Assembly (NCBI RefSeq): GCF_900186465.1
Contig: NZ_LT891959.1
Location: 580,921-644,920 of the forward strand
Direction: 5' to 3'
Length of the DNA: 64,000 nucleotides
DNA from: Centipeda felix
Lineage (GTDB): Bacteria; Bacillota; Negativicutes; Selenomonadales; Selenomonadaceae
In this document: in pieces, positions 1 through 64,000 of the stretch
Layout of the letters: every line of letters begins with the position of its first letter
Numbering within the stretch: position 1 is the first letter of the stretch
Position numbers and translations under genes: made by a program
Notes under the pieces: model-generated
Databases searched by the model: none
The model's input: the letters and a program-made list of their open reading frames with translations, nothing else
What the model was told of the DNA's origin: nothing

Positions 1-175
1 CCAGCCCGTGCATGGATCCACTCCTGTCGAGGATCATCACGAGTTCAATGCGGCTCGGCTTTTCCTGCGGCGCAGCCGCTCTCGGTGTGCTGTCCTCTGC
101 CGCCTGTGCGGACGCCACGGCACAGGCGAGACAGAGCAGTACCGTCAGCAGGATGGATGAAAATTTTTTCCACAT
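1..175 (-). CDS. Secreted von Willebrand factor A domain protein (partial, N-terminus only)
   Basis: Only the first 58 codons lie in the window; the rest runs off the left edge. Translation of the minus strand begins MWKKFSSILLTVLLCLACA, a Lys-Lys n-region plus a hydrophobic stretch with a likely cleavage site after ASAQA. Residues about 42-56 read ELVMILDRSGSMHG, the D-x-S-G-S metal-ion (MIDAS) motif that opens a VWA domain. I chose the ATG at 175 because GGAGG lies 7 nt upstream; an in-frame ATG at 181 would leave only 1 nt. The protein is therefore probably exported and binds a divalent cation and a protein partner, but the C-terminal part that would define its job is not visible. Confidence 0.8.
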   Translation of the reverse strand, partial: MWKKFSSILLTVLLCLACAVASAQAAEDSTPRAAAPQEKPSRIELVMILDRSGSMHGL

Positions 176-242
176 GGTCATGCCTCCTATTTCTCAACTG
201 CTTTTTGAATGATAGCAATAGAATATGATATTCACATAAAAC

Positions 243-290
243 AAAAAAGGCTGTTGCATGGGGTCGCAAACTTCGTGTAACAGCCCCTTC
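243..290 (-). terminator. Hairpin terminator 3' of sigH and its repeat element
   Basis: A 10-bp stem (249-258 with 276-285, one G-T pair) is followed on the minus strand by TTTTTTG. The loop contains CGAAGTTTGC. It belongs to a family of similar hairpins seen elsewhere in this window. Confidence 0.7.
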
Positions 291-535
291 TTTGTGCCCC
301 TTCCACCGCTTGCGCGGTCCCCCTTGCTGACCTGTCCAAGAAGCAAGTCCACAGGACGAAGCTGATTGGGTAACAGGACGTATGGGAAAACGTCCCAAGA
401 ACACGAGCGACAGCGATGTGTGATTGGCTGACGTTGACCGCTCCCCGTGACCACGGGGAAGGCTTTTAGGATAACGGTATATTAGCTTTCCCCGCCGCGC
501 GGGGGAAGTGGCGAGCGCAGCGAGCCGATGGGGGG
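291..535. repeat. Dispersed intergenic repeat, copy A
   Basis: This stretch fills the gap between the sigH stop codon and the terminator at 243-290. About 170 bases from 295 are the same as 33549-33718 with two substitutions seen by eye (A/T in AACAGGACG and C/T in the CCCCGTGACCACGGGG palindrome). It contains several small dyads, such as GTCC-ACA-GGAC and CTTGCT...AGCAAG. Copy A also carries an extra inverted repeat, TTCCCC...GGGGAA, before the shared GTGGCGAGCGCAGCGAGCCGATG end. One minus-strand frame is open in both copies (ending KGDRASGGRGTK), but I see no start or codon-level conservation that would make it a gene. Confidence 0.85.
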
Positions 536-560
536 TATGCAATGGTCCCTTGATGTTTCT

Positions 561-1400
561 TTATTCCTGTGCGCGTCCCACGCGGTTGATGGTCGTCAGT
601 CCGCGATAGACTGTCCCGATGTCGAGCTCGTCCCCGCGCGACTCCATGTATTTCTCCAGCTTGCGCTTAACGCGCTGCAGCGCATTGTCGATGGATTTGA
701 CCTGACGATGCAGGTCGACGGCGATCTCCTGATAGGATTTGCCGTCGAGGTAGCTCATGAGGACGCGCCACTCAAGGTCGCTGAGGATTTCCTCCATTTT
801 CTGCTCGATGTCGATGAATTCCTCGTGACTGATGACGAGTTCCTCGGGGTCGCTGATGCGCGCACCGGAGAGCACGTCGAGCAGGGTGCGGTCAGAGTCC
901 TCGTCGTAGATGGGCTTGTTCAGTGAGACGTAGGAGTTGAGCGGGATGTGTTTCTGCCGCGTCGCCGTCTTGATCGCCGTGATGATCTGGCGCGTCACGC
1001 ATAGCTCCGCAAACGCACGAAACGATGAGAGCTTGTCCGGGCGGTAGTCACGAATCGCCTTGAAGAAGCCGATCATGCCCTCCTGCACGATGTCCTCGCG
1101 GTCTGCACCGATGAGGAAGTAGGAGCGTGCCTTGGAGCGCACGAAGTTACGGTATTTGTTGATGAGATAGTCGAGTGCCTCATCACCGCGCTCGCCGCGA
1201 ATGTGGGCGAGGAGATCCTCATCCGAGCAGCCGTCATAGATGCTGTTTTCCGCCGTCTCGTCTGCGTAGGTGTCCCCATCGGCAGCGAGCTCGCCCGTAT
1301 CCATCTCCTCCGACACGGAACGTTCTTCATCCAATAGGGGCTTTTGCTTTTCGCCGTAAAAAATCATACGATGCACCGTCTTCCCATGCTTCCGGTGCAT
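561..1400 (-). CDS. sigH: RNA polymerase sigma-H-type factor
   Basis: Sigma-70 family factor that directs core RNA polymerase to an alternative promoter set. Region 2 is clear (DEDLLAHIRGERGDEALDY, then REDIVQEGMIGFFKAIRDY), followed by a region 4 helix-turn-helix (SYQEIAVDLHRQVKSIDNAL). It matches the SigH/Spo0H family of Firmicutes, usually about 215-220 residues; this one is about 279 because of an acidic N-terminal extension of roughly 60 residues. The ATG at 1400 has AGGTG 6 nt upstream and sits about 30 nt below a strong promoter, which supports the long form; GTG 1409 and ATG 1367 are alternatives. It lies downstream of rplL, where rpoB would normally be. In a lineage where sporulation is mostly lost, its role is probably stress or competence-like regulation (inference). 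Confidence 0.9.
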   Translation of the reverse strand: MHRKHGKTVHRMIFYGEKQKPLLDEERSVSEEMDTGELAADGDTYADETAENSIYDGCSDEDLLAHIRGERGDEALDYLINKYRNFVRSKARSYFLIGADREDIVQEGMIGFFKAIRDYRPDKLSSFRAFAELCVTRQIITAIKTATRQKHIPLNSYVSLNKPIYDEDSDRTLLDVLSGARISDPEELVISHEEFIDIEQKMEEILSDLEWRVLMSYLDGKSYQEIAVDLHRQVKSIDNALQRVKRKLEKYMESRGDELDIGTVYRGLTTINRVGRAQE

Positions 1401-1435
1401 GGCAGTCACCTGCCACGCACAATCGTCCCATGATT

Positions 1436-1465
1436 ATTATAACTCTATTGCAAAAGTCCCGTCAA
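1436..1465 (-). promoter_or_regulatory. sigH promoter
   Basis: On the minus strand, TTGACG (1460-1465) is separated by 18 bp from a perfect TATAAT (1436-1441). The -35 box overlaps the T-run of the rplL terminator. Confidence 0.75.
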
Positions 1466-1469
1466 GAGA

Positions 1470-1513
1470 CAAAAAGGACTGTGCATGATGGTTCTCACCT
1501 CATGCACAGTCCC
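1470..1513 (-). terminator. rplJL operon terminator
   Basis: Perfect 13-bp stem GGACTGTGCATGA / TCATGCACAGTCC (1476-1512), followed on the minus strand by TTTTTGTC. It separates rplL from the sigH promoter. Confidence 0.9.
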
Positions 1514-1571
1514 TATTTGTCCCCCTTCCCCGCCAAACGGAGAAAGTTATGGGGAAGAGAAAAAACTTAGA

Positions 1572-1943
1572 TTACTTCAGCTCGACCGTTGCGCCAGCCT
1601 CTTCGAGCTTCTTCTTGAGCTCTTCGGCCTCAGCCTTGGCGATATTCTCCTTGACCGGCTTCGGTGCGCCGTCAACGAGCTCCTTCGCTTCCTTCAGGCC
1701 GAGACCCGTTGCCTCACGAACGGCCTTGATGACGTTGATCTTCTTGTCGCCTGCTGCTGCGAGAACGACGGTGAACTCCGTCTTCTCCTCGCCGCCCGCA
1801 GCCGGAGCAGCGCCGCCGACAGCAGCAACTGCGACCGGTGCAGCTGCGCTGACACCGAATTTCTCCTCCATTGCCTTCACGAGCTCGGAGAGTTCGAGAA
1901 CGGTCATGTTCTCAATGGCTTCCAGAATCTGATCCTTGTTCAT
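1572..1943 (-). CDS. rplL: 50S ribosomal protein L7/L12
   Basis: Stalk protein of the large ribosomal subunit that recruits translation GTPases. The 123-residue sequence has the usual parts: N-terminal dimerisation helix ([20 protein letters not shown]), an Ala/Gly-rich hinge around residues 35-55, and a C-terminal domain with [20 protein letters not shown] and a [10 protein letters not shown] segment. Start at 1943 because GGAGG lies 8 nt upstream; an in-frame ATG at 1958 includes the SD itself. It follows rplJ by about 45 nt in the same operon and is followed by a strong terminator, not by rpoB. Confidence 0.98.
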
Positions 1944-1988
1944 GCTGTATACCTCCAATAGTATGTAAATTCTCTCTCAATCGTATGT

Positions 1989-2525
1989 TTATGCGGATGC
2001 CTTCTGCGCACGCACAGCCTCAAGCACATAGACGGCATTGCGGATAACGCCCTGCAGTACGTTGACCGTGTTCGAGATCGGCGCATTCATGCTGCCCATG
2101 AGCTTTGCGATAAGCTCTTCGCGCGACGGGAGCGATGCGAGCGCCTGAACCTCAGCCGTCTCGATGACCTTGCCCTCAACGGTACCGACCTTGACGGACA
2201 GGATCCCCTTCTCGTCGAGCTTGTTTTTCTTGATGTAGCCGCAGATGACCTTCGCCGGAGCGACGGCATCGTCTGCCGAGAACGCAAATGCGGTCGTGCC
2301 CTCAAGGTGCGGATCGAGCCCCTCAAGACCAAGCGCATCTGCCGCACGGCGCAGCATCGTGTTCTTTACGACGTGATAGGAGACGCCCGCAGCGCGCAGC
2401 TCGCGGCGCAGCTCCGTATCCTGTGCAACGGTGAGACCGCTGTACGTCGTAAAGACAGCTCCTTTCGCCGAGGAGAGCTGCTCTTTCAGCTTCTCGACGA
2501 TGACTTCTTTCTTGTGATCTGCCAT
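1989..2525 (-). CDS. rplJ: 50S ribosomal protein L10
   Basis: Base of the ribosomal stalk; binds 23S rRNA and the L7/L12 dimers. The 178-residue protein starts MADHKKEVIVEKLKEQLSSA and contains the family segment YSGLTVAQDTELRRELRAAG followed by VVKNTMLRRA. AAGGAGGG lies about 8 nt before the ATG. The gene is preceded by the L10 leader and attenuator, so its expression is expected to be autoregulated by L10(L7/L12)4 binding, as known for Firmicutes. Confidence 0.98.
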   Translation of the reverse strand: MADHKKEVIVEKLKEQLSSAKGAVFTTYSGLTVAQDTELRRELRAAGVSYHVVKNTMLRRAADALGLEGLDPHLEGTTAFAFSADDAVAPAKVICGYIKKNKLDEKGILSVKVGTVEGKVIETAEVQALASLPSREELIAKLMGSMNAPISNTVNVLQGVIRNAVYVLEAVRAQKASA

Positions 2526-2687
2526 GTAATCATTTCCCTCCTTTCTTGTCGCCGTTCATCTTGGCACGTCCTTCCGTTCTCGCCGCGTCGGAACATCCTC
2601 CACGCAGGACTTAACTGCGCGTCCGGTGTTCCTCCTTGCTCAAACAAAAATCCGCACCAATCTGGACGGCTCTTATTCTTTCCAATG

Positions 2688-2812
2688 AAAAATCTCCGGC
2701 TGCTATCCTGCCGGAGATGAATGTTCAAATTCACGTCCGGCCTCGGCAGGCGACTATGTCGTTAGATGCTTGCGCAAACCTGCTGTCTACAGCCCGGGGA
2801 AATTCCGTGCGC
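2688..2812 (-). promoter_or_regulatory. Ribosomal protein L10 leader with attenuator
   Basis: The minus strand between rplA and rplJ carries the L10-leader signature GTAGACAGCAGGTT ... GCCTGCCGAGGC (about 2733-2792). An intrinsic terminator follows: stem ATCTCCGGC / GCCGGAGAT with TTTTT (2690-2718). In known L10 leaders, binding of the L10-L7/L12 complex favours termination. About 165 nt follow between the attenuator and rplJ, including a further dyad (GGAACA ... TGTTCC, about 2594-2634). Confidence 0.85.
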
Positions 2813-2820
2813 TGCTAAAA

Positions 2821-3504
2821 TTAGCTGAGCGCAACGGGAACGGCGGGTCCCATCGTCGCCACAACGGTGATGGAGCGGATGTACTGCCCCTTTGCCGCTG
2901 CCGGCTTCACGCGAATCAGCGTGTCGATGATCGCCTGATAGTTTTCGCGGAGTTTCTCCGCATCAAAGGAGGCCTTCCCGATGGGAACGTGGACGTTGCC
3001 CGCCTTGTCTGTGCGGTACTCCACCTGACCTGCCTTGATTTCGCCGATGGCTTTCTTCAGATCCATCGTGACCGTGCCGAGCTTCGGGTTCGGCATGAGT
3101 CCGCGCGGACCGAGAACCTTACCGAGGCGGCCGACCGTGCCCATCATGTCGGGTGTAGCGACAGCAACATCGAAGTCGAGCCATCCGCCCTGGATCTTCT
3201 GCACGATCTCATCCGAGCCGACGAAGTCAGCTCCTGCTGCCTCAGCCTCAGCGACCTTCTCGCCCTTTGCAAAGACGAGCACGCGCTGGGTCTTGCCCGT
3301 GCCATGCGGCAGGACAAGGGCGCCGCGCACCTGCTGATCCGCATACTTCGGATCGACGCCGAGGCGCACGTGCAGCTCGATGGTCTCGTCGAATTTGGCC
3401 GTTGCCGTCTTCTTGACGAGTTCCATCGCTTCCTGCGAAGTGTAGAGTTTGCCGCTCTCGATCAGCTTCGCAGCGTCTTGGTATTTCTTACCAACCTTTG
3501 CCAT
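2821..3504 (-). CDS. rplA: 50S ribosomal protein L1
   Basis: Large-subunit protein of the L1 stalk, which helps release deacylated tRNA; in many bacteria it also represses its own mRNA. The 227-residue protein starts [19 protein letters not shown] and has the core [21 protein letters not shown] and the signature [20 protein letters not shown] near residues 125-145. Length is normal. It lies 58 nt downstream of rplK and ends at the L10 leader. Confidence 0.98.
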
Positions 3505-3562
3505 GAATAACTCCCTTCGTGGTCATAACGGGCGTACGCCCTTCCACTTGATCAACGGACAA

Positions 3563-3988
3563 TTAGTCCGTGATCTCAATGCCCATGCTGCGGGCCGTGC
3601 CCTCGATCATGGACGTTGCCGCCTCGATCGATGCGGCGTTCAGATCCGGCATCTTGGACTCTGCGATCTCGCGTGCCTTCGCGCGCGGGAGCTTTGCGAC
3701 CTTCGTCTTGTTCGGCTCGCCCGACGCCTTTTCAATGCCCGCCGCCTTCTTCAGCAGAACTGCTGCCGGAGGGGTCTTCGTGATAAAGGTAAAGGAACGA
3801 TCCTCAAAGACTGTGATCTCAACCGGAATGATGAGCCCCGCCTGCTTCGCCGTGCGTTCGTTGAAGTCCTTGACGAATGCCATGATATTGACGCCCGCCT
3901 GACCAAGCGCAGGTCCGACCGGAGGAGCCGGTGTCGCCTTCCCCGCAGGAACCTGCAGCTTTACGACACGCGCAACCTTCTTTGCCAT
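3563..3988 (-). CDS. rplK: 50S ribosomal protein L11
   Basis: Binds the GTPase-associated region of 23S rRNA and is needed for RelA activation and thiostrepton sensitivity in known systems. The 141-residue protein starts [18 protein letters not shown] and shows [19 protein letters not shown] plus the C-terminal RNA-binding domain ending [12 protein letters not shown]. Start at 3988 because GGAGG is 9 nt upstream and the sequence then begins with the family-typical MAKK; ATG 3994 would be only 3 nt from the SD. Confidence 0.98.
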
Positions 3989-4033
3989 CCACATTCACCT
4001 CCTTTCGGTGAAAAATCAGCGGTATATCTGATC

Positions 4034-4585
4034 TCAGATCCGTTCGACCTGATCGATCTCGACATCCAGTGGGGTTCCGTCCACATCGACCTGCACGCGC
4101 ATACTCGACGTGTCGATCGACGTGATCTTGCCCGCGTAGTCCTCGAATGCGCCCGAGATGATGCGCACCGTGTCACCGATATCCACCTTGGCGCGGCGTT
4201 TCGGTGCCCCGCCCACCGAGCCGGAGAGGATGCGTTCCGCCTCCTCCGCCGTCAGCGGAATGGGGTGCTTCTCCGAGCCGACAAAGCCCGTGACGCCCGT
4301 CGTGTTGCGCACGACGTACCACGAGTGCTCATCGACAATCATGTCAACGAGGACGTAGCCCGGGAATACCTTGCGCGGGACGACCTTTTCCTTGCCGTCC
4401 TTGACCTCGATCTCGTTCTCCACGGGCACGACGACGTTAAAGATCATCTCGCTCATGCTCGCCGAGTGCATGAGGCGTTCAAGGTTTGCCTTGACCTTGT
4501 TCTCATACCCCGAGTAGGTGTGGATGACATACCATGCGCGATGCGGATTTGCCTGCCGGAGATTGAGTTCTTCCTTGTCTGCCAT
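4034..4585 (-). CDS. nusG: Transcription termination/antitermination protein NusG
   Basis: Binds RNA polymerase and couples it to Rho or the ribosome. The 183-residue protein contains the NGN domain (AWYVIHTYSGYENKVKANLE, then VFPGYVLVDM and a WYVVRNTTGVTGFVG segment) and a C-terminal KOW domain (IGDTVRIISGAFEDYAGKI). Start at 4585 (MADKEELN), with GGTGAGG just upstream; the open frame further 5' overlaps secE in another frame and is not coding. It sits between secE and rplK, the standard order. Confidence 0.97.
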   Translation of the reverse strand: MADKEELNLRQANPHRAWYVIHTYSGYENKVKANLERLMHSASMSEMIFNVVVPVENEIEVKDGKEKVVPRKVFPGYVLVDMIVDEHSWYVVRNTTGVTGFVGSEKHPIPLTAEEAERILSGSVGGAPKRRAKVDIGDTVRIISGAFEDYAGKITSIDTSSMRVQVDVDGTPLDVEIDQVERI

Positions 4586-4599
4586 GTCCCTCACCCCGT

Positions 4600-4785
4600 C
4601 TAGTAATGCAGGATAACCTGAAAGATGCGCGCAAAAATAGTGTCGCAGATCCAGATGAGCGCGCAGACGACGACGATCGCAATGCCGACAACACCGGTGT
4701 AGGTGACCAGCTCGCGCCGCGTCGACCACGAGACCTTCTTCATCTCGGCGACGACTTCCCGCAGGAATTTCACAATCTTTCCCAT
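4600..4785 (-). CDS. secE: Preprotein translocase subunit SecE
   Basis: Small membrane subunit of the SecYEG translocon. The 61-residue protein has the Firmicutes form: a short amphipathic cytoplasmic helix (VKFLREVVAEMKKVSWSTRR, with the conserved V-x-W-x-T/S-R-x-E pattern) and a single membrane span (TYTGVVGIAIVVVCALIWI). It lies 14 nt upstream of nusG and 11 nt downstream of rpmG, so the three are probably co-transcribed. Confidence 0.96.
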   Translation of the reverse strand: MGKIVKFLREVVAEMKKVSWSTRRELVTYTGVVGIAIVVVCALIWICDTIFARIFQVILHY

Positions 4786-4796
4786 GATGCGGGCGC

Positions 4797-4946
4797 TTAC
4801 TTCGTCTCTTTGTGCGGCGTGTGCTTGCGGCAGAACTTGCAGTACTTGCTGAACTCCAGACGATCCGGATTGTTCTTCTTGTTCTTGTTCGTGCGATAGT
4901 TGCGGCTATGGCACTCCGTGCACTCAAGCGTAATGTTGTTGCGCAT
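4797..4946 (-). CDS. rpmG: 50S ribosomal protein L33
   Basis: A 49-residue gene translated from the minus strand. It starts [17 protein letters not shown] and ends [12 protein letters not shown]. Two Cys pairs (CTEC at residues 9-12 and CKFC at 36-39) make it the zinc-binding form of L33. AAGGAG lies about 10 nt upstream of the ATG. It is the first gene of the rpmG-secE-nusG transcript and lies just below a good promoter. Length is typical for the family. Confidence 0.96.
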
Positions 4947-4995
4947 GAATATCGACTCTCCTTGTTAGTTTTCATGACACGAAATCACTCGTATC

Positions 4996-5024
4996 AATTT
5001 ATCATACTTGGAAAATGCTGTCAA
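4996..5024 (-). promoter_or_regulatory. rpmG-secE-nusG promoter
   Basis: Minus strand TTGACA (5019-5024), 17 bp, TAAATT (4996-5001), about 50 nt before the rpmG start. Confidence 0.75.
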
Positions 5025-5075
5025 CGCATGAAGTACATTTTCCCTAAGGAGACACCGGAGTGCTCCCTGAAAGCA

Positions 5076-5100
5076 TAAAAGAACCCCCGTTGCGGGGGGA
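5076..5100 (-). terminator. Terminator of the five-tRNA operon
   Basis: Minus-strand stem CCCCCGCAACGGGGG followed by TTCTTTTA, 10-30 nt after the tRNA-Met 3' end. Confidence 0.8.
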
Positions 5101-5110
5101 TCAAGCAAAA

Positions 5111-5187
5111 TGGTGGCGGCACAGAGATTTGAACTCCGGACACTGCGGGTATGAACCGCATGCTCTAGCCAACTGAGCTATGCCGCC
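5111..5187 (-). tRNA. tRNA-Met (CAT), elongator type
   Basis: 77 nt including an encoded CCA. Acceptor GGCGGCA pairs with TGCCGCC; the anticodon loop is TTCATAC. It begins with G and has a fully paired acceptor stem, unlike the two initiator genes nearby. A CAT-anticodon isoleucine tRNA cannot be fully excluded by eye, but the body resembles elongator Met. Confidence 0.88.
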
Positions 5188-5193
5188 GTTATA

Positions 5194-5269
5194 TGGAGCT
5201 GATGACCAGGATTGAACTGGTGACCTTATCCTTACCAAGGATACGCTCTGCCGACTGAGCTACACCAGC
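5194..5269 (-). tRNA. tRNA-Thr (GGT)
   Basis: 76 nt with encoded CCA. Acceptor GCTGGTG pairs with CATCAGC (one G-T pair); the anticodon loop TTGGTAA gives GGT. Confidence 0.92.
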
Positions 5270-5278
5270 GCACAGACT

Positions 5279-5354
<76 letters not shown>

Positions 5355-5362
5355 ATAAAAAG

Positions 5363-5449
5363 TGGTGGGCAGGGATGGATTCGAACCATCGTAATCCGAA
5401 GATGACAGATTTACAGTCTGTTGCCTTTAACCACTCGGCCACCTACCCA
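5363..5449 (-). tRNA. tRNA-Tyr (GTA)
   Basis: 87 nt class II tRNA with a long variable arm. The anticodon loop is CTGTAAA, acceptor TGGGTAG pairs with CTGCCCA, and CCA is encoded. Confidence 0.93.
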
Positions 5450-5460
5450 TGATATGCTAT

Positions 5461-5536
<76 letters not shown>

Positions 5537-5569
5537 ATGTTCTGTCGTGTGTTGCACTGACAATACGGT

Positions 5570-5598
5570 ATTATACGGCAAAGGAGCGGGCGCGTCAA
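5570..5598 (-). promoter_or_regulatory. tRNA operon promoter
   Basis: Minus strand TTGACG (5593-5598), 17 bp, TATAAT (5570-5575), about 34 nt before the first tRNA-fMet. Confidence 0.85.
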
Positions 5599-5609
5599 TA
5601 CCTAAAATA

Positions 5610-5660
5610 GAAAAAAAGGACGATAATGCGAAACTTTTTCGTTTCACACCATCGTCCTTG
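5610..5660 (-). terminator. Terminator of the phosphofructokinase gene
   Basis: Minus-strand stem AAGGACGAT / ATCGTCCTT with an inner GAAAC/GTTTC stem, followed by TTTTTTTCTATTTT. Confidence 0.9.
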
Positions 5661-5678
5661 AACATTTCTGTGGCGAAA

Positions 5679-6941
5679 TTACTCTGCGGCGTCGCCGTCA
5701 AAGAGATAGGAATAGCGTTCCTTGAACTCCTCCTGCGTCATGCGGTAGGCATTCGCAAGTCCCGGATCGTCGAGGTCGCCCTTTTCGAGGCGCATCATGA
5801 AACCGCGCGCGATACGGTAGTGGACGGAGCCGATGTTGACCTTGCGCACCTTCGTCTTGCCCGTCTCGGGGTCGCGAATCTCGTCGAAGCGCATCGGCAC
5901 CGCCTGATTGTCCTGGATCGTGATGATCGCGCCCGTGTCGCCCTGCATGAGGAACTTGACGGCGGAGTAGCCGAGCGAGCGGCAGTAGTCGATGTCATAG
6001 GCGATCGGTGCCGTGCAGCGCAGCTCGTAGCCGATCTCCTTGTCGATGACGCTGATGGTGATGCCGAGCTTCTTCGTCTCGGCGAGCACCGCCTGTTTGA
6101 TGATCTCGCCGAAGTCGAGCTCGCTGTAGCGGATGTGTCCGTGCTCGTCCGTGACGACGTTGCCGAGTTTGGCGAAGTCCTCCTCGGCGATCTTCTCGAT
6201 CACGCCCTCAGCGATGACGGCAACGCCGTAGTTGCGCCCCGTGAGGTAGCGCTTCACGATCGAGCCGACAATCACGTCGACGACCTGCTGCAGCGGAATC
6301 TTTTTCTGGGAGAACTCCTCGGGGATGATGGTGATCGCCGCGCCTGCGCTGCGCCCCATCCCTAGGGCGAGGTGCCCCGCTGTACGTCCCATGGCGATGG
6401 TGAAGTACCAGCGGTTGTTCGTCGTGCTCGCATCCTCCATGAGGTTCTCGATCTCCATCGTGCCGAAGGCACGCGCCGTCTCAAAGCCGAATGTCGGCAC
6501 GCCCTCGGGGAGCGGCAGGTCATTGTCGATGGTCTTCGGGACGTGGACGACGTTGATCGTGCGCCCCATCTTGCGTGCGTACTCGGAGACCGCCATGGAG
6601 CTGAATGCCGTGTCGTCGCCGCCGATGGTGACGAGATGCGTCACGCCGAGCTCGGTCAGCGTCTCGACCACGGTGCGGAGGTCGGATTCCTTCTTCGTCG
6701 GGTTGAAGCGCGACATCTTCAGAATGCAGCCGCCCGTCAGATGAATGCGGCTGATGTTTGCGGGCTCAAGGCGCACGTAGTTCTTCTCGCCGCGTGCAAT
6801 CCGCGAGAACCCGTCGTAGATGCCGAGCACATCCCACCCGTGCCGCGTTGCCTCACTGACCACGGCAGAGATGACGCTGTTGATGCCGGGGGCGGGGCCG
6901 CCACCGCAGATAATCGCAATCACATTCTTGATGCCAATCAT
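5679..6941 (-). CDS. pfp: 6-phosphofructokinase, PPi-dependent type
   Basis: Interconverts fructose 6-phosphate and fructose 1,6-bisphosphate. The 420-residue protein has the PFK fold motifs GGGPAPGIN (residues 13-21), GGDDT (107-111) and PKTIDND (135-141). In ATP enzymes the latter two are GGDG and PGTIDND; Asp in GGDD and Lys in PKTIDND are the known determinants of pyrophosphate use, so I call it PPi-dependent from these residues. AGAGGAGG lies about 7 nt before the ATG. A TTGACA near 7016-7021 may be part of its promoter, but no good -10 pairs with it. The fbp gene at 33.7 kb would give an independent reverse step. Confidence 0.88.
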   Translation of the reverse strand: MIGIKNVIAIICGGGPAPGINSVISAVVSEATRHGWDVLGIYDGFSRIARGEKNYVRLEPANISRIHLTGGCILKMSRFNPTKKESDLRTVVETLTELGVTHLVTIGGDDTAFSSMAVSEYARKMGRTINVVHVPKTIDNDLPLPEGVPTFGFETARAFGTMEIENLMEDASTTNNRWYFTIAMGRTAGHLALGMGRSAGAAITIIPEEFSQKKIPLQQVVDVIVGSIVKRYLTGRNYGVAVIAEGVIEKIAEEDFAKLGNVVTDEHGHIRYSELDFGEIIKQAVLAETKKLGITISVIDKEIGYELRCTAPIAYDIDYCRSLGYSAVKFLMQGDTGAIITIQDNQAVPMRFDEIRDPETGKTKVRKVNIGSVHYRIARGFMMRLEKGDLDDPGLANAYRMTQEEFKERYSYLFDGDAAE

Positions 6942-7051
6942 GAATATGCCTCCTCTTTAGAATTGTCTGTACTCCGTATAGATTCGACAAAATGAATTGT
7001 TTTCCTGCTCTCTTTGTCAACGATTCGTCACAGCTCGTATTTTCATACGAG

Positions 7052-7759
7052 TTATGACATAAGCCGCTGCACAAGACGGTACACATCGGCATCGCTCAGC
7101 TGAAAACGCGCCCTGTGGTTCAGAATATATGACCGTACGACATCGCCGCGATCCGTAAAACGATCCGAACAATCCTCCAGAATCACATTTGGATGTGTAA
7201 AGAAGACTATGCCATCCACCCAGACGCGTGTGCCTACAGGCTTCAGATACTCCGCCAAGGCATGAATCTGATGCTTGAGCTGCTTGACGGGGTTCCGCAT
7301 GGCAACGGTGTAATCCGTGCCCCGCCGTCCCGTCTTCTCCTGTTCCCAATCGCCTGCGTGCGGAGTGATCGTCCCGCTGTGGTGCTTCGTATTCACGATA
7401 AAGGCGCCGTTGCATCCAATGACGACGATGCTGCAGTAGGCGCCGGGCACCTGCACATTGCTCAGGACGTGATAGCTGTCCGGCAGCTGCCGCAGGACAT
7501 CCAACGCCCGCTCCACCCCCTTGTCGCCCGAGGCAGACTTTCGATAGGCGTGCCAGAAGTGCTTGCCGACAGCCCCCGTAGCCGCAAAGGTGAGCAGCAC
7601 GGGAATGGCAACGCCCATGTGAAGCAGGTGTCCGGATAGGATGTTGCGCATCCACCACAGCCAAATCAGTAAGCAGGAAGCGCCAAAAACACCCGCGAGA
7701 AGAAGATTCCGCTGTTTCTCATGGGCAAAGGAGGATTCCCGTGCATGCAGTACCGCCAT
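7052..7759 (-). CDS. NERD domain membrane protein
   Basis: A 235-residue protein with two membrane segments near the N-terminus (LLLAGVFGASCLLIWLWWM and GVAIPVLLTFAATGAVG) and a cytoplasmic nuclease-related domain. The NERD core reads DSYHVLSNVQVPGAYCSIVV, then NGAFIVNTKHHSG; the family shares the D-x(n)-K core of endonuclease-like folds. Start ATG 7759 has AAAGG 9 nt upstream; the TTG at 7768 abuts the SD. It lies 37 nt downstream of the DEAD-box helicase on the same strand and may be in its operon. Substrate and function are unknown. A short hairpin (7034-7051) follows the stop but has no T-run. Confidence 0.75.
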   Translation of the reverse strand: MAVLHARESSFAHEKQRNLLLAGVFGASCLLIWLWWMRNILSGHLLHMGVAIPVLLTFAATGAVGKHFWHAYRKSASGDKGVERALDVLRQLPDSYHVLSNVQVPGAYCSIVVIGCNGAFIVNTKHHSGTITPHAGDWEQEKTGRRGTDYTVAMRNPVKQLKHQIHALAEYLKPVGTRVWVDGIVFFTHPNVILEDCSDRFTDRGDVVRSYILNHRARFQLSDADVYRLVQRLMS

Positions 7760-7796
7760 ATAAAACAACCTTTCTCAACGATGATATCTGCGTGCG

Positions 7797-9077
7797 TCAC
7801 CGCTTCCTGCGGCTGCGCCGCCCGATGTTCGTGACGGTCTTGCCCGCCTTTTTGCTGCGCGGCTTCGACTTCGTGCGCTTGGGCAGCGCTCGGCGTTTTG
7901 CATCGCGCGGCGGATGTGCTTTTTTCTGTGCGTCCCCCTCCCCTGCGGGCGGTGCGGGACGCTTTTTTTTCTTGACTACGTCACGGCGCAGGCATGCCTT
8001 CAGCGCCGCCTCCATCTTGCGGAGTTTTTCGTGCTGATGCGGCGCAACGAGTGTGATCGCCTTGCCCTGTGTCCCTGCGCGCCCCGTGCGGCCGATGCGG
8101 TGGATGTAGTCGGTCACCGTCGGCGGCAGGTCGTAGTTATAGACGTGGGTCACGCCCTCGATGTCGAGTCCGCGCGCCGCAATGTCCGTCGCGCAGAGGA
8201 TCTGCAGTTTTGCACTGCGGAACTGGCGCAGGACGAAACTGCGCTGCGTCTGCGTGAGGTCGCCGCTGAGCGCATCGACGAGATAGCCACGCTGTGCGAG
8301 CTCCATCATGAGCGCACGGGTGCGCTCCTTCGTGGCGCAGAACACCATGGCAAGATACGGTGCCTCCTCGTTGATGGAGGCACAGAGGCGGTCGAGCTTG
8401 TCCCCTGCACTGACGGGTATGACGACCTGTTCGATGGCGGCGAGTGTCACGGTCTCGCCCGCGAGACGAATGTGCGCGGGGTTAGTCATGAACCGCTTGG
8501 TCAGGCGCACAATGCGCTCGGGCATCGTTGCCGAGAAGAGTGCGAGCTGATAGTCCTGTGCCGCAGCACCGAGCAGGGTCTCCACATCCTCGATGAAGCC
8601 CATCTTCAGCATCTCGTCCGCCTCATCGAGGACGACCTTGTTCACACTGCCGAGCGCAAGCGTTCCGCGCCGTACGTGATCGAGCAGACGTCCCGGCGTA
8701 CCGATGACGAGCTGCGGACTGCGGCGCAGCTTTTCCTTCTGCCGCTCGATATCCGCCCCGCCATAGATCACGACGGTGCCAATACCAAGGGGCTGGGCGA
8801 GCGGTTCGGCGACGCGCTCGATCTGGATGGCGAGCTCACGCGTCGGTGCGATGACGAGTGCCTGTGCCGCCGCGCCCTGCGGCTTGATGCGCGCAAGGAG
8901 CGGCAGGAGATAGGCGAGTGTCTTGCCCGTCCCCGTCTGCGCCTGTGCGATCACATCACGCCCCGCGCGCATGGGCGGGATCGCCTGCTCCTGCACGGGG
9001 GTCGGCTGCGTGATGCCCTGTTTTTGGAGGAGTGCGGTCAGCGTCTCCGAGATGCCGAGCTGATCGAAATGCGTCAT
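7797..9077 (-). CDS. DEAD-box ATP-dependent RNA helicase
   Basis: ATP-driven RNA unwinding protein of the CshA/DeaD/RhlE group. It shows the Q motif (GITQPTPVQEQAIP), motif I AQTGTGKT, motif Ia PTRELA, motif II DEAD, motif III SAT and motif VI HRIGRTGR. About 60 residues of Lys/Arg/Pro-rich tail follow the two RecA domains and probably bind RNA non-specifically. The ATG at 9077 overlaps the map stop (ATGA), so translation is probably coupled. The exact paralogue cannot be named from the sequence alone. Confidence 0.93.
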   Translation of the reverse strand: MTHFDQLGISETLTALLQKQGITQPTPVQEQAIPPMRAGRDVIAQAQTGTGKTLAYLLPLLARIKPQGAAAQALVIAPTRELAIQIERVAEPLAQPLGIGTVVIYGGADIERQKEKLRRSPQLVIGTPGRLLDHVRRGTLALGSVNKVVLDEADEMLKMGFIEDVETLLGAAAQDYQLALFSATMPERIVRLTKRFMTNPAHIRLAGETVTLAAIEQVVIPVSAGDKLDRLCASINEEAPYLAMVFCATKERTRALMMELAQRGYLVDALSGDLTQTQRSFVLRQFRSAKLQILCATDIAARGLDIEGVTHVYNYDLPPTVTDYIHRIGRTGRAGTQGKAITLVAPHQHEKLRKMEAALKACLRRDVVKKKKRPAPPAGEGDAQKKAHPPRDAKRRALPKRTKSKPRSKKAGKTVTNIGRRSRRKR

Positions 9078-9946
9078 GATGAAAGTACCTCTGCGCCTGT
9101 CTCTGTGATGAGAATGGTCTTTTCCCACTGCGCAGAGAGCGTCCCGTCCTTCGTCCGCACCGTCCATCCGTCCGTGCGGTCAACGGTGACATCGTAGTCG
9201 CCCGCATTGATCATCGGCTCGACCGTGAACACCATGCCCGGCACCATGAGCATCCCCGTGCCCGGCTCGCCCTCATGTGGGACGTACGGCTCCATGTGAA
9301 AGTCCTTGCCGACGCCATGACCGCCGAGTGCCGTGACGACCGAGTACCCGTTGGCATGCGCCCAGTCGCCGCACGCCGCACTCACGTCGCCGAGAAAATG
9401 CCACGGGCGCGCCGCCGCAATGCCGCGCTCCATGCACTCCTTCGTCACCTTGACGAGCCGCTCCGCTGCCGCCGGTACCTTGCCGATGAGATACATCCGC
9501 GAGGCATCCGCATAGTAGCCGTCAACGATGACGGTCGAGTCAACGTTGATGATGTCGCCCTCTTTGAGCACATCCTTGGTCGACGGAATTCCGTGGCAGA
9601 CCACGTTGTTAATCGACGTGCAGATGCTCTTGGGGAAGCCCTCAAAACCGAGGCAGGCGGGAATGCCGCCGTGTGAGACAATGTACTCATGCGCCGCACG
9701 ATCCAGCGTCTCCGTGTCAACGCCCGGTGCGACGAGCGTCCCCATGAGGTCGAGCACCGCATCGTTGATGACGGCGGCACGGCGGATGCCCGTGATATCC
9801 GCCTCGTTATTGATGATCTTGCGCGGCGGGCGCACCTGCCCCTTGATCACATCGTAGCGGATGGAGGCGATGCGCTCGTCAAAGTCCTCATGACATTTTT
9901 TATATTTCTTGCCGCTGCCGCACCAGCATAGATCGTTTCGATTCAT
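9074..9946 (-). CDS. map: Methionine aminopeptidase with N-terminal SEC-C motif
   Basis: Removes the initiator Met from nascent proteins. The first 20 residues form a SEC-C zinc motif (CWCGSGKKYKKCH), the rest a type I MetAP of about 250 residues. Metal-site residues are visible: D in NVDSTVIVDG, D in YYADAS, H in GGHGVG, E in TVEPM and E in WEKT; CHGIPS carries the substrate-site His. Start ATG 9946 has AGGAG 7 nt upstream. The SEC-C zinc finger may tether the enzyme to the ribosome (inference). It overlaps the helicase gene by 4 nt. Confidence 0.95.
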   Translation of the reverse strand: MNRNDLCWCGSGKKYKKCHEDFDERIASIRYDVIKGQVRPPRKIINNEADITGIRRAAVINDAVLDLMGTLVAPGVDTETLDRAAHEYIVSHGGIPACLGFEGFPKSICTSINNVVCHGIPSTKDVLKEGDIINVDSTVIVDGYYADASRMYLIGKVPAAAERLVKVTKECMERGIAAARPWHFLGDVSAACGDWAHANGYSVVTALGGHGVGKDFHMEPYVPHEGEPGTGMLMVPGMVFTVEPMINAGDYDVTVDRTDGWTVRTKDGTLSAQWEKTILITETGAEVLSS

Positions 9947-10047
9947 TCCTGTACTCCTTATCATCTTGGGGAATCCCAGCTATTTCTCTCCCTGCATTAT
10001 AGCCCGCCCCATTGGTGGATGTAAAGGGACGATCGCCAATAGATTTT

Positions 10048-10076
10048 TTGACAAATCTCTGTTGCCCCTGTATAAT
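10048..10076 (+). promoter_or_regulatory. brnQ promoter
   Basis: Perfect consensus TTGACA (10048-10053), 17 bp, TATAAT (10071-10076), about 50 nt before the brnQ start. Confidence 0.88.
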
Positions 10077-10125
10077 CAATTTATTAAAATTTTATGATTC
10101 TTTTGTGGATAGGAAAGCATCCAGT

Positions 10126-11448
10126 ATGAAACAGCGGCTGTCGAAAAAGGAATATCTCTTTGTCGCATCTCTCCTTTTCGGTCTGGTCTTCGGTGCGGGC
10201 AATCTGATCTTTCCCGCGTCGATGGGACAGCGGGCGGGGATGGAGATGCTGCCCGCCCTTGTCGGGTTCTGTATCACAGGCGTGGGGCTGCCCCTGCTCG
10301 GCATTGCGGCGATCAGCATCACGGCGAGCGACAGTCTCTCCGCGATCGGGAACAGGGTGGGGCGGCGTTTTTCCCTGCTCTTTACCTGCGCGCTCTATCT
10401 CTGCATCGGGCCGCTCTTCGCCATCCCGCGCACGGCGACCGTCTCCTTTCAGGTTGGCGTTCTGCCATTTGTCGCCCCTCCCCTGCACGATGTTCTGCTC
10501 CTCGTCTTTACCGCGCTCTTCTTCGCCGTGGTGCTCTTTTTCTCCCTGCGCCCGTCGGGGATTCTGATCTGGATCGGCAAGGTGCTGAATCCGCTCTTTC
10601 TCTTTTTCCTCGCTGTCATGATCGTCGCTGCACTAAGAGAGCCAATGGCCAGCGTGTGGACGATGCCGGCCACAGGAGCATACGCGGAGAATGCTTTTTT
10701 CACAGGGCTGCTCGAGGGCTATAATACGATGGATGTGCTCGCTGCTCTCGCCTATGGCAGCATCCTCGTCGACTCCATCCGTCGCCTTGGCCTCTCCTCG
10801 CCTGCTGATCTCTCCTACAGCACGATCATCTCGGGCAGTCTCAGCACGCTGCTCATGGCGCTCATCTATCTCGCGCTCACCTACGTCGGTGCACAGAGCC
10901 GCGCCGTCTACGGCATCGATGCCAACGGCGGCGATGTGCTCGCCCATATTGCAGCGCATTACTTTGGCGCGTACGGCGGCATTCTGCTTGGCATCACGAT
11001 AACCTGTGCGTGTCTCAAGACCGCCATCGGACTCGTCACAGCGTGTGCGTCCACGTTTGCCGCGCTCTTTCCGCGCAGCTTTTCCTATGCAAAATACACG
11101 GTGATCTTCGCCGCGTTCTCATTCGCCATATCGAATGTCGGCCTTAGCCGCATCATCGCGTATTCCCTCCCCGTGCTCTACTTTCTTTATCCCGTCGCTA
11201 TCGTCCTCATCGCTCTCTGTCTTATCGAGGGGCTGATCGGCTATCGCCGCCCACTCTATGTGTGGAGCATTGTCGGCACGAGTGCGGCCGCCTTCTTCGA
11301 CTTTCTCCGTGCACTGCCGCCCGCTCTGTGTACGGCAGGAGAGGCGCTTCCCCTCGCGTCCCTCGGGATGGGGTGGGTTGTGCCCGCGCTGATTGGTTTT
11401 TGTGTCGGTGCGCTCATCTGTGCATGGCAAAAAACGCGCAGCTATTGA
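10126..11448 (+). CDS. brnQ: Branched-chain amino acid transport system II carrier protein
   Basis: Cation-coupled Leu/Ile/Val uptake across the inner membrane (LIVCS family). The 440-residue length is typical and about 12 hydrophobic segments are visible. The N-terminus MKQRLSKKEYLFVASLLFG leads into FGAGNLIFPASMGQRAG, a family signature. Start ATG 10126 has AGGAAAG upstream; the frame open to 10012 runs through the promoter and is not coding. No leader or T-box was seen between promoter and start. The stop codon lies inside the -35 box of the tRNA-Ser promoter. Confidence 0.93.
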   Translation: MKQRLSKKEYLFVASLLFGLVFGAGNLIFPASMGQRAGMEMLPALVGFCITGVGLPLLGIAAISITASDSLSAIGNRVGRRFSLLFTCALYLCIGPLFAIPRTATVSFQVGVLPFVAPPLHDVLLLVFTALFFAVVLFFSLRPSGILIWIGKVLNPLFLFFLAVMIVAALREPMASVWTMPATGAYAENAFFTGLLEGYNTMDVLAALAYGSILVDSIRRLGLSSPADLSYSTIISGSLSTLLMALIYLALTYVGAQSRAVYGIDANGGDVLAHIAAHYFGAYGGILLGITITCACLKTAIGLVTACASTFAALFPRSFSYAKYTVIFAAFSFAISNVGLSRIIAYSLPVLYFLYPVAIVLIALCLIEGLIGYRRPLYVWSIVGTSAAAFFDFLRALPPALCTAGEALPLASLGMGWVVPALIGFCVGALICAWQKTRSY

Positions 11449-11473
11449 CGCGGCGACGCCTTTTTGATAGAAT
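11445..11473 (+). promoter_or_regulatory. tRNA-Ser promoter overlapping brnQ stop
   Basis: TTGACG (11445-11450), 17 bp, TAGAAT (11468-11473). The brnQ TGA stop is bases 11446-11448. Confidence 0.72.
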
Positions 11474-11502
11474 GCAAAAGTATTGTATTCCATACAGTGT
11501 AT

Positions 11503-11591
<89 letters not shown>

Positions 11592-11601
11592 TAATGAAAT
11601 G

Positions 11602-11657
11602 GTAAAGGGTTGTTATTACGAGGTCTCTGTCTTCGTAATAACAACCCTTTTTTGTCA
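11602..11657. terminator. Bidirectional terminator between tRNA-Ser and pyrR
   Basis: A stem of about 17 bp (AAAGGGTTGTTATTACGA with TCGTAATAACAACCCTTT) is flanked by TTTTTTG on the plus side and by As that become Ts on the minus side. It serves tRNA-Ser and the pyrR end of the long minus-strand operon. Confidence 0.88.
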
Positions 11658-11684
11658 AATGGGAAGGCGGTCTATCCGCCGCGT

Positions 11685-13136
<1,452 letters not shown>

Positions 13137-13140
<4 letters not shown>

Positions 13141-13604
13141 GGAAGAAACTCCTTCTTCTGCACGAAGAGCGTCCAGAGAACGCAGATCGTTCCCACCACG
13201 ATGGCGATGTCCGCGATATTAAATACCGGCCATACGCGGAAATCGATGAAGTCGATGACGTGTGCGAAGCGAATCCGATCCGCCATGTTGCTGAGCGCTC
13301 CTGCCGCAAAGGCGACGCTACCGTAGTGAATGAGTGCGCTGCCGCGCGCGAGACGCGGATAGAGAAAGAGGAATACGAAGAAGAACAGCGCGGCGGTGAG
13401 CAAAAAGAGCCACTGCTGACGCTCAAAGATCCCGAACGCAGCCCCCGCGTTCAGCACGTAGGTCAGATGGAGGTATGACGGAATGACGGGGATGCTCTCC
13501 CCCGGCAGCATGGTCGAGGCGACGTACGCTTTCACCGCTTGATCCAAAATTACTGTCCCGCCAAAGAGCAGTGCGGCCTTTCCGCACCTGATCATCGTCT
13601 TCAA
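13137..13604 (-). CDS. lspA: Lipoprotein signal peptidase II
   Basis: Aspartic membrane protease that cleaves lipoprotein signal peptides after Lgt has acted (lgt is at 60.7 kb). The 155-residue protein has four hydrophobic segments and the two catalytic regions NMADRIRFAHVIDFIDF and VFNIADIAIVVG, each with the expected Asp. The first possible start is a TTG at 13604, with AGGAGG 4 nt upstream and overlapping the divIVA stop; ATG 13595 is an alternative with long spacing (13 nt). Confidence 0.94.
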
Positions 13605-14176
13605 TCGTCCTCCTGTTTCTTCACGGCATCGTCCTTCGGTTTTATCGGCGGTGCAGGAGGTGCGGACGGTACCTTCTTCTCATGTACCATATCCGGCATC
13701 TCTGCAATGGCATCCTCGATGAGGGCCAGCTCTGCCTGCACATTGGATTTCATGCGGCGCAGGAACTGATGCTTTTCGCGGACGAGCCGCTCGTACTCCG
13801 CCACGATGGCGCGTACCTTGTCCGCAGCCTCGTCCAGCTGTGCCTTTGCCTGCAGTGTCGCCTCGCGGCGCATGTTCTGCGCCTCTTTCGCCGTCGTCTC
13901 AAGCAGGCGGTCGGCGCCCTGCTTGGCGCTCGTGCTCATCTCCTCCGCCGTTTTCTGCGCGACGACGAGCGTCTCGCGCATGCTCTGCTCGATGCGGCGG
14001 AACTCTCCGTTCGCCGAGCGTTCGCGCTCCAGCTCGCCCCGCAGGCGCTCATTTTCATCCAGTACCGCCGTGTACGCCTTCATGATCTCATTGAGAAAAT
14101 CGTTGACCTCGTTCTCGTTAAATCCGCGAAAACTCCGACCAAACTCCTTGGCATGAATATCCATCGGTGTCAGCAT
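13601..14176 (-). CDS. divIVA: Cell-division protein DivIVA
   Basis: Coiled-coil protein that recognises curved membrane and recruits division and polarity factors. The N-terminus MLTPMDIHAKEFGRSFRGF is the conserved lipid-binding head, followed by YNENEVNDFL-like FNENEVNDFLNEI and long Lys/Glu/Ala coiled coil to about residue 165. A Pro/Lys-rich tail ends the protein. Start ATG 14176 matches the family N-terminus; the frame 7 codons further upstream is not conserved. It lies in the sepF-proC-ylmH-divIVA order typical of Firmicutes. Confidence 0.95.
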   Translation of the reverse strand: MLTPMDIHAKEFGRSFRGFNENEVNDFLNEIMKAYTAVLDENERLRGELERERSANGEFRRIEQSMRETLVVAQKTAEEMSTSAKQGADRLLETTAKEAQNMRREATLQAKAQLDEAADKVRAIVAEYERLVREKHQFLRRMKSNVQAELALIEDAIAEMPDMVHEKKVPSAPPAPPIKPKDDAVKKQEDD

Positions 14177-14193
14177 CGCGCTCCCGCCTTTCT

Positions 14194-14988
14194 TCAAAAG
14201 AATCGATGCAGTACAACAACCGTGCGGCCCTTCTTCGTCTGACCGCGCACCTCAGTCACCTCGACGCGGCCGCGCCCACGCATGGAGAGGACATCTCCCT
14301 CCTTGACCGTCTTGGAGGCACTCGCCGCACTCTGCCAGTTATGCTTCACCTTATCGGCGGTGATATCGTCCGCCGCACGGCTGCGCGAGATGCCAAACCC
14401 TGCCGCGACGATGGAATCGAGCCGCAGCGACGCCACCGTCGCGCGGATCTCCTTCGTCCGCTCCTCGCGCGGTGCGATCTCCGTCAGCTCCGCAGGCACG
14501 GTCTTCACGCCGACCGCGCCGATCATCGTCAGGTTCTCAATCAGGAACGGGGCGATCTTGGCATCACAGAGGATTTTCGCCGCATCGGAGGCAGGCAGGA
14601 TGTCGCCGATCATCTCGCGCTCAATCCCCAGTCCCATCACTGCGCCGAGGACATCACGATGCGTGAGCCGGGCAAACTGCCCGTTCCACGTGGCCTCTAC
14701 GCAGACGATACCGAAATCCTCCGTCCGCCCCGCAAAGTCCCGATGGCGCAGCATCGCACGCGCACGCTCCGCCCCCTGATAGCCGCCGTCAAAGTCCAGC
14801 TGCAGATCATCATAGCTCGCGCGGATCGTCTCGGCGATCTCCTGCCCGTAAGGGTCGAGAAAGGGACTGATGCGAAATTTACGCGTCTTGACGACGGTCT
14901 CTGCGAGGTCGAGCAGGCGCACTGCCGTCTCCTCCCCTTCGCTGCCGCGATAAAAGCGGAGAATCCGCTCCTTCTGTTCTGATGCCAT
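14194..14988 (-). CDS. ylmH: YlmH-type RNA-binding protein (S4 domain)
   Basis: 264 residues. The C-terminal third is an S4 RNA-binding domain (LRLDSIVAAGFGISRSRAADDI then VKEGDVLSMRGRGRVEV). The N-terminal part matches YlmH (GYQGAERARAMLRHRD). Members of the family bind ribosomes and act in rescue of stalled translation; other work links the gene to division because of its locus. Start ATG 14988 has GGAGG 5 nt upstream. It lies between proC and divIVA. Confidence 0.9.
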   Translation of the reverse strand: MASEQKERILRFYRGSEGEETAVRLLDLAETVVKTRKFRISPFLDPYGQEIAETIRASYDDLQLDFDGGYQGAERARAMLRHRDFAGRTEDFGIVCVEATWNGQFARLTHRDVLGAVMGLGIEREMIGDILPASDAAKILCDAKIAPFLIENLTMIGAVGVKTVPAELTEIAPREERTKEIRATVASLRLDSIVAAGFGISRSRAADDITADKVKHNWQSAASASKTVKEGDVLSMRGRGRVEVTEVRGQTKKGRTVVVLHRFF

Positions 14989-15022
14989 AGTCCCCTCCTT
15001 TGGGAAATCGTCCTGCGAACTG

Positions 15023-15832
15023 TTACTCTTTGCCGAGTTCTTTCGACCGCTCCGCCGCGGCAAGAACCGTCTCGATGAGCGCGGAGCGTACGCCGGCGCG
15101 CTCCATTACGCGCAGCCCCGCCGCTGTCGTCCCTGCAGGGCTGGTCACGGCAGCGCGCAGTGCGGCGGGCGCAGTCCCATCGAGCACCATCTGTGCCGCG
15201 CCAAGCAGCGTCTGTGCAGCAAGCAAAGACGCCGTCTCGTGGCGCAGCCCCGCCGCAACGCCGCCGTCGGTCAACGCCTCGATCATGAGGAACGCATAGG
15301 CGGGACCACTGCCCGAGAGTCCCGTCACCGCATCAAGGTCATGCTCCTTTACCTCGACGACGCGTCCCGCCGTGCCGAGCACGACATTCACAGCCTCGCG
15401 TGCGGACGCATCTGCATCGTCGCTGCACGCATAAGCGGACATCCCCGCGCCGACGGCCAGCGAAGTGTTCGGCATCGCGCGGACAATCGGATGCCCCGGA
15501 TATTCTGCCGCAATCTGCGCCATCGTCAGCCCGGCCACAATGGAGATCACGAGCGCATCGCTGCGCAGCAGCGGCGCCGTCTCCCGCATTGCCGCGCGCG
15601 CAGCAGAGGGCTTTACCGCCAGAACAAGAACGTCAATACGGGGCAGAAAATCATCTGCCCCGACCTGTGCATTTACGTGATACTGCTCATGCAGTGTACA
15701 GCACCGTGCTGCCTTGTGATCTGATACATAGATCTGCGGCGATGGCACGTCCCTCTCCGCCGTCATGCCCGCGATCATCGCCTCTGCCATTGCGCCGCCA
15801 CCGATGATGCCGATCTTCCATGCGCCTTTCAT
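15023..15832 (-). CDS. proC: Pyrroline-5-carboxylate reductase
   Basis: NAD(P)H-dependent last step of proline synthesis. Rossmann motif GIIGGGAMAEAMIAGM at residues 8-23; C-terminal signature around SGSGPAYAFLMIEALTDGGVAAGL and a VTSPAGTTAAGL segment. 269 residues is normal. It starts 6 nt after the sepF stop and lies in the division cluster; the same placement (yggS-sepF-proC) is frequent in Firmicutes. Confidence 0.95.
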   Translation of the reverse strand: MKGAWKIGIIGGGAMAEAMIAGMTAERDVPSPQIYVSDHKAARCCTLHEQYHVNAQVGADDFLPRIDVLVLAVKPSAARAAMRETAPLLRSDALVISIVAGLTMAQIAAEYPGHPIVRAMPNTSLAVGAGMSAYACSDDADASAREAVNVVLGTAGRVVEVKEHDLDAVTGLSGSGPAYAFLMIEALTDGGVAAGLRHETASLLAAQTLLGAAQMVLDGTAPAALRAAVTSPAGTTAAGLRVMERAGVRSALIETVLAAAERSKELGKE

Positions 15833-15838
15833 GTGCGC

Positions 15839-16339
15839 CTACCGATCCATGAAGGGCATATTGTCCCCCAGTCGGTGTTCATCCTCGGAGTAGCTGACGT
15901 TGACGTTGCTCGGCGCACAGAGGATGACATTGTTGCTGATCTTCTTGATGTCGCCGTTGAGTGCGTATGTCGTTCCGCTGATGAAGTCGATGATGCGGTT
16001 CGCGACGCTCTTTTCCGTCTTCTCAAAATTCAGTACGACGGGTTTTTTCTTCTGGAGATTGACCGCCACCTGCTGCGCATCGTCGAACGACTGCGGCTCG
16101 ATCACCACGACGTTCATGCGGTAGGTCGCGACGACATTGTCGATCGGCGTAGCCCCTGCCGCTGCGCCTGCCGGCGGGGTAAAATCGGGAAAGCCCGAGA
16201 GATTTGCCCCTGTCTCAACGCGCTGCCGTCCCGTGCGCGAGCCGATCTCGGTCACGGGCGCAGGCTTTTTTTCTTCCCGCTCTTCGAGCTCCTCATCCTC
16301 CTCGGACGAGATGCCGAACAAATTCTTGAAAATCTTCAC
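15839..16339 (-). CDS. sepF: Cell division protein SepF
   Basis: Membrane-anchoring partner of FtsZ. The 166-residue protein begins with the amphipathic membrane helix MKIFKNLFGI, followed by an acidic linker and the SepF core (PQSFDDAQQVAVNLQKKKPV, then RIIDFISGTTYALNGDIKKI). The start codon is GTG at 16339. The position between yggS and proC is typical. Absence of ftsA or ftsZ in this window means the rest of the division machinery is elsewhere. Confidence 0.95.
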   Translation of the reverse strand: MKIFKNLFGISSEEDEELEEREEKKPAPVTEIGSRTGRQRVETGANLSGFPDFTPPAGAAAGATPIDNVVATYRMNVVVIEPQSFDDAQQVAVNLQKKKPVVLNFEKTEKSVANRIIDFISGTTYALNGDIKKISNNVILCAPSNVNVSYSEDEHRLGDNMPFMDR

Positions 16340-16345
16340 AATCCC

Positions 16346-17065
16346 TCACACTCCTAGGGTATAATTGCGTGCACCAAAAATCGCCGTGCCGACACGCACG
16401 AGATTCGCGCCCTCCTCGACGGCAATGCGATAGTCGTGTGTCATGCCCATCGAAAGGTAGCGGATGTCTGCCTTGTGCGGCTCTGCCGCCTTGATCGTGC
16501 CGTACAGCTCGTACATCGCACGAAAGAGCGGACGGCACTGCTCTACATCCTCATAATTCGGCGCAATACACATAAAACCCTGCAAGCGAACCGAATCCAT
16601 TCCATCAATTGCCGCGAGGAGCTCGTCGAGATCCTCACGGTAGACGCCGGACTTGCTCTCCTCACGCGCCAGATTAACCTGCACAAGGATATTCTGCACC
16701 TTGCCGAACTTCTCCGCCGCGCGGTTCACCGCCTGTGCAAGATGCACAGAATCAACCGAATGAATGAGGTCGAACTGGCGCACGGCGTATTTCGCCTTAT
16801 TGGTCTGCAGGTGCCCAATCAGATGCCATTTTACCTCGCGCTCAAGCGTCTCCGCTTTGTCCAGCGCCTCTTGGATGCGGTTCTCTCCGATGTTCATGAT
16901 GCCCGCATCAATGGCCTCCTGCATCGCCGCGACGGGATGGTTTTTCGTCACGGCAATCAGCTCCACAGGCGCGTCCTTCGAGACGTGCGTCCGCCGCGCC
17001 CGCGCGGCCATGATCTCGGCACGTACCTTTTGAATCTGCTCCCCGATCATCGTTCCTTCACTCAT
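16346..17065 (-). CDS. yggS: YggS family PLP-binding homeostasis protein
   Basis: 239-residue TIM-barrel protein that binds pyridoxal 5'-phosphate and helps PLP and amino-acid homeostasis. The PLP lysine is in ELIAVTKNHP, with NIGENRIQEA, WHLIGHLQTNKAKY and LSMGMTHDY as family motifs. Start ATG 17065 has GGAG 5 nt upstream and overlaps the pgeF stop (ATGA); the open frame upstream lies over pgeF. Confidence 0.94.
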   Translation of the reverse strand: MSEGTMIGEQIQKVRAEIMAARARRTHVSKDAPVELIAVTKNHPVAAMQEAIDAGIMNIGENRIQEALDKAETLEREVKWHLIGHLQTNKAKYAVRQFDLIHSVDSVHLAQAVNRAAEKFGKVQNILVQVNLAREESKSGVYREDLDELLAAIDGMDSVRLQGFMCIAPNYEDVEQCRPLFRAMYELYGTIKAAEPHKADIRYLSMGMTHDYRIAVEEGANLVRVGTAIFGARNYTLGV

Positions 17066-17877
17066 TTCAACTCCATTACTGCCGCCAGACGTCCCGTCCT
17101 GCCGCCTGCGGCACGATAGGAGTAAAACCATGTATGATCGCACGACGTGCATGTCTGTGCGCTGTCGATCTGCCGCGGTGGGACGCCCATCTCCTCCAGT
17201 GCAAGGCGGTTCGCCGCCCATAGGTCCAGATGGTATTTCCCATCCCGCTCCGCGACGATCCGCTCCGCATCATGCGAAAATGCGCGACGGAACTGCGCGG
17301 CGACCTCCTCACCGACCGCATAACAGTCGGCGCAGATGGAGGGCCCGATCCCCGCAATGGCATCCGTGGGTCTTGTCCCGAACTCCTCCGCCATACGAGC
17401 GAGCGTCTTTGCCCCGATCCGCTCCACCGTCCCACGCCAACCGGCGTGAACGAGCGCGATGGCATGATGTACAGGATCGTAGAGGAGGACGGGCACGCAG
17501 TCCGCATAGCAGAGGAGGAGCGTGACATCGTTGTCATTCGTGATCAGTGCATCCGCATCGGCGATACAGTCCGCATAGTCCCGCGCACCGCGGCCCGCAT
17601 CGCGGCGAAAAACGCGTACGATCTCCGTCCCATGCACCTGTCGCGGCGTGCAGATCCGCTCTGCCGAGAGCCCCAGCGCCGCGCAGTACCGCCTGCGGTT
17701 CTCCCACACAGCCGCGGGATCATCCTCCACGTGCAGTGCCATGTTCAGCGTATCATACGGGGGAGCACTGACGCCGCCCTGCCGTGCCGAGAACCCATGC
17801 ACGAGTGCGTCGCCCGGAAAGAGATCGAGCCGCCCGCTCCACAGATTGTTGCCGAGATGCCGCAGTACAAAGCTCAT
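17062..17877 (-). CDS. pgeF: Multicopper-like peptidoglycan editing factor / purine nucleoside phosphorylase (YfiH/YlmD family)
   Basis: 271-residue laccase-domain protein. Metal ligands appear as H in RQVHGTEIV, C in CYADCVPVLL and H in ALVHAGWRGTVE. Proteins of this fold have been described both as purine nucleoside phosphorylases and as factors preventing misincorporation into peptidoglycan precursors. It overlaps its neighbours on both sides by 4 nt, so it is tightly coupled to the radical SAM gene and yggS. Which activity applies here cannot be decided from sequence. Confidence 0.88.
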   Translation of the reverse strand: MSFVLRHLGNNLWSGRLDLFPGDALVHGFSARQGGVSAPPYDTLNMALHVEDDPAAVWENRRRYCAALGLSAERICTPRQVHGTEIVRVFRRDAGRGARDYADCIADADALITNDNDVTLLLCYADCVPVLLYDPVHHAIALVHAGWRGTVERIGAKTLARMAEEFGTRPTDAIAGIGPSICADCYAVGEEVAAQFRRAFSHDAERIVAERDGKYHLDLWAANRLALEEMGVPPRQIDSAQTCTSCDHTWFYSYRAAGGRTGRLAAVMELK

Positions 17878-19622
17878 ACCGTCATCCTTTCCGCAGGCTT
17901 ACAGACGCCGCACCGCAGACAGCCGTCGAAACAGATCGGTGTCGGCAGGAGCGCCTTTGCCCGCTCATATTCCTGCCACAGATAGTGTTTGGAAAAGCCC
18001 ATGTCGAGATGATCCCAAGGCAGATATGTCTTTTCCGTCCACGCAGGAGCCAGATAGTCCTCCGCGGAGAGGCCCTCCGCACTCATCTCTGTCGCTAGAT
18101 CCTTTGCTCCACGCCCCATCGCCGCACGCATGAGAGGTGCGCCAAGGCGGCGGTCACCGCGCGCGAGAATGGACTGGACACGCGCCTCCTTCGGCGACTC
18201 AAAGTGCACGACGATCTTTTTGTGTCGGCTGAGGGCCTGCGTCAGCCGCTTCATCACCGCATCCATGCGCTTTTTCTCCGCTGCCGCCATCCACTGAAAC
18301 GGCGTAAACGGCTTGGGAACGAAGGGATTCACGCTGAGTGTCAGTGTGCCGCGGCAGCCCTTCTCGTCCATGTAGGAACGCAGGCGCTGCGTGAGGTCGA
18401 TGATCGCGTCGATGTCCTCATCCATCTCGAAGGGCAGGCCAACCATAATATATAGCTTAAAATTCAGGATATGCGCTGCCGCGCCGAGATCAACTGATGT
18501 GAAGAGATGATGTTCCTCGATGCCCTTGTTGATGACCGCGCGCATCCGCGCACTGCCCGCCTCGGGGGCGATGGTTAGTGTCTTCAGGCCGCTCGCCGCG
18601 AGCGACTCCACGAGTTCCTTCGTCACGGAGTCCGCGCGGAAGGACGCGACCGACATCGAGAGCCCCTCCCCGAGGATGGAGCGGCAGAGGGCATCGATCT
18701 CGGGGTAGTCCGAGATCGCCGCGCCCATGAGTCCAATCTTTTTGCCGTAGGCGAGTGCGTCGCGCACCTCACCCTCGATGACGGAGAGAGAGCGGTTGCG
18801 TGGCCGGCGGAAGCAGTACCCCGCCATGCAGAAGCGACAGTGACGCCCACACCCGCGCGCCGTCTCGATGAGGTAAAAGCTGAACTCCGTATCGTCCGTA
18901 ATGACAACCGTATGGGCGGGATGCGCGTCGAGATCCTCCACCCACTGCCGCGCCACATGGGATGGCGCCCCCGCGCGTGGCAGGAGTGCCGTCAGATGCC
19001 CCTCCGCATCGTATGTGGGCGTATAGAGTGCCGGGACATAGACCCCGGGGACATGGGAAAGCCGCTGCAGAAGTGCCGTGCGGTCGTCGCCCGCACGCAG
19101 CCCTGCATGATAGGCGTCCATCATCGCCGGAAGGATCGCCTCTCCCTCACCGATGACAAAGGCATCGATCAGCGCAGCGAGTGGCTCAGGGTTGAACGTG
19201 GCACACGGCCCCCCCGCGATCACGAGGGGGTCATGTGCCGTGCGGTCCGCGGCAAGCGCCGTGATGTGACTGCGTGCGAGCATCTCCGCAACATGAAAAT
19301 AATCCATCTCAAACGAAATGGCAAAGCCGACGATGGCGAAGTCCGCGAGCGGGGTCTGCGTCTCCACGCTCATCATCGGCGTATTCGTGCGCACATAGCG
19401 CGGCATCTCATCGCGATCGGGCAGAAAGACGCGCTCACACGCCGTGTCACTGCGCTCATTCAGCAACGCATAGACAATGTGCAGCCCGAGGTTCGACATG
19501 CCGACAAAGTAAGTATTGGGATAGACGAGAGCAAATCGCGTGCGCGCGCCCGCAGGATAGCGATAATATCCGCGCTCCTGCGCCAGACGTGCCCGCAGGC
19601 GTTCCCGCAGCCGATGATCCAA
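17874..19622 (-). CDS. B12-binding-type radical SAM protein (TIGR03960-like)
   Basis: 582 residues. The N-terminal half resembles the cobalamin-binding fold used in such proteins (residues about 30-160). The radical SAM cluster motif CGRHCRFCMAGY lies near residue 260, with GLKTLTIAPEAGSARMR and a YIMVGLPFE segment later in the barrel. A C-terminal Cys set, CLRCGVC, may bind an extra Fe-S cluster. The most upstream start is TTG at 19622, 16 nt after nrdR. The substrate is unknown. The companion family often found next to it (DUF2344) is not adjacent here. Confidence 0.82.
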   Translation of the reverse strand: MDHRLRERLRARLAQERGYYRYPAGARTRFALVYPNTYFVGMSNLGLHIVYALLNERSDTACERVFLPDRDEMPRYVRTNTPMMSVETQTPLADFAIVGFAISFEMDYFHVAEMLARSHITALAADRTAHDPLVIAGGPCATFNPEPLAALIDAFVIGEGEAILPAMMDAYHAGLRAGDDRTALLQRLSHVPGVYVPALYTPTYDAEGHLTALLPRAGAPSHVARQWVEDLDAHPAHTVVITDDTEFSFYLIETARGCGRHCRFCMAGYCFRRPRNRSLSVIEGEVRDALAYGKKIGLMGAAISDYPEIDALCRSILGEGLSMSVASFRADSVTKELVESLAASGLKTLTIAPEAGSARMRAVINKGIEEHHLFTSVDLGAAAHILNFKLYIMVGLPFEMDEDIDAIIDLTQRLRSYMDEKGCRGTLTLSVNPFVPKPFTPFQWMAAAEKKRMDAVMKRLTQALSRHKKIVVHFESPKEARVQSILARGDRRLGAPLMRAAMGRGAKDLATEMSAEGLSAEDYLAPAWTEKTYLPWDHLDMGFSKHYLWQEYERAKALLPTPICFDGCLRCGVCKPAERMTV

Positions 19623-19637
19623 TCCCCACTCTACCTT

Positions 19638-20102
19638 TCATTCTTTCTCACGATGTGCACGCAGCGTCTCCAGCTCCTCGATAAAATTCGTAATATCATC
19701 GAACTTCCGATAGACCGAGGCGAAGCGGATGTAAGCGACCTCGTCAAAGTCCTTCAAATGCTCCATGACGATCTCACCGACCTTCTCGGAGGGCACCTCG
19801 GGCTCCGTGCGGTTGCGGATCTCATGCTCGATCTCCGCAACGAAATTTGTGATCTGCTCCATCGAGATGTCGCGCTTATCACAGGAGCGTATGATCCCCG
19901 TCAGCAGCTTGTCGCGGCTGAACGGCTCACGGCGGCCATCACGCTTGACGACCATGAGCGGCAGGCGCTCCACCACCTCGTACGTCGTAAACCGTCGCCC
20001 GCACTTTCCGCACTCGCGGCGGCGGCGGATGGTCATCCCCTCCTCTGCCGCACGGGAATCAATGACACGGCTGTCCGGTTCTTTGCAAAAAGGGCATCGC
20101 AT
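19638..20102 (-). CDS. nrdR: Transcriptional repressor NrdR
   Basis: Zinc-ribbon/ATP-cone repressor of ribonucleotide reductase genes. The N-terminus MRCPFCKEPDSRVIDSR with CGKCGRRFTTYE gives the four-Cys ribbon; the ATP-cone follows (VVKRDGRREPFSRDKLLTGI). The 154-residue length fits. Start ATG 20102 (MRCPFC) has AGAGGG 8 nt upstream. No nrd gene lies in the window. Confidence 0.96.
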   Translation of the reverse strand: MRCPFCKEPDSRVIDSRAAEEGMTIRRRRECGKCGRRFTTYEVVERLPLMVVKRDGRREPFSRDKLLTGIIRSCDKRDISMEQITNFVAEIEHEIRNRTEPEVPSEKVGEIVMEHLKDFDEVAYIRFASVYRKFDDITNFIEELETLRAHREKE

Positions 20103-20129
20103 TGCCCTCACCCTCTCTCACGCATCACG

Positions 20130-21011
20130 TTACTGACTGCGGCTCTGTGTACGCTTCGCCGTGCTCTTTTTCGGCTGCTCGCCGTCCGCATCACCGCTGG
20201 GGGCGACGGCATCCTCCAGTGACTTCGTCGTCCGCGTAAAGGTGCGCTCAACGACAGCGCCCTCATCGCCGAACGTGCCGAGCTTCTTCCCGTTCACTGT
20301 CACCTCAAGTGCTCCGGCGTTGCCCGCACGCAGAACGATGGACTCCTTGCCCTGCCAGTTCTCGGTCTTGCCCTCTTCGAGCAGCCCCTCAAAGACGGTC
20401 TTTCCGTCAACCGTCACCTCCGTCCAGCAGCGTTCGGTGAGGTGCACGCTCACGCGCACATCCTTCGCCGGCGAGGCCGCACGCGCCTCATCCACGGAGT
20501 TCGCCTCTGCTGCCGGCGTCTGCGTCGGCTGGCTCTCCGCACGCGCAGGTGCCGCAGGTGCGGTCGTCTCGCGCGCAGGAGAATTGATGAACGAGACGAG
20601 TGCCGCACCGCCGCCGACCAGTGCAGTGAGCACCACGATACCAGCAACCAGCTTGCCGAGCATTCCCGCAGAGGAAGATTTCCTGCCGCCGATGGAGATC
20701 TCAGAGAGCGACGCATCACCGATGTTGTTGAGTGAGATGCGCCGCGGCTTCTCCTCTGTGGTCGGTGCCGCCGGAGCGGCTGCCGTGCCGTTCTCCGCTG
20801 CGAACTGCTGCACCAGTTCCTCTGCATCCAGATGCAGGAAGCCCGCATAATTACGGACGAATCCCTTGGCATAGACCATGCCGGGCAGATTGTCGATATT
20901 GCTCTGCTCGATGCTTTCGATGTAGAGAGCACGGATGCTTGTCCCTTTTTCTATATCTGCAATTGTCAGTCCCTGCTTGACACGAGCGCTGCGCAGGATG
21001 TCTCCGACCAT
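20130..21011 (-). CDS. rodZ: RodZ-like helix-turn-helix cytoskeletal membrane protein
   Basis: 293 residues. A Xre-like HTH at residues 1-70 (GDILRSARVKQGLTIADIEK, then VYAKGFVRNYAGFL) is followed by one membrane span (MLGKLVAGIVVLTALVGGGAAL, about 115-137), an Ala/Pro/Thr-rich linker and a DUF4115 periplasmic domain (VSVHLTERCWTEVTVDGKTV). This layout is that of RodZ, which links MreB to the cell wall machinery. AGGAGG lies 7 nt before the ATG. It is the first gene of a ~9.3 kb operon. Confidence 0.92.
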   Translation of the reverse strand: MVGDILRSARVKQGLTIADIEKGTSIRALYIESIEQSNIDNLPGMVYAKGFVRNYAGFLHLDAEELVQQFAAENGTAAAPAAPTTEEKPRRISLNNIGDASLSEISIGGRKSSSAGMLGKLVAGIVVLTALVGGGAALVSFINSPARETTAPAAPARAESQPTQTPAAEANSVDEARAASPAKDVRVSVHLTERCWTEVTVDGKTVFEGLLEEGKTENWQGKESIVLRAGNAGALEVTVNGKKLGTFGDEGAVVERTFTRTTKSLEDAVAPSGDADGEQPKKSTAKRTQSRSQ

Positions 21012-21098
21012 GAAGTTCCCTCCTGATCTATACCAATCTAGAATATCACGTCTGCAATATCACGCAATGAACCCGTGATTTTCAAAACATTTCTTTTG

Positions 21099-21127
21099 AT
21101 TATACACAAAGTGCACGGCAAAGACAA
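21099..21127 (-). promoter_or_regulatory. Promoter of the rodZ-pyrR operon
   Basis: Minus strand TTGTCT (21122-21127), 17 bp, TATAAT (21099-21104), about 85 nt before rodZ. It is the only clear promoter found before the terminator at 11.6 kb, so the following twelve genes may share it. Confidence 0.7.
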
Positions 21128-21143
21128 ATTTTTTCAGGCTTTT

Positions 21144-22271
21144 CTACTCTTTTGCGATAGCACGAACCGTATCGGCGAACGCTGTCACATCGTCCTCACG
21201 CGTAAAGCGTCCGAGGCTCACACGGATCGCCGTGCGCGCCTCCTCCGGTGGGCAGCCCATCGCACACAGGACGTGGGATGGGTGCGCTGCCCCCGCACTG
21301 CACGCACTGCCGCCCGATACGGCAAAGCCCGCGAGATCCAGACGGATGAGCAGCGTATCCTGTGGGATGTCCCGTATGCCAAAGCTCAGGATGCCCGCCA
21401 GCCGCTCCTCTCTGTGCCCGTAAAATCGAATGCCGTCGATGTCCGAAAGTGCGGTGCGCAGCGACTCAGCCGCAGCGCGCAGGCGCACATCCTCTGCGCC
21501 CATCTCCGCACAAGCAATCGCCGCCGCACAGCCGCAGCCGACGATCCCCGCGACATTCTCCGTGCCCGCGCGCATATCGCGTTCCTGTGCGCCGCCATAT
21601 AGAAGCGGAGCCATCCGCAATGTGCGGCGCACGTAGAGCACGCCGACACCCTTCGGACCGCAGAATTTATGCGCCGAAAGCGAGAGCGCATCGACGTACA
21701 GTTCCTCCACATCGAGTGGAATATGTCCCGCCGCCTGCACGGCATCCGTATGAAACGGAATCCCGCGCGCCCGAAGGAGCGCGCCGATTTCCGCAATCGG
21801 CTGAATCGTACCGACCTCGTTGTTCGCCGTCATGATCGTGACCAACGCCGTATCCTCACGCAGGGCCGCCGCCACATCGGACGGAGCAACGCGCCCCGTG
21901 GCATCGACGGGCACCTCCGTCAGTGCATACCCGTGTGCCGCCAGATCGCGGCAGGTCTCGCGCACGGCGGGATGCTCAACGGCGGAGGTCACGATATGCC
22001 GACAGCCTGCCTTTCGCCGCTCCTCCGCAATGCCGCGCAGTGCCCAGTTATCGCTCTCCGTCCCGCCGCTGGTAAAGAACACCTCTGATGGAGACGCGCC
22101 AATGAGCGCCGCCACCTCCTCCCGCGCGCGCATGACACCGCGCCGCGCCGCCTGTCCAAAACAGTGCAGGCTCGAAGGATTCCCGCACACCTCCGTCAGA
22201 TACGGCTGCATCGCCATGAGGACACGCGCATCGAGCGGCGTCGTGGCGGCATAGTCGAGGTAGACCGGCAT
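21144..22271 (-). CDS. iscS: Cysteine desulfurase
   Basis: PLP enzyme that takes sulfur from cysteine for Fe-S clusters and thiolation. The N-terminus MPVYLDYAATTP is typical; the PLP lysine is in SLSAHKFCGPKG and the catalytic loop Cys in SGGSACSAGAAHPSHVL. 375 residues fits the NifS/IscS-like class. GTG 22274 and ATG 22271 are both possible; I give the ATG, which overlaps the iscR stop. No scaffold gene (iscU/sufU) follows, so its partner is elsewhere. Confidence 0.94.
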   Translation of the reverse strand: MPVYLDYAATTPLDARVLMAMQPYLTEVCGNPSSLHCFGQAARRGVMRAREEVAALIGASPSEVFFTSGGTESDNWALRGIAEERRKAGCRHIVTSAVEHPAVRETCRDLAAHGYALTEVPVDATGRVAPSDVAAALREDTALVTIMTANNEVGTIQPIAEIGALLRARGIPFHTDAVQAAGHIPLDVEELYVDALSLSAHKFCGPKGVGVLYVRRTLRMAPLLYGGAQERDMRAGTENVAGIVGCGCAAAIACAEMGAEDVRLRAAAESLRTALSDIDGIRFYGHREERLAGILSFGIRDIPQDTLLIRLDLAGFAVSGGSACSAGAAHPSHVLCAMGCPPEEARTAIRVSLGRFTREDDVTAFADTVRAIAKE

Positions 22272-22714
22272 CACTGATTGCCCCCCGCACGGCGATGTCC
22301 GCGCTGTACGAGATCGGAGAGGGCAATGTTGTTCAGCACACTGTTGATGCTGTCACAGACCTCCTCCCAGATCTGCCGCGTCACGCAGTTCCCGGCGCGC
22401 TCACAGCTCTGATCGCGCGCCTCCGCATCCGTCAGCAGGCAGTCCACGAGAGCGATCGGGCCCTCCACGGCCGTGATGATCCGCCCGATCGTAATCTTCT
22501 CAGGTGGGAGCGCGAGCGTATAGCCCCCCTGCGCCCCGCGCACACTCTCAACCAGTCCTGCGCGACGCAGCGGCACCATCAGCTGCTCCAAATAGTGCTC
22601 GGAGATCCCCTGTGTCGCTGCAATCGCATGCAGCGGAACGACGCCCTTGCCGTAGCGCAGGGCGAGCTCATAGAGCGCCGTGACACTGTAACGCCCCTTC
22701 GTTGAAAGTTTCAT
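22271..22714 (-). CDS. iscR: Rrf2 family regulator, IscR-like
   Basis: 147-residue winged-helix regulator. The start MKLSTKGRYSVTALYELALRY is the family signature. Three Cys in the C-terminal half (VDCLLTDAEARDQSCERAGNC) match the Fe-S ligand pattern of IscR/CymR-type sensors, so it probably senses cluster supply and controls iscS, with which it overlaps. Start ATG 22714 has AGGAG 6 nt upstream. Family members often autoregulate; the promoter lies 56 nt upstream. Confidence 0.9.
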   Translation of the reverse strand: MKLSTKGRYSVTALYELALRYGKGVVPLHAIAATQGISEHYLEQLMVPLRRAGLVESVRGAQGGYTLALPPEKITIGRIITAVEGPIALVDCLLTDAEARDQSCERAGNCVTRQIWEEVCDSINSVLNNIALSDLVQRGHRRAGGNQ

Positions 22715-22769
22715 AAAGATCTCCTGTGTGGGCAAATCCTACCGTTTACCCTAAAATCATACTGATATC

Positions 22770-22798
22770 ATTATAAATGAGTTTCTTTTTCCTGTCAA
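22770..22798 (-). promoter_or_regulatory. iscR-iscS promoter
   Basis: Perfect consensus on the minus strand: TTGACA (22793-22798), 17 bp, TATAAT (22770-22775). Confidence 0.87.
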
Positions 22799-22819
22799 AA
22801 TGCAGACGTACGGATGCTG

Positions 22820-23272
22820 CTATGCGCCCGTCGAGCCGAAGCCGCCGCTGCGCGCCCGACCGAATCCCGCCATATCGCCGTCCGCCGTCAGATAACACGT
22901 AAAGATGCCCTGCGCGATCCGCTCTCCCGCCGCAATCGACACGGGCTCTCGTCCGTAATTGTATAGGGGGATGATAATATGCCCCTCGTTGTCCGCATTT
23001 CCATAGTAGTCTGCATCGATCACGGCGACACCGTTCATCAGCATGAGCTGACGTTTCACCGCCATGCTTGAGCGAATGTAGAGCAGCAGAACCTCATCCG
23101 CCTGCATATATGTCTTGAGACCCGTCGGCACCATGGCAAAGCCCTGCGGGACGATCTCCACGGCAGCCGCCGCTGCAAGATCATACCCCGCACTCGCCCC
23201 CGTCTTGCGCTCGGGGAGCAGCACGCCCGCCCCTACGTACGCCGAGACGATCTCGAATCCTCGCTGCTTCAT
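22820..23272 (-). CDS. dut: Deoxyuridine 5'-triphosphate nucleotidohydrolase
   Basis: Hydrolyses dUTP to dUMP and PPi. The 150-residue sequence has the trimeric dUTPase motifs: AGYDL (motif 1), RSSMAVK (motif 2), VIDADYYGNADNEGHI (motif 3), GERIAQGIF (motif 4) and the C-terminal GGFGSTGA (motif 5). Start ATG 23272 (MKQRGFEIV) has GGAG 5-6 nt upstream; the 45 codons further 5' are not conserved. It lies between hfq and the iscR promoter. Confidence 0.94.
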   Translation of the reverse strand: MKQRGFEIVSAYVGAGVLLPERKTGASAGYDLAAAAAVEIVPQGFAMVPTGLKTYMQADEVLLLYIRSSMAVKRQLMLMNGVAVIDADYYGNADNEGHIIIPLYNYGREPVSIAAGERIAQGIFTCYLTADGDMAGFGRARSGGFGSTGA

Positions 23273-23357
23273 CGCTTCTCCTCCATCAGGGAACAGATAA
23301 AAAGGAAAAAGCCGCTGCACCGCAGGCGGCACAGCAGCGTGATAGATTCGGTACGGA

Positions 23358-23591
23358 TTACGACACATCATCCCCCGTCCGCACCGGCTGTGCCGGCGTA
23401 ATAGTCGAGACAGCATGTTTATAGATCATCTGCTGTTTTCCCATGACATCCATCATGAGGACAAAATTATCAAAGCCTCTCACGGTGCCCTTGATCTGGA
23501 AACCGTTCAGGAGATGGATCGTCACAGGAATTCCGTCTTTCCGTACCTGATTGAGAAAATTATCCTGTAAATTGATGACCTTAGCCGTCAT
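23358..23591 (-). CDS. hfq: RNA chaperone Hfq
   Basis: Hexameric Sm-like protein that binds sRNAs and mRNAs. The 77-residue protein shows the Sm1 region ([40 protein letters not shown]) and the Sm2 motif YKHAVSTI. Start ATG 23591 overlaps the 3' end of miaA by 11 nt; AAAGGAG is 9 nt upstream. The miaA-hfq order is conserved in many bacteria. Confidence 0.97.
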
Positions 23592-24546
23592 TCTTCGGTG
23601 CTCCTTTCGCCTGCCATGCCTGTACATCCGTCAAAATACGCTCCAGCAGTTCCGGTTCCGTCCACGCGTCCGCATCGTACCAGCGGATGTAGGGCATCCT
23701 CCGATACCACGTCAGCTGACGCTTCGCAAAATGCCGCGTTGCCGTCTGCACGGCCGTGATGGCCTCCGCGCGCGTAATCTCTCCTGCAAGATGCGCAGCT
23801 GTCTCCTTATAGCCGATGCCCTTCATTGCAGGAGCATCGCGGCGCACACCGCTGTCCAAAAGGCGCTGCACTTCTGCGCACAGCCCTGCGGCAAACATCG
23901 CCTCAACGCGCTCATTGATGCGTGCATAGAGATGTGCCCTCTCCCGTGTGAGCCCAATGACGAGAGCATCATAGGGCGGTGCACCGCGCTTCATCGCATG
24001 CGCACACGAGATGCTCTCATCGCCGTAGCGCGCGACCTCGAGCGCGCGGATCACGCGGCGCAGATTGTTCGCGTGAATTCGCTCTGCCGCAGCGGGGTCA
24101 CAATACGCGAGAAAGCGATGTATGCGGCCGCTGCCGCGGCGTGCGGCGATGCCCGCCATAGCGTGGCGGAAACACGTATGCTCCTGCGTCACGTTGAAGT
24201 CATATCCCTCGACGAGCGCCTTGACGTAGAGTCCCGTCCCTCCGACGACGAATGGCAGCCGCCCTGCTGCATCAAAGTCACGTACAAGTTCCGACACGCG
24301 CGCAACAAACTCCGTCACGGAGAACGTCTCATCCGCATCGAGCACGTCGACGAGATGATGCGGCACACGGGCACGTTCCTCCGACGTCGGCTTCGCACTG
24401 CCGATGTCAAAGCCGCGATAGACAAGCATTGAATCCCCGGAGATGATCTCCGTTCCAAGCTCCTCCGCAAGGTGCAGTGAGAGCGCCGTCTTGCCCACTG
24501 CTGTGGGGCCAAGGAGAACGAGCAGAGGCGTCTTCCGCGCCCGCAT
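23581..24546 (-). CDS. miaA: tRNA dimethylallyltransferase
   Basis: Adds a dimethylallyl group to A37 of tRNAs reading UNN codons. P-loop GPTAVGKT at residues 13-20, then [18 protein letters not shown] and [13 protein letters not shown]. 321 residues is normal. Start ATG 24546 (MRARKTP) overlaps the stop of the upstream metallohydrolase by one base, with GGAGC a few nt upstream. Confidence 0.96.
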
Positions 24547-25223
24547 CAAAGCTCCATCGTATCTCCGGGTGCCATGATATGCACCCTGGCTCGCGTCATG
24601 GCTTCCGTCACATCCTTGTAGTGCCGTGCCTCCTGTTTGATGACCGGCCACGTATTGTAGTGAATGGGGATCACATGCCCCGCGTTGACCCACTGCGCCG
24701 CCATCGCTGCATCCTCAAGTCCCATCGTATAGTTATCGCCGATGGGAAGAACGGCATAGTCGATGCTGTCCTTGCGTCCAATGAGCTGCATATCGCTGAA
24801 CAGCGCCGTATCGCCCGCATAGTAGAGCGTCCGGCCGCCGATATACACGACAAACCCGCAGGCGATCCCGCCCGCCACGCCCGCGCTGTGCTGGGCGAAC
24901 GTCATACGCACCTTGCCGAACGGCAGATTGAGCGAGCCGCCGATATTCATCGGGCAGGATGCAATCTCCGCCAGTGACTGACTCTCACAGACACTGATGA
25001 CCTCCGGCGTCGAGACGATCTTCGCCCCGGTACGCGCTGCAATCGACGGCGCATCACCCAGATGATCCCCGTGCGCATGAGAAACGAGAATATAGTCACA
25101 CGCCACATCGTCTGCCTTAACGCTGGCGACGGGATTTCCTGTCAAAAATGGATCGACGAGCACCTTATGCGTCCCATCATCCAACAAAAATGCTGCATGC
25201 CCGTAGTAACTGAATTTCACCAA
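24546..25223 (-). CDS. UPF0173-type metallo-beta-lactamase fold hydrolase
   Basis: 225-residue metal-dependent hydrolase. It opens with VKFSYYGHAAFLL and has the zinc motif SHAHGDHLGD near residue 50, plus YYAGDTALFSDM and HYNTWPVI with further ligands. The start is probably the TTG at 25223, because GGGGAG lies 8 nt upstream and the product then matches the family N-terminus; the adjacent GTG is an alternative. It is the first gene of the hydrolase-miaA-hfq operon. Its natural substrate is not known. Confidence 0.88.
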   Translation of the reverse strand: MVKFSYYGHAAFLLDDGTHKVLVDPFLTGNPVASVKADDVACDYILVSHAHGDHLGDAPSIAARTGAKIVSTPEVISVCESQSLAEIASCPMNIGGSLNLPFGKVRMTFAQHSAGVAGGIACGFVVYIGGRTLYYAGDTALFSDMQLIGRKDSIDYAVLPIGDNYTMGLEDAAMAAQWVNAGHVIPIHYNTWPVIKQEARHYKDVTEAMTRARVHIMAPGDTMEL

Positions 25224-25261
25224 TGCAATCACTCCCCTCAATAACACAGTAATTCATCTTT

Positions 25262-25289
25262 ATTATACGTCCCGCCCTCATATTGTCAA
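25262..25289 (-). promoter_or_regulatory. Promoter of the hydrolase-miaA-hfq operon
   Basis: Minus strand TTGACA (25284-25289), 16 bp, TATAAT (25262-25267), immediately after the gnd terminator. Confidence 0.8.
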
Positions 25290-25291
25290 TA

Positions 25292-25333
25292 GAAAAGCCG
25301 TCCAACGCAGATACTGCATTGGACGGCTTTTAA
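25292..25333 (-). terminator. gnd terminator
   Basis: Stem AAAAGCCGTCCAA / TTGGACGGCTTTT with a 13-nt loop and TTTTCTATT on the minus strand; A/T on both sides makes it usable in both directions. Confidence 0.9.
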
Positions 25334-25350
25334 GAAAGGAAACAGAAGCA

Positions 25351-26769
25351 CTATTCCTTATAATGCTTTTGCCACTCATGATGGAAATCACCGCTCCTAT
25401 CAATGCGGCGATAGGTGTGTGCACCAAAGTAGTCACGCTGCGCCTGAATGAGGTTCGCACCACCGCAGGGACTGCGATAGGCATCCAGATATTGCAGAGC
25501 GTTTGCCATAGCTGGAATGGGAATACCACGCTCTGCCGCCAGTGCGACAACACGACGCAAGCTGCTTTGATTCGCATTGATTTTATCCATAAAGAACTCA
25601 TCAAAAATAAGATTCTCCAATTGCGGATTTCTACGATACGCCTCCGCAATTTTAGTCAAGAACGCAGCCTGAATAATGCAGCCTGCGCGGAAAATGGAAG
25701 CAATACGTCCATAATCCAGTGTCCAGTGGTAGATCTCTCTCGCCGACCGGTATAGGGCAAACCCCTGAGCATACGCAATGATCTTAGCTGTATAAAGACT
25801 TTGTCGTACCATTTCAACCAAATCTGCCGGCACTTTAGACGTGCCATTTGGAGCAGAAAATTTCTTTGATGCCTCAGCACGGGATACCTGAAGATTTGAC
25901 ATAACGCGTGCATTACATGCTGCTGTGATCATCGACACATTAACACCCTGCTCAAGTGCTGCGATACTCGTCCAACGCCCAGTCCCCTTCTGCCCTGCGC
26001 TGTCCAATATCTTATCGATAATCTGCCCGCTTCCCTCATCGCTTTCCTTAAAAATATCTGCCGTAATGCCGATGAGAAAACTTTTTAATTCGCCCTGATT
26101 CCATACATGATAAACCTCAGCCATGGCATCATTACTGAGACCCCCGACGTATTTTAAAATCAGATAGCTTTCGGCGATGAGCTGCATATCCGCATACTCG
26201 ATGCCGTTATGCACCATCTTGACATAGTGCCCCGCGCCATCCTCACCAATGTAGGTACAGCAAGGTGAACCGTCTTCAGCTCGTGCTGCCACAGACTCAA
26301 AGATGGGTCTCAGGTTCTCGTAGGCATCTTTTTCACCGCCCGGCATAATACATGGGCCATTGCGAGCACCATCAGCTCCGCCTGAGATACCCGTCCCAAA
26401 ATAGTGGATTTTATGCTGTTTCGCATAATCACACCGGCGAATGGTATCTTTAAAGAAGGAATTTCCACCATCAATGATGATATCCCCATGCTCCAACATG
26501 GGAATAAGCTGGTCAACCACAGCATCGACCGGTGCCCCCGCCATAATGAGCAGCATGATACGACGCGGACGTTTGAGGGACTGAACAAACTCGCTCAAAT
26601 CATAATAACCAGTCATATTTTCATGCGGATGTTCTCTCAGTACTTGCTCCGTAAGATCGGGAGTATAATTATAGCATGCAACCCGAAATCCATGGTCTGC
26701 CATATTGAGCGCCATATTGCTTCCCATAACGGCCATCCCGACCATACCTATATCATTGAACGCCAACAT
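25351..26769 (-). CDS. gnd: 6-phosphogluconate dehydrogenase (NADP-dependent, decarboxylating)
   Basis: Oxidative pentose phosphate step: 6-phosphogluconate to ribulose 5-phosphate, CO2 and NADPH. The 472-residue protein has GMVGMAVMGSNMALNMADHG (dinucleotide fold), GTGISGGADGARNGPCIMPGG, and KMVHNGIEYADMQLIAE with the catalytic Lys. Start ATG 26769 has GGAGG 5 nt upstream. It follows the transporter by 29 nt and is visibly AT-richer than flanking genes. Coupling with an organophosphate-type transporter suggests uptake and use of a sugar phosphate or sugar acid phosphate (inference). Confidence 0.95.
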   Translation of the reverse strand: MLAFNDIGMVGMAVMGSNMALNMADHGFRVACYNYTPDLTEQVLREHPHENMTGYYDLSEFVQSLKRPRRIMLLIMAGAPVDAVVDQLIPMLEHGDIIIDGGNSFFKDTIRRCDYAKQHKIHYFGTGISGGADGARNGPCIMPGGEKDAYENLRPIFESVAARAEDGSPCCTYIGEDGAGHYVKMVHNGIEYADMQLIAESYLILKYVGGLSNDAMAEVYHVWNQGELKSFLIGITADIFKESDEGSGQIIDKILDSAGQKGTGRWTSIAALEQGVNVSMITAACNARVMSNLQVSRAEASKKFSAPNGTSKVPADLVEMVRQSLYTAKIIAYAQGFALYRSAREIYHWTLDYGRIASIFRAGCIIQAAFLTKIAEAYRRNPQLENLIFDEFFMDKINANQSSLRRVVALAAERGIPIPAMANALQYLDAYRSPCGGANLIQAQRDYFGAHTYRRIDRSGDFHHEWQKHYKE

Positions 26770-26798
26770 AAACACCTCCCCCAGCCAACATGAATTTC

Positions 26799-28132
26799 TT
26801 ACACTTCAGGCACACTGGTTTTTCCATAGATTTTTTGAACGCCGCGATGCGAGAGGAAGCAAAATGTCATGCAGAGCAACGCACCAACCATGATGAGGTA
26901 GAACCCGCTGTCCCATCCAAAATGGTCAACCACATAGCCAAATAACGTTGTTCCCATAGAACTTCCGACCAAATAGCTCATCAAACCTCTGAGGCCCACT
27001 GCCGACCCCAGTGCAAAGCTCGGAATAACTTCCATTGCCTGAACGGCAACCATGGACTGGGGAATATAAATCAAGCATCCTGTGATCGTAGCAAAAATCG
27101 TAATTGCGAACACAGAGTCAGACTGCATATAACCAAACACGCAGAGAAATACGACAATCAGGCAGACGAAGGGGAGCATCATGACGCGTCCCTTGAAGAA
27201 TTTGTCCACCAAATAGCCTGCAACAAGCGTCGATGGTATCGCAGCCCATTCAAACAGCATAAACGACACACCCATCTCCTGCCGCGTAAGTCCCTTGACG
27301 GTGAGCAAATAGAGGGGAATCCACGTAATCATGCCAAACCGAACCATGTAGGTGAAGATGTCAATGCCGACCAAATACCATGAATTCTCATTTTTGAATA
27401 CGTATTGATAGAAAATCTTCCACGCAGACATATCTTTCGGACGGTCATCGGATTTTTTTAGTACCTTCTCCGTAACGGACTCTTCATGAGAGATCTCATC
27501 GACCGTCGGAAGACCTTCCTCTACAGGACGGCGCTTCACCAGGAGTAATACGAGAACAACACAGATCAAGGCGACAATACAGGGAACAATGTAAGCAGCA
27601 ATACGCCAATGTTCTGTTCCAAGGTACGCCATTGCAGCTCCGACAATCGGCGCAACAAGACCGCCGCCAATGTTGTGAGACACGTTCCACGAAGTGCTCG
27701 CACGCCCTCTCTCTGAGCGAGAAAACCAGTGCCCTACTGTGATAATTGAAGGGCCTACCCCATCCCCTGACACAGACCAAGCAAAACAACCAAGCCCACA
27801 AAGAGATAGAAGCTCGTGCTGAACCCCATGGCTACATTGATCAGGATACAAAGAATCAGCCCCGTTGCCATAAAATAACGCGGGTTGGATTTATCTGCAA
27901 GTACGCTCATAAATCCTTTGCTCAGTCCATACGTGATCAACATACAGCTGCTCAGCAGACCGATCTCCGTAGCACTAAGATTCATTTCCTCCTTCAAATA
28001 CGGCGTCGAGAAAATAAAATTGTTTCGTACGATATAGTACGCCATATAGCCGATAAACACGCCTAACAGAGACTGCATTTTGAAGCGATTAAACTTCTTG
28101 ACCGTTTCTTGGTCATACATTTTTGTCTGCAT
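26799..28132 (-). pseudogene. Organophosphate:phosphate antiporter-like MFS transporter, frameshifted
   Basis: Two adjacent frames make one transporter of the GlpT/UhpT/UhpC type. The N-part (28132 to 27755) includes GYMAYYIVRNNFIFSTPYL and ends LGLCQGMG, followed by a TAG stop. The C-part continues at once as VGPSIITVGHWFSRSERG and runs to 26799. The break falls in a G run (27758-27761); one extra G would restore ATG GGG GTA GGC and give a 444-residue protein of normal family length. It is either a real inactivating or phase-variable frameshift or a sequencing error. RBS AGGAGGA precedes the ATG. It forms an operon with gnd and is probably controlled by the RpiR regulator upstream. Confidence 0.85.
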
Positions 28133-28214
28133 AGTGCTCCTCCTAAAAACTACAGCAAATTACGACATATATCCCCCTTCCATTATTTTGTATTCTTTAT
28201 GAACGTCTATAAAG

Positions 28215-28232
28215 ATGATATTATTATATCAA
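28215..28232. promoter_or_regulatory. Operator-like site 1 (overlaps -10 of transporter promoter)
   Basis: The 18-mer ATGATATTATTATATCAA contains the inverted repeat TGATAT-N4-ATATCA and is identical to 28278-28295. It covers the TATAAT of the promoter at 28223-28251, so a bound repressor would block RNA polymerase. Confidence 0.7.
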
Positions 28233-28251
28233 TATCTGCTTTTTATTGCAA
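28223..28251 (-). promoter_or_regulatory. Promoter of the transporter-gnd operon
   Basis: Minus strand TTGCAA (28246-28251), 17 bp, TATAAT (28223-28228), about 90 nt before the transporter start. Confidence 0.72.
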
Positions 28252-28277
28252 GTATGTTGTCATTTATTCCATAATTA

Positions 28278-28295
28278 ATGATATTATTATATCAA
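28278..28295. promoter_or_regulatory. Operator-like site 2
   Basis: Second exact copy of the 18-mer, 63 bp upstream of site 1 relative to transcription. Adjacent to the rpiR terminator. Confidence 0.68.
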
Positions 28296-28335
28296 AAAAA
28301 CTACCTTTGAGAATCATCTCAAAGGTAGTTTTTCC
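28296..28335 (-). terminator. Terminator of the RpiR regulator gene
   Basis: 13-bp stem AACTACCTTTGAG / CTCAAAGGTAGTT followed by TTTTTTT on the minus strand. Confidence 0.9.
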
Positions 28336-28339
28336 TATA

Positions 28340-29194
28340 TCAAGTTCTTTTCTCTGCGATCACCTTGCGCATCTTGCGGATATTCTCCCGATAGACTGTT
28401 GGATTCGCCATAGCCACTCCCATGTAAAGGAGATCAACGATCGCCATGTGAATCAACCGTGACGCTACAGACTCTGACTGGTATCGTATCTCGCGCCCCA
28501 TTCCATGCAGTGTAATATCGGTGCGTTTTGCAAGTGCTGAATGGACATAGCTGGTAATGCCGATAATCCTTGCTCCGCTTGCCTTAGCAACATCAACACT
28601 CTGCAGCAGCTCTGCCGTAGTCCCGGTATGTGAAACAGCGATGACAACATCATGTTCTGTAAGAAGAGCCGCAGACGTTATCTGCTGGTGTGAATCGGAA
28701 TACGCCTGAACAGGAATACCAAATCGCAAAAAACGTGTTTCAATGTCATGGCAGACTGTTGCTGAGTTCCCAAAGCCATACACCGCAACACGCTGTGCCT
28801 GACATATCAACTGAACAGCACGATTCACATCCTCATAATCCAGCAGTTTTAACGTATCCTGCAGTCCTTCTGAAATGCTGCGAAACATCTTCTGTGCAAT
28901 CGTCGCATAGGAATCACCAGATCGAACATCTTGATAGACAACTTCATCCGAAGAGTATACGGCAGATGCCAGTGCAATTTTCAATCCCTGCAGCCCGCTG
29001 AACCCAAGTTTTTTACAGAATCTGGAAACCGTAATTTCTGCGCTTTTTGTATGCGCAGCTAAATCTGAAATCGTCTGTTCAAGGACTTCCCGTGCATGTG
29101 CATCAATATAGTCAGCAATGCGCTGCTCCGACTTTGTCAGTGAACGATAGGAATTACGCAATAAGGGGAGAGTCAACGCACGATTTTGCTCCAT
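28340..29194 (-). CDS. RpiR/MurR family transcriptional regulator (HTH + SIS)
   Basis: 284 residues. An N-terminal RpiR-type HTH (SEQRIADYIDAHAREVLEQT, SAEITVSRFCKKLGFSGLQG) is followed by a SIS sugar-phosphate-binding domain (RVAVYGFGNSATVCHDIETR, VVIAVSHTGTTAELLQS). Such regulators respond to phosphosugars. Start ATG 29194 (MEQNRALTL) has GGAG 9 nt upstream; earlier in-frame ATGs at 29209 and 29221 lack an SD and crowd ileS. It lies next to the transporter-gnd operon, whose promoter carries twin operator-like sites, so it is the likely regulator. Confidence 0.9.
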   Translation of the reverse strand: MEQNRALTLPLLRNSYRSLTKSEQRIADYIDAHAREVLEQTISDLAAHTKSAEITVSRFCKKLGFSGLQGLKIALASAVYSSDEVVYQDVRSGDSYATIAQKMFRSISEGLQDTLKLLDYEDVNRAVQLICQAQRVAVYGFGNSATVCHDIETRFLRFGIPVQAYSDSHQQITSAALLTEHDVVIAVSHTGTTAELLQSVDVAKASGARIIGITSYVHSALAKRTDITLHGMGREIRYQSESVASRLIHMAIVDLLYMGVAMANPTVYRENIRKMRKVIAEKRT

Positions 29195-29223
29195 CGTAGG
29201 ATTCTCCATTCTGCTGTCCATAT

Positions 29224-32200
29224 TTACTGTATAGAAATGGTCAGCTTCTCGCCGTTGATGTTCCACTCCTTGCTCGTGCCCATCGGCGCATCACAGGAGA
29301 GGCTGTCGGCAAGCGTGATCTCGCGGATGAACGCCTCGTTCCTGCGCGCAATCTCAACGAGGCGCGGGTTGCCCGAGAGGTCGAGCGCAATGTGATCCGT
29401 CACCTCAAGGCCGCATTCCTTGCGCATCGTCTGCACCTTGCTGATGATCTCGCGGACAAACCCCTCCTCGATCAGCGCCTCGGTGAGCGTGGTCGACAGG
29501 GCGACCGTCACGCCGCCATAACTCTGGCAGTTGTACCCATCGCGCTGGGAGACCGTCACCTCAACATCCTCGGCCGTCACCGTGACATCGCCGTCGGGCA
29601 GATGAAGCGTATAGCTTCCGTCCCCGGCGAGAGCATCCTTGACGGCTGCGCCGTCGCTCACCTCGAGTGCCTTTTTGACCGCGCCCATCTGCTTGCCGAC
29701 CTTCGGCCCGAGGACGTGGAAATTCGGCTTGACATGATAGGCGAGGAAGTCCGACATATCGTCGCGGAAGATGACCTCCTTGATGTTCAGCTCATCTTCG
29801 ATGATCTTCACGAAGAAGTCCGGCAGTTCATGTGCCGCCTTGACATACATCTGCCCCACCGGCTGGCGGTTCTTGATGTTCGCCGCGTTGCGTGCCGCAC
29901 GGCCGAGCGTTACGACCTCAAGCACGACCTCCATATTGTCCTCAAGCGCGGGATCAATCCACGCCTCGTTTGCCGTCGGGAAGTCCGCGAGGTGCACCGA
30001 GATCGGCGCATTCTTATCCACGGAGCAGACCAGATTGCGGTAGATGCTCTCCGTGATGAACGGCACCATCGGTGCCGCCGCCTTCGCCGTCGTCACGAGT
30101 GCCGTATAGAGCGTCAGATAGGCGTTTACCTTATCCTGCTCCATCCCCTTCGCCCAGAATCGGCTGCGGCAGCGGCGGACATACCAGTTCGACAGCTCTT
30201 CGACGAAGGACTGCAGTGCCTTGGCCGCCTCTGTGACACGGTAATGAGCAAGGCAGTCATCCACCGTGCGCACCATCGTGTTCAGGCGCGAGAGCACCCA
30301 GCGATCCATCACCGAAAGCTGGTCATAGTCCAGCGTGTACTTGGTCGGATCGAATTCGTCGATATTCGCATAGAGCACGTAGAACGCATAGGTGTTCCAC
30401 AGCGTCCCCATGAATTTGCGTGCGCCCTCCTGCACGGCATCGTCATGGAAGCGGTTCGGCAGCCACGGTGCGCTGTTCTCGTAGAAGTACCAGCGGATCG
30501 CGTCCGCGCCGTGCCGTCCGAGGGCATCCATCGGGTCAACAGCGTTGCCCTTAGACTTGCTCATCTTCTGCCCGTCTTTATCCTGCACATGACCGAGCAC
30601 AATGACGTTGCGATAGGGGCTCTTATTAAAGAGCAGCGTGCTGATGGCGATCAGTGAGTAGAACCAGCCACGCGTTTGATCGACGGCCTCGGAGATGAAG
30701 TCCGCCGGGAAGTATTTTTCAAAGATTTCCTTGTTTTCAAACGGATAGTGCCACTGAGCAAACGGCATGGAACCCGAGTCAAACCAGCAGTCAATGACCT
30801 CGGGCACACGGTGCATCATCTCTCCGCACTCCGGGCACGGGAACGTGATCGCATCGATGTACGGGCGATGCAGCTCGATGTCCGCCGGGCAGTTTGGCTG
30901 CAGCTCGCGCAGCTCCGCAATCGAGCCGACCGCGTGCTCATGTCCGCAGGAGCATTTCCATATATTGAGCGGCGTTCCCCAGTAGCGGTTGCGGCTGATG
31001 CCCCAGTCCTGCACGTGCTCGATCCAGTTGCCGAAACGCCCCTCGCCGATGGACGGCGGGATCCAGTTGACCGTCTTGTTGTTCGCAACGAGCTCGTCGC
31101 GCACAGCCGTCATGCGGATGAACCACGAGGCGCGCGCGTAGTAGATGAGCGGCGTGTCGCAGCGCCAGCAGTGTGGATAGCTGTGCGTGAACTCCGGCGC
31201 CTTGAAGAGCTTGCCGCTCGTTTCGAGATCGTCGAGAATCAGCGGATCCGCATCCTTCACGAAGACGCCCGGCCAATCCGTCTCCTCGGTCATCTCGCCC
31301 TTTTCGTTGACGAACTGAACGAACGGCATATTGTACTTGCGGCAGACGCGGTTATCGTCCTCGCCGAATGCCGGTGCCATGTGGACGATGCCCGTGCCGT
31401 CCTCCGTGGTGACGTAATCGTCACAGGTCACGAAGAATGCCTTGTCACGTACATCCTGTGTCACAAAGGGATAGAGCGGTTCGTACTTGCGGTACTCGAG
31501 CTCGCTGCCCTTCATCTTGGCAAGCTCCTCACGCTCGCCCCACGAGCCGTCGAACACGCTGTCCACGAGAGCCTCGGCGAGGTAGTAGACCTTGTCGTAG
31601 ACGCGCAGCTTGACGTAGGTCACGTTCGGGTTCACGCAGAGGGCGAGGTTCGACGGGAGCGTCCACGGGGTCGTCGTCCATGCGAGGAAATAGGCATCCT
31701 CGTCCGCCGCCTTGAACTTCACGATGGCAGAGCGCTCGGTGACATCCTTATAGCCCTGCGCCACCTCGTGCGAGGAGAGCGGCGTGCCGCAGCGCGGGCA
31801 GTACGGGACAATCTTATGTCCCTGATAGAGCAGTCCCTTCTTCCAGATCTCCTTCAGCGCCCACCACTCGGACTCGATAAAGTCGTTCTCGTACGTAATG
31901 TAGGGATGCTCCATATCCGCCCAGAAGCCGACGACATCGGAGAACTGCTCCCACATGCTCTTGTACTTCCAGACGGACTCACGGCATTTCTTGATAAACG
32001 GCTCGATGCCGTACTCCTCGATCTGCTCCTTTCCGTTGATGCCGATCGCCTTCTCGACCTCCAGCTCAACGGGCAGCCCATGCGTGTCCCAGCCCGCCTT
32101 GCGGAGCACCTTGCGCCCCTTCATCGACTGATAGCGCGGCAGCATATCCTTGATGACACGCGTCAAAACGTGCCCGATATGTGGGCGGCCGTTCGCCGTC

Positions 32201-32343
32201 GGCGGGCCGTCGTAGAACGTGAACGTATCGCAGCCCTCACGCTGGTCAACGGCACGCTGTGCAATATGATTATCGCGCCAAAAATCCGCAACGGCTTTCT
32301 CGCGCGCGGCAAAATCCAGATTTGTATCTACTTTTTCGTACAA
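29224..32343 (-). CDS. ileS: Isoleucyl-tRNA synthetase, eukaryote-like (type 2)
   Basis: Charges tRNA-Ile. About 1039 residues, longer than the ~920 of the usual bacterial form. The class I signatures are PHIGHV (HIGH) and KMSKSKGN (KMSKS); GWDTHGLPVE, rather than GWDCHGLPIE, and the long C-terminal part place it with the type 2 enzymes known for low mupirocin sensitivity. The start is probably TTG at 32343 (MYEKVDTNLDF): GGGAGG lies 7 nt upstream and the promoter's expected start site is near 32370, which would leave the ATGs at 32373 and 32367 at or before the mRNA 5' end. No T-box leader is present. Confidence 0.95.
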   Translation of the reverse strand: MYEKVDTNLDFAAREKAVADFWRDNHIAQRAVDQREGCDTFTFYDGPPTANGRPHIGHVLTRVIKDMLPRYQSMKGRKVLRKAGWDTHGLPVELEVEKAIGINGKEQIEEYGIEPFIKKCRESVWKYKSMWEQFSDVVGFWADMEHPYITYENDFIESEWWALKEIWKKGLLYQGHKIVPYCPRCGTPLSSHEVAQGYKDVTERSAIVKFKAADEDAYFLAWTTTPWTLPSNLALCVNPNVTYVKLRVYDKVYYLAEALVDSVFDGSWGEREELAKMKGSELEYRKYEPLYPFVTQDVRDKAFFVTCDDYVTTEDGTGIVHMAPAFGEDDNRVCRKYNMPFVQFVNEKGEMTEETDWPGVFVKDADPLILDDLETSGKLFKAPEFTHSYPHCWRCDTPLIYYARASWFIRMTAVRDELVANNKTVNWIPPSIGEGRFGNWIEHVQDWGISRNRYWGTPLNIWKCSCGHEHAVGSIAELRELQPNCPADIELHRPYIDAITFPCPECGEMMHRVPEVIDCWFDSGSMPFAQWHYPFENKEIFEKYFPADFISEAVDQTRGWFYSLIAISTLLFNKSPYRNVIVLGHVQDKDGQKMSKSKGNAVDPMDALGRHGADAIRWYFYENSAPWLPNRFHDDAVQEGARKFMGTLWNTYAFYVLYANIDEFDPTKYTLDYDQLSVMDRWVLSRLNTMVRTVDDCLAHYRVTEAAKALQSFVEELSNWYVRRCRSRFWAKGMEQDKVNAYLTLYTALVTTAKAAAPMVPFITESIYRNLVCSVDKNAPISVHLADFPTANEAWIDPALEDNMEVVLEVVTLGRAARNAANIKNRQPVGQMYVKAAHELPDFFVKIIEDELNIKEVIFRDDMSDFLAYHVKPNFHVLGPKVGKQMGAVKKALEVSDGAAVKDALAGDGSYTLHLPDGDVTVTAEDVEVTVSQRDGYNCQSYGGVTVALSTTLTEALIEEGFVREIISKVQTMRKECGLEVTDHIALDLSGNPRLVEIARRNEAFIREITLADSLSCDAPMGTSKEWNINGEKLTISIQ

Positions 32344-32376
32344 AGGAATCCCTCCCGCAGCATACATAGTCATGCT

Positions 32377-32405
32377 ATTCTAGCACGGGAACGGCGATTT
32401 TTCAA
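32377..32405 (-). promoter_or_regulatory. ileS promoter
   Basis: Minus strand TTGAAA (32400-32405), 17 bp, TAGAAT (32377-32382). Confidence 0.72.
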
Positions 32406-32435
32406 GGAACAGGCGGCACCTGTGCAAGATTTCCC

Positions 32436-32464
32436 TTGCACCTTTATGTAAAGAGTGCTATAAC
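32436..32464 (+). promoter_or_regulatory. Promoter of the phytase-like gene
   Basis: TTGCAC (32436-32441), 17 bp, TATAAC (32459-32464), divergent from the ileS promoter. A dyad GTGCAAG-ATTTCC-CTTGCAC (about 32422-32441) overlaps the -35 box and could be an operator. Confidence 0.65.
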
Positions 32465-32499
32465 CTACGGTGAATCATATAGGAAGCGAAGGGGATCTT

Positions 32500-33486
32500 A
32501 TGCACACATTCAAACATTTACTCACTGCTCTGCTGTTATGCACGCTCTGCATTATCCCGTACACGGTCTCTGCTGCCGATGCGAATGCAGACTACCGCGG
32601 CTATGTCTGGCGCATCGATGCGGCGGCGGGGGATGCGGCGGAGCTGCCGCACAATTTCCGCACGGCGGCATCACCGTTCCAAACGCGGAAAGACGCAGCA
32701 AAGTTCGGCGTTGACCCGAACTACACGCCCTCGCGGGAAGGACTGGACGCCCTGCCGCTCTCGGGGAGTGCGGAGTTCTCCGCCCCTGCCTTTCACGCGC
32801 TGCTGAACAATCTGCACGCGCGCACAGAGGGCGCGGTCTGCATCGTCGATCTGCGGCAGGAGTCGCACGGCTTCATGAACGGAAATGCCGTCAGTTGGTA
32901 CGGTAAGCACGACTGGGGCAACATCGGCAGGACGCAGCACGAGGCACTGCGCGACGAGAACACGCGCATCCACAGTGCACAGGGCAAAGATGTCGTGCTC
33001 GCTCATCTCGATAAGAAAAAGCAGCCCAAGAATCCGCAGACCGTTCGCGTCACTGAGGCGATGACGGAGCGCGAGCTGGTCGAGGGTGCGGGCGCGCGCT
33101 ACGTCCGTCTCGCTGTCACCGATCACAAATGGGCAGAGCCGCAGACCATCGACGCTTTTGTCGATCTCGTGAGGAAAATGCCTGCAGACACATGGATGCA
33201 CTTTCACTGTCAGGCAGGCAAGGGACGCACGACCAGCTTTATGGCGATGTACGATATGATGAAAAATCCCTCCGTCCCGCTGAAGGATATTCTCTATCGC
33301 CAGTACCTGCTCGGCGGGGCATACCTCGCCTATGACCCGGCCACGCAGCACGCGGCGACGGGATGGGAGGATGCAGACTACCACCACAAGACAGAGATGA
33401 TCGCAAAGTTCTACGACTACGTTCAGCAAAACCACGGGAACGGCTATGCCGTACCGTGGAGTACTTGGCTGAAGAAGAATCCATAA
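32500..33486 (+). CDS. Secreted PTP-like phytase (inositol polyphosphatase)
   Basis: 328-residue exported phosphatase. The signal peptide MHTFKHLLTALLLCTLCIIP leads to a likely cut after VSAADA. The protein-tyrosine-phosphatase loop HCQAGKGRTT (Cys nucleophile, Arg at the end) lies near residue 235, and VTDHKWAEPQTID carries the general-acid Asp. The opening ELPHNFRTA matches the PTP-like myo-inositol phosphatases of Selenomonas and relatives, where the loop reads HCEAGVGRTT. It probably removes phosphate from phytate or a similar substrate outside the inner membrane. Start ATG 32500 has AGGGG 5 nt upstream. It is a single-gene transcript ending at the hairpin 33497-33545. Confidence 0.88.
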   Translation: MHTFKHLLTALLLCTLCIIPYTVSAADANADYRGYVWRIDAAAGDAAELPHNFRTAASPFQTRKDAAKFGVDPNYTPSREGLDALPLSGSAEFSAPAFHALLNNLHARTEGAVCIVDLRQESHGFMNGNAVSWYGKHDWGNIGRTQHEALRDENTRIHSAQGKDVVLAHLDKKKQPKNPQTVRVTEAMTERELVEGAGARYVRLAVTDHKWAEPQTIDAFVDLVRKMPADTWMHFHCQAGKGRTTSFMAMYDMMKNPSVPLKDILYRQYLLGGAYLAYDPATQHAATGWEDADYHHKTEMIAKFYDYVQQNHGNGYAVPWSTWLKKNP

Positions 33487-33496
33487 GGACATAAGA

Positions 33497-33545
33497 AAAG
33501 GGAGCTGCTGCACGAAGTTAAAACCTTCGAGCAGCAGCTCCCTCT
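33497..33545. terminator. Shared hairpin terminator between phytase and fbp
   Basis: 10-bp stem GGAGCTGCTG / CAGCAGCTCC (33501-33510, 33532-33541) with CACGAAG in the loop arm; minus strand continues CTTTTCTTATG. Same hairpin family as 243-290 and 46551-46592. Confidence 0.75.
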
Positions 33546-33756
33546 TTGTGCCCCTTCCACCGCTTGCGCGGTCCCCCTTGCTGACCTGTCCAAGAAGCAA
33601 GTCCACAGGACGAAGCTGATTGGGTAACAGGTCGTATGGGAAAACGTCCCAAGAACACGAGCGACAGCGATGTGTGATTGGCTGACGTTGACCGCTCCCC
33701 GTGATCACGGGGAAGGCTTTAAGGTATAGTGGCGAGCGCAGCGAGCCGATGAGGGG
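33545..33756. repeat. Dispersed intergenic repeat, copy B
   Basis: Nearly identical to copy A (291-535) from TTTGTGCCCC to CACGGGGAAGGCTTT, then shorter: the ~45-bp insertion with the extra CCCC/GGGG dyad in copy A is missing. It contains the perfect 16-bp palindrome CCCCGTGATCACGGGG. As in copy A it sits between a minus-strand stop codon (fbp) and a hairpin terminator, so it would be transcribed as 3' UTR in both places. Confidence 0.85.
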
Positions 33757-33771
33757 AGTACAGTAATTCTT

Positions 33772-35670
33772 TTACTGGGGCTTGATATGCCCCGTCTGAT
33801 AGGCGCGCAGGAGCGCATGGAGATCGGCGATCTTGCTCTCGATGGCGGCACCGCGATCCGTGTCGCGCACGAGCGAGTGGCGTGCCTGCAGCTCAATCGT
33901 CTGGGAGACGGACTCTATATCGCGGTTCTCACGCAGGGCGTCGCGCACACTCGCCACGCGCTGATGCTGCAGGAGGCGCAGCCCGCGTGAGTTGTAGATG
34001 AGCGTATAACCCGAGATGCCCGTCTTGGCACGGAACGGCGCGGCAAAGCCGCCGTCGATGATGAGGGCGCGCCCGCTGCCGCGCAGAGGGCTCTCCCCCT
34101 TCTGCACCTTGACGGGGACGTGCCCGTTGATGATATGCCCGCGCTTCGGGTCGAGCCCGAACTCCTCCAAAATCTTTTCGCAGACCGCCTCATCGTTCAC
34201 GAGGCGGAAATACGGATCGGACGGCTCCTTCCACGTACTTTCATCAGAGATGAAGGAACGCTCGAACGTCGTGAAGGAGCGCCCCGACACGGGAGAATTG
34301 TAGCCGCACCAGAGGAAGTACATGAAGTCCAGCCCCTCCTGCGTGTGCTCATTCCATCCCTCGCGTGCCTTCTCCTCGCAGAAGTCCATCCACGCGCGCC
34401 CGCGATATGCCTGTCCCTTGTACGTGATCGTGCGGAATTCCCCCGACTCCTCCATCGGCACACAGGCGTGAAAGAGCAGATTTCCATTGTAGCACGTATA
34501 GATGCTGCCGCGCTCATAGAGATAGTCCACATGGCGCTGGAGAGCCTTGCTCTCGAGGAAATACGAGCGCAGATCGGCGATGATATTCTCCTCATCCTCC
34601 GTGAGCGCCCAACAGTCAGCAGGATCGTCAATCGTCGGGAAATACGCGCTGTCGAGCTCTACGCGCCGCCCGCCGCCGAGCGTCACGCAGGAGAGATCGA
34701 AGTCGATCTTGTCCAGCAGCAGACGATCCTCCATCTGAAAGTCGGGATTACGGCGGATCAGTGCGCCCTCGAGCTTGAACATCATCATCGTAACGGCACG
34801 CTCCGCCGCCTTGATGGGGTTCTCGTCGGGGTAGATGCGCGAGGCAAATGTCGTGAGCGGGCGCAGGCTGATGCCGTAGCCGCGCTCCAATACGTCGGTA
34901 TTGCGGTAGCGGAGGCTGTTGCGGATAACCGCCGCGATGCAGACCTCGCTGCCGAGTGCCGCGCCCATCCAGAGCACATCGTGGTTGCCCCACTGGATAT
35001 CAACGGACGGATGCTCCATGAGAAGGTCGAGGATGCCGTCAGGGCGGTCGCCGCGGTCGTAGAAATCGCCGATGATGTGGATGCGCTCCACAGAGAGCCG
35101 CTTGACCAGCGTACTGAACGCCTCAATATAGTCTGGCCCGCCGCCGATCTCCACGATGGTCTCAATCAGCTGGCGGTAGTACGAAAGCTGTGCCTCATCG
35201 TGCTCGGGACGCGTGCTCAGCAGCTCCACAATGACCGACTCATAGCGTTTCGGGATGTAGTTGCGCATCTTGCTCGCGGGGAATTTCCAGCTCATGAGCT
35301 TTGTCAGTTCAAGGAGATTCGCGAGATTCTGCTGATACCAGAGCGGAGAAGTCTTCCCCTCCGCCGTCAGCTGCTCCATCTTCTCCCGCGGGTAGTAGAT
35401 GAGCGTACAGAACTCCGCGCGCTCCTCCACCGTCATGCGGGTCTCAAAGCAATAGTCCACCTTCTCCTTGATGACGCCCGAACAGTTGTTGAGGATATGA
35501 AAAAAGGAGTCGTACGCACCGTGCAGATCACTCATAAAGTGCTCCGTGCCCTTCGGCAGTATGAGCTGCGACTTCAGGTAGATGATTTTCTCGTAGACAA
35601 TCTCCTTCGTCGGATACTTCTCCGCCATCAGGCGAAGAACCTTATCCTCCGCTGCTGCCGCTGTCGTCAT
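33772..35670 (-). CDS. fbp: Fructose-1,6-bisphosphatase, class III
   Basis: Gluconeogenic phosphatase of the Firmicutes type. The 632-residue protein is a calcineurin-like metallophosphatase: SDLHGAYD near residue 50, IIGDFYDRGDRPDG and WGNHDVLWMG are the metal-binding motifs, and NGHVPVKVQKGESP lies towards the C-terminus. Length is typical for class III. GGAGG lies 7 nt before the ATG. The gene is followed by repeat copy B and a terminator. With the PPi-type PFK at 5.7 kb it would give two distinct routes at the F6P/FBP step. Confidence 0.95.
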   Translation of the reverse strand: MTTAAAAEDKVLRLMAEKYPTKEIVYEKIIYLKSQLILPKGTEHFMSDLHGAYDSFFHILNNCSGVIKEKVDYCFETRMTVEERAEFCTLIYYPREKMEQLTAEGKTSPLWYQQNLANLLELTKLMSWKFPASKMRNYIPKRYESVIVELLSTRPEHDEAQLSYYRQLIETIVEIGGGPDYIEAFSTLVKRLSVERIHIIGDFYDRGDRPDGILDLLMEHPSVDIQWGNHDVLWMGAALGSEVCIAAVIRNSLRYRNTDVLERGYGISLRPLTTFASRIYPDENPIKAAERAVTMMMFKLEGALIRRNPDFQMEDRLLLDKIDFDLSCVTLGGGRRVELDSAYFPTIDDPADCWALTEDEENIIADLRSYFLESKALQRHVDYLYERGSIYTCYNGNLLFHACVPMEESGEFRTITYKGQAYRGRAWMDFCEEKAREGWNEHTQEGLDFMYFLWCGYNSPVSGRSFTTFERSFISDESTWKEPSDPYFRLVNDEAVCEKILEEFGLDPKRGHIINGHVPVKVQKGESPLRGSGRALIIDGGFAAPFRAKTGISGYTLIYNSRGLRLLQHQRVASVRDALRENRDIESVSQTIELQARHSLVRDTDRGAAIESKIADLHALLRAYQTGHIKPQ

Positions 35671-35724
35671 GCCATATCCTCCTGTACTCTCATTAGGAAA
35701 TTTATTGTTTCTATATTTTTCTGT

Positions 35725-35753
35725 ATTTTACCATTAAACTGTGTTTACTTCAA
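35725..35753 (-). promoter_or_regulatory. fbp promoter
   Basis: Minus strand TTGAAG (35748-35753), 17 bp, TAAAAT (35725-35730); the -35 overlaps the stop codon of the upstream osmoprotectant gene. Confidence 0.65.
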
Positions 35754-37294
35754 TTCAATATTCCTTTTTTGCGCAAGAACTCCTCAGCAACCGCACGGGG
35801 CTCCCTGCCCTCGCTTTCAACGGCATGGTTCATCGCCGCCATCTCTGCATCCGAAATGCTGCCCTCAAGGGAGAGAAGTACGGTACTCAGCTCGGGATGG
35901 CGCGTCAGCACATCCTCGCGCACGACGTTGCCGCAGCGATAGGACGGGAAAAAGTGCTGATCATCCGTGAGAATGACGGCATCTGCCGCCGAGAGCTGTC
36001 CGTCGGTCGTAAACACGGTCATCACATCTACCTGCCCATCCGCGAGTGCCGCATATTTCAGCCCGATGTCGAGGTCAACTGTCCGTGCGAAGAAAAGTCC
36101 GTATGCCGCACAGAGCGCAGGATAGCCGTCCTCCCGCTCATAGAAATCGTACTCCGCACCAAAGGTCAGGCGCGGTGCCGCACGGTGCAGATCGGAGTAG
36201 GTGTGCAGACCGTACTGCTCCGCGACGGCACGGCGCACGACGAGGCCAAAGGTATCATTGAATCCGTACATGCCAACCCAGCGCATACGAAATGCTTTCT
36301 CATAGTCCGCTGTCAGCTGTGAAAATTTCTCCTCGCTGTACTTCGTGTCCTCTTTCAGCACCATATTCCAGCCCGTCCCTGTATACTCTGGATAAATGTC
36401 GAATGCTCCGCTCTCCATCCCCGGCTGGATGTTTGATGTTCCGCCGCCGACGCCCGCCGTAATGCGCGCCTCCAATCCCGTATTCTGCTCAATGACCATC
36501 TTCAGCATCTCACCCATGATAAGCTGCTCCGTCATGGGCTTCGTCGCGATATGAATGACATCCGCTCTGCCGAAAAATCCATACGTCACACCGCTCGCGG
36601 CGATGAGGACAGCTGCCGCCGTGCCCGCATAGGCAATGCGCCTCTTTCCCGTCATCCGTGCGGGACGCTTCAGCCATGCCTCCGCACGTCCCAAGACGGC
36701 ATCTGCTGAGAGCGCGAGGACGGCGATGAGCAGGCTGCCCGCGATGGTGAGCGCGGGATTGTTCGTCGTAATGCCGCGATAGATCGCAACACCGAGTCCG
36801 CCCGCGCCGATGAACGAGGCGATGCCCGCGAGGGCGATCGTCATCGTCGCCATATTGCGGATGCCCGCCATGATGATGGGCATGGCGAGCGGCAGCTGAA
36901 CGCGCGTCAGCACATAGAAATCCGACCCGCCGAGACTCGCTCCTGCCTCGGAGAGGGACGCGGGGATCTGCGCCAGCCCCGTATGCGTCGCACGTACCAT
37001 CGGCAGGAGCGCATAGACGGTGAGCGCAATGATCGCCGCCGTATTGCCGATGCCGAAAAACGGGATGAGAAAGCCGAGCATCGAGATCGACGGGATGGTA
37101 TAGAGGAAGTTGACCACGCCAAGCGTCGGTGCCGCCGCACGCTCATAGCGATAAATGAGAATACCCGCCGTGCCTCCGACGATGATGGCAATGCCGATCG
37201 CCGCACCCGAAATCCAAAGGTGCTCGATCATCAGCTGCAAAAAGAACGCACTGCGCTCCGTCATCATCGAAACTACTGCATGTAGCAACGTCAT
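35750..37294 (-). CDS. Osmoprotectant ABC transporter, fused permease and substrate-binding protein
   Basis: 514 residues. The N-terminal half (about 1-205) is an OpuC/ProW-type permease with 5-6 membrane spans and the EAA-like loop SLSEAGASLGGSDFYVLTRV. A further span near residue 220 leads to a periplasmic glycine-betaine/choline-type binding domain (HIATKPMTEQLIMGEMLKMV, GAFDIYPEYTGTGWNMVL). This is the OpuF-B/EgtU type of fusion. Start ATG 37294 has GGAGGGGG about 5 nt upstream. No ATPase gene is adjacent on either side, so the energising subunit must be encoded elsewhere. The ligand (betaine, choline, carnitine, ergothioneine or other) cannot be told from the sequence. Confidence 0.87.
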   Translation of the reverse strand: MTLLHAVVSMMTERSAFFLQLMIEHLWISGAAIGIAIIVGGTAGILIYRYERAAAPTLGVVNFLYTIPSISMLGFLIPFFGIGNTAAIIALTVYALLPMVRATHTGLAQIPASLSEAGASLGGSDFYVLTRVQLPLAMPIIMAGIRNMATMTIALAGIASFIGAGGLGVAIYRGITTNNPALTIAGSLLIAVLALSADAVLGRAEAWLKRPARMTGKRRIAYAGTAAAVLIAASGVTYGFFGRADVIHIATKPMTEQLIMGEMLKMVIEQNTGLEARITAGVGGGTSNIQPGMESGAFDIYPEYTGTGWNMVLKEDTKYSEEKFSQLTADYEKAFRMRWVGMYGFNDTFGLVVRRAVAEQYGLHTYSDLHRAAPRLTFGAEYDFYEREDGYPALCAAYGLFFARTVDLDIGLKYAALADGQVDVMTVFTTDGQLSAADAVILTDDQHFFPSYRCGNVVREDVLTRHPELSTVLLSLEGSISDAEMAAMNHAVESEGREPRAVAEEFLRKKGILN

Positions 37295-37413
37295 GGTATC
37301 CCCCTCCCGTATCGTATTGGAATCACAAATCAAAAAATGTTGATCTTCTCAGCCAAAACGCGGACAAAATAGATGCGCCGCGACGGCATAATGTGTTTTC
37401 TTTATACCATATC

Positions 37414-37443
37414 ATTATAGAGAGGACAATGTCCCCTATCTAT
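37414..37443. promoter_or_regulatory. Palindromic operator-like site in the opuF/pseudo-ATPase intergenic region
   Basis: GGACA-A-TGTCC (37424-37434) with partly symmetric flanks; TATAAT on the minus strand (37414-37419) abuts it. The site would lie between the -10 and a poor -35 of the transporter gene, as expected for an operator or activator site. Confidence 0.45.
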
Positions 37444-37499
37444 GATAAATGTTACGGTATGGAATGTCTGTATATCTTCTCCAAACGAACGCATCGTGT

Positions 37500-37528
37500 T
37501 TGTCTCTTCTCCCGTCCTATGATATAAT
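37500..37528 (+). promoter_or_regulatory. Promoter of the P-type ATPase-like gene
   Basis: TTGTCT (37500-37505), 17 bp, TATAAT (37523-37528), about 38 nt before the TTG start. Confidence 0.7.
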
Positions 37529-37565
37529 GCCCGTGTAACAATCGTATGGCAGGAGCTGAGTATCC

Positions 37566-38927
37566 TTGAAAAAATTTCTTTCTTCCACGGTTCATTTTGT
37601 CCTCAGCGTTATTGTCGCAGCGGCGGCTGCGGGCTTCTGGTACACGACGGAAAACGTGAGTATCGAGGCGGCATCCGAGATCTTTCTCGGCGTTTTCCTC
37701 GCTGCATCGCCGATCCCATGGCTCGTGTCACGCTTGCTGATCGCCCTGCGGATCAAGCGACATCTGCGTGCGGATGGCATTGCATGCAGCCGCATGAGTG
37801 CACTTACCGAGCTCATGCACGTGGATACCATTGCCTTCAACCGCAACGGAACGCTGACGGAGGGGGATATCTTCATCTCGGCGCTCGTGCCCGAGGGCAT
37901 GACGCAGAGCTCGCTGCTCGCACTTGCCGCAAGTGCCGAACGCGACGCTCTCCATCCCTATGCTCAGGCACTCTACCACACTGCCGTCGAGCGCGGGCTG
38001 CACCTCACACGACACTCCGCCGCACGTGAGGAGGAGAGCTTCGGCGTAGAGGCACTGATCGTGCGTACACCCGTGCGCGTCGGCAAGAAAGAGTGGCTGC
38101 AGGAGGAAAACATCGAGATCAGCGCGGCACTCCTGACGCGCGCCGATCAGCTCGCAACGAGCGGGCAGTCGCCGCTCTTCGTCAGCTCAAGCAAGTACGC
38201 GCGCGGCATCATCGCCGTCCGCGACGATCTGCGCATGGAGGCAAAGCGTGCACTGAACGCCCTGCGTCAGCGCGGACTCTCCCTCGTCCTCCTCACGGGC
38301 GAGACGAAGCGTCTTGCCAACGCGACGGGCAAGGAACTGCACATCGCCGACGTGCGCTCCGATCTCACGGAGATGGACAAGGCACGCGAGATCCGTCTGC
38401 TGCAGTCGCGCGGTGCCATCGTCGCCATGGTGGGCGACCCGATCGCCGATCAGGCCGCTCTGCGCACGGCGGACATCGGCATCGGATGCCCGTCCACCCT
38501 CGTAAAGCCGCCCGCCGAAGCAGCGGCGGAGGAAACGGAGACAGATCCTCTGCGTGCCGAGCTGCTAAAGGGGCCGGACGGCACAGCGGCCGCCGCCGAG
38601 GTGGTCGAGCCGCTCATCCCCCCCGAGGACGCTGCCTACTTTGAGGCACAGACACGGCGCAATCAGGGCAAGATCGAGAACTATGTCCCCGACATCGCAC
38701 TGGACAGCGTCGGACTGCCGCGTCTCGTCACCCTGCTCGACGCAGGCGAAGCGGCACGCGTACGCGCTCGCCAGAATACGTGGCTCACCGCACTTTTCAT
38801 CGCGCTCTGCACACCGACGGCGGCAGGAGTCCTGCCGCTGTTCGATGGCCCGCTTCCCTATCCGTGGGTTGCCGGTGCACTCGCGGCGGTGGTCGGCGTA
38901 CAGGCAGTCAATGCCCTACGAAAATAA
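37566..38927 (+). CDS. Degenerate P1B-type ATPase-like protein lacking catalytic residues
   Basis: 453 residues, intact frame, TTG start with AGGAG 10 nt upstream. It aligns by eye with the C-terminal two thirds of heavy-metal P-type ATPases: two spans (residues 10-28 and 38-61, like M3-M4), then P and N domains, then two spans (405-425, 434-450, like M5-M6) ending VNALRK. Key residues are changed: the metal CPC is SPI (49-51), DKTGT is NRNGT (92-96; Asn for the phosphorylated Asp), TGD is TGE (244-246) and GDGxND is GDPIAD (290-295). HP (130-131) remains. The actuator domain and first spans are absent, and a ~70-residue acidic/Ala-rich insert precedes M5. It cannot be a normal pump; its place before cydABDC suggests a structural or regulatory role (inference). 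Confidence 0.85.
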   Translation: MKKFLSSTVHFVLSVIVAAAAAGFWYTTENVSIEAASEIFLGVFLAASPIPWLVSRLLIALRIKRHLRADGIACSRMSALTELMHVDTIAFNRNGTLTEGDIFISALVPEGMTQSSLLALAASAERDALHPYAQALYHTAVERGLHLTRHSAAREEESFGVEALIVRTPVRVGKKEWLQEENIEISAALLTRADQLATSGQSPLFVSSSKYARGIIAVRDDLRMEAKRALNALRQRGLSLVLLTGETKRLANATGKELHIADVRSDLTEMDKAREIRLLQSRGAIVAMVGDPIADQAALRTADIGIGCPSTLVKPPAEAAAEETETDPLRAELLKGPDGTAAAAEVVEPLIPPEDAAYFEAQTRRNQGKIENYVPDIALDSVGLPRLVTLLDAGEAARVRARQNTWLTALFIALCTPTAAGVLPLFDGPLPYPWVAGALAAVVGVQAVNALRK

Positions 38928-38967
38928 TTACGACTAATTCCTAGATAGTTTATTTTATCAATCTAAC

Positions 38968-38996
38968 TTGTATTTCATATAAGCCTATGATATAAT
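38968..38996 (+). promoter_or_regulatory. cydABDC promoter
   Basis: TTGTAT (38968-38973), 17 bp, TATAAT (38991-38996), giving a leader of about 85 nt before cydA. Confidence 0.7.
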
Positions 38997-39010
38997 GCAG
39001 GGAATCGAGG

Positions 39011-39040
39011 GGCTTTTGTCACACGCCGTGGACAAAAGCC
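39011..39040 (+). promoter_or_regulatory. Leader hairpin upstream of cydA
   Basis: Perfect 10-bp stem GGCTTTTGTC / GACAAAAGCC with a 10-nt loop in the presumed cydA 5' UTR. It is not followed by a T-run, so it is not an ordinary terminator; it could be an mRNA stabiliser or a protein/RNA-controlled element, or an operator read as DNA. Confidence 0.55.
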
Positions 39041-39085
39041 GTTGCTGTTATTATCATAGGTATTATTTTTAGGAGGGATTTGGAC

Positions 39086-40456
39086 ATGGAAGCAGTGATG
39101 CTGTCGCGATGGCAGTTTGCAATCACTACCATCTATCACTTTCTCTTCGTCCCTGTCACACTCGGTATGGCGATCTTTGTCGCCCTGCTTGAGACGTGCT
39201 ACGTCAGGACGAAACGGCCAGAGTGGAAGAAGACCTGCCGAAAACTGCTGAACTTCTTCGGTACGCTCTTTCTCATCAACTTCGCGATGGGTGTCGTCAC
39301 AGGTCTGGTGCAGGAGTTCCAGTTCGGCATGAACTGGTCGGAGTATTCGCGCTTCATGGGCGACATCTTCGGCGCACCGCTCGCACTCGAGGCTCTCACG
39401 GCGTTCTTCCTCGAGTCCACCTTCCTCGGCATCTGGATGTTCGGCTGGGACAAGCTCTCGGAGAAGGCACACTGCGCCTGCATCTGGCTGGTCGCACTCG
39501 GCAGTAACCTGTCTGCCTTCTGGATTCTCGTCGCGAACTCCTTCATGCAGCATCCCGTCGGCTACGTGCTCGCCAACGGGCGCGCCGAGATGGCGAGCTT
39601 CGCGGAGCTCGTAACGAACCATTACATCCTCGGCGAGCAGTCCCACACGCTCTTTGCGGGCATCACGACCGCCGGCTTTGTCGTCATGGCGGTCTCCGCA
39701 TGGAAGCTGATGCACGACACGGAGTCGCGCTACGCGTTCACGCAGGCGATCAAGGCGGGTGCCATCTACACGCTCGTCGGCGTAGTCGGCGTCATTGCGA
39801 GCGGACATTTCCACACGCAGTACCTCGCACAGGCAAACCCGATGAAACTCGCCTCCATGGAGGCCCTCTGGGAGACGGAGGATCCTGCACCGTTTGCCGT
39901 TCTCGCCTACCCCAATATGGAAAAGGGGCAGAACGACTTCGAGATCACTATCCCCTATATGTTCACGATCATGGTGCATGATGGCCCCTCGGGTGAGGTG
40001 CGCGGCATCAACGATCTCCAGAAAGAGGCTGTGCAGAAGTATGGTGAGGGCGACTACCGTCCGCACGTCACGATGCTCTTCTACTCGTTCCGCGCGATGG
40101 TCGGCGCCGGCTTCTTCATGGTGCTCGTCTCGCTCGTCGTGCTCTACCTAACGAAGAAGGAACAGATTCTTTCGGCAAAGAAACTGCTCTACGCCCTGCC
40201 GTGGCTGGTCGTCATTCCGTTTATCGCCAATTCCTGCGGCTGGATCGTCGCAGAGATGGGGCGTCAGCCGTGGATCGTGGTTGGACTGCAGAAGACGGCT
40301 GATGCGGTCTCACCGAATCTGACCGCTGGGGAGATCTGGTTCACGATGATCGGCTTCACGGTGCTCTACCTGCTGCTGCTCATCACTGCGCTCTATCTCG
40401 CCTTCCGCTTCATCCGCCGCACGAAGATCACTCCTGCCATCGAAGGAGGGAAGTAA
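39086..40456 (+). CDS. cydA: Cytochrome bd ubiquinol/menaquinol oxidase subunit I
   Basis: Haem-bearing subunit of the high-affinity oxygen reductase in the inner membrane. The 456-residue protein has about nine spans, the N-terminal haem-ligand His in ITTIYHFLFVPVTLGM, the quinol-loop region after NDFEITIPY and the conserved MGRQPWIVVG. The Q loop is of the short type. Start ATG 39086 (MEAVMLSRWQF) has GGAGG 9 nt upstream; TTG 39080 is too close to the SD. First gene of cydABDC. Confidence 0.96.
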   Translation: MEAVMLSRWQFAITTIYHFLFVPVTLGMAIFVALLETCYVRTKRPEWKKTCRKLLNFFGTLFLINFAMGVVTGLVQEFQFGMNWSEYSRFMGDIFGAPLALEALTAFFLESTFLGIWMFGWDKLSEKAHCACIWLVALGSNLSAFWILVANSFMQHPVGYVLANGRAEMASFAELVTNHYILGEQSHTLFAGITTAGFVVMAVSAWKLMHDTESRYAFTQAIKAGAIYTLVGVVGVIASGHFHTQYLAQANPMKLASMEALWETEDPAPFAVLAYPNMEKGQNDFEITIPYMFTIMVHDGPSGEVRGINDLQKEAVQKYGEGDYRPHVTMLFYSFRAMVGAGFFMVLVSLVVLYLTKKEQILSAKKLLYALPWLVVIPFIANSCGWIVAEMGRQPWIVVGLQKTADAVSPNLTAGEIWFTMIGFTVLYLLLLITALYLAFRFIRRTKITPAIEGGK

Positions 40457-40458
40457 GA

Positions 40459-41475
40459 ATGGACTACAATATTCTTTGGTTCGTGCTGATCGTCGTCCTC
40501 TTCACGGGATTCTTCTTCCTCGAGGGTTTTGACTATGGCGTCGGCACGCTCCTCACACTCATCTCCGACAAGGAGAGCGACCGCTCTCAGCTCATCCGCA
40601 GCATAGGCCCTGTTTGGGACGGCAACGAGGTCTGGATGATTACGGCGGGCGGTGCCACGTTTGCGGCTTTCCCGCATGTCTATGCGACGATGTTCAGCAC
40701 CTTCTACATTGCGCTCTTCCTCATGCTCGCCGCCCTCATCCTGCGCGGCGTCGCCTTTGAGTTTCGCCATCATCGCGAGGATGAAGTATGGCAGCGCCGC
40801 TGGTCGTACGCACTTGCCTTCGGCAGCATCGTCCCCGCATTCCTCTGGGGCGTTGCGGTCACGAATCTGATCGCAGGGCTTCCCATTGGTGCGGACAAGG
40901 TCTATCAGGGCGGATTCTTTGATCTCCTGACGCCCTACACGATCGTCGGCGGCATCACGTTCGTTCTCGTCTTCGCGTTCCACGGCGCAGCATTCTTGCA
41001 GATGCGCCTGACCAGCACCTATCTGCTCGACCGCGCTCGCACGCTCGGTCTGAAGTTTGGCGTCGCTGCGGCGGTCCTTTACGTGATCTGCATGATCCTC
41101 ACCTACGTTGAGACCGACCTCTACCAGAGCACCGTCGCCACGGCGGCTCTCTTCCTCTCGGCGCTCTCTTTCGTGCTCGGCATCGGTGCTCTCTACAAGC
41201 GCGCCCATAAGGGTGCGTTCATCCTCGGCGCCCTCGCCATCGTCGGCACGACGGTCGGCTTCTTCGCCGGACTGTTCCCGCGTCTCATGGTCTCGAGCCT
41301 GAACTCCGGCTACAGTCTGACGATCTACAATGCGTCCTCGACGGAGTACACACTCTCCATCATGACCATTGCTGCCGGCATTCTTGTCCCCGTTGTCCTC
41401 TGCTATCAGATCTGGACGTACTACATCTTCCGCAAGCGCGTTTCTCCGAACGATTCGGGACATCAGGCATATTAA
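40459..41475 (+). CDS. cydB: Cytochrome bd oxidase subunit II
   Basis: Membrane partner of CydA. The 338-residue protein begins MDYNILWFVLIVVLFTGFFF and has FLEGFDYGVGTLL and GPVWDGNEVWMITAGGATFAAF, the family signature. GGAGG lies 9 nt before the ATG, which follows the cydA stop by 2 nt. Confidence 0.97.
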   Translation: MDYNILWFVLIVVLFTGFFFLEGFDYGVGTLLTLISDKESDRSQLIRSIGPVWDGNEVWMITAGGATFAAFPHVYATMFSTFYIALFLMLAALILRGVAFEFRHHREDEVWQRRWSYALAFGSIVPAFLWGVAVTNLIAGLPIGADKVYQGGFFDLLTPYTIVGGITFVLVFAFHGAAFLQMRLTSTYLLDRARTLGLKFGVAAAVLYVICMILTYVETDLYQSTVATAALFLSALSFVLGIGALYKRAHKGAFILGALAIVGTTVGFFAGLFPRLMVSSLNSGYSLTIYNASSTEYTLSIMTIAAGILVPVVLCYQIWTYYIFRKRVSPNDSGHQAY

Positions 41476-41483
41476 AGGAAACA

Positions 41484-43127
41484 ATGAAAAAAAGAAAGTC
41501 CATCCTGTTTCAAATGCTGCATTCGCAGCGGCGCAGCCTCTCCATTCGCGTTGCGGTCGAACTCCTGCACGGAGGGCTGACCATCCTCGCGGCATGGAAT
41601 ACGGCCGCCATTGTGAACACTGTATTTCTTGGGCACGGCGGACTTGCCGAAACAGCATCAGAGCTTCTGATGCTGTTTTTGTGCATTTTCGCCATGGCGC
41701 TCCTGCGCCTGCCAAAGAGCCGCATCGAGGCACAACTCTCCGATGATCTGCGGCTCTACTGCCGGCGTGCCCTCCACAGAGAGTTGCTTGCACATGGACA
41801 GAACGGTGCGGGTGTACTGACGCTTACGCTTGAGCGCGTCGATGCGCTCGACCCTTGGTTTCGCACTCTCCTGCCCACCATGATCGCAGGTGTCGTCATC
41901 ATCCCGCTCGTCCTGCTCGTGACGGCTGTCGTCGATCCGCTGTCGGCACTGCTCTTTCTGGTCACCCTGCCGATCGCGCCATTTCTCCTCTACCTCATCG
42001 GCAAGGCGACGCGCCGTGCCAGTGAGCGTCAATGGGATGAGATGCGTACGCTGACGGACGGATTCGGTGATCTGGTGCGCGCGGCGGCGACGCTTAAAAT
42101 CTTTCGCCGCGTCGATGCGGAGGGACATCATCTCGCGCAGATGAGCCATGCGTTCTCCGAGGCCTCGCTTGCCGTACTGCGGCTCGCCTTTGTCTCCTCC
42201 TTTGCACTGGAACTGATTACCACCCTGTCGATTGCCCTCATCGCGGTCTCCATCGGCCTGCGTCTCATGGACGGCGGCATGACCTTTCACGCGGCATTCT
42301 TCGTGCTCATCCTTGCGCCGCAGTTCTATCAGCCGCTGCGTGAGGGCGGCATTGCCTTCCATGCAGCGATGGATGCCGCGACGGCAGAGAAGGCACTTGC
42401 CCCCTACCTCGATGCACCGCCCTCTATCACGGGAACGCACGATCAGATTCTCGCCCCTCCCTCCGTACGCACGGAGGCGCTCACCTACCGCTATCCGCTG
42501 ACCGACGAGGCCGTTCTGACGGATCTCACGCTCTCCTTTCCCGCAGGAAAGTCCACCGTGATCGCAGGCGACAGCGGCAGCGGAAAATCGACGCTGCTCC
42601 TCCTCCTAGCGGGGCAGCGCCCTCCTTCGGATGGGATGATTATGCTCGCGGACGGTGCAGGAACAGCACACAGCTATGATCTCGCGCGTCTCACGGAGGA
42701 GACACGCACTGCGCTCATCACCTACGTCCCGCAGGAGCCGCATATCTTCGGTGCGAGCCTTGCGGAAAACGTGACGCTGTGGACGCGGGACACGGCGGAT
42801 GCCGAAATCACGGCGGCACTGGAGGCGGCGGCACTCGGCGACTTTTTGCGCGCGCTGCCCGATGGACTGCATACGCGCCTCGGCATGGGCGGCCATCCGC
42901 TTTCGGCAGGAGAACGTCACCGCCTCGGTCTGGCACGCGCCCTCTTTCAGGATCGCCCCATCGTCCTTCTGGACGAGGTGACGGCGGGGCTGGATGAGGA
43001 GACCGAGCGGTGCGTGATCGATGCCCTGACAGTGTTTTCACATCACCGCACGATGATTCTGACGGCGCACCGTCCTGCGCTCATCGCATGGGCAGACCAG
43101 GTCGTGACACTGGGAGGTGAGGCATGA
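41484..43127 (+). CDS. cydD: ABC exporter subunit CydD (cysteine/glutathione, cytochrome bd assembly)
   Basis: 547-residue half transporter: an N-terminal six-span domain (to about residue 320) and an ATPase domain with Walker A AGDSGSGKSTLL, signature LSAGERHRLGLARAL and Walker B PIVLLDEV. The family exports thiols and is needed for bd oxidase maturation. It starts 8 nt after cydB, with AAAGGAAA as SD, and overlaps cydC by 4 nt. Confidence 0.93.
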   Translation: MKKRKSILFQMLHSQRRSLSIRVAVELLHGGLTILAAWNTAAIVNTVFLGHGGLAETASELLMLFLCIFAMALLRLPKSRIEAQLSDDLRLYCRRALHRELLAHGQNGAGVLTLTLERVDALDPWFRTLLPTMIAGVVIIPLVLLVTAVVDPLSALLFLVTLPIAPFLLYLIGKATRRASERQWDEMRTLTDGFGDLVRAAATLKIFRRVDAEGHHLAQMSHAFSEASLAVLRLAFVSSFALELITTLSIALIAVSIGLRLMDGGMTFHAAFFVLILAPQFYQPLREGGIAFHAAMDAATAEKALAPYLDAPPSITGTHDQILAPPSVRTEALTYRYPLTDEAVLTDLTLSFPAGKSTVIAGDSGSGKSTLLLLLAGQRPPSDGMIMLADGAGTAHSYDLARLTEETRTALITYVPQEPHIFGASLAENVTLWTRDTADAEITAALEAAALGDFLRALPDGLHTRLGMGGHPLSAGERHRLGLARALFQDRPIVLLDEVTAGLDEETERCVIDALTVFSHHRTMILTAHRPALIAWADQVVTLGGEA

Positions 43128-44740
43128 TGACCACAATGCTCTTTCGGCTGCTCTCCATCGCCGCACCTGCGGCGGCACTCCCCGCCCTCCTCGCGGGATT
43201 CCTCGCGGCCGCGGCGGGCATTTCCCTCATTGCCTCTGCGGCGTGGATCATCGCCAGTGCGGCACTCGCGCCGCCCCTCTCGGCACTTGCCCTTGCCATT
43301 ACCTGCGTGCGGGCGTGCGGCATCGGGCGCGCCGTCTTTCGCTACCTGGAGCGCCTGCTCTCTCACCGTCTCGCCTTCGGCTGCTACGAGACGCTGCAGC
43401 AGGCGACCTACCGCCGCTCTGCCGCCGTCATTCCCATGCGAGAGGGCAACGTACGCGAGGGCGAGTTCCTCCACGATCTGCTGACGGGCTGTGAGACCCT
43501 GCGCGACTTCTACCTGCGCGCCGTCCCGCCGCCACTGATCGCCCTTGCCTTGGTGCTGCTCGCCTGTGCGGCTCTCCTGCCGCTCAGCATCCCTGCGGCC
43601 ACAGTCGTATTCCTGCTCTTTCTACTCCACATTGCGCTCCCGCTCTTCCTCCGCGAAACGGAACTGCGCGCGCAAAGTGCCGACTATCGCAGCAGCCTCC
43701 TCGATCAGATCGACGGGCGCACCGAGCTGCGCGCCGCCGGCAGTACACAGCATGCTCAGGCAGTGCTGGATGAGGCGGCGGCGACATTTCAGCGCGAGCG
43801 AACGGCACGAGGGCGGAAACGCGAGCAGCTCTTCACCCTGCTCGACGTCCTGCGGATCATCGTCTGGATCGCAGCCATCATCCTCCTCATCCCCCGCGTG
43901 ATCGAAGGGATCCTCACGGGCATCCAGTACGCGGTCTGGGTTCTCGCCCTCGAGGCGGTACTCGCCGAGCTCCGCCCGATCCCCCCCGCCGTTCTCGGCG
44001 CACAAGAATCGGCGCGTGCCGCACGACACATTCTCCCATCAGACGGCGAGCACACACAGCCCGCCTCCATCGCACCCCCTTCCGAAAAATCAGCAAACGC
44101 ACCTCTGATCGAGGCGAAACACCTCGTCTTCGGCTATCATACAGGCATCCCCATTGTGCAGAACCTCAGCCTTACGATCCACCGCGGCGAGCACACGGCC
44201 ATCATCGGTGAGAGCGGCGCAGGCAAGACGACGCTGGCGAGCCTTCTGCTCCGCCTCTGGGAGCCCGATGCGGGCACGATCTCCTACGATGGTATTCCCC
44301 ATACGAAGCTCCCTCTCGAAGCGTCGCGCACCTATTTTGGTGCTGCCCTACAGGGCAGCTGGCTCTTCTCTGCCTCCATACGGGACAACTTTCTGCGCCT
44401 GCGCGGTGATATCTCTGAGGCAGCAATATGGCACGCACTCGAAACGGCGCAGCTCGCGGACGTCGTTCGGGCTCTGCCCGCAGGGCTCGACGAGCCGCTC
44501 GGAATGAACGCCTCCCGTCTTTCGGGGGGACAGCGCAGCCGCCTGCTCACCGCACTTGCACTCGCGGGCGATGCGCCGATCCTGCTCCTCGATGAGCCGA
44601 CAGCAGGGCTCGATGCTGCCTGCGGTACACGCCTCATCACATCCGTCTTGGCAGATGCCGATGCACGCGGCGCAACGCTCATCGTCATCACACACGATCT
44701 GCCCCTTTTGAATCAAATGAAACAGGTGATAAAACTATGA
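43124..44740 (+). CDS. cydC: ABC exporter subunit CydC
   Basis: 538-residue partner of CydD. Six spans lie in the first ~300 residues, then Walker A IGESGAGKTTLASLLLRLW, signature LSGGQRSRLLTAL and Walker B APILLLDEPTAGLD. The ATG overlaps the cydD stop (ATGA), and the gene's own stop overlaps the next gene in the same way, so the cluster is translated as a unit. Confidence 0.93.
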   Translation: MMTTMLFRLLSIAAPAAALPALLAGFLAAAAGISLIASAAWIIASAALAPPLSALALAITCVRACGIGRAVFRYLERLLSHRLAFGCYETLQQATYRRSAAVIPMREGNVREGEFLHDLLTGCETLRDFYLRAVPPPLIALALVLLACAALLPLSIPAATVVFLLFLLHIALPLFLRETELRAQSADYRSSLLDQIDGRTELRAAGSTQHAQAVLDEAAATFQRERTARGRKREQLFTLLDVLRIIVWIAAIILLIPRVIEGILTGIQYAVWVLALEAVLAELRPIPPAVLGAQESARAARHILPSDGEHTQPASIAPPSEKSANAPLIEAKHLVFGYHTGIPIVQNLSLTIHRGEHTAIIGESGAGKTTLASLLLRLWEPDAGTISYDGIPHTKLPLEASRTYFGAALQGSWLFSASIRDNFLRLRGDISEAAIWHALETAQLADVVRALPAGLDEPLGMNASRLSGGQRSRLLTALALAGDAPILLLDEPTAGLDAACGTRLITSVLADADARGATLIVITHDLPLLNQMKQVIKL

Positions 44741-45453
44741 CGCCGGAAACATTTCATGAACGCATCCATCTCGTTATCGACCGTCTCGGAAAAAACGCCC
44801 CGCCCTACGAGCTCTTTGCCGGCGGTGTGGAGGACTGGCACGCACGGGCGCGGCTCGCCCATTTTCTCGCACAGATGCCGGAGCATCGCGCAGAGGCCAT
44901 CGAATTCTTTCAAAGTGTTATGGATGCCGAGGTGAACGAGGAACTCGCGCAGGACGTAGAGGAGAAAGTCTACGCCATGCAGGGGCTCTCGGCACTTGAG
45001 GCGGAGGAAAAGGAAACACAGGAAGCGGCACTCGAGCACATCAATCTTGCGATTGAATGTGCCGAGGGAACGGATTTTCTCTACAAGTACATCCTGCGCG
45101 GTGAACTGTGGGCGGATCGGTGGAACCTCATGCACAAACTCGGCATGACCGAGGACGCCGAGGCGGAGGCCGATGAGCGCATTTCCGCCTTTGAGGGACT
45201 GGAGGATGCCGTCCCGCACAACAGCTACCTGTACTACGGCTACCGATTCAAGGCACATCTCGCCGCCGAGCGCGGTGTCGTCCTCATCGCAAAGGACTAC
45301 ATGCACATGGCGATTCACGCGATGGAGATCCCGCCTGCCTACGAGCAGCCACTTGCTGAGGCGTTTGCACAGACACACGAAAACGCCTCATGGATTCTGC
45401 GCGAGATCGACCGCGCCACTCCCGATCCTGCACAGCTTCACTGGGATATTTAA
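44737..45453 (+). CDS. Unassigned helical-repeat (TPR-like) protein of the cyd operon
   Basis: 238 residues, no signal peptide and no membrane span. The sequence is acidic and almost wholly helical in look; stretches such as EAALEHINLAIECAEGTDFL and EDAEAEADERISAFEGLEDA resemble TPR helices, but I cannot place canonical repeats with certainty. Its ATG overlaps the cydC stop (ATGA), so it is translationally coupled to the cytochrome bd genes. No known cyd accessory protein (CydX, CydH and similar are tiny membrane peptides) looks like it. A role in bd oxidase assembly is possible but is an inference from position. Confidence 0.7.
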   Translation: MTPETFHERIHLVIDRLGKNAPPYELFAGGVEDWHARARLAHFLAQMPEHRAEAIEFFQSVMDAEVNEELAQDVEEKVYAMQGLSALEAEEKETQEAALEHINLAIECAEGTDFLYKYILRGELWADRWNLMHKLGMTEDAEAEADERISAFEGLEDAVPHNSYLYYGYRFKAHLAAERGVVLIAKDYMHMAIHAMEIPPAYEQPLAEAFAQTHENASWILREIDRATPDPAQLHWDI

Positions 45454-45540
45454 GGAAGCACTGATAAATTCAGCACCGCTATCTTAGATTGACTGCATCA
45501 CGCACAGGATCAAATGCCGAACTATTCTAAAGCAGAACAC

Positions 45541-45598
45541 AAGGGGCTATTGCACAAAGATAAATTTACCTTCGTACAATAGCTCCTTCTGTGTTTTT
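45541..45598. terminator. Hairpin terminator after the cyd operon
   Basis: Stem GGGGCTATTG / CAATAGCTCC (45543-45552, 45577-45586) followed by TTCTGTGTTTTTTC on the plus strand. Member of the GCTGYTGCACGAA-type hairpin family. Confidence 0.7.
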
Positions 45599-45608
45599 TC
45601 ACAAAATT

Positions 45609-45645
45609 AAGGCTGCTGCACATTTGCTTCGTGCAACAACTCCCA
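45609..45645. repeat. Decayed second hairpin of the same family
   Basis: GGCTGCTGCAC ... GTGCAACAACTCC at 45611-45643, with mismatches in the outer stem. It is a tandem partner of the hairpin just upstream. Confidence 0.55.
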
Positions 45646-45663
45646 TCTAATTCAAAGGTTTTA

Positions 45664-45840
45664 TCACTTTTTCTTCCTACAGAGCTTTCCCGTCTGGCAA
45701 ATGCTGTCAATCAGGGAGCGGCGTCTCGCAATTACGTTCTCTTTGACTTTCAGCAAGGAGTTCAGTGCCTTGACGAAAATCTGTTTGATCTCCTCTTCCG
45801 TTAGATGCTTTGTGCTGCATGGCTTGGAGATTATTGCGAC
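45664..45840 (-). pseudogene. Remnant of a large serine recombinase (C-terminal fragment)
   Basis: Minus-strand translation reads CSTKHLTEEEIKQIFVKALN and continues SLLKVKENVIA. This resembles the segment after the zinc ribbon in large serine recombinases (Cys-S-T-x-H-L/I-x-E-E-x-I-K-x-x-F). No catalytic domain or intact start is present, and the stretch is AT-rich compared with its surroundings. It lies beside a toxin-antitoxin pair, fitting a decayed mobile element. Only family resemblance by eye supports this. Confidence 0.5.
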
Positions 45841-45903
45841 TCTCTGCTTTTGTAAAAAAGAAAGCTTTGACCTCCTCTCCTTAGTTATACTCAAACGTTT
45901 CGC

Positions 45904-45932
45904 TTTACATCGTAAACCAAACAAGCTATACT
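45904..45932 (+). promoter_or_regulatory. relB-yafQ promoter
   Basis: TTTACA (45904-45909), 17 bp, TATACT (45927-45932), 28 nt before the antitoxin start. Confidence 0.68.
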
Positions 45933-45960
45933 GGTTCCAAAAGAAAGGAGTGTGGTCATC

Positions 45961-46233
45961 ATGTCAACCGTCCCTACTCAAATAAGAATTGACCGGAACA
46001 TAAAAGAACAGGCTAGCGCATTGTTCTCTGGGCTGGGCCTAGATATGTCCGGCGCCGTTAATATGTTTCTCCATCAGTGTGTCCTTCGTGGAGGCATCCC
46101 ATTTTCTATCGAAATGCCCCATTATAAACAAAGCACCTTGGCGGCTATGGAAGAAGCAAGAAAAATCTCCCGCAACCCGGATGTCCCTAGCTATGACAAC
46201 ATGGACGACTTGAAGAAGGCATTGGAAGAATGA
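45961..46233 (+). CDS. RelB/DinJ family antitoxin
   Basis: 90-residue antitoxin. A ribbon-helix-helix N-terminus (VPTQIRIDRNIKEQASALF, LGLDMSGAVNMFLHQCVLRG) is typical of DinJ, followed by a C-terminal toxin-binding tail rich in Asp/Glu/Lys. Start ATG 45961 (MSTVPTQ) has AAAGGAG upstream; the in-frame GTG at 45952 abuts the SD. It overlaps the toxin gene by 4 nt and would repress its own promoter, as in known DinJ-YafQ pairs. Confidence 0.9.
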   Translation: MSTVPTQIRIDRNIKEQASALFSGLGLDMSGAVNMFLHQCVLRGGIPFSIEMPHYKQSTLAAMEEARKISRNPDVPSYDNMDDLKKALEE

Positions 46234-46511
46234 CCTATCACATCAAGTTCACCAACGCTTATAAGAAAAGTTACAAGCGTGCCAAGAAACGCGGCTTGAA
46301 TCTCAAGCTACTGGATAATGTTGTTGAAGCATTGGGACAGGGGCACAAGCTAGATGCCAAATACCGTGACCATGCACTTCATGGCAATTGGGAGGGATTT
46401 CGCGAGTGCCATATTCAACCGGATTGGTTGTTGATATACCTCGTTGAAAACGACGTCCTAACCTTGACCCTAGTCGAAACTGGAACCCATTCAGACATAT
46501 TCGATGAATAA
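46230..46511 (+). CDS. YafQ-type mRNA interferase toxin
   Basis: 93 residues of the RelE/ParE superfamily. YHIKFTNAYKKSYKRAKKRG opens the fold. LDAKYRDHALHGNWEGFREC carries the YafQ-conserved His and Asp, and the C-terminal HSDIFDE holds the last His, all expected at the ribosome-dependent nuclease site. The ATG overlaps the antitoxin stop. It is AT-richer than the nuo and cyd genes on either side. Confidence 0.9.
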   Translation: MTYHIKFTNAYKKSYKRAKKRGLNLKLLDNVVEALGQGHKLDAKYRDHALHGNWEGFRECHIQPDWLLIYLVENDVLTLTLVETGTHSDIFDE

Positions 46512-46550
46512 GTTGTTTGGTCTGCTCCCTAGAGAACAGACAGTAAATCA

Positions 46551-46592
46551 AAGGGGCTGCTGCACGTTTGTTTCGTGCAGCAGCCCCTTTCT
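46551..46592. terminator. Bidirectional terminator between yafQ and nuoN
   Basis: Perfect 13-bp stem GGGGCTGCTGCAC / GTGCAGCAGCCCC (46553-46565, 46575-46587), loop GTTTGTTTC, with TTTCTT on one side and AAA (TTT on minus) on the other. It is the best-preserved member of the hairpin family. Confidence 0.88.
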
Positions 46593-46605
46593 TATCACAA
46601 AATTT

Positions 46606-48060
46606 CTAACGCATAAAGGTATAGACGGCGATATTGCTGAAAATCGAGAGTGGCTCTGCCCAGACGCCGATGACGAGGGTAAAGGCGACGGCAACGACGC
46701 CCATGGCCCCTGTCAAGAGCGGGAGGCGCAGCGGCGTGTCAATCATCGGCTCATCTGCCTCGACATCGCGGAACATCTCCTTGATGACGAGCAGATAGTA
46801 GTAGACGGACATCATCGACACGACAAAGCCCAGCCCCGCGAGCCAGAGATAGCCCGCATCAATCGCGGCAGAGAAGATATAGATCTTGCCGACAAAGCCT
46901 GCCGTCGGCGGAATGCCCGCCATCGTCAGGAGCGCAACCATCAGGATGCCCGCCGGAAGCAGAGAGTCATGCGCCAGTCCGCGCACGCTGCGGAAGTCCG
47001 CACCGCCGCGCTCCGTCTCCAGATAGGAGACGGTCACGAACGCCCCGACGTTCGCCAAGACGTAGACCATCGCGTAGAAGAGTACTGCCTTGATACCCGC
47101 CGCGTTCGTCGCAACCATCGCCGTCATCATGTATCCCGCCTGCGCAATCGAGGAGTAGGCGAGCATCCGCTTGATGTTCGTCTGACGGAACGCCATGATG
47201 TTGCCCCCGACCATGGAGACACACGCAAGCGCCGCCATCAGATGCGTCCAGTACGCCGAGAGTGCAGGGAACGCGACGAAGAGCACGCGCAGGAGGATCG
47301 CCACCCCCGCTGCCTTAGAGCACATGGCGAGGAGTGCCGTCACGGGCGCAGGTGCGCCCTCATATACATCGGGTGCCCAGAGATGGAACGGGATGATCGA
47401 GAGCTTGAAGAAGAAGCCCGCGAGGATAAAGACCACGCCGATGAGCCCGAGGGAAAGCACGAGGCCAAGTCCCTGTGCGATCCCTTGAAACATCATTGTC
47501 CCCGTCATCCCGTAGACGAGGCTCATGCCGTAGAGGAGCACTGCCGTCGAGCCCGACCCGAACACCAGATACTTGATGCCCGCCTCTGCCGAGAGCGGCG
47601 CATCCGTGCGGATCGCAACGAGTGTATAGAACGAGATCGTCATGAGCTCCAGCCCGACAAACGCCGTCATGAGGTCGTTCGCCGAAGCGAGAGCACACAT
47701 ACCGAGCAGGGCGGACAGGAGGAGCAGATAGAACTCGCCCCTGTGGCGGATCATCTTCTCCACATAGCTCTCTGCAAAAAGCACAGTGGCGAGGACGCCG
47801 ACGATAAAGAGAATCTTGAAGAACACGGAATAGCCGTCAACGATGTAGAGCCCCGCAAAGAACGCCGTCGCTCCCCCATCCGGCGGATACATCCGCACGG
47901 CGAGAGCGAGTACACCGAGCAGTCCGAGTGCAGTCACGCGGGCGAGGGCACGGCGCGATGTCCCACGCGCCATACAGAGGTCGATCAGGAGCACGGCCGC
48001 CATGAGTACGGCGATGCCCAGCTCGATGGAGATTGCGGCAAGATTCATTTCCTGCATCAT
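46606..48060 (-). CDS. nuoN: NADH-quinone oxidoreductase subunit N
   Basis: Antiporter-like proton-pumping subunit of complex I, about 484 residues and 14 spans. Family segments include LELMTISFYTLVAIRTDAPL, FFFKLSIIPFHLWAPDVYEG (with the channel Lys) and FRQTNIKRMLAYSSIAQAGY. GTG 48063 and ATG 48060/48057 are all possible; GGAGG is 6-12 nt upstream. It is the last gene of the nuo operon and its start overlaps the nuoM stop. Confidence 0.95.
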   Translation of the reverse strand: MMQEMNLAAISIELGIAVLMAAVLLIDLCMARGTSRRALARVTALGLLGVLALAVRMYPPDGGATAFFAGLYIVDGYSVFFKILFIVGVLATVLFAESYVEKMIRHRGEFYLLLLSALLGMCALASANDLMTAFVGLELMTISFYTLVAIRTDAPLSAEAGIKYLVFGSGSTAVLLYGMSLVYGMTGTMMFQGIAQGLGLVLSLGLIGVVFILAGFFFKLSIIPFHLWAPDVYEGAPAPVTALLAMCSKAAGVAILLRVLFVAFPALSAYWTHLMAALACVSMVGGNIMAFRQTNIKRMLAYSSIAQAGYMMTAMVATNAAGIKAVLFYAMVYVLANVGAFVTVSYLETERGGADFRSVRGLAHDSLLPAGILMVALLTMAGIPPTAGFVGKIYIFSAAIDAGYLWLAGLGFVVSMMSVYYYLLVIKEMFRDVEADEPMIDTPLRLPLLTGAMGVVAVAFTLVIGVWAEPLSIFSNIAVYTFMR

Positions 48061-49589
48061 CACTGCCCACCTCCCAGAATCGTCGGAGCATCCTGAATCA
48101 TCTCAAGAAGCGGTGCCAGCGGCGCAGTTCCCGCGTCCACCATGCCCATGAGGAGTCCCGGGAATACGCCGAAGCCGACAAGGAAAACGCCGAGAACGAC
48201 AAGTGGGACGATGTCGATCTTCCGCTCATCGGGGTACTTCGCGAAGCGTTCCACCTTTGGGCCGAAGAGCACGCGCGCGAGCATGCGCAGGACGTAGAAC
48301 GCGGTAAAGATGATGCCGGAGACCGCAATCACCGTGAGGATAGGATATGCCTCCACCGTCCCCACAAAGATGGTAAACTCCGGCACGAAGCCGATCAGCC
48401 CAGGCAGGCCGAGCGAGCACAGCCCTGCGAGCATAAATCCGACCGTGATATGCGGCATATAGTGCGCCAAGCCCCAGAGATCGCCCACACGGCGCAGCTC
48501 CGTCTTTTCGTAGACGTAGCCGACCTGCGAGAAGAAGAGTGCGAGCATGATGCCGTGCGCCACCATATAGGCGACGGCGCCGCCGACGCTCACGACATTG
48601 AGTGCCGCGAAGCCGAGGAGAACGTAGCCCATGTGAGAAATGGAGGAATAGGCGATCATGTACTTGATGTCGCGCTGGGCGAGTGCGATATAGGACGCAT
48701 AGATCACATTGATCGTGGCGAGGATCGCGATCAGCGGTGCCCAGAACTTTGCCCCGAGCGGCAGGATAAAGAGGCCGACGCGGATGAGCGCGTAACCGCC
48801 GATCTTTTTCAGCACCCCCGCATTGATCATCGAGATCGCCGTCGGTGCGCCTGCATAGCCGTCGGGCGACCATATATGCATCGGGAACATCGAGAGATGC
48901 GAGCCGAAACCGACGAGCAGGAGGAGGAATGCCGTCACCTGCACCTCCCACGAGATATGTCCCGCGATAGCAGCGGCGGTGAGTGCCTCAAAGTCGAACG
49001 TCCGCATCCCGGACTCGTACGCACTCACGTAGAGAAGGAGCACACCGACGAGCATGAACGCCGAGCCGACGAGGAGGAAAATGGTCATCTTCATCGCCGC
49101 GTGTTCCTTCGTCACGCGCTCGGACGAGCCCCAGATCATCACCATCAGGTACGCGGGGATGACGACCATCTCACAGAGGACGAGGAAGAAGAAAAGGTCA
49201 CGCACGAGGAATGCCCCCGAGACACCCGCGATCACGATGAGCAGGAGAACGAAGTACTCCTTGACCCGCTTCTCCACATGCCATGAGCTGTAGACAGCCG
49301 CGAGCCCCACGACGCTCGACAGGAGGAGCATCGGCAGGGAGATCCCATCTACGCCGAGCGAGTAGGCAACGCCGAGATCCGTGATCCACGGCATGTACTC
49401 CGTGTACTGCATCCCGCCGAGCACCATATCGTAGTCCGCGTAAACAAAGAGCGTCAGCAGCGTCACAATGATCATCGCCAGTGCCGAAAGCTGACGTATC
49501 GTATCGTGCAGACGTCCCGGCAGCAGGGCGAGGATGAGCGCGGCCACGAGCGGTGTGAGGAGAATGACCGAGAGAATCGGAAATGTCAT
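48060..49589 (-). CDS. nuoM: NADH-quinone oxidoreductase subunit M
   Basis: Second antiporter-like subunit, about 509 residues. Diagnostic parts are YSLGVDGISLPMLLLSSVVG, EMVVIPAYLMVMIWG (conserved Glu), SHLSMFPMHIWSPDGYAGAP and RDIKYMIAYSSISHMGYVLL. Start ATG 49589 has GGAGG 9 nt upstream and overlaps the nuoL stop; the further open frame lies inside nuoL. Confidence 0.95.
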   Translation of the reverse strand: MTFPILSVILLTPLVAALILALLPGRLHDTIRQLSALAMIIVTLLTLFVYADYDMVLGGMQYTEYMPWITDLGVAYSLGVDGISLPMLLLSSVVGLAAVYSSWHVEKRVKEYFVLLLIVIAGVSGAFLVRDLFFFLVLCEMVVIPAYLMVMIWGSSERVTKEHAAMKMTIFLLVGSAFMLVGVLLLYVSAYESGMRTFDFEALTAAAIAGHISWEVQVTAFLLLLVGFGSHLSMFPMHIWSPDGYAGAPTAISMINAGVLKKIGGYALIRVGLFILPLGAKFWAPLIAILATINVIYASYIALAQRDIKYMIAYSSISHMGYVLLGFAALNVVSVGGAVAYMVAHGIMLALFFSQVGYVYEKTELRRVGDLWGLAHYMPHITVGFMLAGLCSLGLPGLIGFVPEFTIFVGTVEAYPILTVIAVSGIIFTAFYVLRMLARVLFGPKVERFAKYPDERKIDIVPLVVLGVFLVGFGVFPGLLMGMVDAGTAPLAPLLEMIQDAPTILGGGQ

Positions 49590-51490
49590 CGCAGAAGACC
49601 TCCTCCCAGATACATCAGAACCTGTACCGCCCAGTACAGCGCATAGCACAGGAGAATCACAACGCCCGTGTAGAACACGACGACATACCGCTGTGCCTGC
49701 CCGTTGACGTTCTCCGTCAGCACCTCGCTCATCGCCAGACCATAGGCGCCGAGTCCATTCATGATGCCGTCAAAAATCTTTTCATCGACCCACTTGAGGA
49801 TCACCGCCGTGCCGTAGACGAAGCGCTCACGGAAGTAGCCATACAGCTCATCCACATAGAACTTGTTGTAGACGACGCGATAGAGGAAACCGAAGCTCCG
49901 CTGCTGCATCGCCGCGCGCAGACGATGGCGTCCATAGATCTGATACGCCGCCGCAAAGGCGAGGAGGGCGAGCACGGTACTCGTCCCCGCCACCGTCCAG
50001 TCGATCGCCTCATGATGCGGTGCATCCGCGTAGATCCACATAGAAAACCCGCCGAAGTAGCCCCATAGGCCGCTCACAATGGTAAGCAGCGCGAGCATAA
50101 TCATCGGCCAGCGCATGAAGGCATCGACCTCATGCGCCTCGTGTTCACTGCGGCTCTCACCGAGGAAGGCGACAATGAGGAGACGCGCCATGTAGAATGC
50201 TGTGAGGAAGGAGGTGAACGTCGCCATGAGATAGAGCGGCGTACTCGCGTGCATCGCCGCGGCGAGGATCTCATCCTTTGAGAAGAATCCCGAAAACGGC
50301 GGTATACCGGAGATCGCAAGGACACCGATCAGCATCGTCACGAAGGTGAGCGGCATCTTTTTCCAGAGCCCGCCCATCTTGGTGATGTCCGTCTCATCGT
50401 GGAGTGCATGCATCACCGCGCCCGCGCAGAGGAAGAGCATCGCCTTGAAGAAGGCGTGCGTCATGAGATGGAACATCGAGGCGGAGAACGCGCCAATCCC
50501 TACCGCGAGCATCATGTAGCCGAGCTGACTGATGGTCGAGTAGGCAAGCACCGCCTTGAACCGCCGCTGCGTCACGGCGATAACCGCCGCAAAAAGCGCC
50601 GTAAACGCTCCGAGCCCCGCGATGAAATTCATCACGAGCGGACACTCACTGAAGATGAAAAAGGCACGCGCAACGAGAAAGACACCTGCCGCGACCATCG
50701 TCGCCGCATGGATGAGCGCCGAGGTCGGCGTCGGGCCTTCCATCGCATCGAGCAGCCAGACGTGGAGCGGAAACTGGCCGGACTTTCCAATCGGCCCCAT
50801 GAAGAGCAGCAGACCGATCACCGTCAAGTATCCCGTCCCCGCGACGAGGACATACGCGGGCATCATCAGCCGCAGCTCGATGAAGTCCATCGTCCCGAAC
50901 GACACCTGCACGAGCAGGATGCCGACCAGCATTCCAAAGTCGCCGATACGCGTCGTGATGAACGCCTTCTTCGCCGCCTCGCGCGCCGAGACCTTATCGT
51001 AGTAGAATCCGATCAGGAGGTAGGAGCAGAGCCCGACGCCCTCCCAGAACACATAGAGCTGGAGAAAGTTGACCGAGACGACCAGCCCGAGCATCGCAGC
51101 CGAAAACAGCGAGATGAACGCAAAGAAGCGCCCCATCCCCTCATCGTGCTCCATATAGCTGACAGAGTAGATGTAGACGAGCAGCGAGACCAGCGTCACG
51201 ATGACGAGCATGAGTGCCGTCAGCGGGTCGATCAGGACACCCATCGACAGCTCCACCGCACCGATGTGCGCCCAGACCGTCTTCATCACGTAGGGATCGC
51301 CCATCGTGATCTGATAGTTTACCGTGGCGAGTGCGACAAAGACGGAGAACGCAAGGGCCAGAGCCATCATCACAATCGCAATCGTCGCCGAGAGGTTCTT
51401 CTCCCGCCGCGTAAAGGGCGCGATGATGAGGAACGCGAGCGCAGGGAACAGGGGAATCAGATACGCATGCGTCAGAGCAAAGGTAAACAT
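49586..51490 (-). CDS. nuoL: NADH-quinone oxidoreductase subunit L
   Basis: Largest proton-pumping subunit, 634 residues, including the long C-terminal lateral helix and final span. Motifs: MEHDEGMGRFFAFISLFSAA, FWEGVGLCSYLLIGFYY, GKSGQFPLHVWLLDAMEGPT and RRFKAVLAYSTISQLGYMML. GGAG lies 5-6 nt before the ATG, 14 nt after nuoK. Confidence 0.96.
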   Translation of the reverse strand: MFTFALTHAYLIPLFPALAFLIIAPFTRREKNLSATIAIVMMALALAFSVFVALATVNYQITMGDPYVMKTVWAHIGAVELSMGVLIDPLTALMLVIVTLVSLLVYIYSVSYMEHDEGMGRFFAFISLFSAAMLGLVVSVNFLQLYVFWEGVGLCSYLLIGFYYDKVSAREAAKKAFITTRIGDFGMLVGILLVQVSFGTMDFIELRLMMPAYVLVAGTGYLTVIGLLLFMGPIGKSGQFPLHVWLLDAMEGPTPTSALIHAATMVAAGVFLVARAFFIFSECPLVMNFIAGLGAFTALFAAVIAVTQRRFKAVLAYSTISQLGYMMLAVGIGAFSASMFHLMTHAFFKAMLFLCAGAVMHALHDETDITKMGGLWKKMPLTFVTMLIGVLAISGIPPFSGFFSKDEILAAAMHASTPLYLMATFTSFLTAFYMARLLIVAFLGESRSEHEAHEVDAFMRWPMIMLALLTIVSGLWGYFGGFSMWIYADAPHHEAIDWTVAGTSTVLALLAFAAAYQIYGRHRLRAAMQQRSFGFLYRVVYNKFYVDELYGYFRERFVYGTAVILKWVDEKIFDGIMNGLGAYGLAMSEVLTENVNGQAQRYVVVFYTGVVILLCYALYWAVQVLMYLGGGLLR

Positions 51491-51504
51491 AGCACTCCCC
51501 TCCC

Positions 51505-51810
51505 CTAGTCTTTCAGCGTATCCAGCTCATCGACATTCGTCGTGAACCGAATCTGATACAGGCGGAATGCGAGAGCCAGCCCGACGGCGATCTCGGATGC
51601 AGCGACCGCAATCGAGAAGAGTGCCATTAGCTGTCCCTCCGCGTTGTGCGCGTAAAAACGGTCAAAGGCAACGAGATTGATGTTGACCGCATTGAGCATC
51701 AGCTCCACGCACATGAGAATCGGGATGATGCCGCGCCGCGTGAGGAGCCCATAGAGCCCAATGCAGAACAGCAGTGCCGACAAAAAGAGCAGATCAGGAA
51801 TACCGATCAT
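51505..51810 (-). CDS. nuoK: NADH-quinone oxidoreductase subunit K
   Basis: 101-residue, three-span subunit. RGIIPILMCVELMLNAVNIN contains the conserved membrane Glu, and VAASEIAVGLALAFRLY the second. The ATG overlaps the nuoJ stop (ATGA). Confidence 0.96.
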   Translation of the reverse strand: MIGIPDLLFLSALLFCIGLYGLLTRRGIIPILMCVELMLNAVNINLVAFDRFYAHNAEGQLMALFSIAVAASEIAVGLALAFRLYQIRFTTNVDELDTLKD

Positions 51811-52301
51811 GCCGCATCCCCTCCTCTCGCCAAGAGCAGTGCGCCGACCATCGCCGCGAGGAGCAGTACCGCCGTCACTTCAAACGGCACGAGATACGTG
51901 CCGAGCATCAGCTGGGCGATCTCGTCTGCCCCCGTCGATGCAGCAAATTCGCCCGCAGGAAGCGGAGCAAGGACAATGCCGCATCCGATGAGGAAGAAGA
52001 TACTGCCTGCCAGCAGCCCCGTTACGACGCGGCGAAAGAGCTTCTGCGAGGGATTGGACTGCGCCATCGAGTCCCGCCGCGTCAGCATGATCGCCATGAC
52101 GATGAGGACAGCGACTGCGCCGCTGTAGACCATGAGCTGCACCGCACCGAGGAACTCCGCACCGATGTAGAAATAGATCGCCGCCACACCGATGAATGAG
52201 AGCACGAGAAAGAGTGCACTGTGCACGACATTCGGCGAGAGAACGACGCCGAGCGCGCCGATGATCGTCACGGCAGCGAGAAAGTAAAAGATAAAGCTCA
52301 T
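51807..52301 (-). CDS. nuoJ: NADH-quinone oxidoreductase subunit J
   Basis: 164-residue, five-span subunit; the segment LGAVQLMVYSGAVAVLIVMA is the family signature containing the pi-bulge helix. It overlaps nuoI and nuoK by 4 nt each. Confidence 0.95.
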   Translation of the reverse strand: MSFIFYFLAAVTIIGALGVVLSPNVVHSALFLVLSFIGVAAIYFYIGAEFLGAVQLMVYSGAVAVLIVMAIMLTRRDSMAQSNPSQKLFRRVVTGLLAGSIFFLIGCGIVLAPLPAGEFAASTGADEIAQLMLGTYLVPFEVTAVLLLAAMVGALLLARGGDAA

Positions 52302-52927
52302 GTCGCCCCTCCTTCCGTCGTCTGCGCATCCTTTGCGGCAGCGTTTTCCGTGGCGGACGTGTCCGCCGCAGCTTTTTCTCCGTCGGGTTTTTCCTCAGCG
52401 GCTTTTTCCTTTGCGGCAGCCTCCGCTTCGGCTTTCACCTTTGCCTCTGCCTCCGCCTTTGCCTTGGCAGCGGCTTCTTTCTTCGCCTTTTCCTCTGCCG
52501 CCTCGACCTCTACCTGTGCGAGGAACTCCGCGAGATCAGCACGGTCCTCGTCCGTCATGGCATCGTGCGTCATCGTCTCCTTGCTCCACGTGGCGATGGC
52601 GTAGTCCTTATCCCAGACAAGCGTATTGACCGGACACGCCTCCACACAGAGATTGCAGTAAAGACAGCGCCCCGAGTGATGAATGTAGGACTTCATGTGG
52701 CGCTTCTTCTTCGCATCGGGGACAATTGTCAGATCAAGCGCCTTGTTCGGGCACGCATTGGCGCACATCGAGCAGCCGATGCAGACGCGCCAGTCCATCG
52801 CGAGATTGCCGCCGCGAAAATTATCCGTCATGGGCAGCTTCTCCTCGGGGTAGCAGACCGTCTCCTTCTTGCCCCAGAGATGCTTCCATGTGACACTCAT
52901 GCCGGTCAAAAGGCCTTTTCCAAACAT
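52298..52927 (-). CDS. nuoI: NADH-quinone oxidoreductase subunit I with a long charged tail
   Basis: Carries the two [4Fe-4S] clusters that lead electrons to NuoB. CIGCSMCANACP (about residues 54-65) and CLYCNLCVEACP (about 92-103) are intact. After about residue 125 comes an ~85-residue tail of Ala, Lys and Glu repeats (AKAEAEAKVKAEAEAAAKEK) not found in the usual ~160-180-residue NuoI. The tail may form a long helix. Start ATG 52927, 12 nt after nuoH. Confidence 0.94.
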   Translation of the reverse strand: MFGKGLLTGMSVTWKHLWGKKETVCYPEEKLPMTDNFRGGNLAMDWRVCIGCSMCANACPNKALDLTIVPDAKKKRHMKSYIHHSGRCLYCNLCVEACPVNTLVWDKDYAIATWSKETMTHDAMTDEDRADLAEFLAQVEVEAAEEKAKKEAAAKAKAEAEAKVKAEAEAAAKEKAAEEKPDGEKAAADTSATENAAAKDAQTTEGGAT

Positions 52928-52939
52928 GTGCGTCCCCCC

Positions 52940-53986
52940 TTAAACGATACCGAACCAGAACATCAGCGCGCCCGTCAGAACAACGTTCAGAATCGAGAGC
53001 GGGACGAGCACCTTCCAGCCGAACGTCAGGATCTGATCCACGCGCGTGCGCGGGAACGTCCAGCGGAACCACATGATGAGCAACACCATGAGCACCGCCT
53101 TGATGCCGAACCAGACGAATCCCGGCAGGAACGACGGCCCGCTGTAGCCGCCGAGGAAGAACGTCGTCGCGAGGATCGCCGCCGTCAGGAGGTTCGCGTA
53201 CTCTGCGAGGAAGAACAGCGCCCAGCGCATCCCCGAGTACTCCGTAAACGGTCCTGCGATAATCTCTGACTCGCCCTCCACGAGGTCAAACGGCGTACGG
53301 TTCGTCTCGGCGACCGCTGCGATCAGGAAGATGATGAACGCGAGCGGCTGCATGAAGATAAACCAGTAGTTCTGCGCCTGCATCTGGACGATATCGTCGA
53401 GGCGCAGTGAGCCCGTCAGCATAATGATGCCGAGCAGGGAGAAGAGGAGCGGCGCCTCATAGCTGAGCATCTGCCCAACGATGCGCATGCCGCCGATAAA
53501 CGAATACTTATTGTTCGATGCATAGCCGCCCATGAGGAACGGCAGCACTGCCTGCCCCGAGATGGCAAAGAGGAGGAACACACCGACGTTGACATCGGCG
53601 AGCACCGCCCCCGCATCGAACGGGAAAAGCGCGTAGACGAGCGCTGCGGGGACAAAGAGCAGCGCGGGCGAGAGTGCCCAGACCACCTTGTCCGCACCGG
53701 CGGGCATAATGTCCTCCTTGCTCATCAGCTTCAGCATATCCGCAACGGGCTGCAGCAGACCGAATCTTCCGCCCACGCGGTTCGGGCCGATGCGCACTTG
53801 GATGAACGCGCAGATCTTGCGCTCCGTGTAGGTAAAGACAATCGCCGCCATCGAGATGATACCGAGCAGGATGGCAATACCGACGAAGGTCATCACAAGA
53901 TCCACCACGAACGGAATCGGGATCAGGCGGTAGATGAGTCCGTCCAGCCCCACCGCAATCGCAGAAAGAAAAGAGCTCTCCATCAT
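52940..53986 (-). CDS. nuoH: NADH-quinone oxidoreductase subunit H
   Basis: 348-residue, eight-span subunit forming part of the quinone site. YTERKICAFIQVRIGPNRVG and the loop AETNRTPFDLVEGESEI are diagnostic. ATG 53986 and the next ATG 53983 are both possible; AGGAG is 4 or 7 nt upstream. Confidence 0.96.
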   Translation of the reverse strand: MMESSFLSAIAVGLDGLIYRLIPIPFVVDLVMTFVGIAILLGIISMAAIVFTYTERKICAFIQVRIGPNRVGGRFGLLQPVADMLKLMSKEDIMPAGADKVVWALSPALLFVPAALVYALFPFDAGAVLADVNVGVFLLFAISGQAVLPFLMGGYASNNKYSFIGGMRIVGQMLSYEAPLLFSLLGIIMLTGSLRLDDIVQMQAQNYWFIFMQPLAFIIFLIAAVAETNRTPFDLVEGESEIIAGPFTEYSGMRWALFFLAEYANLLTAAILATTFFLGGYSGPSFLPGFVWFGIKAVLMVLLIMWFRWTFPRTRVDQILTFGWKVLVPLSILNVVLTGALMFWFGIV

Positions 53987-53998
53987 TCGTCTCCTTTC

Positions 53999-55099
53999 TC
54001 AGCAGTCCACTTCGCCCATGATCGGGTCAATGGACGAGTAGGCGGCGACCGAGTCGCCGATGAGCATGCCGCGGCACATTGGATCGAGCCCCTGCATATT
54101 TACGAACGAGGGGCGGCGGATGTGAATGCGGTACGGTTTCGTCGTACCATTGCTGACGATGTAGAAGCCGAGCTCCCCGCGCGTTCCCTCCGTCCGGCTG
54201 AACACCTCGCCCTTGGGCGGCTTGATGACCTTGGGCACCTTCTTTGCCATGAAGTCGCCCTCGGGCAGTCCGTCGATTGCCTGCCGCACGATCTTCGCGC
54301 TTTCCGCGATCTCGGCGAGCTTGACCATGTAGCGGTCCCAGTTATCGCCATGCTCACCCACGGGGATATCGAAGTCAAAATCATCATAGACGCTGTAGCC
54401 GTCCACCTTGCGCAGATCAAAGGCGAGCCCCGTCGCGCGCAGGTTTGGCCCAGTCATACTGCACGCGAGTGCCTCCTCCGTCGTCATGGGCGACGTGCCG
54501 CGGATGCGGCGGACAAAAATCTCGTTGCCCGTGAGGAGACGGTTGTACTCCGCGAGGAAGTCAGGCACGCTGTCGACAAAGACGCGGATCATCTCCGCCG
54601 CCTCGGGCGAGAGATCCTCCTTTACCCCGCCGATGCGGATATAGTGAAAGGTCTGACGTGCCCCGCAGACGAGATTGAAAATATCGAGGATCTTCTCACG
54701 GTCGCGGAAACAATAGAGCATTCCCGTCGACGCGCCGAGATCATTTGCAAGCGTCCCGATGAAGATCAGGTGACTGTTGATGCGGTTCAGCTCCGCCATG
54801 ATGACGCGGATGTACTCTGCGCGCGGCGTCGTCTCGATCCCCGCCAGCTCCTCCACCGCACGCGCATAGCCGAAGTTGTTGTTCATGGCAGAGATGTAGT
54901 CGAGGCGGTCGGTATAGGGAAGCCCCTGCGCATACGTCCGCGCCTCAAGCAGCTTCTCAATCCCGCGATGGAGATAGCCCATGATCGGCGTCGCCTTCAC
55001 GATGCGCTCGCCGTCCAGCTCGAGCTGCACCTGCAGCACGCCGTGCGTCGACGGATGCTGGGGACCCATGTTGAGCGTATAGGTCTCGGTACGCAGCAT
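53999..55099 (-). CDS. nuoD: NADH-quinone oxidoreductase subunit D
   Basis: 366-residue quinone-site subunit related to [NiFe] hydrogenase large subunits. The N-terminus carries NMGPQHPSTHGVLQVQLELD, followed by GYLHRGIEKLLE and YTDRLDYISAMNNN. It ends with the family-typical VD-C region (DPIMGEVDC). Starts one base into the nuoC stop (TGATG). Confidence 0.96.
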   Translation of the reverse strand: MLRTETYTLNMGPQHPSTHGVLQVQLELDGERIVKATPIMGYLHRGIEKLLEARTYAQGLPYTDRLDYISAMNNNFGYARAVEELAGIETTPRAEYIRVIMAELNRINSHLIFIGTLANDLGASTGMLYCFRDREKILDIFNLVCGARQTFHYIRIGGVKEDLSPEAAEMIRVFVDSVPDFLAEYNRLLTGNEIFVRRIRGTSPMTTEEALACSMTGPNLRATGLAFDLRKVDGYSVYDDFDFDIPVGEHGDNWDRYMVKLAEIAESAKIVRQAIDGLPEGDFMAKKVPKVIKPPKGEVFSRTEGTRGELGFYIVSNGTTKPYRIHIRRPSFVNMQGLDPMCRGMLIGDSVAAYSSIDPIMGEVDC

Positions 55100-55587
55100 C
55101 AGGACTCCTCCTTCCGAAAGGATGGGACAGCGGGCGGCGGCGGCGGGACAAAGTCCTTGCGCAGCGGATACCCGACAAAATCGTCCGCATGGAAGACACG
55201 CCGCAGATCGGGGTGACCCGTGAACACAATGCCCATGAGATCATACACCTCGCGCTCCTCGAACTCTGCGCCGGGGAACACGGGCGTCACCGAGGGGAGC
55301 ACGGGCACATCATGCGGCAGCATTACCTTCAGCGTCAGCCAGTGCAGCTCCGTCGGTGAAAAGAGATGATAGACCATCTCGAAGCGGTCTTTCCAGTCCA
55401 CCGCCGTCACATTCTCCAGCCGCGTCAGCTGCAGTGTCCCGTCGTCACGCAGAACGCGCAGCAGGCCGAGGAGCTCCTCGGCAGCAATATAGAGTGCGGG
55501 ACGCTCTGCCTCCACATCGTACTCCGCCGACGAAAAGGCGACCTTGAGTGCCTCCAGCATTGCAGGCGTCACATACTTGTTCCTCAT
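55099..55587 (-). CDS. nuoC: NADH-quinone oxidoreductase subunit C
   Basis: 162-residue connecting subunit. [20 protein letters not shown] followed by [18 protein letters not shown] is the family signature. It is a separate gene, not fused to nuoD. The ATG overlaps the nuoB stop. Confidence 0.95.
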
Positions 55588-56123
55588 GCGTTCACCGCCC
55601 TCTCTGCCGCCCGCTCTGCCCAGTAGGCCCGCTCCGCGCGGACGCGCTCGGGATGGAGGATCTTCTCGCGCAGCTTCAGCATGCCGTCGATCAGTGCCTC
55701 GGGGCGCGGCGGACAGCCCGGGATGTAGACATCCACGGGCAGGAGCTCATCGACCCCCGAGACGACCGAGTACGAATCCGCAAAGGGGCCGCCCGCAATC
55801 GCGCACGCCCCCATCGCAATCACATACTTCGGCTCGGGCATCTCCTCATAGAGACGCACGACTGCCGGCGCCATCTTCCACGTCAGCGTCCCCGCGACGA
55901 TGAAGAGATCCGCCTGACGCGGGCAGGGACGGAACACCTCGTAGCCGAATCGTGCGAGGTCGAACCGTGCCGTCGCTGTGGTCATCATCTCAATGGCGCA
56001 GCAGGCCAGCCCCGAGGACAGCGGCCAGATCGAGTTTGCATGCGCCCAGCGCAGCAGTTCATCCAACTTGACGACAAAGACATTTTCCCGCAGACACTCC
56101 GGGACGCGCTCTGCTATTTCCAT
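55584..56123 (-). CDS. nuoB: NADH-quinone oxidoreductase subunit B
   Basis: 179-residue subunit holding cluster N2. Ligand Cys are seen in [11 protein letters not shown], in MGACAIAGG and in [15 protein letters not shown]. Start ATG 56123 (MEIAERVPE) overlaps the nuoA end by 10 nt with AAAGGGGG upstream; the open frame further upstream lies over nuoA. Confidence 0.96.
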
Positions 56124-56467
56124 GTGAGATCCCCCTTTCGCCACGCATAGGCAAGGCCGAGCACCAGAATCCCAACGAAGATGAACATCTCGATGAGCGC
56201 AAATGCGCCGAGCATGCGGAACTCCACCGCCCACGGGTAGAGGAACACCGTCTCTATGTCAAAGACGATGAACAGCAGCGCGTAGAGGAAATACCCCGCA
56301 CGAAACTGGACGTAGGGCGACCCGATCGAATCGACACCGCACTCGTAGGGAATGTACTTCTGCGGCGACGGCTTCTTCGGCTGCAGCAGGAATGCCGGTC
56401 CCAGTGCCATGACGGGGAAAAACAACGCTACGAGAAGAAAAATGCCCAAGCTTCCATATTCTCCCAT
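56114..56467 (-). CDS. nuoA: NADH-quinone oxidoreductase subunit A
   Basis: 117-residue, three-span subunit. [20 protein letters not shown] is the conserved loop with the Cys that changes exposure in the active/deactive forms elsewhere; [13 protein letters not shown] follows. First gene of the nuo operon; GGAGG is 8 nt upstream of the ATG. Confidence 0.96.
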
Positions 56468-56613
56468 ACATAAGCCCTCCTTATAGAAGAATTAATAAAT
56501 ACATAGGAAAAGTAAATAATTTAAAACAATAATTCAAGGGCAAAAAAATATAATCACGGCTTAACAGACGTTGTATTTATAATTGTCAGTATAAACGATA
56601 AAATCTATATATC

Positions 56614-56642
56614 ATCATACCTGAAAAGTGCCTTTTTTACAA
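56614..56642 (-). promoter_or_regulatory. Probable nuo operon promoter
   Basis: Minus strand TTGTAA (56637-56642), 17 bp, TATGAT (56614-56619), leaving an AT-rich leader of about 140 nt. A spaced dyad TTGAT-N7-ATCAA lies just upstream (56666-56682). The remainder of 56468-56700 is AT-rich with no gene. Confidence 0.5.
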
Positions 56643-56710
56643 GATACAGCGCGAAAAACTTTCTATTGATAAACTCCATCAAACGATAGGGAAAAGAAGG
56701 CCATGCTTAT

Positions 56711-56739
56711 TTGAAAGAAATGGTATTTCCTGCTATAAT
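56711..56739 (+). promoter_or_regulatory. Promoter of the U32 peptidase operon
   Basis: TTGAAA (56711-56716), 17 bp, TATAAT (56734-56739), about 70 nt before the gene. Confidence 0.78.
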
Positions 56740-56808
56740 CAGAAACAATGATGGAGGAGTGTCCCTGTCTGTCAGCGGCACCTCCGGCAACAAAGGAGAC
56801 TTTACATA

Positions 56809-58755
56809 ATGCTGTTACACCGTAAATCCGTCGAACTGCTTGCACCTGCCGGCACATGGGATGCCATGACGGCAGCGATTGATGCCGGCGCGGACGCCGT
56901 CTATCTGGGCGGCAAACATTTCAATATGCGCCTGCACGAGGGCGATTTTAACTTCGACGACGCGCGGCTCAAGGAGGCGATTGACTACGCCCACGCCCAT
57001 GACGTCCACCTCTACATAACCCTCAACAACCTCATCAGCAACGAGGAGCTGCCGGCTCTGCGCGACTATCTCGCCTATCTGGAGGAGATCCGCCCCGATG
57101 CGATTCTCGTACAGGACTTTGCCGTGCTCGAGCTCGTGCACGAGATGGGCATCACCGTACCCCTGCACACCTCGGTCATGATGAATACGCACAACGAATA
57201 CGCCATCGAAAAGCTCAAGGAGTACGGCATCACGCGCATCGTGGTCGGCCGTGAGATGACGCTCTCCGAGCTCGCCCTCTTCCGTGCGCGCACGGGCATC
57301 GAGGTGGAGTACTTCATGCACGGCGATATGTGCATCTCCGAGAGCGGGCAGTGCATCCACTCGGGCGTTCTCTTTGGGCAGAGCGGCAACCGCGGGCGCT
57401 GCATGAAGATCTGCCGCTGGCCGTTTGCCTTCATCAACGAGGAGACGGGAGAGGTGCTCGACGCGTCCAGCCCCGGACCGTACAAGCTCGCGCTCAAGGA
57501 CATGTGCATGTATCGTGCCATCCCCGCTCTCATACAGGCGGGTGTCTTTTCGTTCAAAATCGAGGGGCGGATGCGTGCGCCGGAATTCATCCGCCGCCTC
57601 GTCTCTACCTATCGTGCCGCCATCGACGCCTACATCGCCGATCCGAACGGCTATACGACGGATGAGGAGGGCTGGCGCAGCCTCTACGAAAACCGTGTGC
57701 GCGACTACACGACCACATTCGCATTTGGACAGCCGACAGCAATCGACATCGGCATGACGGGCGAGCGCGAGCCGCGCTTCTTCAGTCAGGCGATCGAGGA
57801 GGCGGGCTTTGCCGACGAGGTGCTGCGCGAGGAGCCGCCGATCGCAAAGGAAAACGAACCCAGTCGTCGCCTGAGTGTCCGCGTCGGCACTCCCGCGGCG
57901 GCGCGCGCCGCCATCGACGCAGGCGCTGATACCGTCTACGTCGGCGGTGAGGCATTCCGTCCGCAGCGTCCGTGGACGCTGCGCGACTATGAGGCACTCG
58001 TGCGCGACGCGGCAGGACGCGCCCACATCATCGTGAATACACCGCGCACAACCATGCGCCGCGAATGCGGAGAGCTCGAGCAGTTCTTCACTGCCCTCAA
58101 TGACATCGGAGTGGACGGCGTCATGGTCGGCAACCTCGGCACGCTGAAGCTCGCGCGCACGCTCACGAAGCTTCCCATTCAGGCAGATCACTCCTTCAAC
58201 CTCTTTAACCATCTCGCCGCGACCTTCCTCAAGGAAAACGGGCTCACCATGGCGACGGCCTCCTATGAGCTGTCCTTCCGTCAGCTGCGCGAGATCGTCG
58301 AGAACTCCGTCCTGCCGATCGAGGCGGTCGTCCACGGCGCGTACGAGTCCATGATCTGCGACTACAACTTCCCCGCGATGTCGCTGCCCGCATACAACGA
58401 CCTCGATTCGCCCGAGCTGCTCGACACGCACTATGCGTTCCGTGACGAGGCAGGCGGCGTCCATTCGATCCGCATCGACCAGTACGGGCGCAGTCACATC
58501 TACTTTGCCAAGGATCTGTGCCTCTACCCCTACCTCGAAAAGTTCAATGGGCTCGGCTCGTACCGCATCGAGGCGCAGGACTACACGGCGGACGTGACGG
58601 CGGAGATCGTCCGCATCTACCGTGCGGCACTCGACCGTCTCGCCGCGGGCGGCGACGGCTATCGTGCGGCGGAGTTTGACCGCCTCACAGAGATTGCTCC
58701 GCGCCCCTTGGGCATCGGAACTTACCGCTTCCGTCAGAGCCGCAATTCGATTTAA
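56809..58755 (+). CDS. U32 family peptidase-like protein (tRNA/rRNA hydroxylation type)
   Basis: 648 residues with two tandem U32-type halves, each opening with the barrel motif AIDAGADAVYLGG (residue ~23) and AIDAGADTVYVGG (~370). The signature EYFMHGDMCISESGQC with SGNRGRCMKICRWPF carries the conserved Cys set. Related proteins (TrhP/RlhA-like) act in prephenate-dependent hydroxylation of tRNA or rRNA and may bind an Fe-S cluster; others are called collagenase-like proteases. The exact substrate is not decidable here. AAAGGAG lies 11 nt before the ATG. First gene of a four-gene cluster ending with lgt. Confidence 0.88.
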   Translation: MLLHRKSVELLAPAGTWDAMTAAIDAGADAVYLGGKHFNMRLHEGDFNFDDARLKEAIDYAHAHDVHLYITLNNLISNEELPALRDYLAYLEEIRPDAILVQDFAVLELVHEMGITVPLHTSVMMNTHNEYAIEKLKEYGITRIVVGREMTLSELALFRARTGIEVEYFMHGDMCISESGQCIHSGVLFGQSGNRGRCMKICRWPFAFINEETGEVLDASSPGPYKLALKDMCMYRAIPALIQAGVFSFKIEGRMRAPEFIRRLVSTYRAAIDAYIADPNGYTTDEEGWRSLYENRVRDYTTTFAFGQPTAIDIGMTGEREPRFFSQAIEEAGFADEVLREEPPIAKENEPSRRLSVRVGTPAAARAAIDAGADTVYVGGEAFRPQRPWTLRDYEALVRDAAGRAHIIVNTPRTTMRRECGELEQFFTALNDIGVDGVMVGNLGTLKLARTLTKLPIQADHSFNLFNHLAATFLKENGLTMATASYELSFRQLREIVENSVLPIEAVVHGAYESMICDYNFPAMSLPAYNDLDSPELLDTHYAFRDEAGGVHSIRIDQYGRSHIYFAKDLCLYPYLEKFNGLGSYRIEAQDYTADVTAEIVRIYRAALDRLAAGGDGYRAAEFDRLTEIAPRPLGIGTYRFRQSRNSI

Positions 58756-58772
58756 TCAAGAAAGTATATTTC

Positions 58773-60086
58773 ATGGCAACAGATTCTATCAGCGAACACT
58801 CCTACATCGGCGCAGCTGCCATACTGGAAAAGAAAAAGAAGTACATCATGCCCTGTCTGGGGCATTTCTACAGCGACCCGCGCCAGATCGTACGCGGCTC
58901 CATGCAGTACCTCTACGACAGCGAGGGGAGAGCGTATCTCGACTGCTTCGCGGGCGTCTCGGTCATCAACTGCGGGCACTGCAACCCCGAGATCAACGCC
59001 GCCGTCACGGAGCAGGTCAATACCCTCCAGCACGTCTGCAACATCTACCTTACGGAGAACTTCGTCAATCTCGCCGAGCAGCTCGCCCGCATCACCCCGG
59101 GCGCACTGCAGAAAAGCTTCTTCTGCTCCACAGGCACGGAGGCAAATGAGGGCGCGGCACTGCTTGCCGAGATCGCTACGGGCAGCAGCGAGTTCATCGC
59201 CCTGCGCAGCGGACTCCACGGGCGCACGAAACTGACGATGAGCCTGACGGGCATTGCCATGTGGCGCACCGACCCGAACCCCGTCGGAGGCATCAGCTTT
59301 GCACCGAATCCTTACTGCTACCGCTGTCCCATGGGGAAGGAATACCCCGCCTGTGACCTTGCCTGTGCCAATATGGTCGAGGACATCATCCGAACAGTTA
59401 CATCGGGGCGCCCCGCCGCCTTTATCGCCGAGACCATCCAGGGCAACGCGGGCATCGTCGTCCCGCCGCCCGGCTACTTCAAGCGCATCAAGGAGATCCT
59501 CACGCATTTCGGCACGCTCTTCATCGCGGACGAGGTGCAGACGGGCTTTGCGCGCACGGGCAGGATGTTCGGCATCGAGCACTACGATGTGCAGCCCGAC
59601 ATCATGACCATGGCAAAGGCACTCGGCAACGGTGCGCCCATCAGTGCATTTATCGCGACGCCGACAGTCGCCGACAAATACAAGAAGCCCGGCGCATCGA
59701 CCCTCGGCGGCAATCCCGTCTCCTCCACGGCAGGACTCGGCGTCATCCGCTATATCGAGTCGCATGATCTCATGGGGAACGCCGAGCGGCGCGGCGCACA
59801 GCTGCGTGCAGGGCTGCAGGAGATTGCAGCGCGGCATCCCATCATCGGCGACATTCGCGGCCTCGGGCTGATGGTCGGCGCAGAATTTGTCCACGCGGAC
59901 AAATCCCCCGCCCCTGCCGAGCTGGATGCCGTGCTCGAGGAGCTCAAGAACCGCGGCTTCATCGTCGGCAAAAACGGCATCGCCCGCAACGTCATGGCAT
60001 TTCAGCCGCCGCTCATCATCACGGAACAGAACATCAGCGACGTGCTGAATGCGGTGGAGATCATCTTGACGGAGAAAGGACTCTAA
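58773..60086 (+). CDS. Class III aminotransferase (AGXT2/ornithine-type, PLP-dependent)
   Basis: 437 residues. The PLP-binding region shows ADEVQTGFARTGRMFG and the Schiff-base Lys in TMAKALGNGAPISAF; FCSTGTEANEGAALLAE holds the phosphate site. An unusual Cys-rich insert, NPYCYRCPMGKEYPACDLAC, occurs around residues 180-199; related Firmicutes enzymes share it. Possible substrates include beta-alanine, GABA, ornithine or glyoxylate; the sequence does not decide. The SD is weak (AAGAAAG). It follows the U32 gene by 17 nt. Confidence 0.85.
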   Translation: MATDSISEHSYIGAAAILEKKKKYIMPCLGHFYSDPRQIVRGSMQYLYDSEGRAYLDCFAGVSVINCGHCNPEINAAVTEQVNTLQHVCNIYLTENFVNLAEQLARITPGALQKSFFCSTGTEANEGAALLAEIATGSSEFIALRSGLHGRTKLTMSLTGIAMWRTDPNPVGGISFAPNPYCYRCPMGKEYPACDLACANMVEDIIRTVTSGRPAAFIAETIQGNAGIVVPPPGYFKRIKEILTHFGTLFIADEVQTGFARTGRMFGIEHYDVQPDIMTMAKALGNGAPISAFIATPTVADKYKKPGASTLGGNPVSSTAGLGVIRYIESHDLMGNAERRGAQLRAGLQEIAARHPIIGDIRGLGLMVGAEFVHADKSPAPAELDAVLEELKNRGFIVGKNGIARNVMAFQPPLIITEQNISDVLNAVEIILTEKGL

Positions 60087-60090
60087 CGCT

Positions 60091-60642
60091 ATGGCAAAAC
60101 GCTACCATGAACTCACCGTCGCAGGCTGCCGCCGCAGTCTCCCCATCCTGAACCTCAACGAACACCTGGCGATCGCAGGTTTCGTCATGCTGGGCGATGT
60201 GGAGCTGTGCACGGCGTGTGCACGCGAGCTGGCAAAGGTGATTCCGGCGGACACGGAGATCCTTATGACCGCCGAGACGAAGGGCATCCCCCTGGCGGCG
60301 GAACTCGCACGGCAGCTTGGCATGCCCTACTACATCACGGCACGCAAATCCATCAAGGCGTACATGGAAGATCCCATCTGGGTCGAGGACGAGTCCATCA
60401 CGACGCTTGGCAAACAGCGGCTCTACCTCACGGCGGATGACATCGCACGCATCAAGGGACGCCGCGTCCTCCTGCTCGACGACGTGATCAGCACGGGCGG
60501 CTCGATGAAGGCACTCGCCCATCTCGCCGAAAAGACGGGAGCGCACGTCATCGGACAGGCGGCCGTTCTCGCCGAGGGCGACGCGGCACATCGGAAAGAC
60601 ATCATCTTCCTTGAGACACTGCCGCTCTTTGCGCCCGCATAG
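60091..60642 (+). CDS. Purine-type phosphoribosyltransferase
   Basis: 183-residue type I phosphoribosyltransferase. The PRPP motif VLLLDDVISTGGSM lies near residues 125-138; LMTAETKGIPLAAELARQLG resembles the apt/xpt class. It is not a close match to the standard Apt length (~170) or to Xpt, so I leave it unnamed. It starts 4 nt after the aminotransferase stop and probably shares its mRNA. Confidence 0.8.
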   Translation: MAKRYHELTVAGCRRSLPILNLNEHLAIAGFVMLGDVELCTACARELAKVIPADTEILMTAETKGIPLAAELARQLGMPYYITARKSIKAYMEDPIWVEDESITTLGKQRLYLTADDIARIKGRRVLLLDDVISTGGSMKALAHLAEKTGAHVIGQAAVLAEGDAAHRKDIIFLETLPLFAPA

Positions 60643-60655
60643 GAAGGGGCATTTC

Positions 60656-61480
60656 GTGCATCAATATCTCTTCTACATCGGAGATTTTCCCATCCGTGCC
60701 TACGGCGTCGTGATCTCCCTCTCGATCTTCCTTGCCACAGGGGTCGCCTACTACCTCGCAAAGGCGGACGGGCGCGGCTACGAGAAGTACATCACCGACA
60801 TCGGCATCTACTGCGGCATCGCAGGGCTCCTCGGTGCGCGGCTCTGGGATGTGTTCTTCTTTGACTGGGACTACTATCAGCACCATCTGACCGAACTGCT
60901 GAACGTCTGGCAGGGCGGCATGGCCATCCAGGGCGGCGTCTTTCTCGGCGTACTTGTCGGCATTCTCTACAGCCGAAAGCAGGGGCTCGACACCATCCAC
61001 TTCCTCGACGTTGTCGCGCCCGCCATCGTCCTCGGTCAGGCACTCGGGCGCTGCGCGAACCTCCTCAACGGCGACGCCTTCGGCGCACCGACCGGCGGAG
61101 ACTTCGGCATCCTCTATCCCGCGGCGACTCTCGCCTACCACACGTACGGTGCACAGCCGCTCTGGCCGGCAGAGGTCTGGGAGGGGCAGCTCGACATCGT
61201 CATCTTCGCACTCCTCCTCCTCTTCCGCGCGCGCAGTCATGCGCGCGGGCAGTGCTTCGCCCTCTATATCATGCTCTACAGTCTCGCGCGCTTCGCGCTC
61301 GAGTATCTGCGCGGTGACTATACAGAGAAATACTTTGGACTCTTCACGAGCGCGCAAACGGGAAGCCTCGTCTTTGGGTTCATCGCCCTCGGCTTCTTCC
61401 TCTGGCTCGGCTGGCGCGATACGCCCTCGCCTGCGCCGATCAAGGATCACGTCGCAAAGAAATCGCATCGAAAGAAATAA
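60656..61480 (+). CDS. lgt: Prolipoprotein diacylglyceryl transferase
   Basis: Transfers diacylglycerol to the lipobox Cys of prolipoproteins in the inner membrane. The 274-residue protein has about seven spans and the family motifs RAYGVVISLSIFLA, WQGGMAIQGGVFLG and GQALGRCANLLNGDAFG. The start is GTG 60656 (MHQYLFYIGDFPI) with AAGGGG 6 nt upstream; the ATG at 60611 lies inside the preceding gene. A strong terminator follows. Confidence 0.93.
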   Translation: MHQYLFYIGDFPIRAYGVVISLSIFLATGVAYYLAKADGRGYEKYITDIGIYCGIAGLLGARLWDVFFFDWDYYQHHLTELLNVWQGGMAIQGGVFLGVLVGILYSRKQGLDTIHFLDVVAPAIVLGQALGRCANLLNGDAFGAPTGGDFGILYPAATLAYHTYGAQPLWPAEVWEGQLDIVIFALLLLFRARSHARGQCFALYIMLYSLARFALEYLRGDYTEKYFGLFTSAQTGSLVFGFIALGFFLWLGWRDTPSPAPIKDHVAKKSHRKK

Positions 61481-61486
61481 TATACG

Positions 61487-61517
61487 AAAAAAGCTGCCAA
61501 AAAATGGCAGCTTTTTT
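61487..61517 (+). terminator. lgt terminator
   Basis: AAAAAAGCTGCCA-AAAAA-TGGCAGCTTTTTT, usable in both directions (also for the M20 gene on the minus strand). Confidence 0.93.
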
Positions 61518-61530
61518 CATCACGGATAAA

Positions 61531-62673
61531 CTATCGTTCCCGTACTTTCCCCAATGCGCCGCGCACGAGTTCCGCCAGATAGTCCGCTGTCGGCGTAAGG
61601 GCACGCGGGTCGACGCGAAAGCCCGGATTGTGGAGAGCAGGTGCAAGCCCTGTACCGACGAGAACGAACACCCCCGGTACTCTCTCCTGATAGAAGGCAA
61701 AATCCTCACCGCCGAGCGATTTCGGTGCGGGTACGACATTCAGCCCGCGCTCCTTCGCCTTCTCCGCGGCGTACGATGCCCAAAAGCCATCGTTGCACGT
61801 TGCGGGAGGTCCTTCGTACCAATCCGTCTCCACCGCGGCACCGTAGGATGCTGCCAGCTGCTCTGCGAGAGTACAGACACGCGCGCGGATGTGCGTACGC
61901 TCCTCTGCATTCATGCTGCGCGTCGTCCCCTCGACGAGTGCCTCCTCGGGAATCACGTTCCACGTATTCCCCGCCGCAATATGCGTGACGCTCACAAGCC
62001 CTGCGGAGAACGGATTGAGATTACGTGCGACAACCGTCTGCACGGACTGGATGAACGCCGCCGCAAGGACAATCGGATCGACGCCGGACTCGGGATGTGC
62101 GGCATGCGTCCCCGTGCCATGAAAGCGGAAAACAAAGCGATCCACCGCTGCCATCACCGCTCCCGCCGAGATGCCAACCGTGCCGACCTCCATGAGGGGC
62201 GAGGCGTGCAGACCGAAAATCGCTGCAACGTCCCTCAACGCGCCTGCCTCGATGAGTACCTTCGCACCGCCCGGTGCCTCCTCTGCCGGCTGGAAGAAGA
62301 TGCGCACGCGCCCCGTGAGCTCCGCCTCATGCTGCTTGAGCAGGAGCGCCGCGCCGAGCACCGACGAGATATGGAAGTCGTGCCCGCAGGCGTGCATCCG
62401 TCCTCTATGTTCCGAGCGGTATGGCAGATCCGTCTGCTCCTCGATCGGCAGGGCGTCTATATCGGTGCGCAGCGCAACGAGCGGCTCCCCCTGCCCGACC
62501 TCCGCGACCAGTCCTGTCTTGAGCGGCAGATCCAGAATGTGGATCCCCGCCCGCTCCAAGGCGGCGCGAATGCGCTTCGTCGTCTCGACCTCCTCGTAGG
62601 AGAGCTCGGGGTGACGATGGAACCACTCAAATTCCTCTACGATGAATGCCTCTATATCCTCAATTGCATCCAT
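61531..62673 (-). CDS. M20 family amidohydrolase (N-acyl-amino acid hydrolase type)
   Basis: 380-residue zinc peptidase of the M20D group. RMHACGHDFHISSVLGAALL holds the first metal ligands, FQPAEEAPGGAKVLIEAGAL the catalytic Glu pair, and GEDFAFYQERVPG a further ligand. The dimerisation lid is present around residues 180-290. Likely activity is removal of acyl groups from amino acids or of amide from an auxin/hippurate-like substrate; the true substrate is unknown. GGGAG lies 6 nt before the ATG. Confidence 0.9.
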   Translation of the reverse strand: MDAIEDIEAFIVEEFEWFHRHPELSYEEVETTKRIRAALERAGIHILDLPLKTGLVAEVGQGEPLVALRTDIDALPIEEQTDLPYRSEHRGRMHACGHDFHISSVLGAALLLKQHEAELTGRVRIFFQPAEEAPGGAKVLIEAGALRDVAAIFGLHASPLMEVGTVGISAGAVMAAVDRFVFRFHGTGTHAAHPESGVDPIVLAAAFIQSVQTVVARNLNPFSAGLVSVTHIAAGNTWNVIPEEALVEGTTRSMNAEERTHIRARVCTLAEQLAASYGAAVETDWYEGPPATCNDGFWASYAAEKAKERGLNVVPAPKSLGGEDFAFYQERVPGVFVLVGTGLAPALHNPGFRVDPRALTPTADYLAELVRGALGKVRER

Positions 62674-62719
62674 GATATTCTCCCTTTTAATCCATATATA
62701 TTCGATATGTTATAACCGA

Positions 62720-62748
62720 ATTATATATTGCGCTGTCTGTCTTGTCAA
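62720..62748 (-). promoter_or_regulatory. Promoter of the M20 amidohydrolase gene
   Basis: Perfect consensus on the minus strand: TTGACA (62743-62748), 17 bp, TATAAT (62720-62725). The -10 to start region is AT-rich. Confidence 0.85.
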
Positions 62749-62814
62749 CCGCACTTTGATCCTGAACCGATAAATGGAGGATTCTCGCGCCGCCAAGTTT
62801 TTGAAAATTTCGGG

Positions 62815-62844
62815 TTGACAAGGCTGTATTTCATCTGTTATAAT
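62815..62844 (+). promoter_or_regulatory. tRNA-Val promoter
   Basis: TTGACA (62815-62820), 18 bp, TATAAT (62839-62844), 35 nt before tRNA-Val(GAC). Confidence 0.83.
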
Positions 62845-62878
62845 TCGTTCTGTCGTTTGGAAATGAGCGACAACAAAT

Positions 62879-62955
62879 GGGGTTATAGCTCAGTTGGTTA
62901 GAGTGTCTCGTTGACATCGAGGAGGTCACAAGTTCGAATCTTGTTAACCCCACCA
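62879..62955 (+). tRNA. tRNA-Val (GAC)
   Basis: 77 nt with CCA. Acceptor GGGGTTA pairs with TAACCCC; anticodon loop TTGACAT. Confidence 0.92.
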
Positions 62956-62963
62956 TTTGATTT

Positions 62964-62992
62964 TTCATCCGCAGTTGTGCGGATTTTTTCTT
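62964..62992 (+). terminator. Terminator-like hairpin between the two tRNA-Val genes
   Basis: ATCCGCA-GTTG-TGCGGAT followed by TTTTTCTT, immediately before the second tRNA. Some read-through is needed if the second gene has no promoter of its own; none is visible in the 2-nt gap. Confidence 0.8.
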
Positions 62993-62994
62993 AG

Positions 62995-63070
62995 GCTCAC
63001 TTAGCTCAGTTGGTAGAGCATCTCCGTCACATGGAGGGGGTCGGGGGTTCGAATCCCTCAGTGAGCACCA
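62995..63070 (+). tRNA. tRNA-Val (CAC)
   Basis: 76 nt with CCA. Acceptor GCTCACT pairs with AGTGAGC; the anticodon loop GTCACAT gives CAC. Position 32 is G rather than the usual pyrimidine. Confidence 0.88.
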
Positions 63071-63083
63071 TAAAGATATCTGA

Positions 63084-63109
63084 TACCGTCCCACGGGGCG
63101 GTTTTTTTG
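63084..63109 (+). terminator. Terminator after tRNA-Val (CAC)
   Basis: CCGTCC-CACG-GGGCGG stem (one G-T pair) followed by TTTTTTT. Confidence 0.87.
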
Positions 63110-63163
63110 TGCGCTCTCCTATGCTATAATGAGGGTCAACACAGAATATTCTAGGAGGTATAT

Positions 63164-63691
63164 ATGATGGCAATCAAGGAAATTCGCCCCATGGATCTAA
63201 CGGAGAATGTGTTCAAGCTGATCAGTCAGGACTGGATGCTGGTCAGCGCTGTACACGACGGAAAGGTCAACGGCATGACGGCGTCGTGGGGCGGTCTGGG
63301 CTTTCTCTGGGCACGCCCGGTCGCCTATGTTTTCATTCGTCCGACGCGCTACACGAAAGAGTTCGTCGACGCATCCGACGGCATCACCCTTTCGATCTTT
63401 GAGAAGAAGTATAAGCCCATGATGCAGTATTTTGGAACGGTGTCCGGGCGCGATGAGGACAAGATCGCAAAATACGCGCTGACGAAGAAGGAGCACGGTA
63501 GCTATATCTACTTTGAGGAGGCGCGCCTCACCATGCTCACGAAAAAGCTCTATGCGCAGAAATTGGATCCCTCCTGCTTTACGAACGCTGCGGTAAATGG
63601 GCAGGAGGATTTTCCCCAAACCTACTATCCGGAGCATGACTACCACACGATGTATATCGCAGAGATCGATAGCATCCTGGTAAAGGAGTAA
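63164..63691 (+). CDS. Flavin reductase-like (FMN-binding split-barrel) protein
   Basis: 175 residues. The opening FKLISQDWMLVSAVHDGKVN followed by GMTASWGGLGFLWARPVAYV is the flavin reductase-like barrel core with the NGMTASW phosphate/isoalloxazine segment. PTRYTKEFVDASDGITLSIF completes it. It probably binds FMN; partner and electron acceptor are unknown. AGGAGG lies 5-6 nt before ATG 63164. A TATAAT at 63125-63130 has no good -35. A Crp/Fnr-type regulator follows by 2 nt and may control it. Confidence 0.85.
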   Translation: MMAIKEIRPMDLTENVFKLISQDWMLVSAVHDGKVNGMTASWGGLGFLWARPVAYVFIRPTRYTKEFVDASDGITLSIFEKKYKPMMQYFGTVSGRDEDKIAKYALTKKEHGSYIYFEEARLTMLTKKLYAQKLDPSCFTNAAVNGQEDFPQTYYPEHDYHTMYIAEIDSILVKE

Positions 63692-63693
63692 GT

Positions 63694-64000
63694 ATGTCAA
63701 CGAACGACAAGGAAACTGCTGCACGCATCCTCGCCGCTTCCTCTCTCGCTCGTGACATGAACGAGGATGACGTGGAAGAGCTGCTTGCCTCAAGCGATGT
63801 GCGTCTGCATACCTATCCGAAGGACACCATCATCTTCCATGACGGTGATATGCCTCGTTCGCTCTACATTCTGATTGCAGGCGAGGTTCACATTCTCAAA
63901 GACACGCGCTCAGGGCGCCAAATCTTCATCACAGAGATCAATCACCCGGGCGATATGTTCGGTGAGGTCTACGAGGTGCTGCAGCGCCCCTACGATATGT
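63694..64000 (+). CDS. Crp/Fnr family transcriptional regulator (partial)
   Basis: The first 102 codons are in the window; the gene runs off the right edge. The visible part is a cyclic-nucleotide-type effector domain: VRLHTYPKDTIIFHDGDMPR, SLYILIAGEVHILKDTRSGR and ITEINHPGDMFGEVYEVL. No N-terminal Cys cluster of the FNR type is present in the visible part. AAAGGAG lies 5 nt before the ATG, which follows the flavin reductase-like gene directly. The DNA-binding domain is not seen. Confidence 0.85.
   Translation, partial: MSTNDKETAARILAASSLARDMNEDDVEELLASSDVRLHTYPKDTIIFHDGDMPRSLYILIAGEVHILKDTRSGRQIFITEINHPGDMFGEVYEVLQRPYDM

Follow-up and report, generated by a model that had tools for sequence, protein, structure and literature searches.

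A catalytically dead P1B-type ATPase homologue maintained under purifying selection in the Selenomonadaceae

The window, a 64 000-nucleotide stretch of the Centipeda felix genome, contains on its forward strand a gene (37566..38927) for a 453-residue pseudo-P1B-ATPase, a dead relative of the copper exporter CopA that was recognized from its open reading frame, motifs, homology, dN/dS, tree placement and structural model. Its catalytic residues are lost while its dN/dS lies well below 1, which makes it a pseudoenzyme under selection, and constraint across its domains is inverted relative to the intact CopA of the same genus. By descent and fold, as judged from sequence and a predicted model, it is a P1B-type ATPase homologue. 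Our favored and reasonably probable explanation is that it acts through its membrane-tethered nucleotide-binding domain, as a nucleotide-responsive regulator or scaffold, where we infer both the nucleotide binding and the partner. A preliminary description of the window had proposed a maintained, catalytically dead P1B-ATPase homologue, and open frames, purifying selection and kept expression signals bear this out.

The gene starts with TTG, and its stop-to-stop frame of 455 codons exceeds the 453-codon ORF by only two, leaving no upstream room for an actuator (A) domain. Alignment to intact CopA gives the domain order M3-M4, P, N, P and M5-M6, with M1-M2 and the A domain (TGE) absent; the missing actuator domain and M1-M2 spans were both part of the preliminary description, and the motifs of the full-length frame likewise read as claimed there. 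Where a functional pump has the phosphorylated Asp of DKTGT, the CPC of M4 and the GDGxND hinge, the window protein has Asn92 (AFNRNGTLT), ASPI and GDPIAD, and the TGD motif has become LTGE. SPI stands for CPC at residues 48–50, within the helices matching CopA M3 and M4 (residues 2–69, 37569..37772 on the forward strand, like all features of the gene; AlphaFold2 helices and alignment). Motif reading places the former phosphorylation loop FNRNGTLT at residues 91–98 (37836..37859) and the degenerate hinge at residues 290–295 (38433..38450). The nucleotide-binding (N) domain (residues 105–214, 37878..38207) is the slowest-evolving part, as delimited by alignment and domain rates. After the P-domain core comes an acidic, low-confidence insert (residues 313–374, 38502..38687; alignment, pLDDT and dN/dS) that differs in length between genera, includes stretches with pLDDT under 50 and has a dN/dS of 0.258 in the window's genus. 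Helices matching M5-M6 (residues 384–451, 38715..38918; alignment and model) precede the protein end, NALRK.

Profile comparisons placed the protein in the P-type family at a distance from its working members. PF00702 matched at E 4.3e-16 and the P1B model TIGR01525 at E 5.1e-50, with 170.9 bits against a cut-off of 346.25; the cut-off of the general P-type model TIGR01494 was passed (95.8 vs 62.3), and among NCBIfam models no equivalog cut-off was. The AlphaFold2 model, built from a 21-row alignment, has a mean pLDDT of 85.7 and a pTM of 0.73. In the comparison with CopA that the preliminary description had proposed, it matched CopA P+N structures with Z ∼32 over 264–265 residues (3a1e: Z 32.4 over 265) and whole CopA structures with Z ∼21–26 over 385–394 residues. 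Both the cytosolic fold and the four-helix anchor (M3-M6) are predicted to be intact.

The nearest named relatives belong to the oral genera Selenomonas and Centipeda, S. flueggei ATCC 43531 standing at 92%. When 60 relatives were searched, each of the 14 genomes of the window's genus (g1), the window's own included, proved to carry the dead gene. We then surveyed the family by a profile search of 189 Selenomonadaceae genomes, with best matches listed, and read 110 fetched loci. Among the best matches listed, degenerate homologues occurred in 23 of the 30 genera searched, well outside the strain itself. Intact CopA, with CPC, DKTGT and, where the contig reaches, GDGxND, was the best match in four genera (g9, g15, g23, and g24). 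Close relatives with an intact DKTGT, which the preliminary description would have taken as a sign of recent decay, were found only in these four other genera. No degenerate form was detected among the best matches listed for g8, g10, and g22, which score like the second CopA discussed below (the ispE locus of g8 was not among the loci read). Genus g12 was represented by 18 of 66 genomes in the 80 regions fetched after this search, and in its genomes G024 and G105 the best matches were no better than the second CopA. Outside the family, five of the best seven class-level matches were read (L180–L184, from G352, G312, G332, G370, and G256; G362 and G348 were left out); none was degenerate, and all carried DKTGT, CPC, and GDGIND. 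A broken ATPase outside the family (G058, L065) consists of two CopA-like pieces and was rejected as a member of the dead-pump family.

The P-type ATPase mechanism rests on one Asp, and this residue is lost nearly throughout. Across 104 degenerate rows, which include the window and omit L094 because its 5' part is missing or broken, the phosphorylated Asp is kept in one, that of G031 (DRSG). This G031 member (L053, 7344–9287) has nonetheless lost CPC and GDGxND and lacks the A domain. The replacements are Gly (26), Ser (24), Asn (17), Ala (15), Pro (14), and others. The Asn rows are those of all 14 g1 genomes together with single rows from g7, g16, and g50; Asn92 is fixed in the 14 genomes of the genus, where it is encoded by both AAC and AAT. 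The expectation that relatives would share the N92-type substitution therefore failed outside the genus, where the Asp is lost almost everywhere but to Gly, Ser, Ala, Pro, and other residues. Both Cys of CPC are kept in none of the 104 rows, the Lys of DKTGT in 36 and the following Thr in five. All rows but that of the split gene L090 keep D303 (103 of 104), and this conservation, with a P-domain fold that is intact in the model, would be compatible with catalysis by other residues, such as a HAD-type phosphatase or phosphotransferase activity. Loss of the nucleophilic Asp in 103 of 104 rows, degradation of GDGxND and a P domain that is less constrained than the N domain in the genus make this reading very improbable.

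Expression signals are kept as well. A consensus scan placed a promoter, TTGTCT-17-TATAAT with TG before the −10 element, at 37500..37528 (+), and a Shine-Dalgarno sequence, AGGAG, lies at 37551..37555 (+) before the TTG start. The own promoter and Shine-Dalgarno sequence noted in the preliminary description are present throughout the genus: the extended −10 T[A/G]TGnTATAAT and an AGGAG or GGGAG occur in all 14 genomes, with TTTGTC ahead of the extended −10 in 13 and TTTGTT in G010, and 13 of the genes start with TTG and one with GTG. A separate cydA promoter (TTGTAT-17-TATAAT, 38968..38996, +; read from the sequence) was present in all 13 genomes of the genus examined, with G010 left out and L036 dropped for its run of N. 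The window has just two copies of a 12-base element, TATGATATAATG, one at 37518 before the dead gene and the other at 38986 before cydA. A potential hairpin in the cydA leader (∼39010–39040, GGCTTTTGTC...GACAAAAGCC) was discarded, its energy z being −1.30 and its sequence not conserved in the genus.

Selection on the gene is not relaxed: dN/dS was 0.036–0.256 in 23 degenerate pairs from 10 genera, well below 1 as the preliminary description had anticipated. Between the window gene and its nearest relative, G010, dN/dS was 0.075, compared with 0.031–0.152 for six neighboring genes in the same pair, and recent decay of the window gene is ruled out by dN/dS. In that pair, dS of the dead gene was 0.534 against 0.214–0.357 in the six neighbors.

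We compared rates across domains using 13 dead-gene sequences of g1 (L036, with a run of N, was dropped) and, as intact controls from the same genus, 13 CopA genes, each with CPC, DKTG, and GDGVND, and seven Zn-type pump genes. In the dead protein, dN/dS was 0.032 in the N domain (site bootstrap 0.019–0.048) and 0.130 in the P domain (0.096–0.170), with 0.12–0.15 in the P parts, 0.10 in M4 and 0.221 in M5-M6. The controls gave the opposite order, with N at 0.232 vs P at 0.116 in CopA and N at 0.153 vs P at 0.049 in the Zn-type pumps. N was the fastest of the compared domains common to the dead protein in both controls, and P-domain values were 0.05–0.12; the stretch before M3 of the Zn-type pumps, lacking in the dead protein, was faster than N, at 0.186 vs 0.153. 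The N/P ratio was 0.24 (site bootstrap 0.13–0.42) in the dead protein, 1.99 (1.26–3.23) in CopA, and 3.09 (1.49–7.87) in the Zn-type pumps. M3 values of CopA and g7, stretched by an alignment artefact, were not used.

Of the domains compared, N also had the lowest rate in g7, g16 (with L094 and L120 dropped), and g21; it reached 0.035 in g7, a genus with no cydA detected, and bootstrap intervals were undefined for P in g7 and N in g21, where pS was near saturation. An exception was g3, with M5-M6 (0.104) lower than N (0.146), and in g12, where the P-b rate was undefined, N (0.132) was level with M4 (0.137). Of the 47 positions conserved at ≥ 75% over 22 genera (genus-weighted; L094 and L090 dropped), the N domain holds 29. 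Between genus representatives, identity was highest in N in the dead set (43%) and lowest in N in the intact set (54%). Recombination was rejected as the source of the uniform N domain: pS there is hardly lower (0.507 vs 0.51–0.69 elsewhere), so recent exchange does not explain its slow evolution.

These rates bear on whether the gene is a pseudogene in slow decay, or a relic that stays in frame and persists through its position, as the missing catalytic motifs, metal site and A domain, a between-genus divergence faster than that of intact CopA, and the broken look of some frames might suggest. The G153 copy (L187, 9129–10904), for instance, is split into two frames, by a frameshift or an assembly error. 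Against decay stand the dN/dS values in 23 pairs from 10 genera, the open frames and same-position relatives throughout the family, an N domain that evolves more slowly in g1 than in the intact CopA control, and the promoter and Shine-Dalgarno sequence kept in the genus. We consider a relic barely credible.

The residues retained in the N domain are consistent with nucleotide binding in much of the family. In the window protein, E125, H130, and G160 are kept, the first two at positions that we assign as the P1B ATP-site Glu and His, and S158 replaces the first Gly of GxG. Over the 104 degenerate rows, the equivalents of E125 and H130 are each kept in 96, the first and second Gly of GxG in 78 and 104, and E162 and Gly173 each in 104. 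The complete E, H, G, G set is present in 66 of 104 rows, in six of 18 for g12, in neither of two for g5, and in none of 14 for g1, where the first Gly is Ser158 in every row. ATP binding is thus likely in many members, going by the full set in 66 rows, and uncertain in the window protein itself, given its lack in all g1 rows. The two GxG-loop glycines of ATP7B are described as close to ATP (PMC3203118).

The strongest candidate for a partner surface is the fourth N-domain helix, AALLTRADQLAT (residues 187–198, 38124..38159, +; model and conservation), with its family signature of D194, kept in 98 of 104 degenerate rows, and Q195, kept in 99. The 30 codons around it (181–210) have a dN/dS of 0.013 in the genus. 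The same D and Q occur in four of six intact rows (g9, g15, and g23) and are absent from g24, and the second CopA of the genus reads differently at this helix. Their presence in the intact CopA of g9, g15, and g23 hints that a surface role predates the loss of catalysis. One tentative reading, to which we give less than even credence, is that the pump moonlighted before its death: the N domain would have acquired an additional role in binding at a time when copper was still being pumped and, after another CopA took over export, catalysis would have been lost and only the binding role left. If so, a P-type ATPase would have been turned into a nucleotide sensor or scaffold at the membrane throughout the family.

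Gene order in the genus is conserved on one side. The right-hand neighbors, seen across the genus, are cydA, cydB, cydD, and cydC (39080..44740, +), and the other side holds OpuBC or fbp genes. After cydC, the window encodes a conserved 238-aa TPR-like protein (44737..45453, +), whose gene adjoins the dead gene in the cyd-less genomes G017, G078, G023, and G033. The window copy has no Pfam match and the L061 copy has weak TPR matches. This protein was found in 37 of 60 genomes, and it was rejected as an obligate partner because it was not detected in the dead-gene genomes G014, G019, and G030. Two further features were observed nearby. A reading frame with an HCQAGKGRT stretch (32470–33486, +), presumably similar to a PTP-type phytase or phosphatase, adjoins the locus in most of the genus, and two short overlapping genes that we take to be RelB-like and YafQ-like (45952–46511, +) follow the cyd operon, G010 having a different pair there that is 43–47% identical.

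Across the family, the fetched flanks show ispE close to the gene, on one side or the other, in 20 of the 27 genera with loci read, and no neighbor is conserved across all genomes with the dead gene. In both g24 genomes, an intact CopA occupies the same slot, with ispE on one side and cydABDC on the other, so that, in at least one genus, a true CopA takes the place of the dead gene, and the cyd neighborhood looks like an ancestral gene order. An intact CopA also adjoins ispE in g15, neither neighbor is near it in g9, and the g23 contig ends in the gene. We infer an ancestral order of prs-glmU-gntR-ispE, diverging from the ATPase gene, followed by cydABDC and the TPR-like gene.

This neighborhood had led the preliminary description to suggest an assembly, chaperone or regulatory factor for cytochrome bd, acting in CydAB/CydDC maturation or state sensing. 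At least 35 of the 104 fetched degenerate loci, and the window as well, have the dead gene directly upstream of cydA; they come from eight genera, the count is a lower bound as some loci end too early, and the arrangement holds in all 14 genomes of g1. The predicted cyd synteny thus held within the genus. It did not hold family-wide. At E values up to 1e-40, cydA was found in 155 of the 189 genomes, which covers 22 of the 30 genera, with none detected in any genome of g2, g5, g7, g9, g11, g13, g46, and g51, yet seven of these eight genera, all but g9, carry the dead gene. Genome completeness is high in several cydA-less cases (G019 100%, G017 99%, G025 98%, and G023 94%), and g7 constrains its N domain as tightly without cydA as g1 does (0.035 and 0.032). 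Conversely, g8, g10, and g22 have cydA and no detected dead gene, and cydA directly adjoins ispE in G034. Within g1, the two genes have separate promoters. Because the dead gene occurs in cydA-less genera and cydA without the dead gene, co-occurrence with cydAB fails both ways and a bd role is rejected as the general function: it could apply in some lineages and cannot be the reason for retention across the family, and overall we regard a bd factor as improbable. In G022, an unrelated frame with iron-sulfur-like Cys motifs, recognized by eye, lies between ispE and cydA, with no ATPase remnant found.

Phylogeny points to a single loss. In a careful tree of 49 rows, a branch with support of 98/94 separates the 38 degenerate representatives from the intact CopA rows, among which the Zn-type outgroup fell. 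A quick tree of 113 rows resolved the deep branching less clearly and placed the g6 forms beside intact ones. One loss of catalysis is the simplest account and, given the long deep branches, a single origin is likely rather than proven.

The loss coincides with the presence of another pump. A second-CopA query (878 aa) matched away from the dead gene in all 29 dead-gene genomes of the 60-genome set (14 of the genus and 15 others), the matches in G023 and G030 being partial at contig ends and motifs having been read in 13 of the 29 (G001–G013). Where the slot lineage is represented by an intact CopA, in six genomes, that gene was itself the best match, the next ones were only 34–37% identical, and no second CopA was found. 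The pattern fits replacement, with pumping lost once another CopA provided for copper export. The window genome's own second CopA (L004, G000:C14:256422-259106) has one in-frame TGA in the assembly.

The same pattern, 29 of 29 vs none of six, could also mean that the dead relative is a regulatory partner that pairs with or tunes the working pump, and its N and P domains and M3-M6 are retained. Redundancy explains the pattern without any contact, however; in G020, G022, G024, and G034 a second CopA is present although no dead gene was detected; the dead protein's M5-M6 evolve fast in g1 (0.221); and the second CopA of the window genome itself carries the in-frame TGA. We regard such a partnership as unlikely.

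Under the explanation that we favor, a pseudo-ATPase acting through its tethered N domain, the ancestor would have been an ordinary Cu+-exporting CopA encoded between ispE and cydABDC, and a second CopA elsewhere would cover copper export in most of the family. The common ancestor of the degenerate lineage would have lost catalysis, with the actuator domain and metal site also lost and, in many lineages, M1-M2 too. What remains would be a four-helix membrane anchor (M3-M6) carrying the P-domain scaffold and the N domain. The latter, now the most constrained part, may bind ATP or another nucleotide without the hydrolysis of the P-type cycle, and the conserved face of its fourth helix may contact a putative partner. 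That selection holds the N domain more tightly here than in the functional pumps of this genus suggests that the domain has an independent task on which selection can act. Since intact and dead states share a slot in related genera, the change from pump to pseudoenzyme can be followed, and the locus is a warning that neighbors can mislead the annotation of dead genes as copper pumps or cytochrome bd factors.

Among the matches listed in an open-literature search on dead or pseudo P-type ATPases or the cyd link, no P1B-ATPase pseudoenzyme appeared and this family was not described. TMEM94/ERMA was set aside as a precedent, being presented as a working Mg2+ transporter. The Cu+-exporting CopA ATPases (TIGR01511/TIGR01525; 3a1c, 3a1e, 3j08, 7r0g, and 3rfu) are homologous to the dead protein over M3-M6, P, and N, whereas the dead protein is without the A domain, M1-M2, CPC, the phosphorylatable Asp and GDGxND and scores below the TIGR01525 cut-off. 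We take D1027 of ATP7B and D533 of ATP13A1 to be the phosphorylated Asp of those pumps. In laboratory dead P-type ATPases (ATP7B C983S/C985S/D1027A, 7xuk and 7xun; ATP13A1 D533N, 9jbr), the Asp change is engineered into a pump, whereas the window protein is natural, truncated, and conserved. Pseudoenzymes in general keep their fold, lose catalytic residues and remain under selection; the dead pump shares all three traits and represents a pseudoenzyme version of a family already known, not a novel fold or system.
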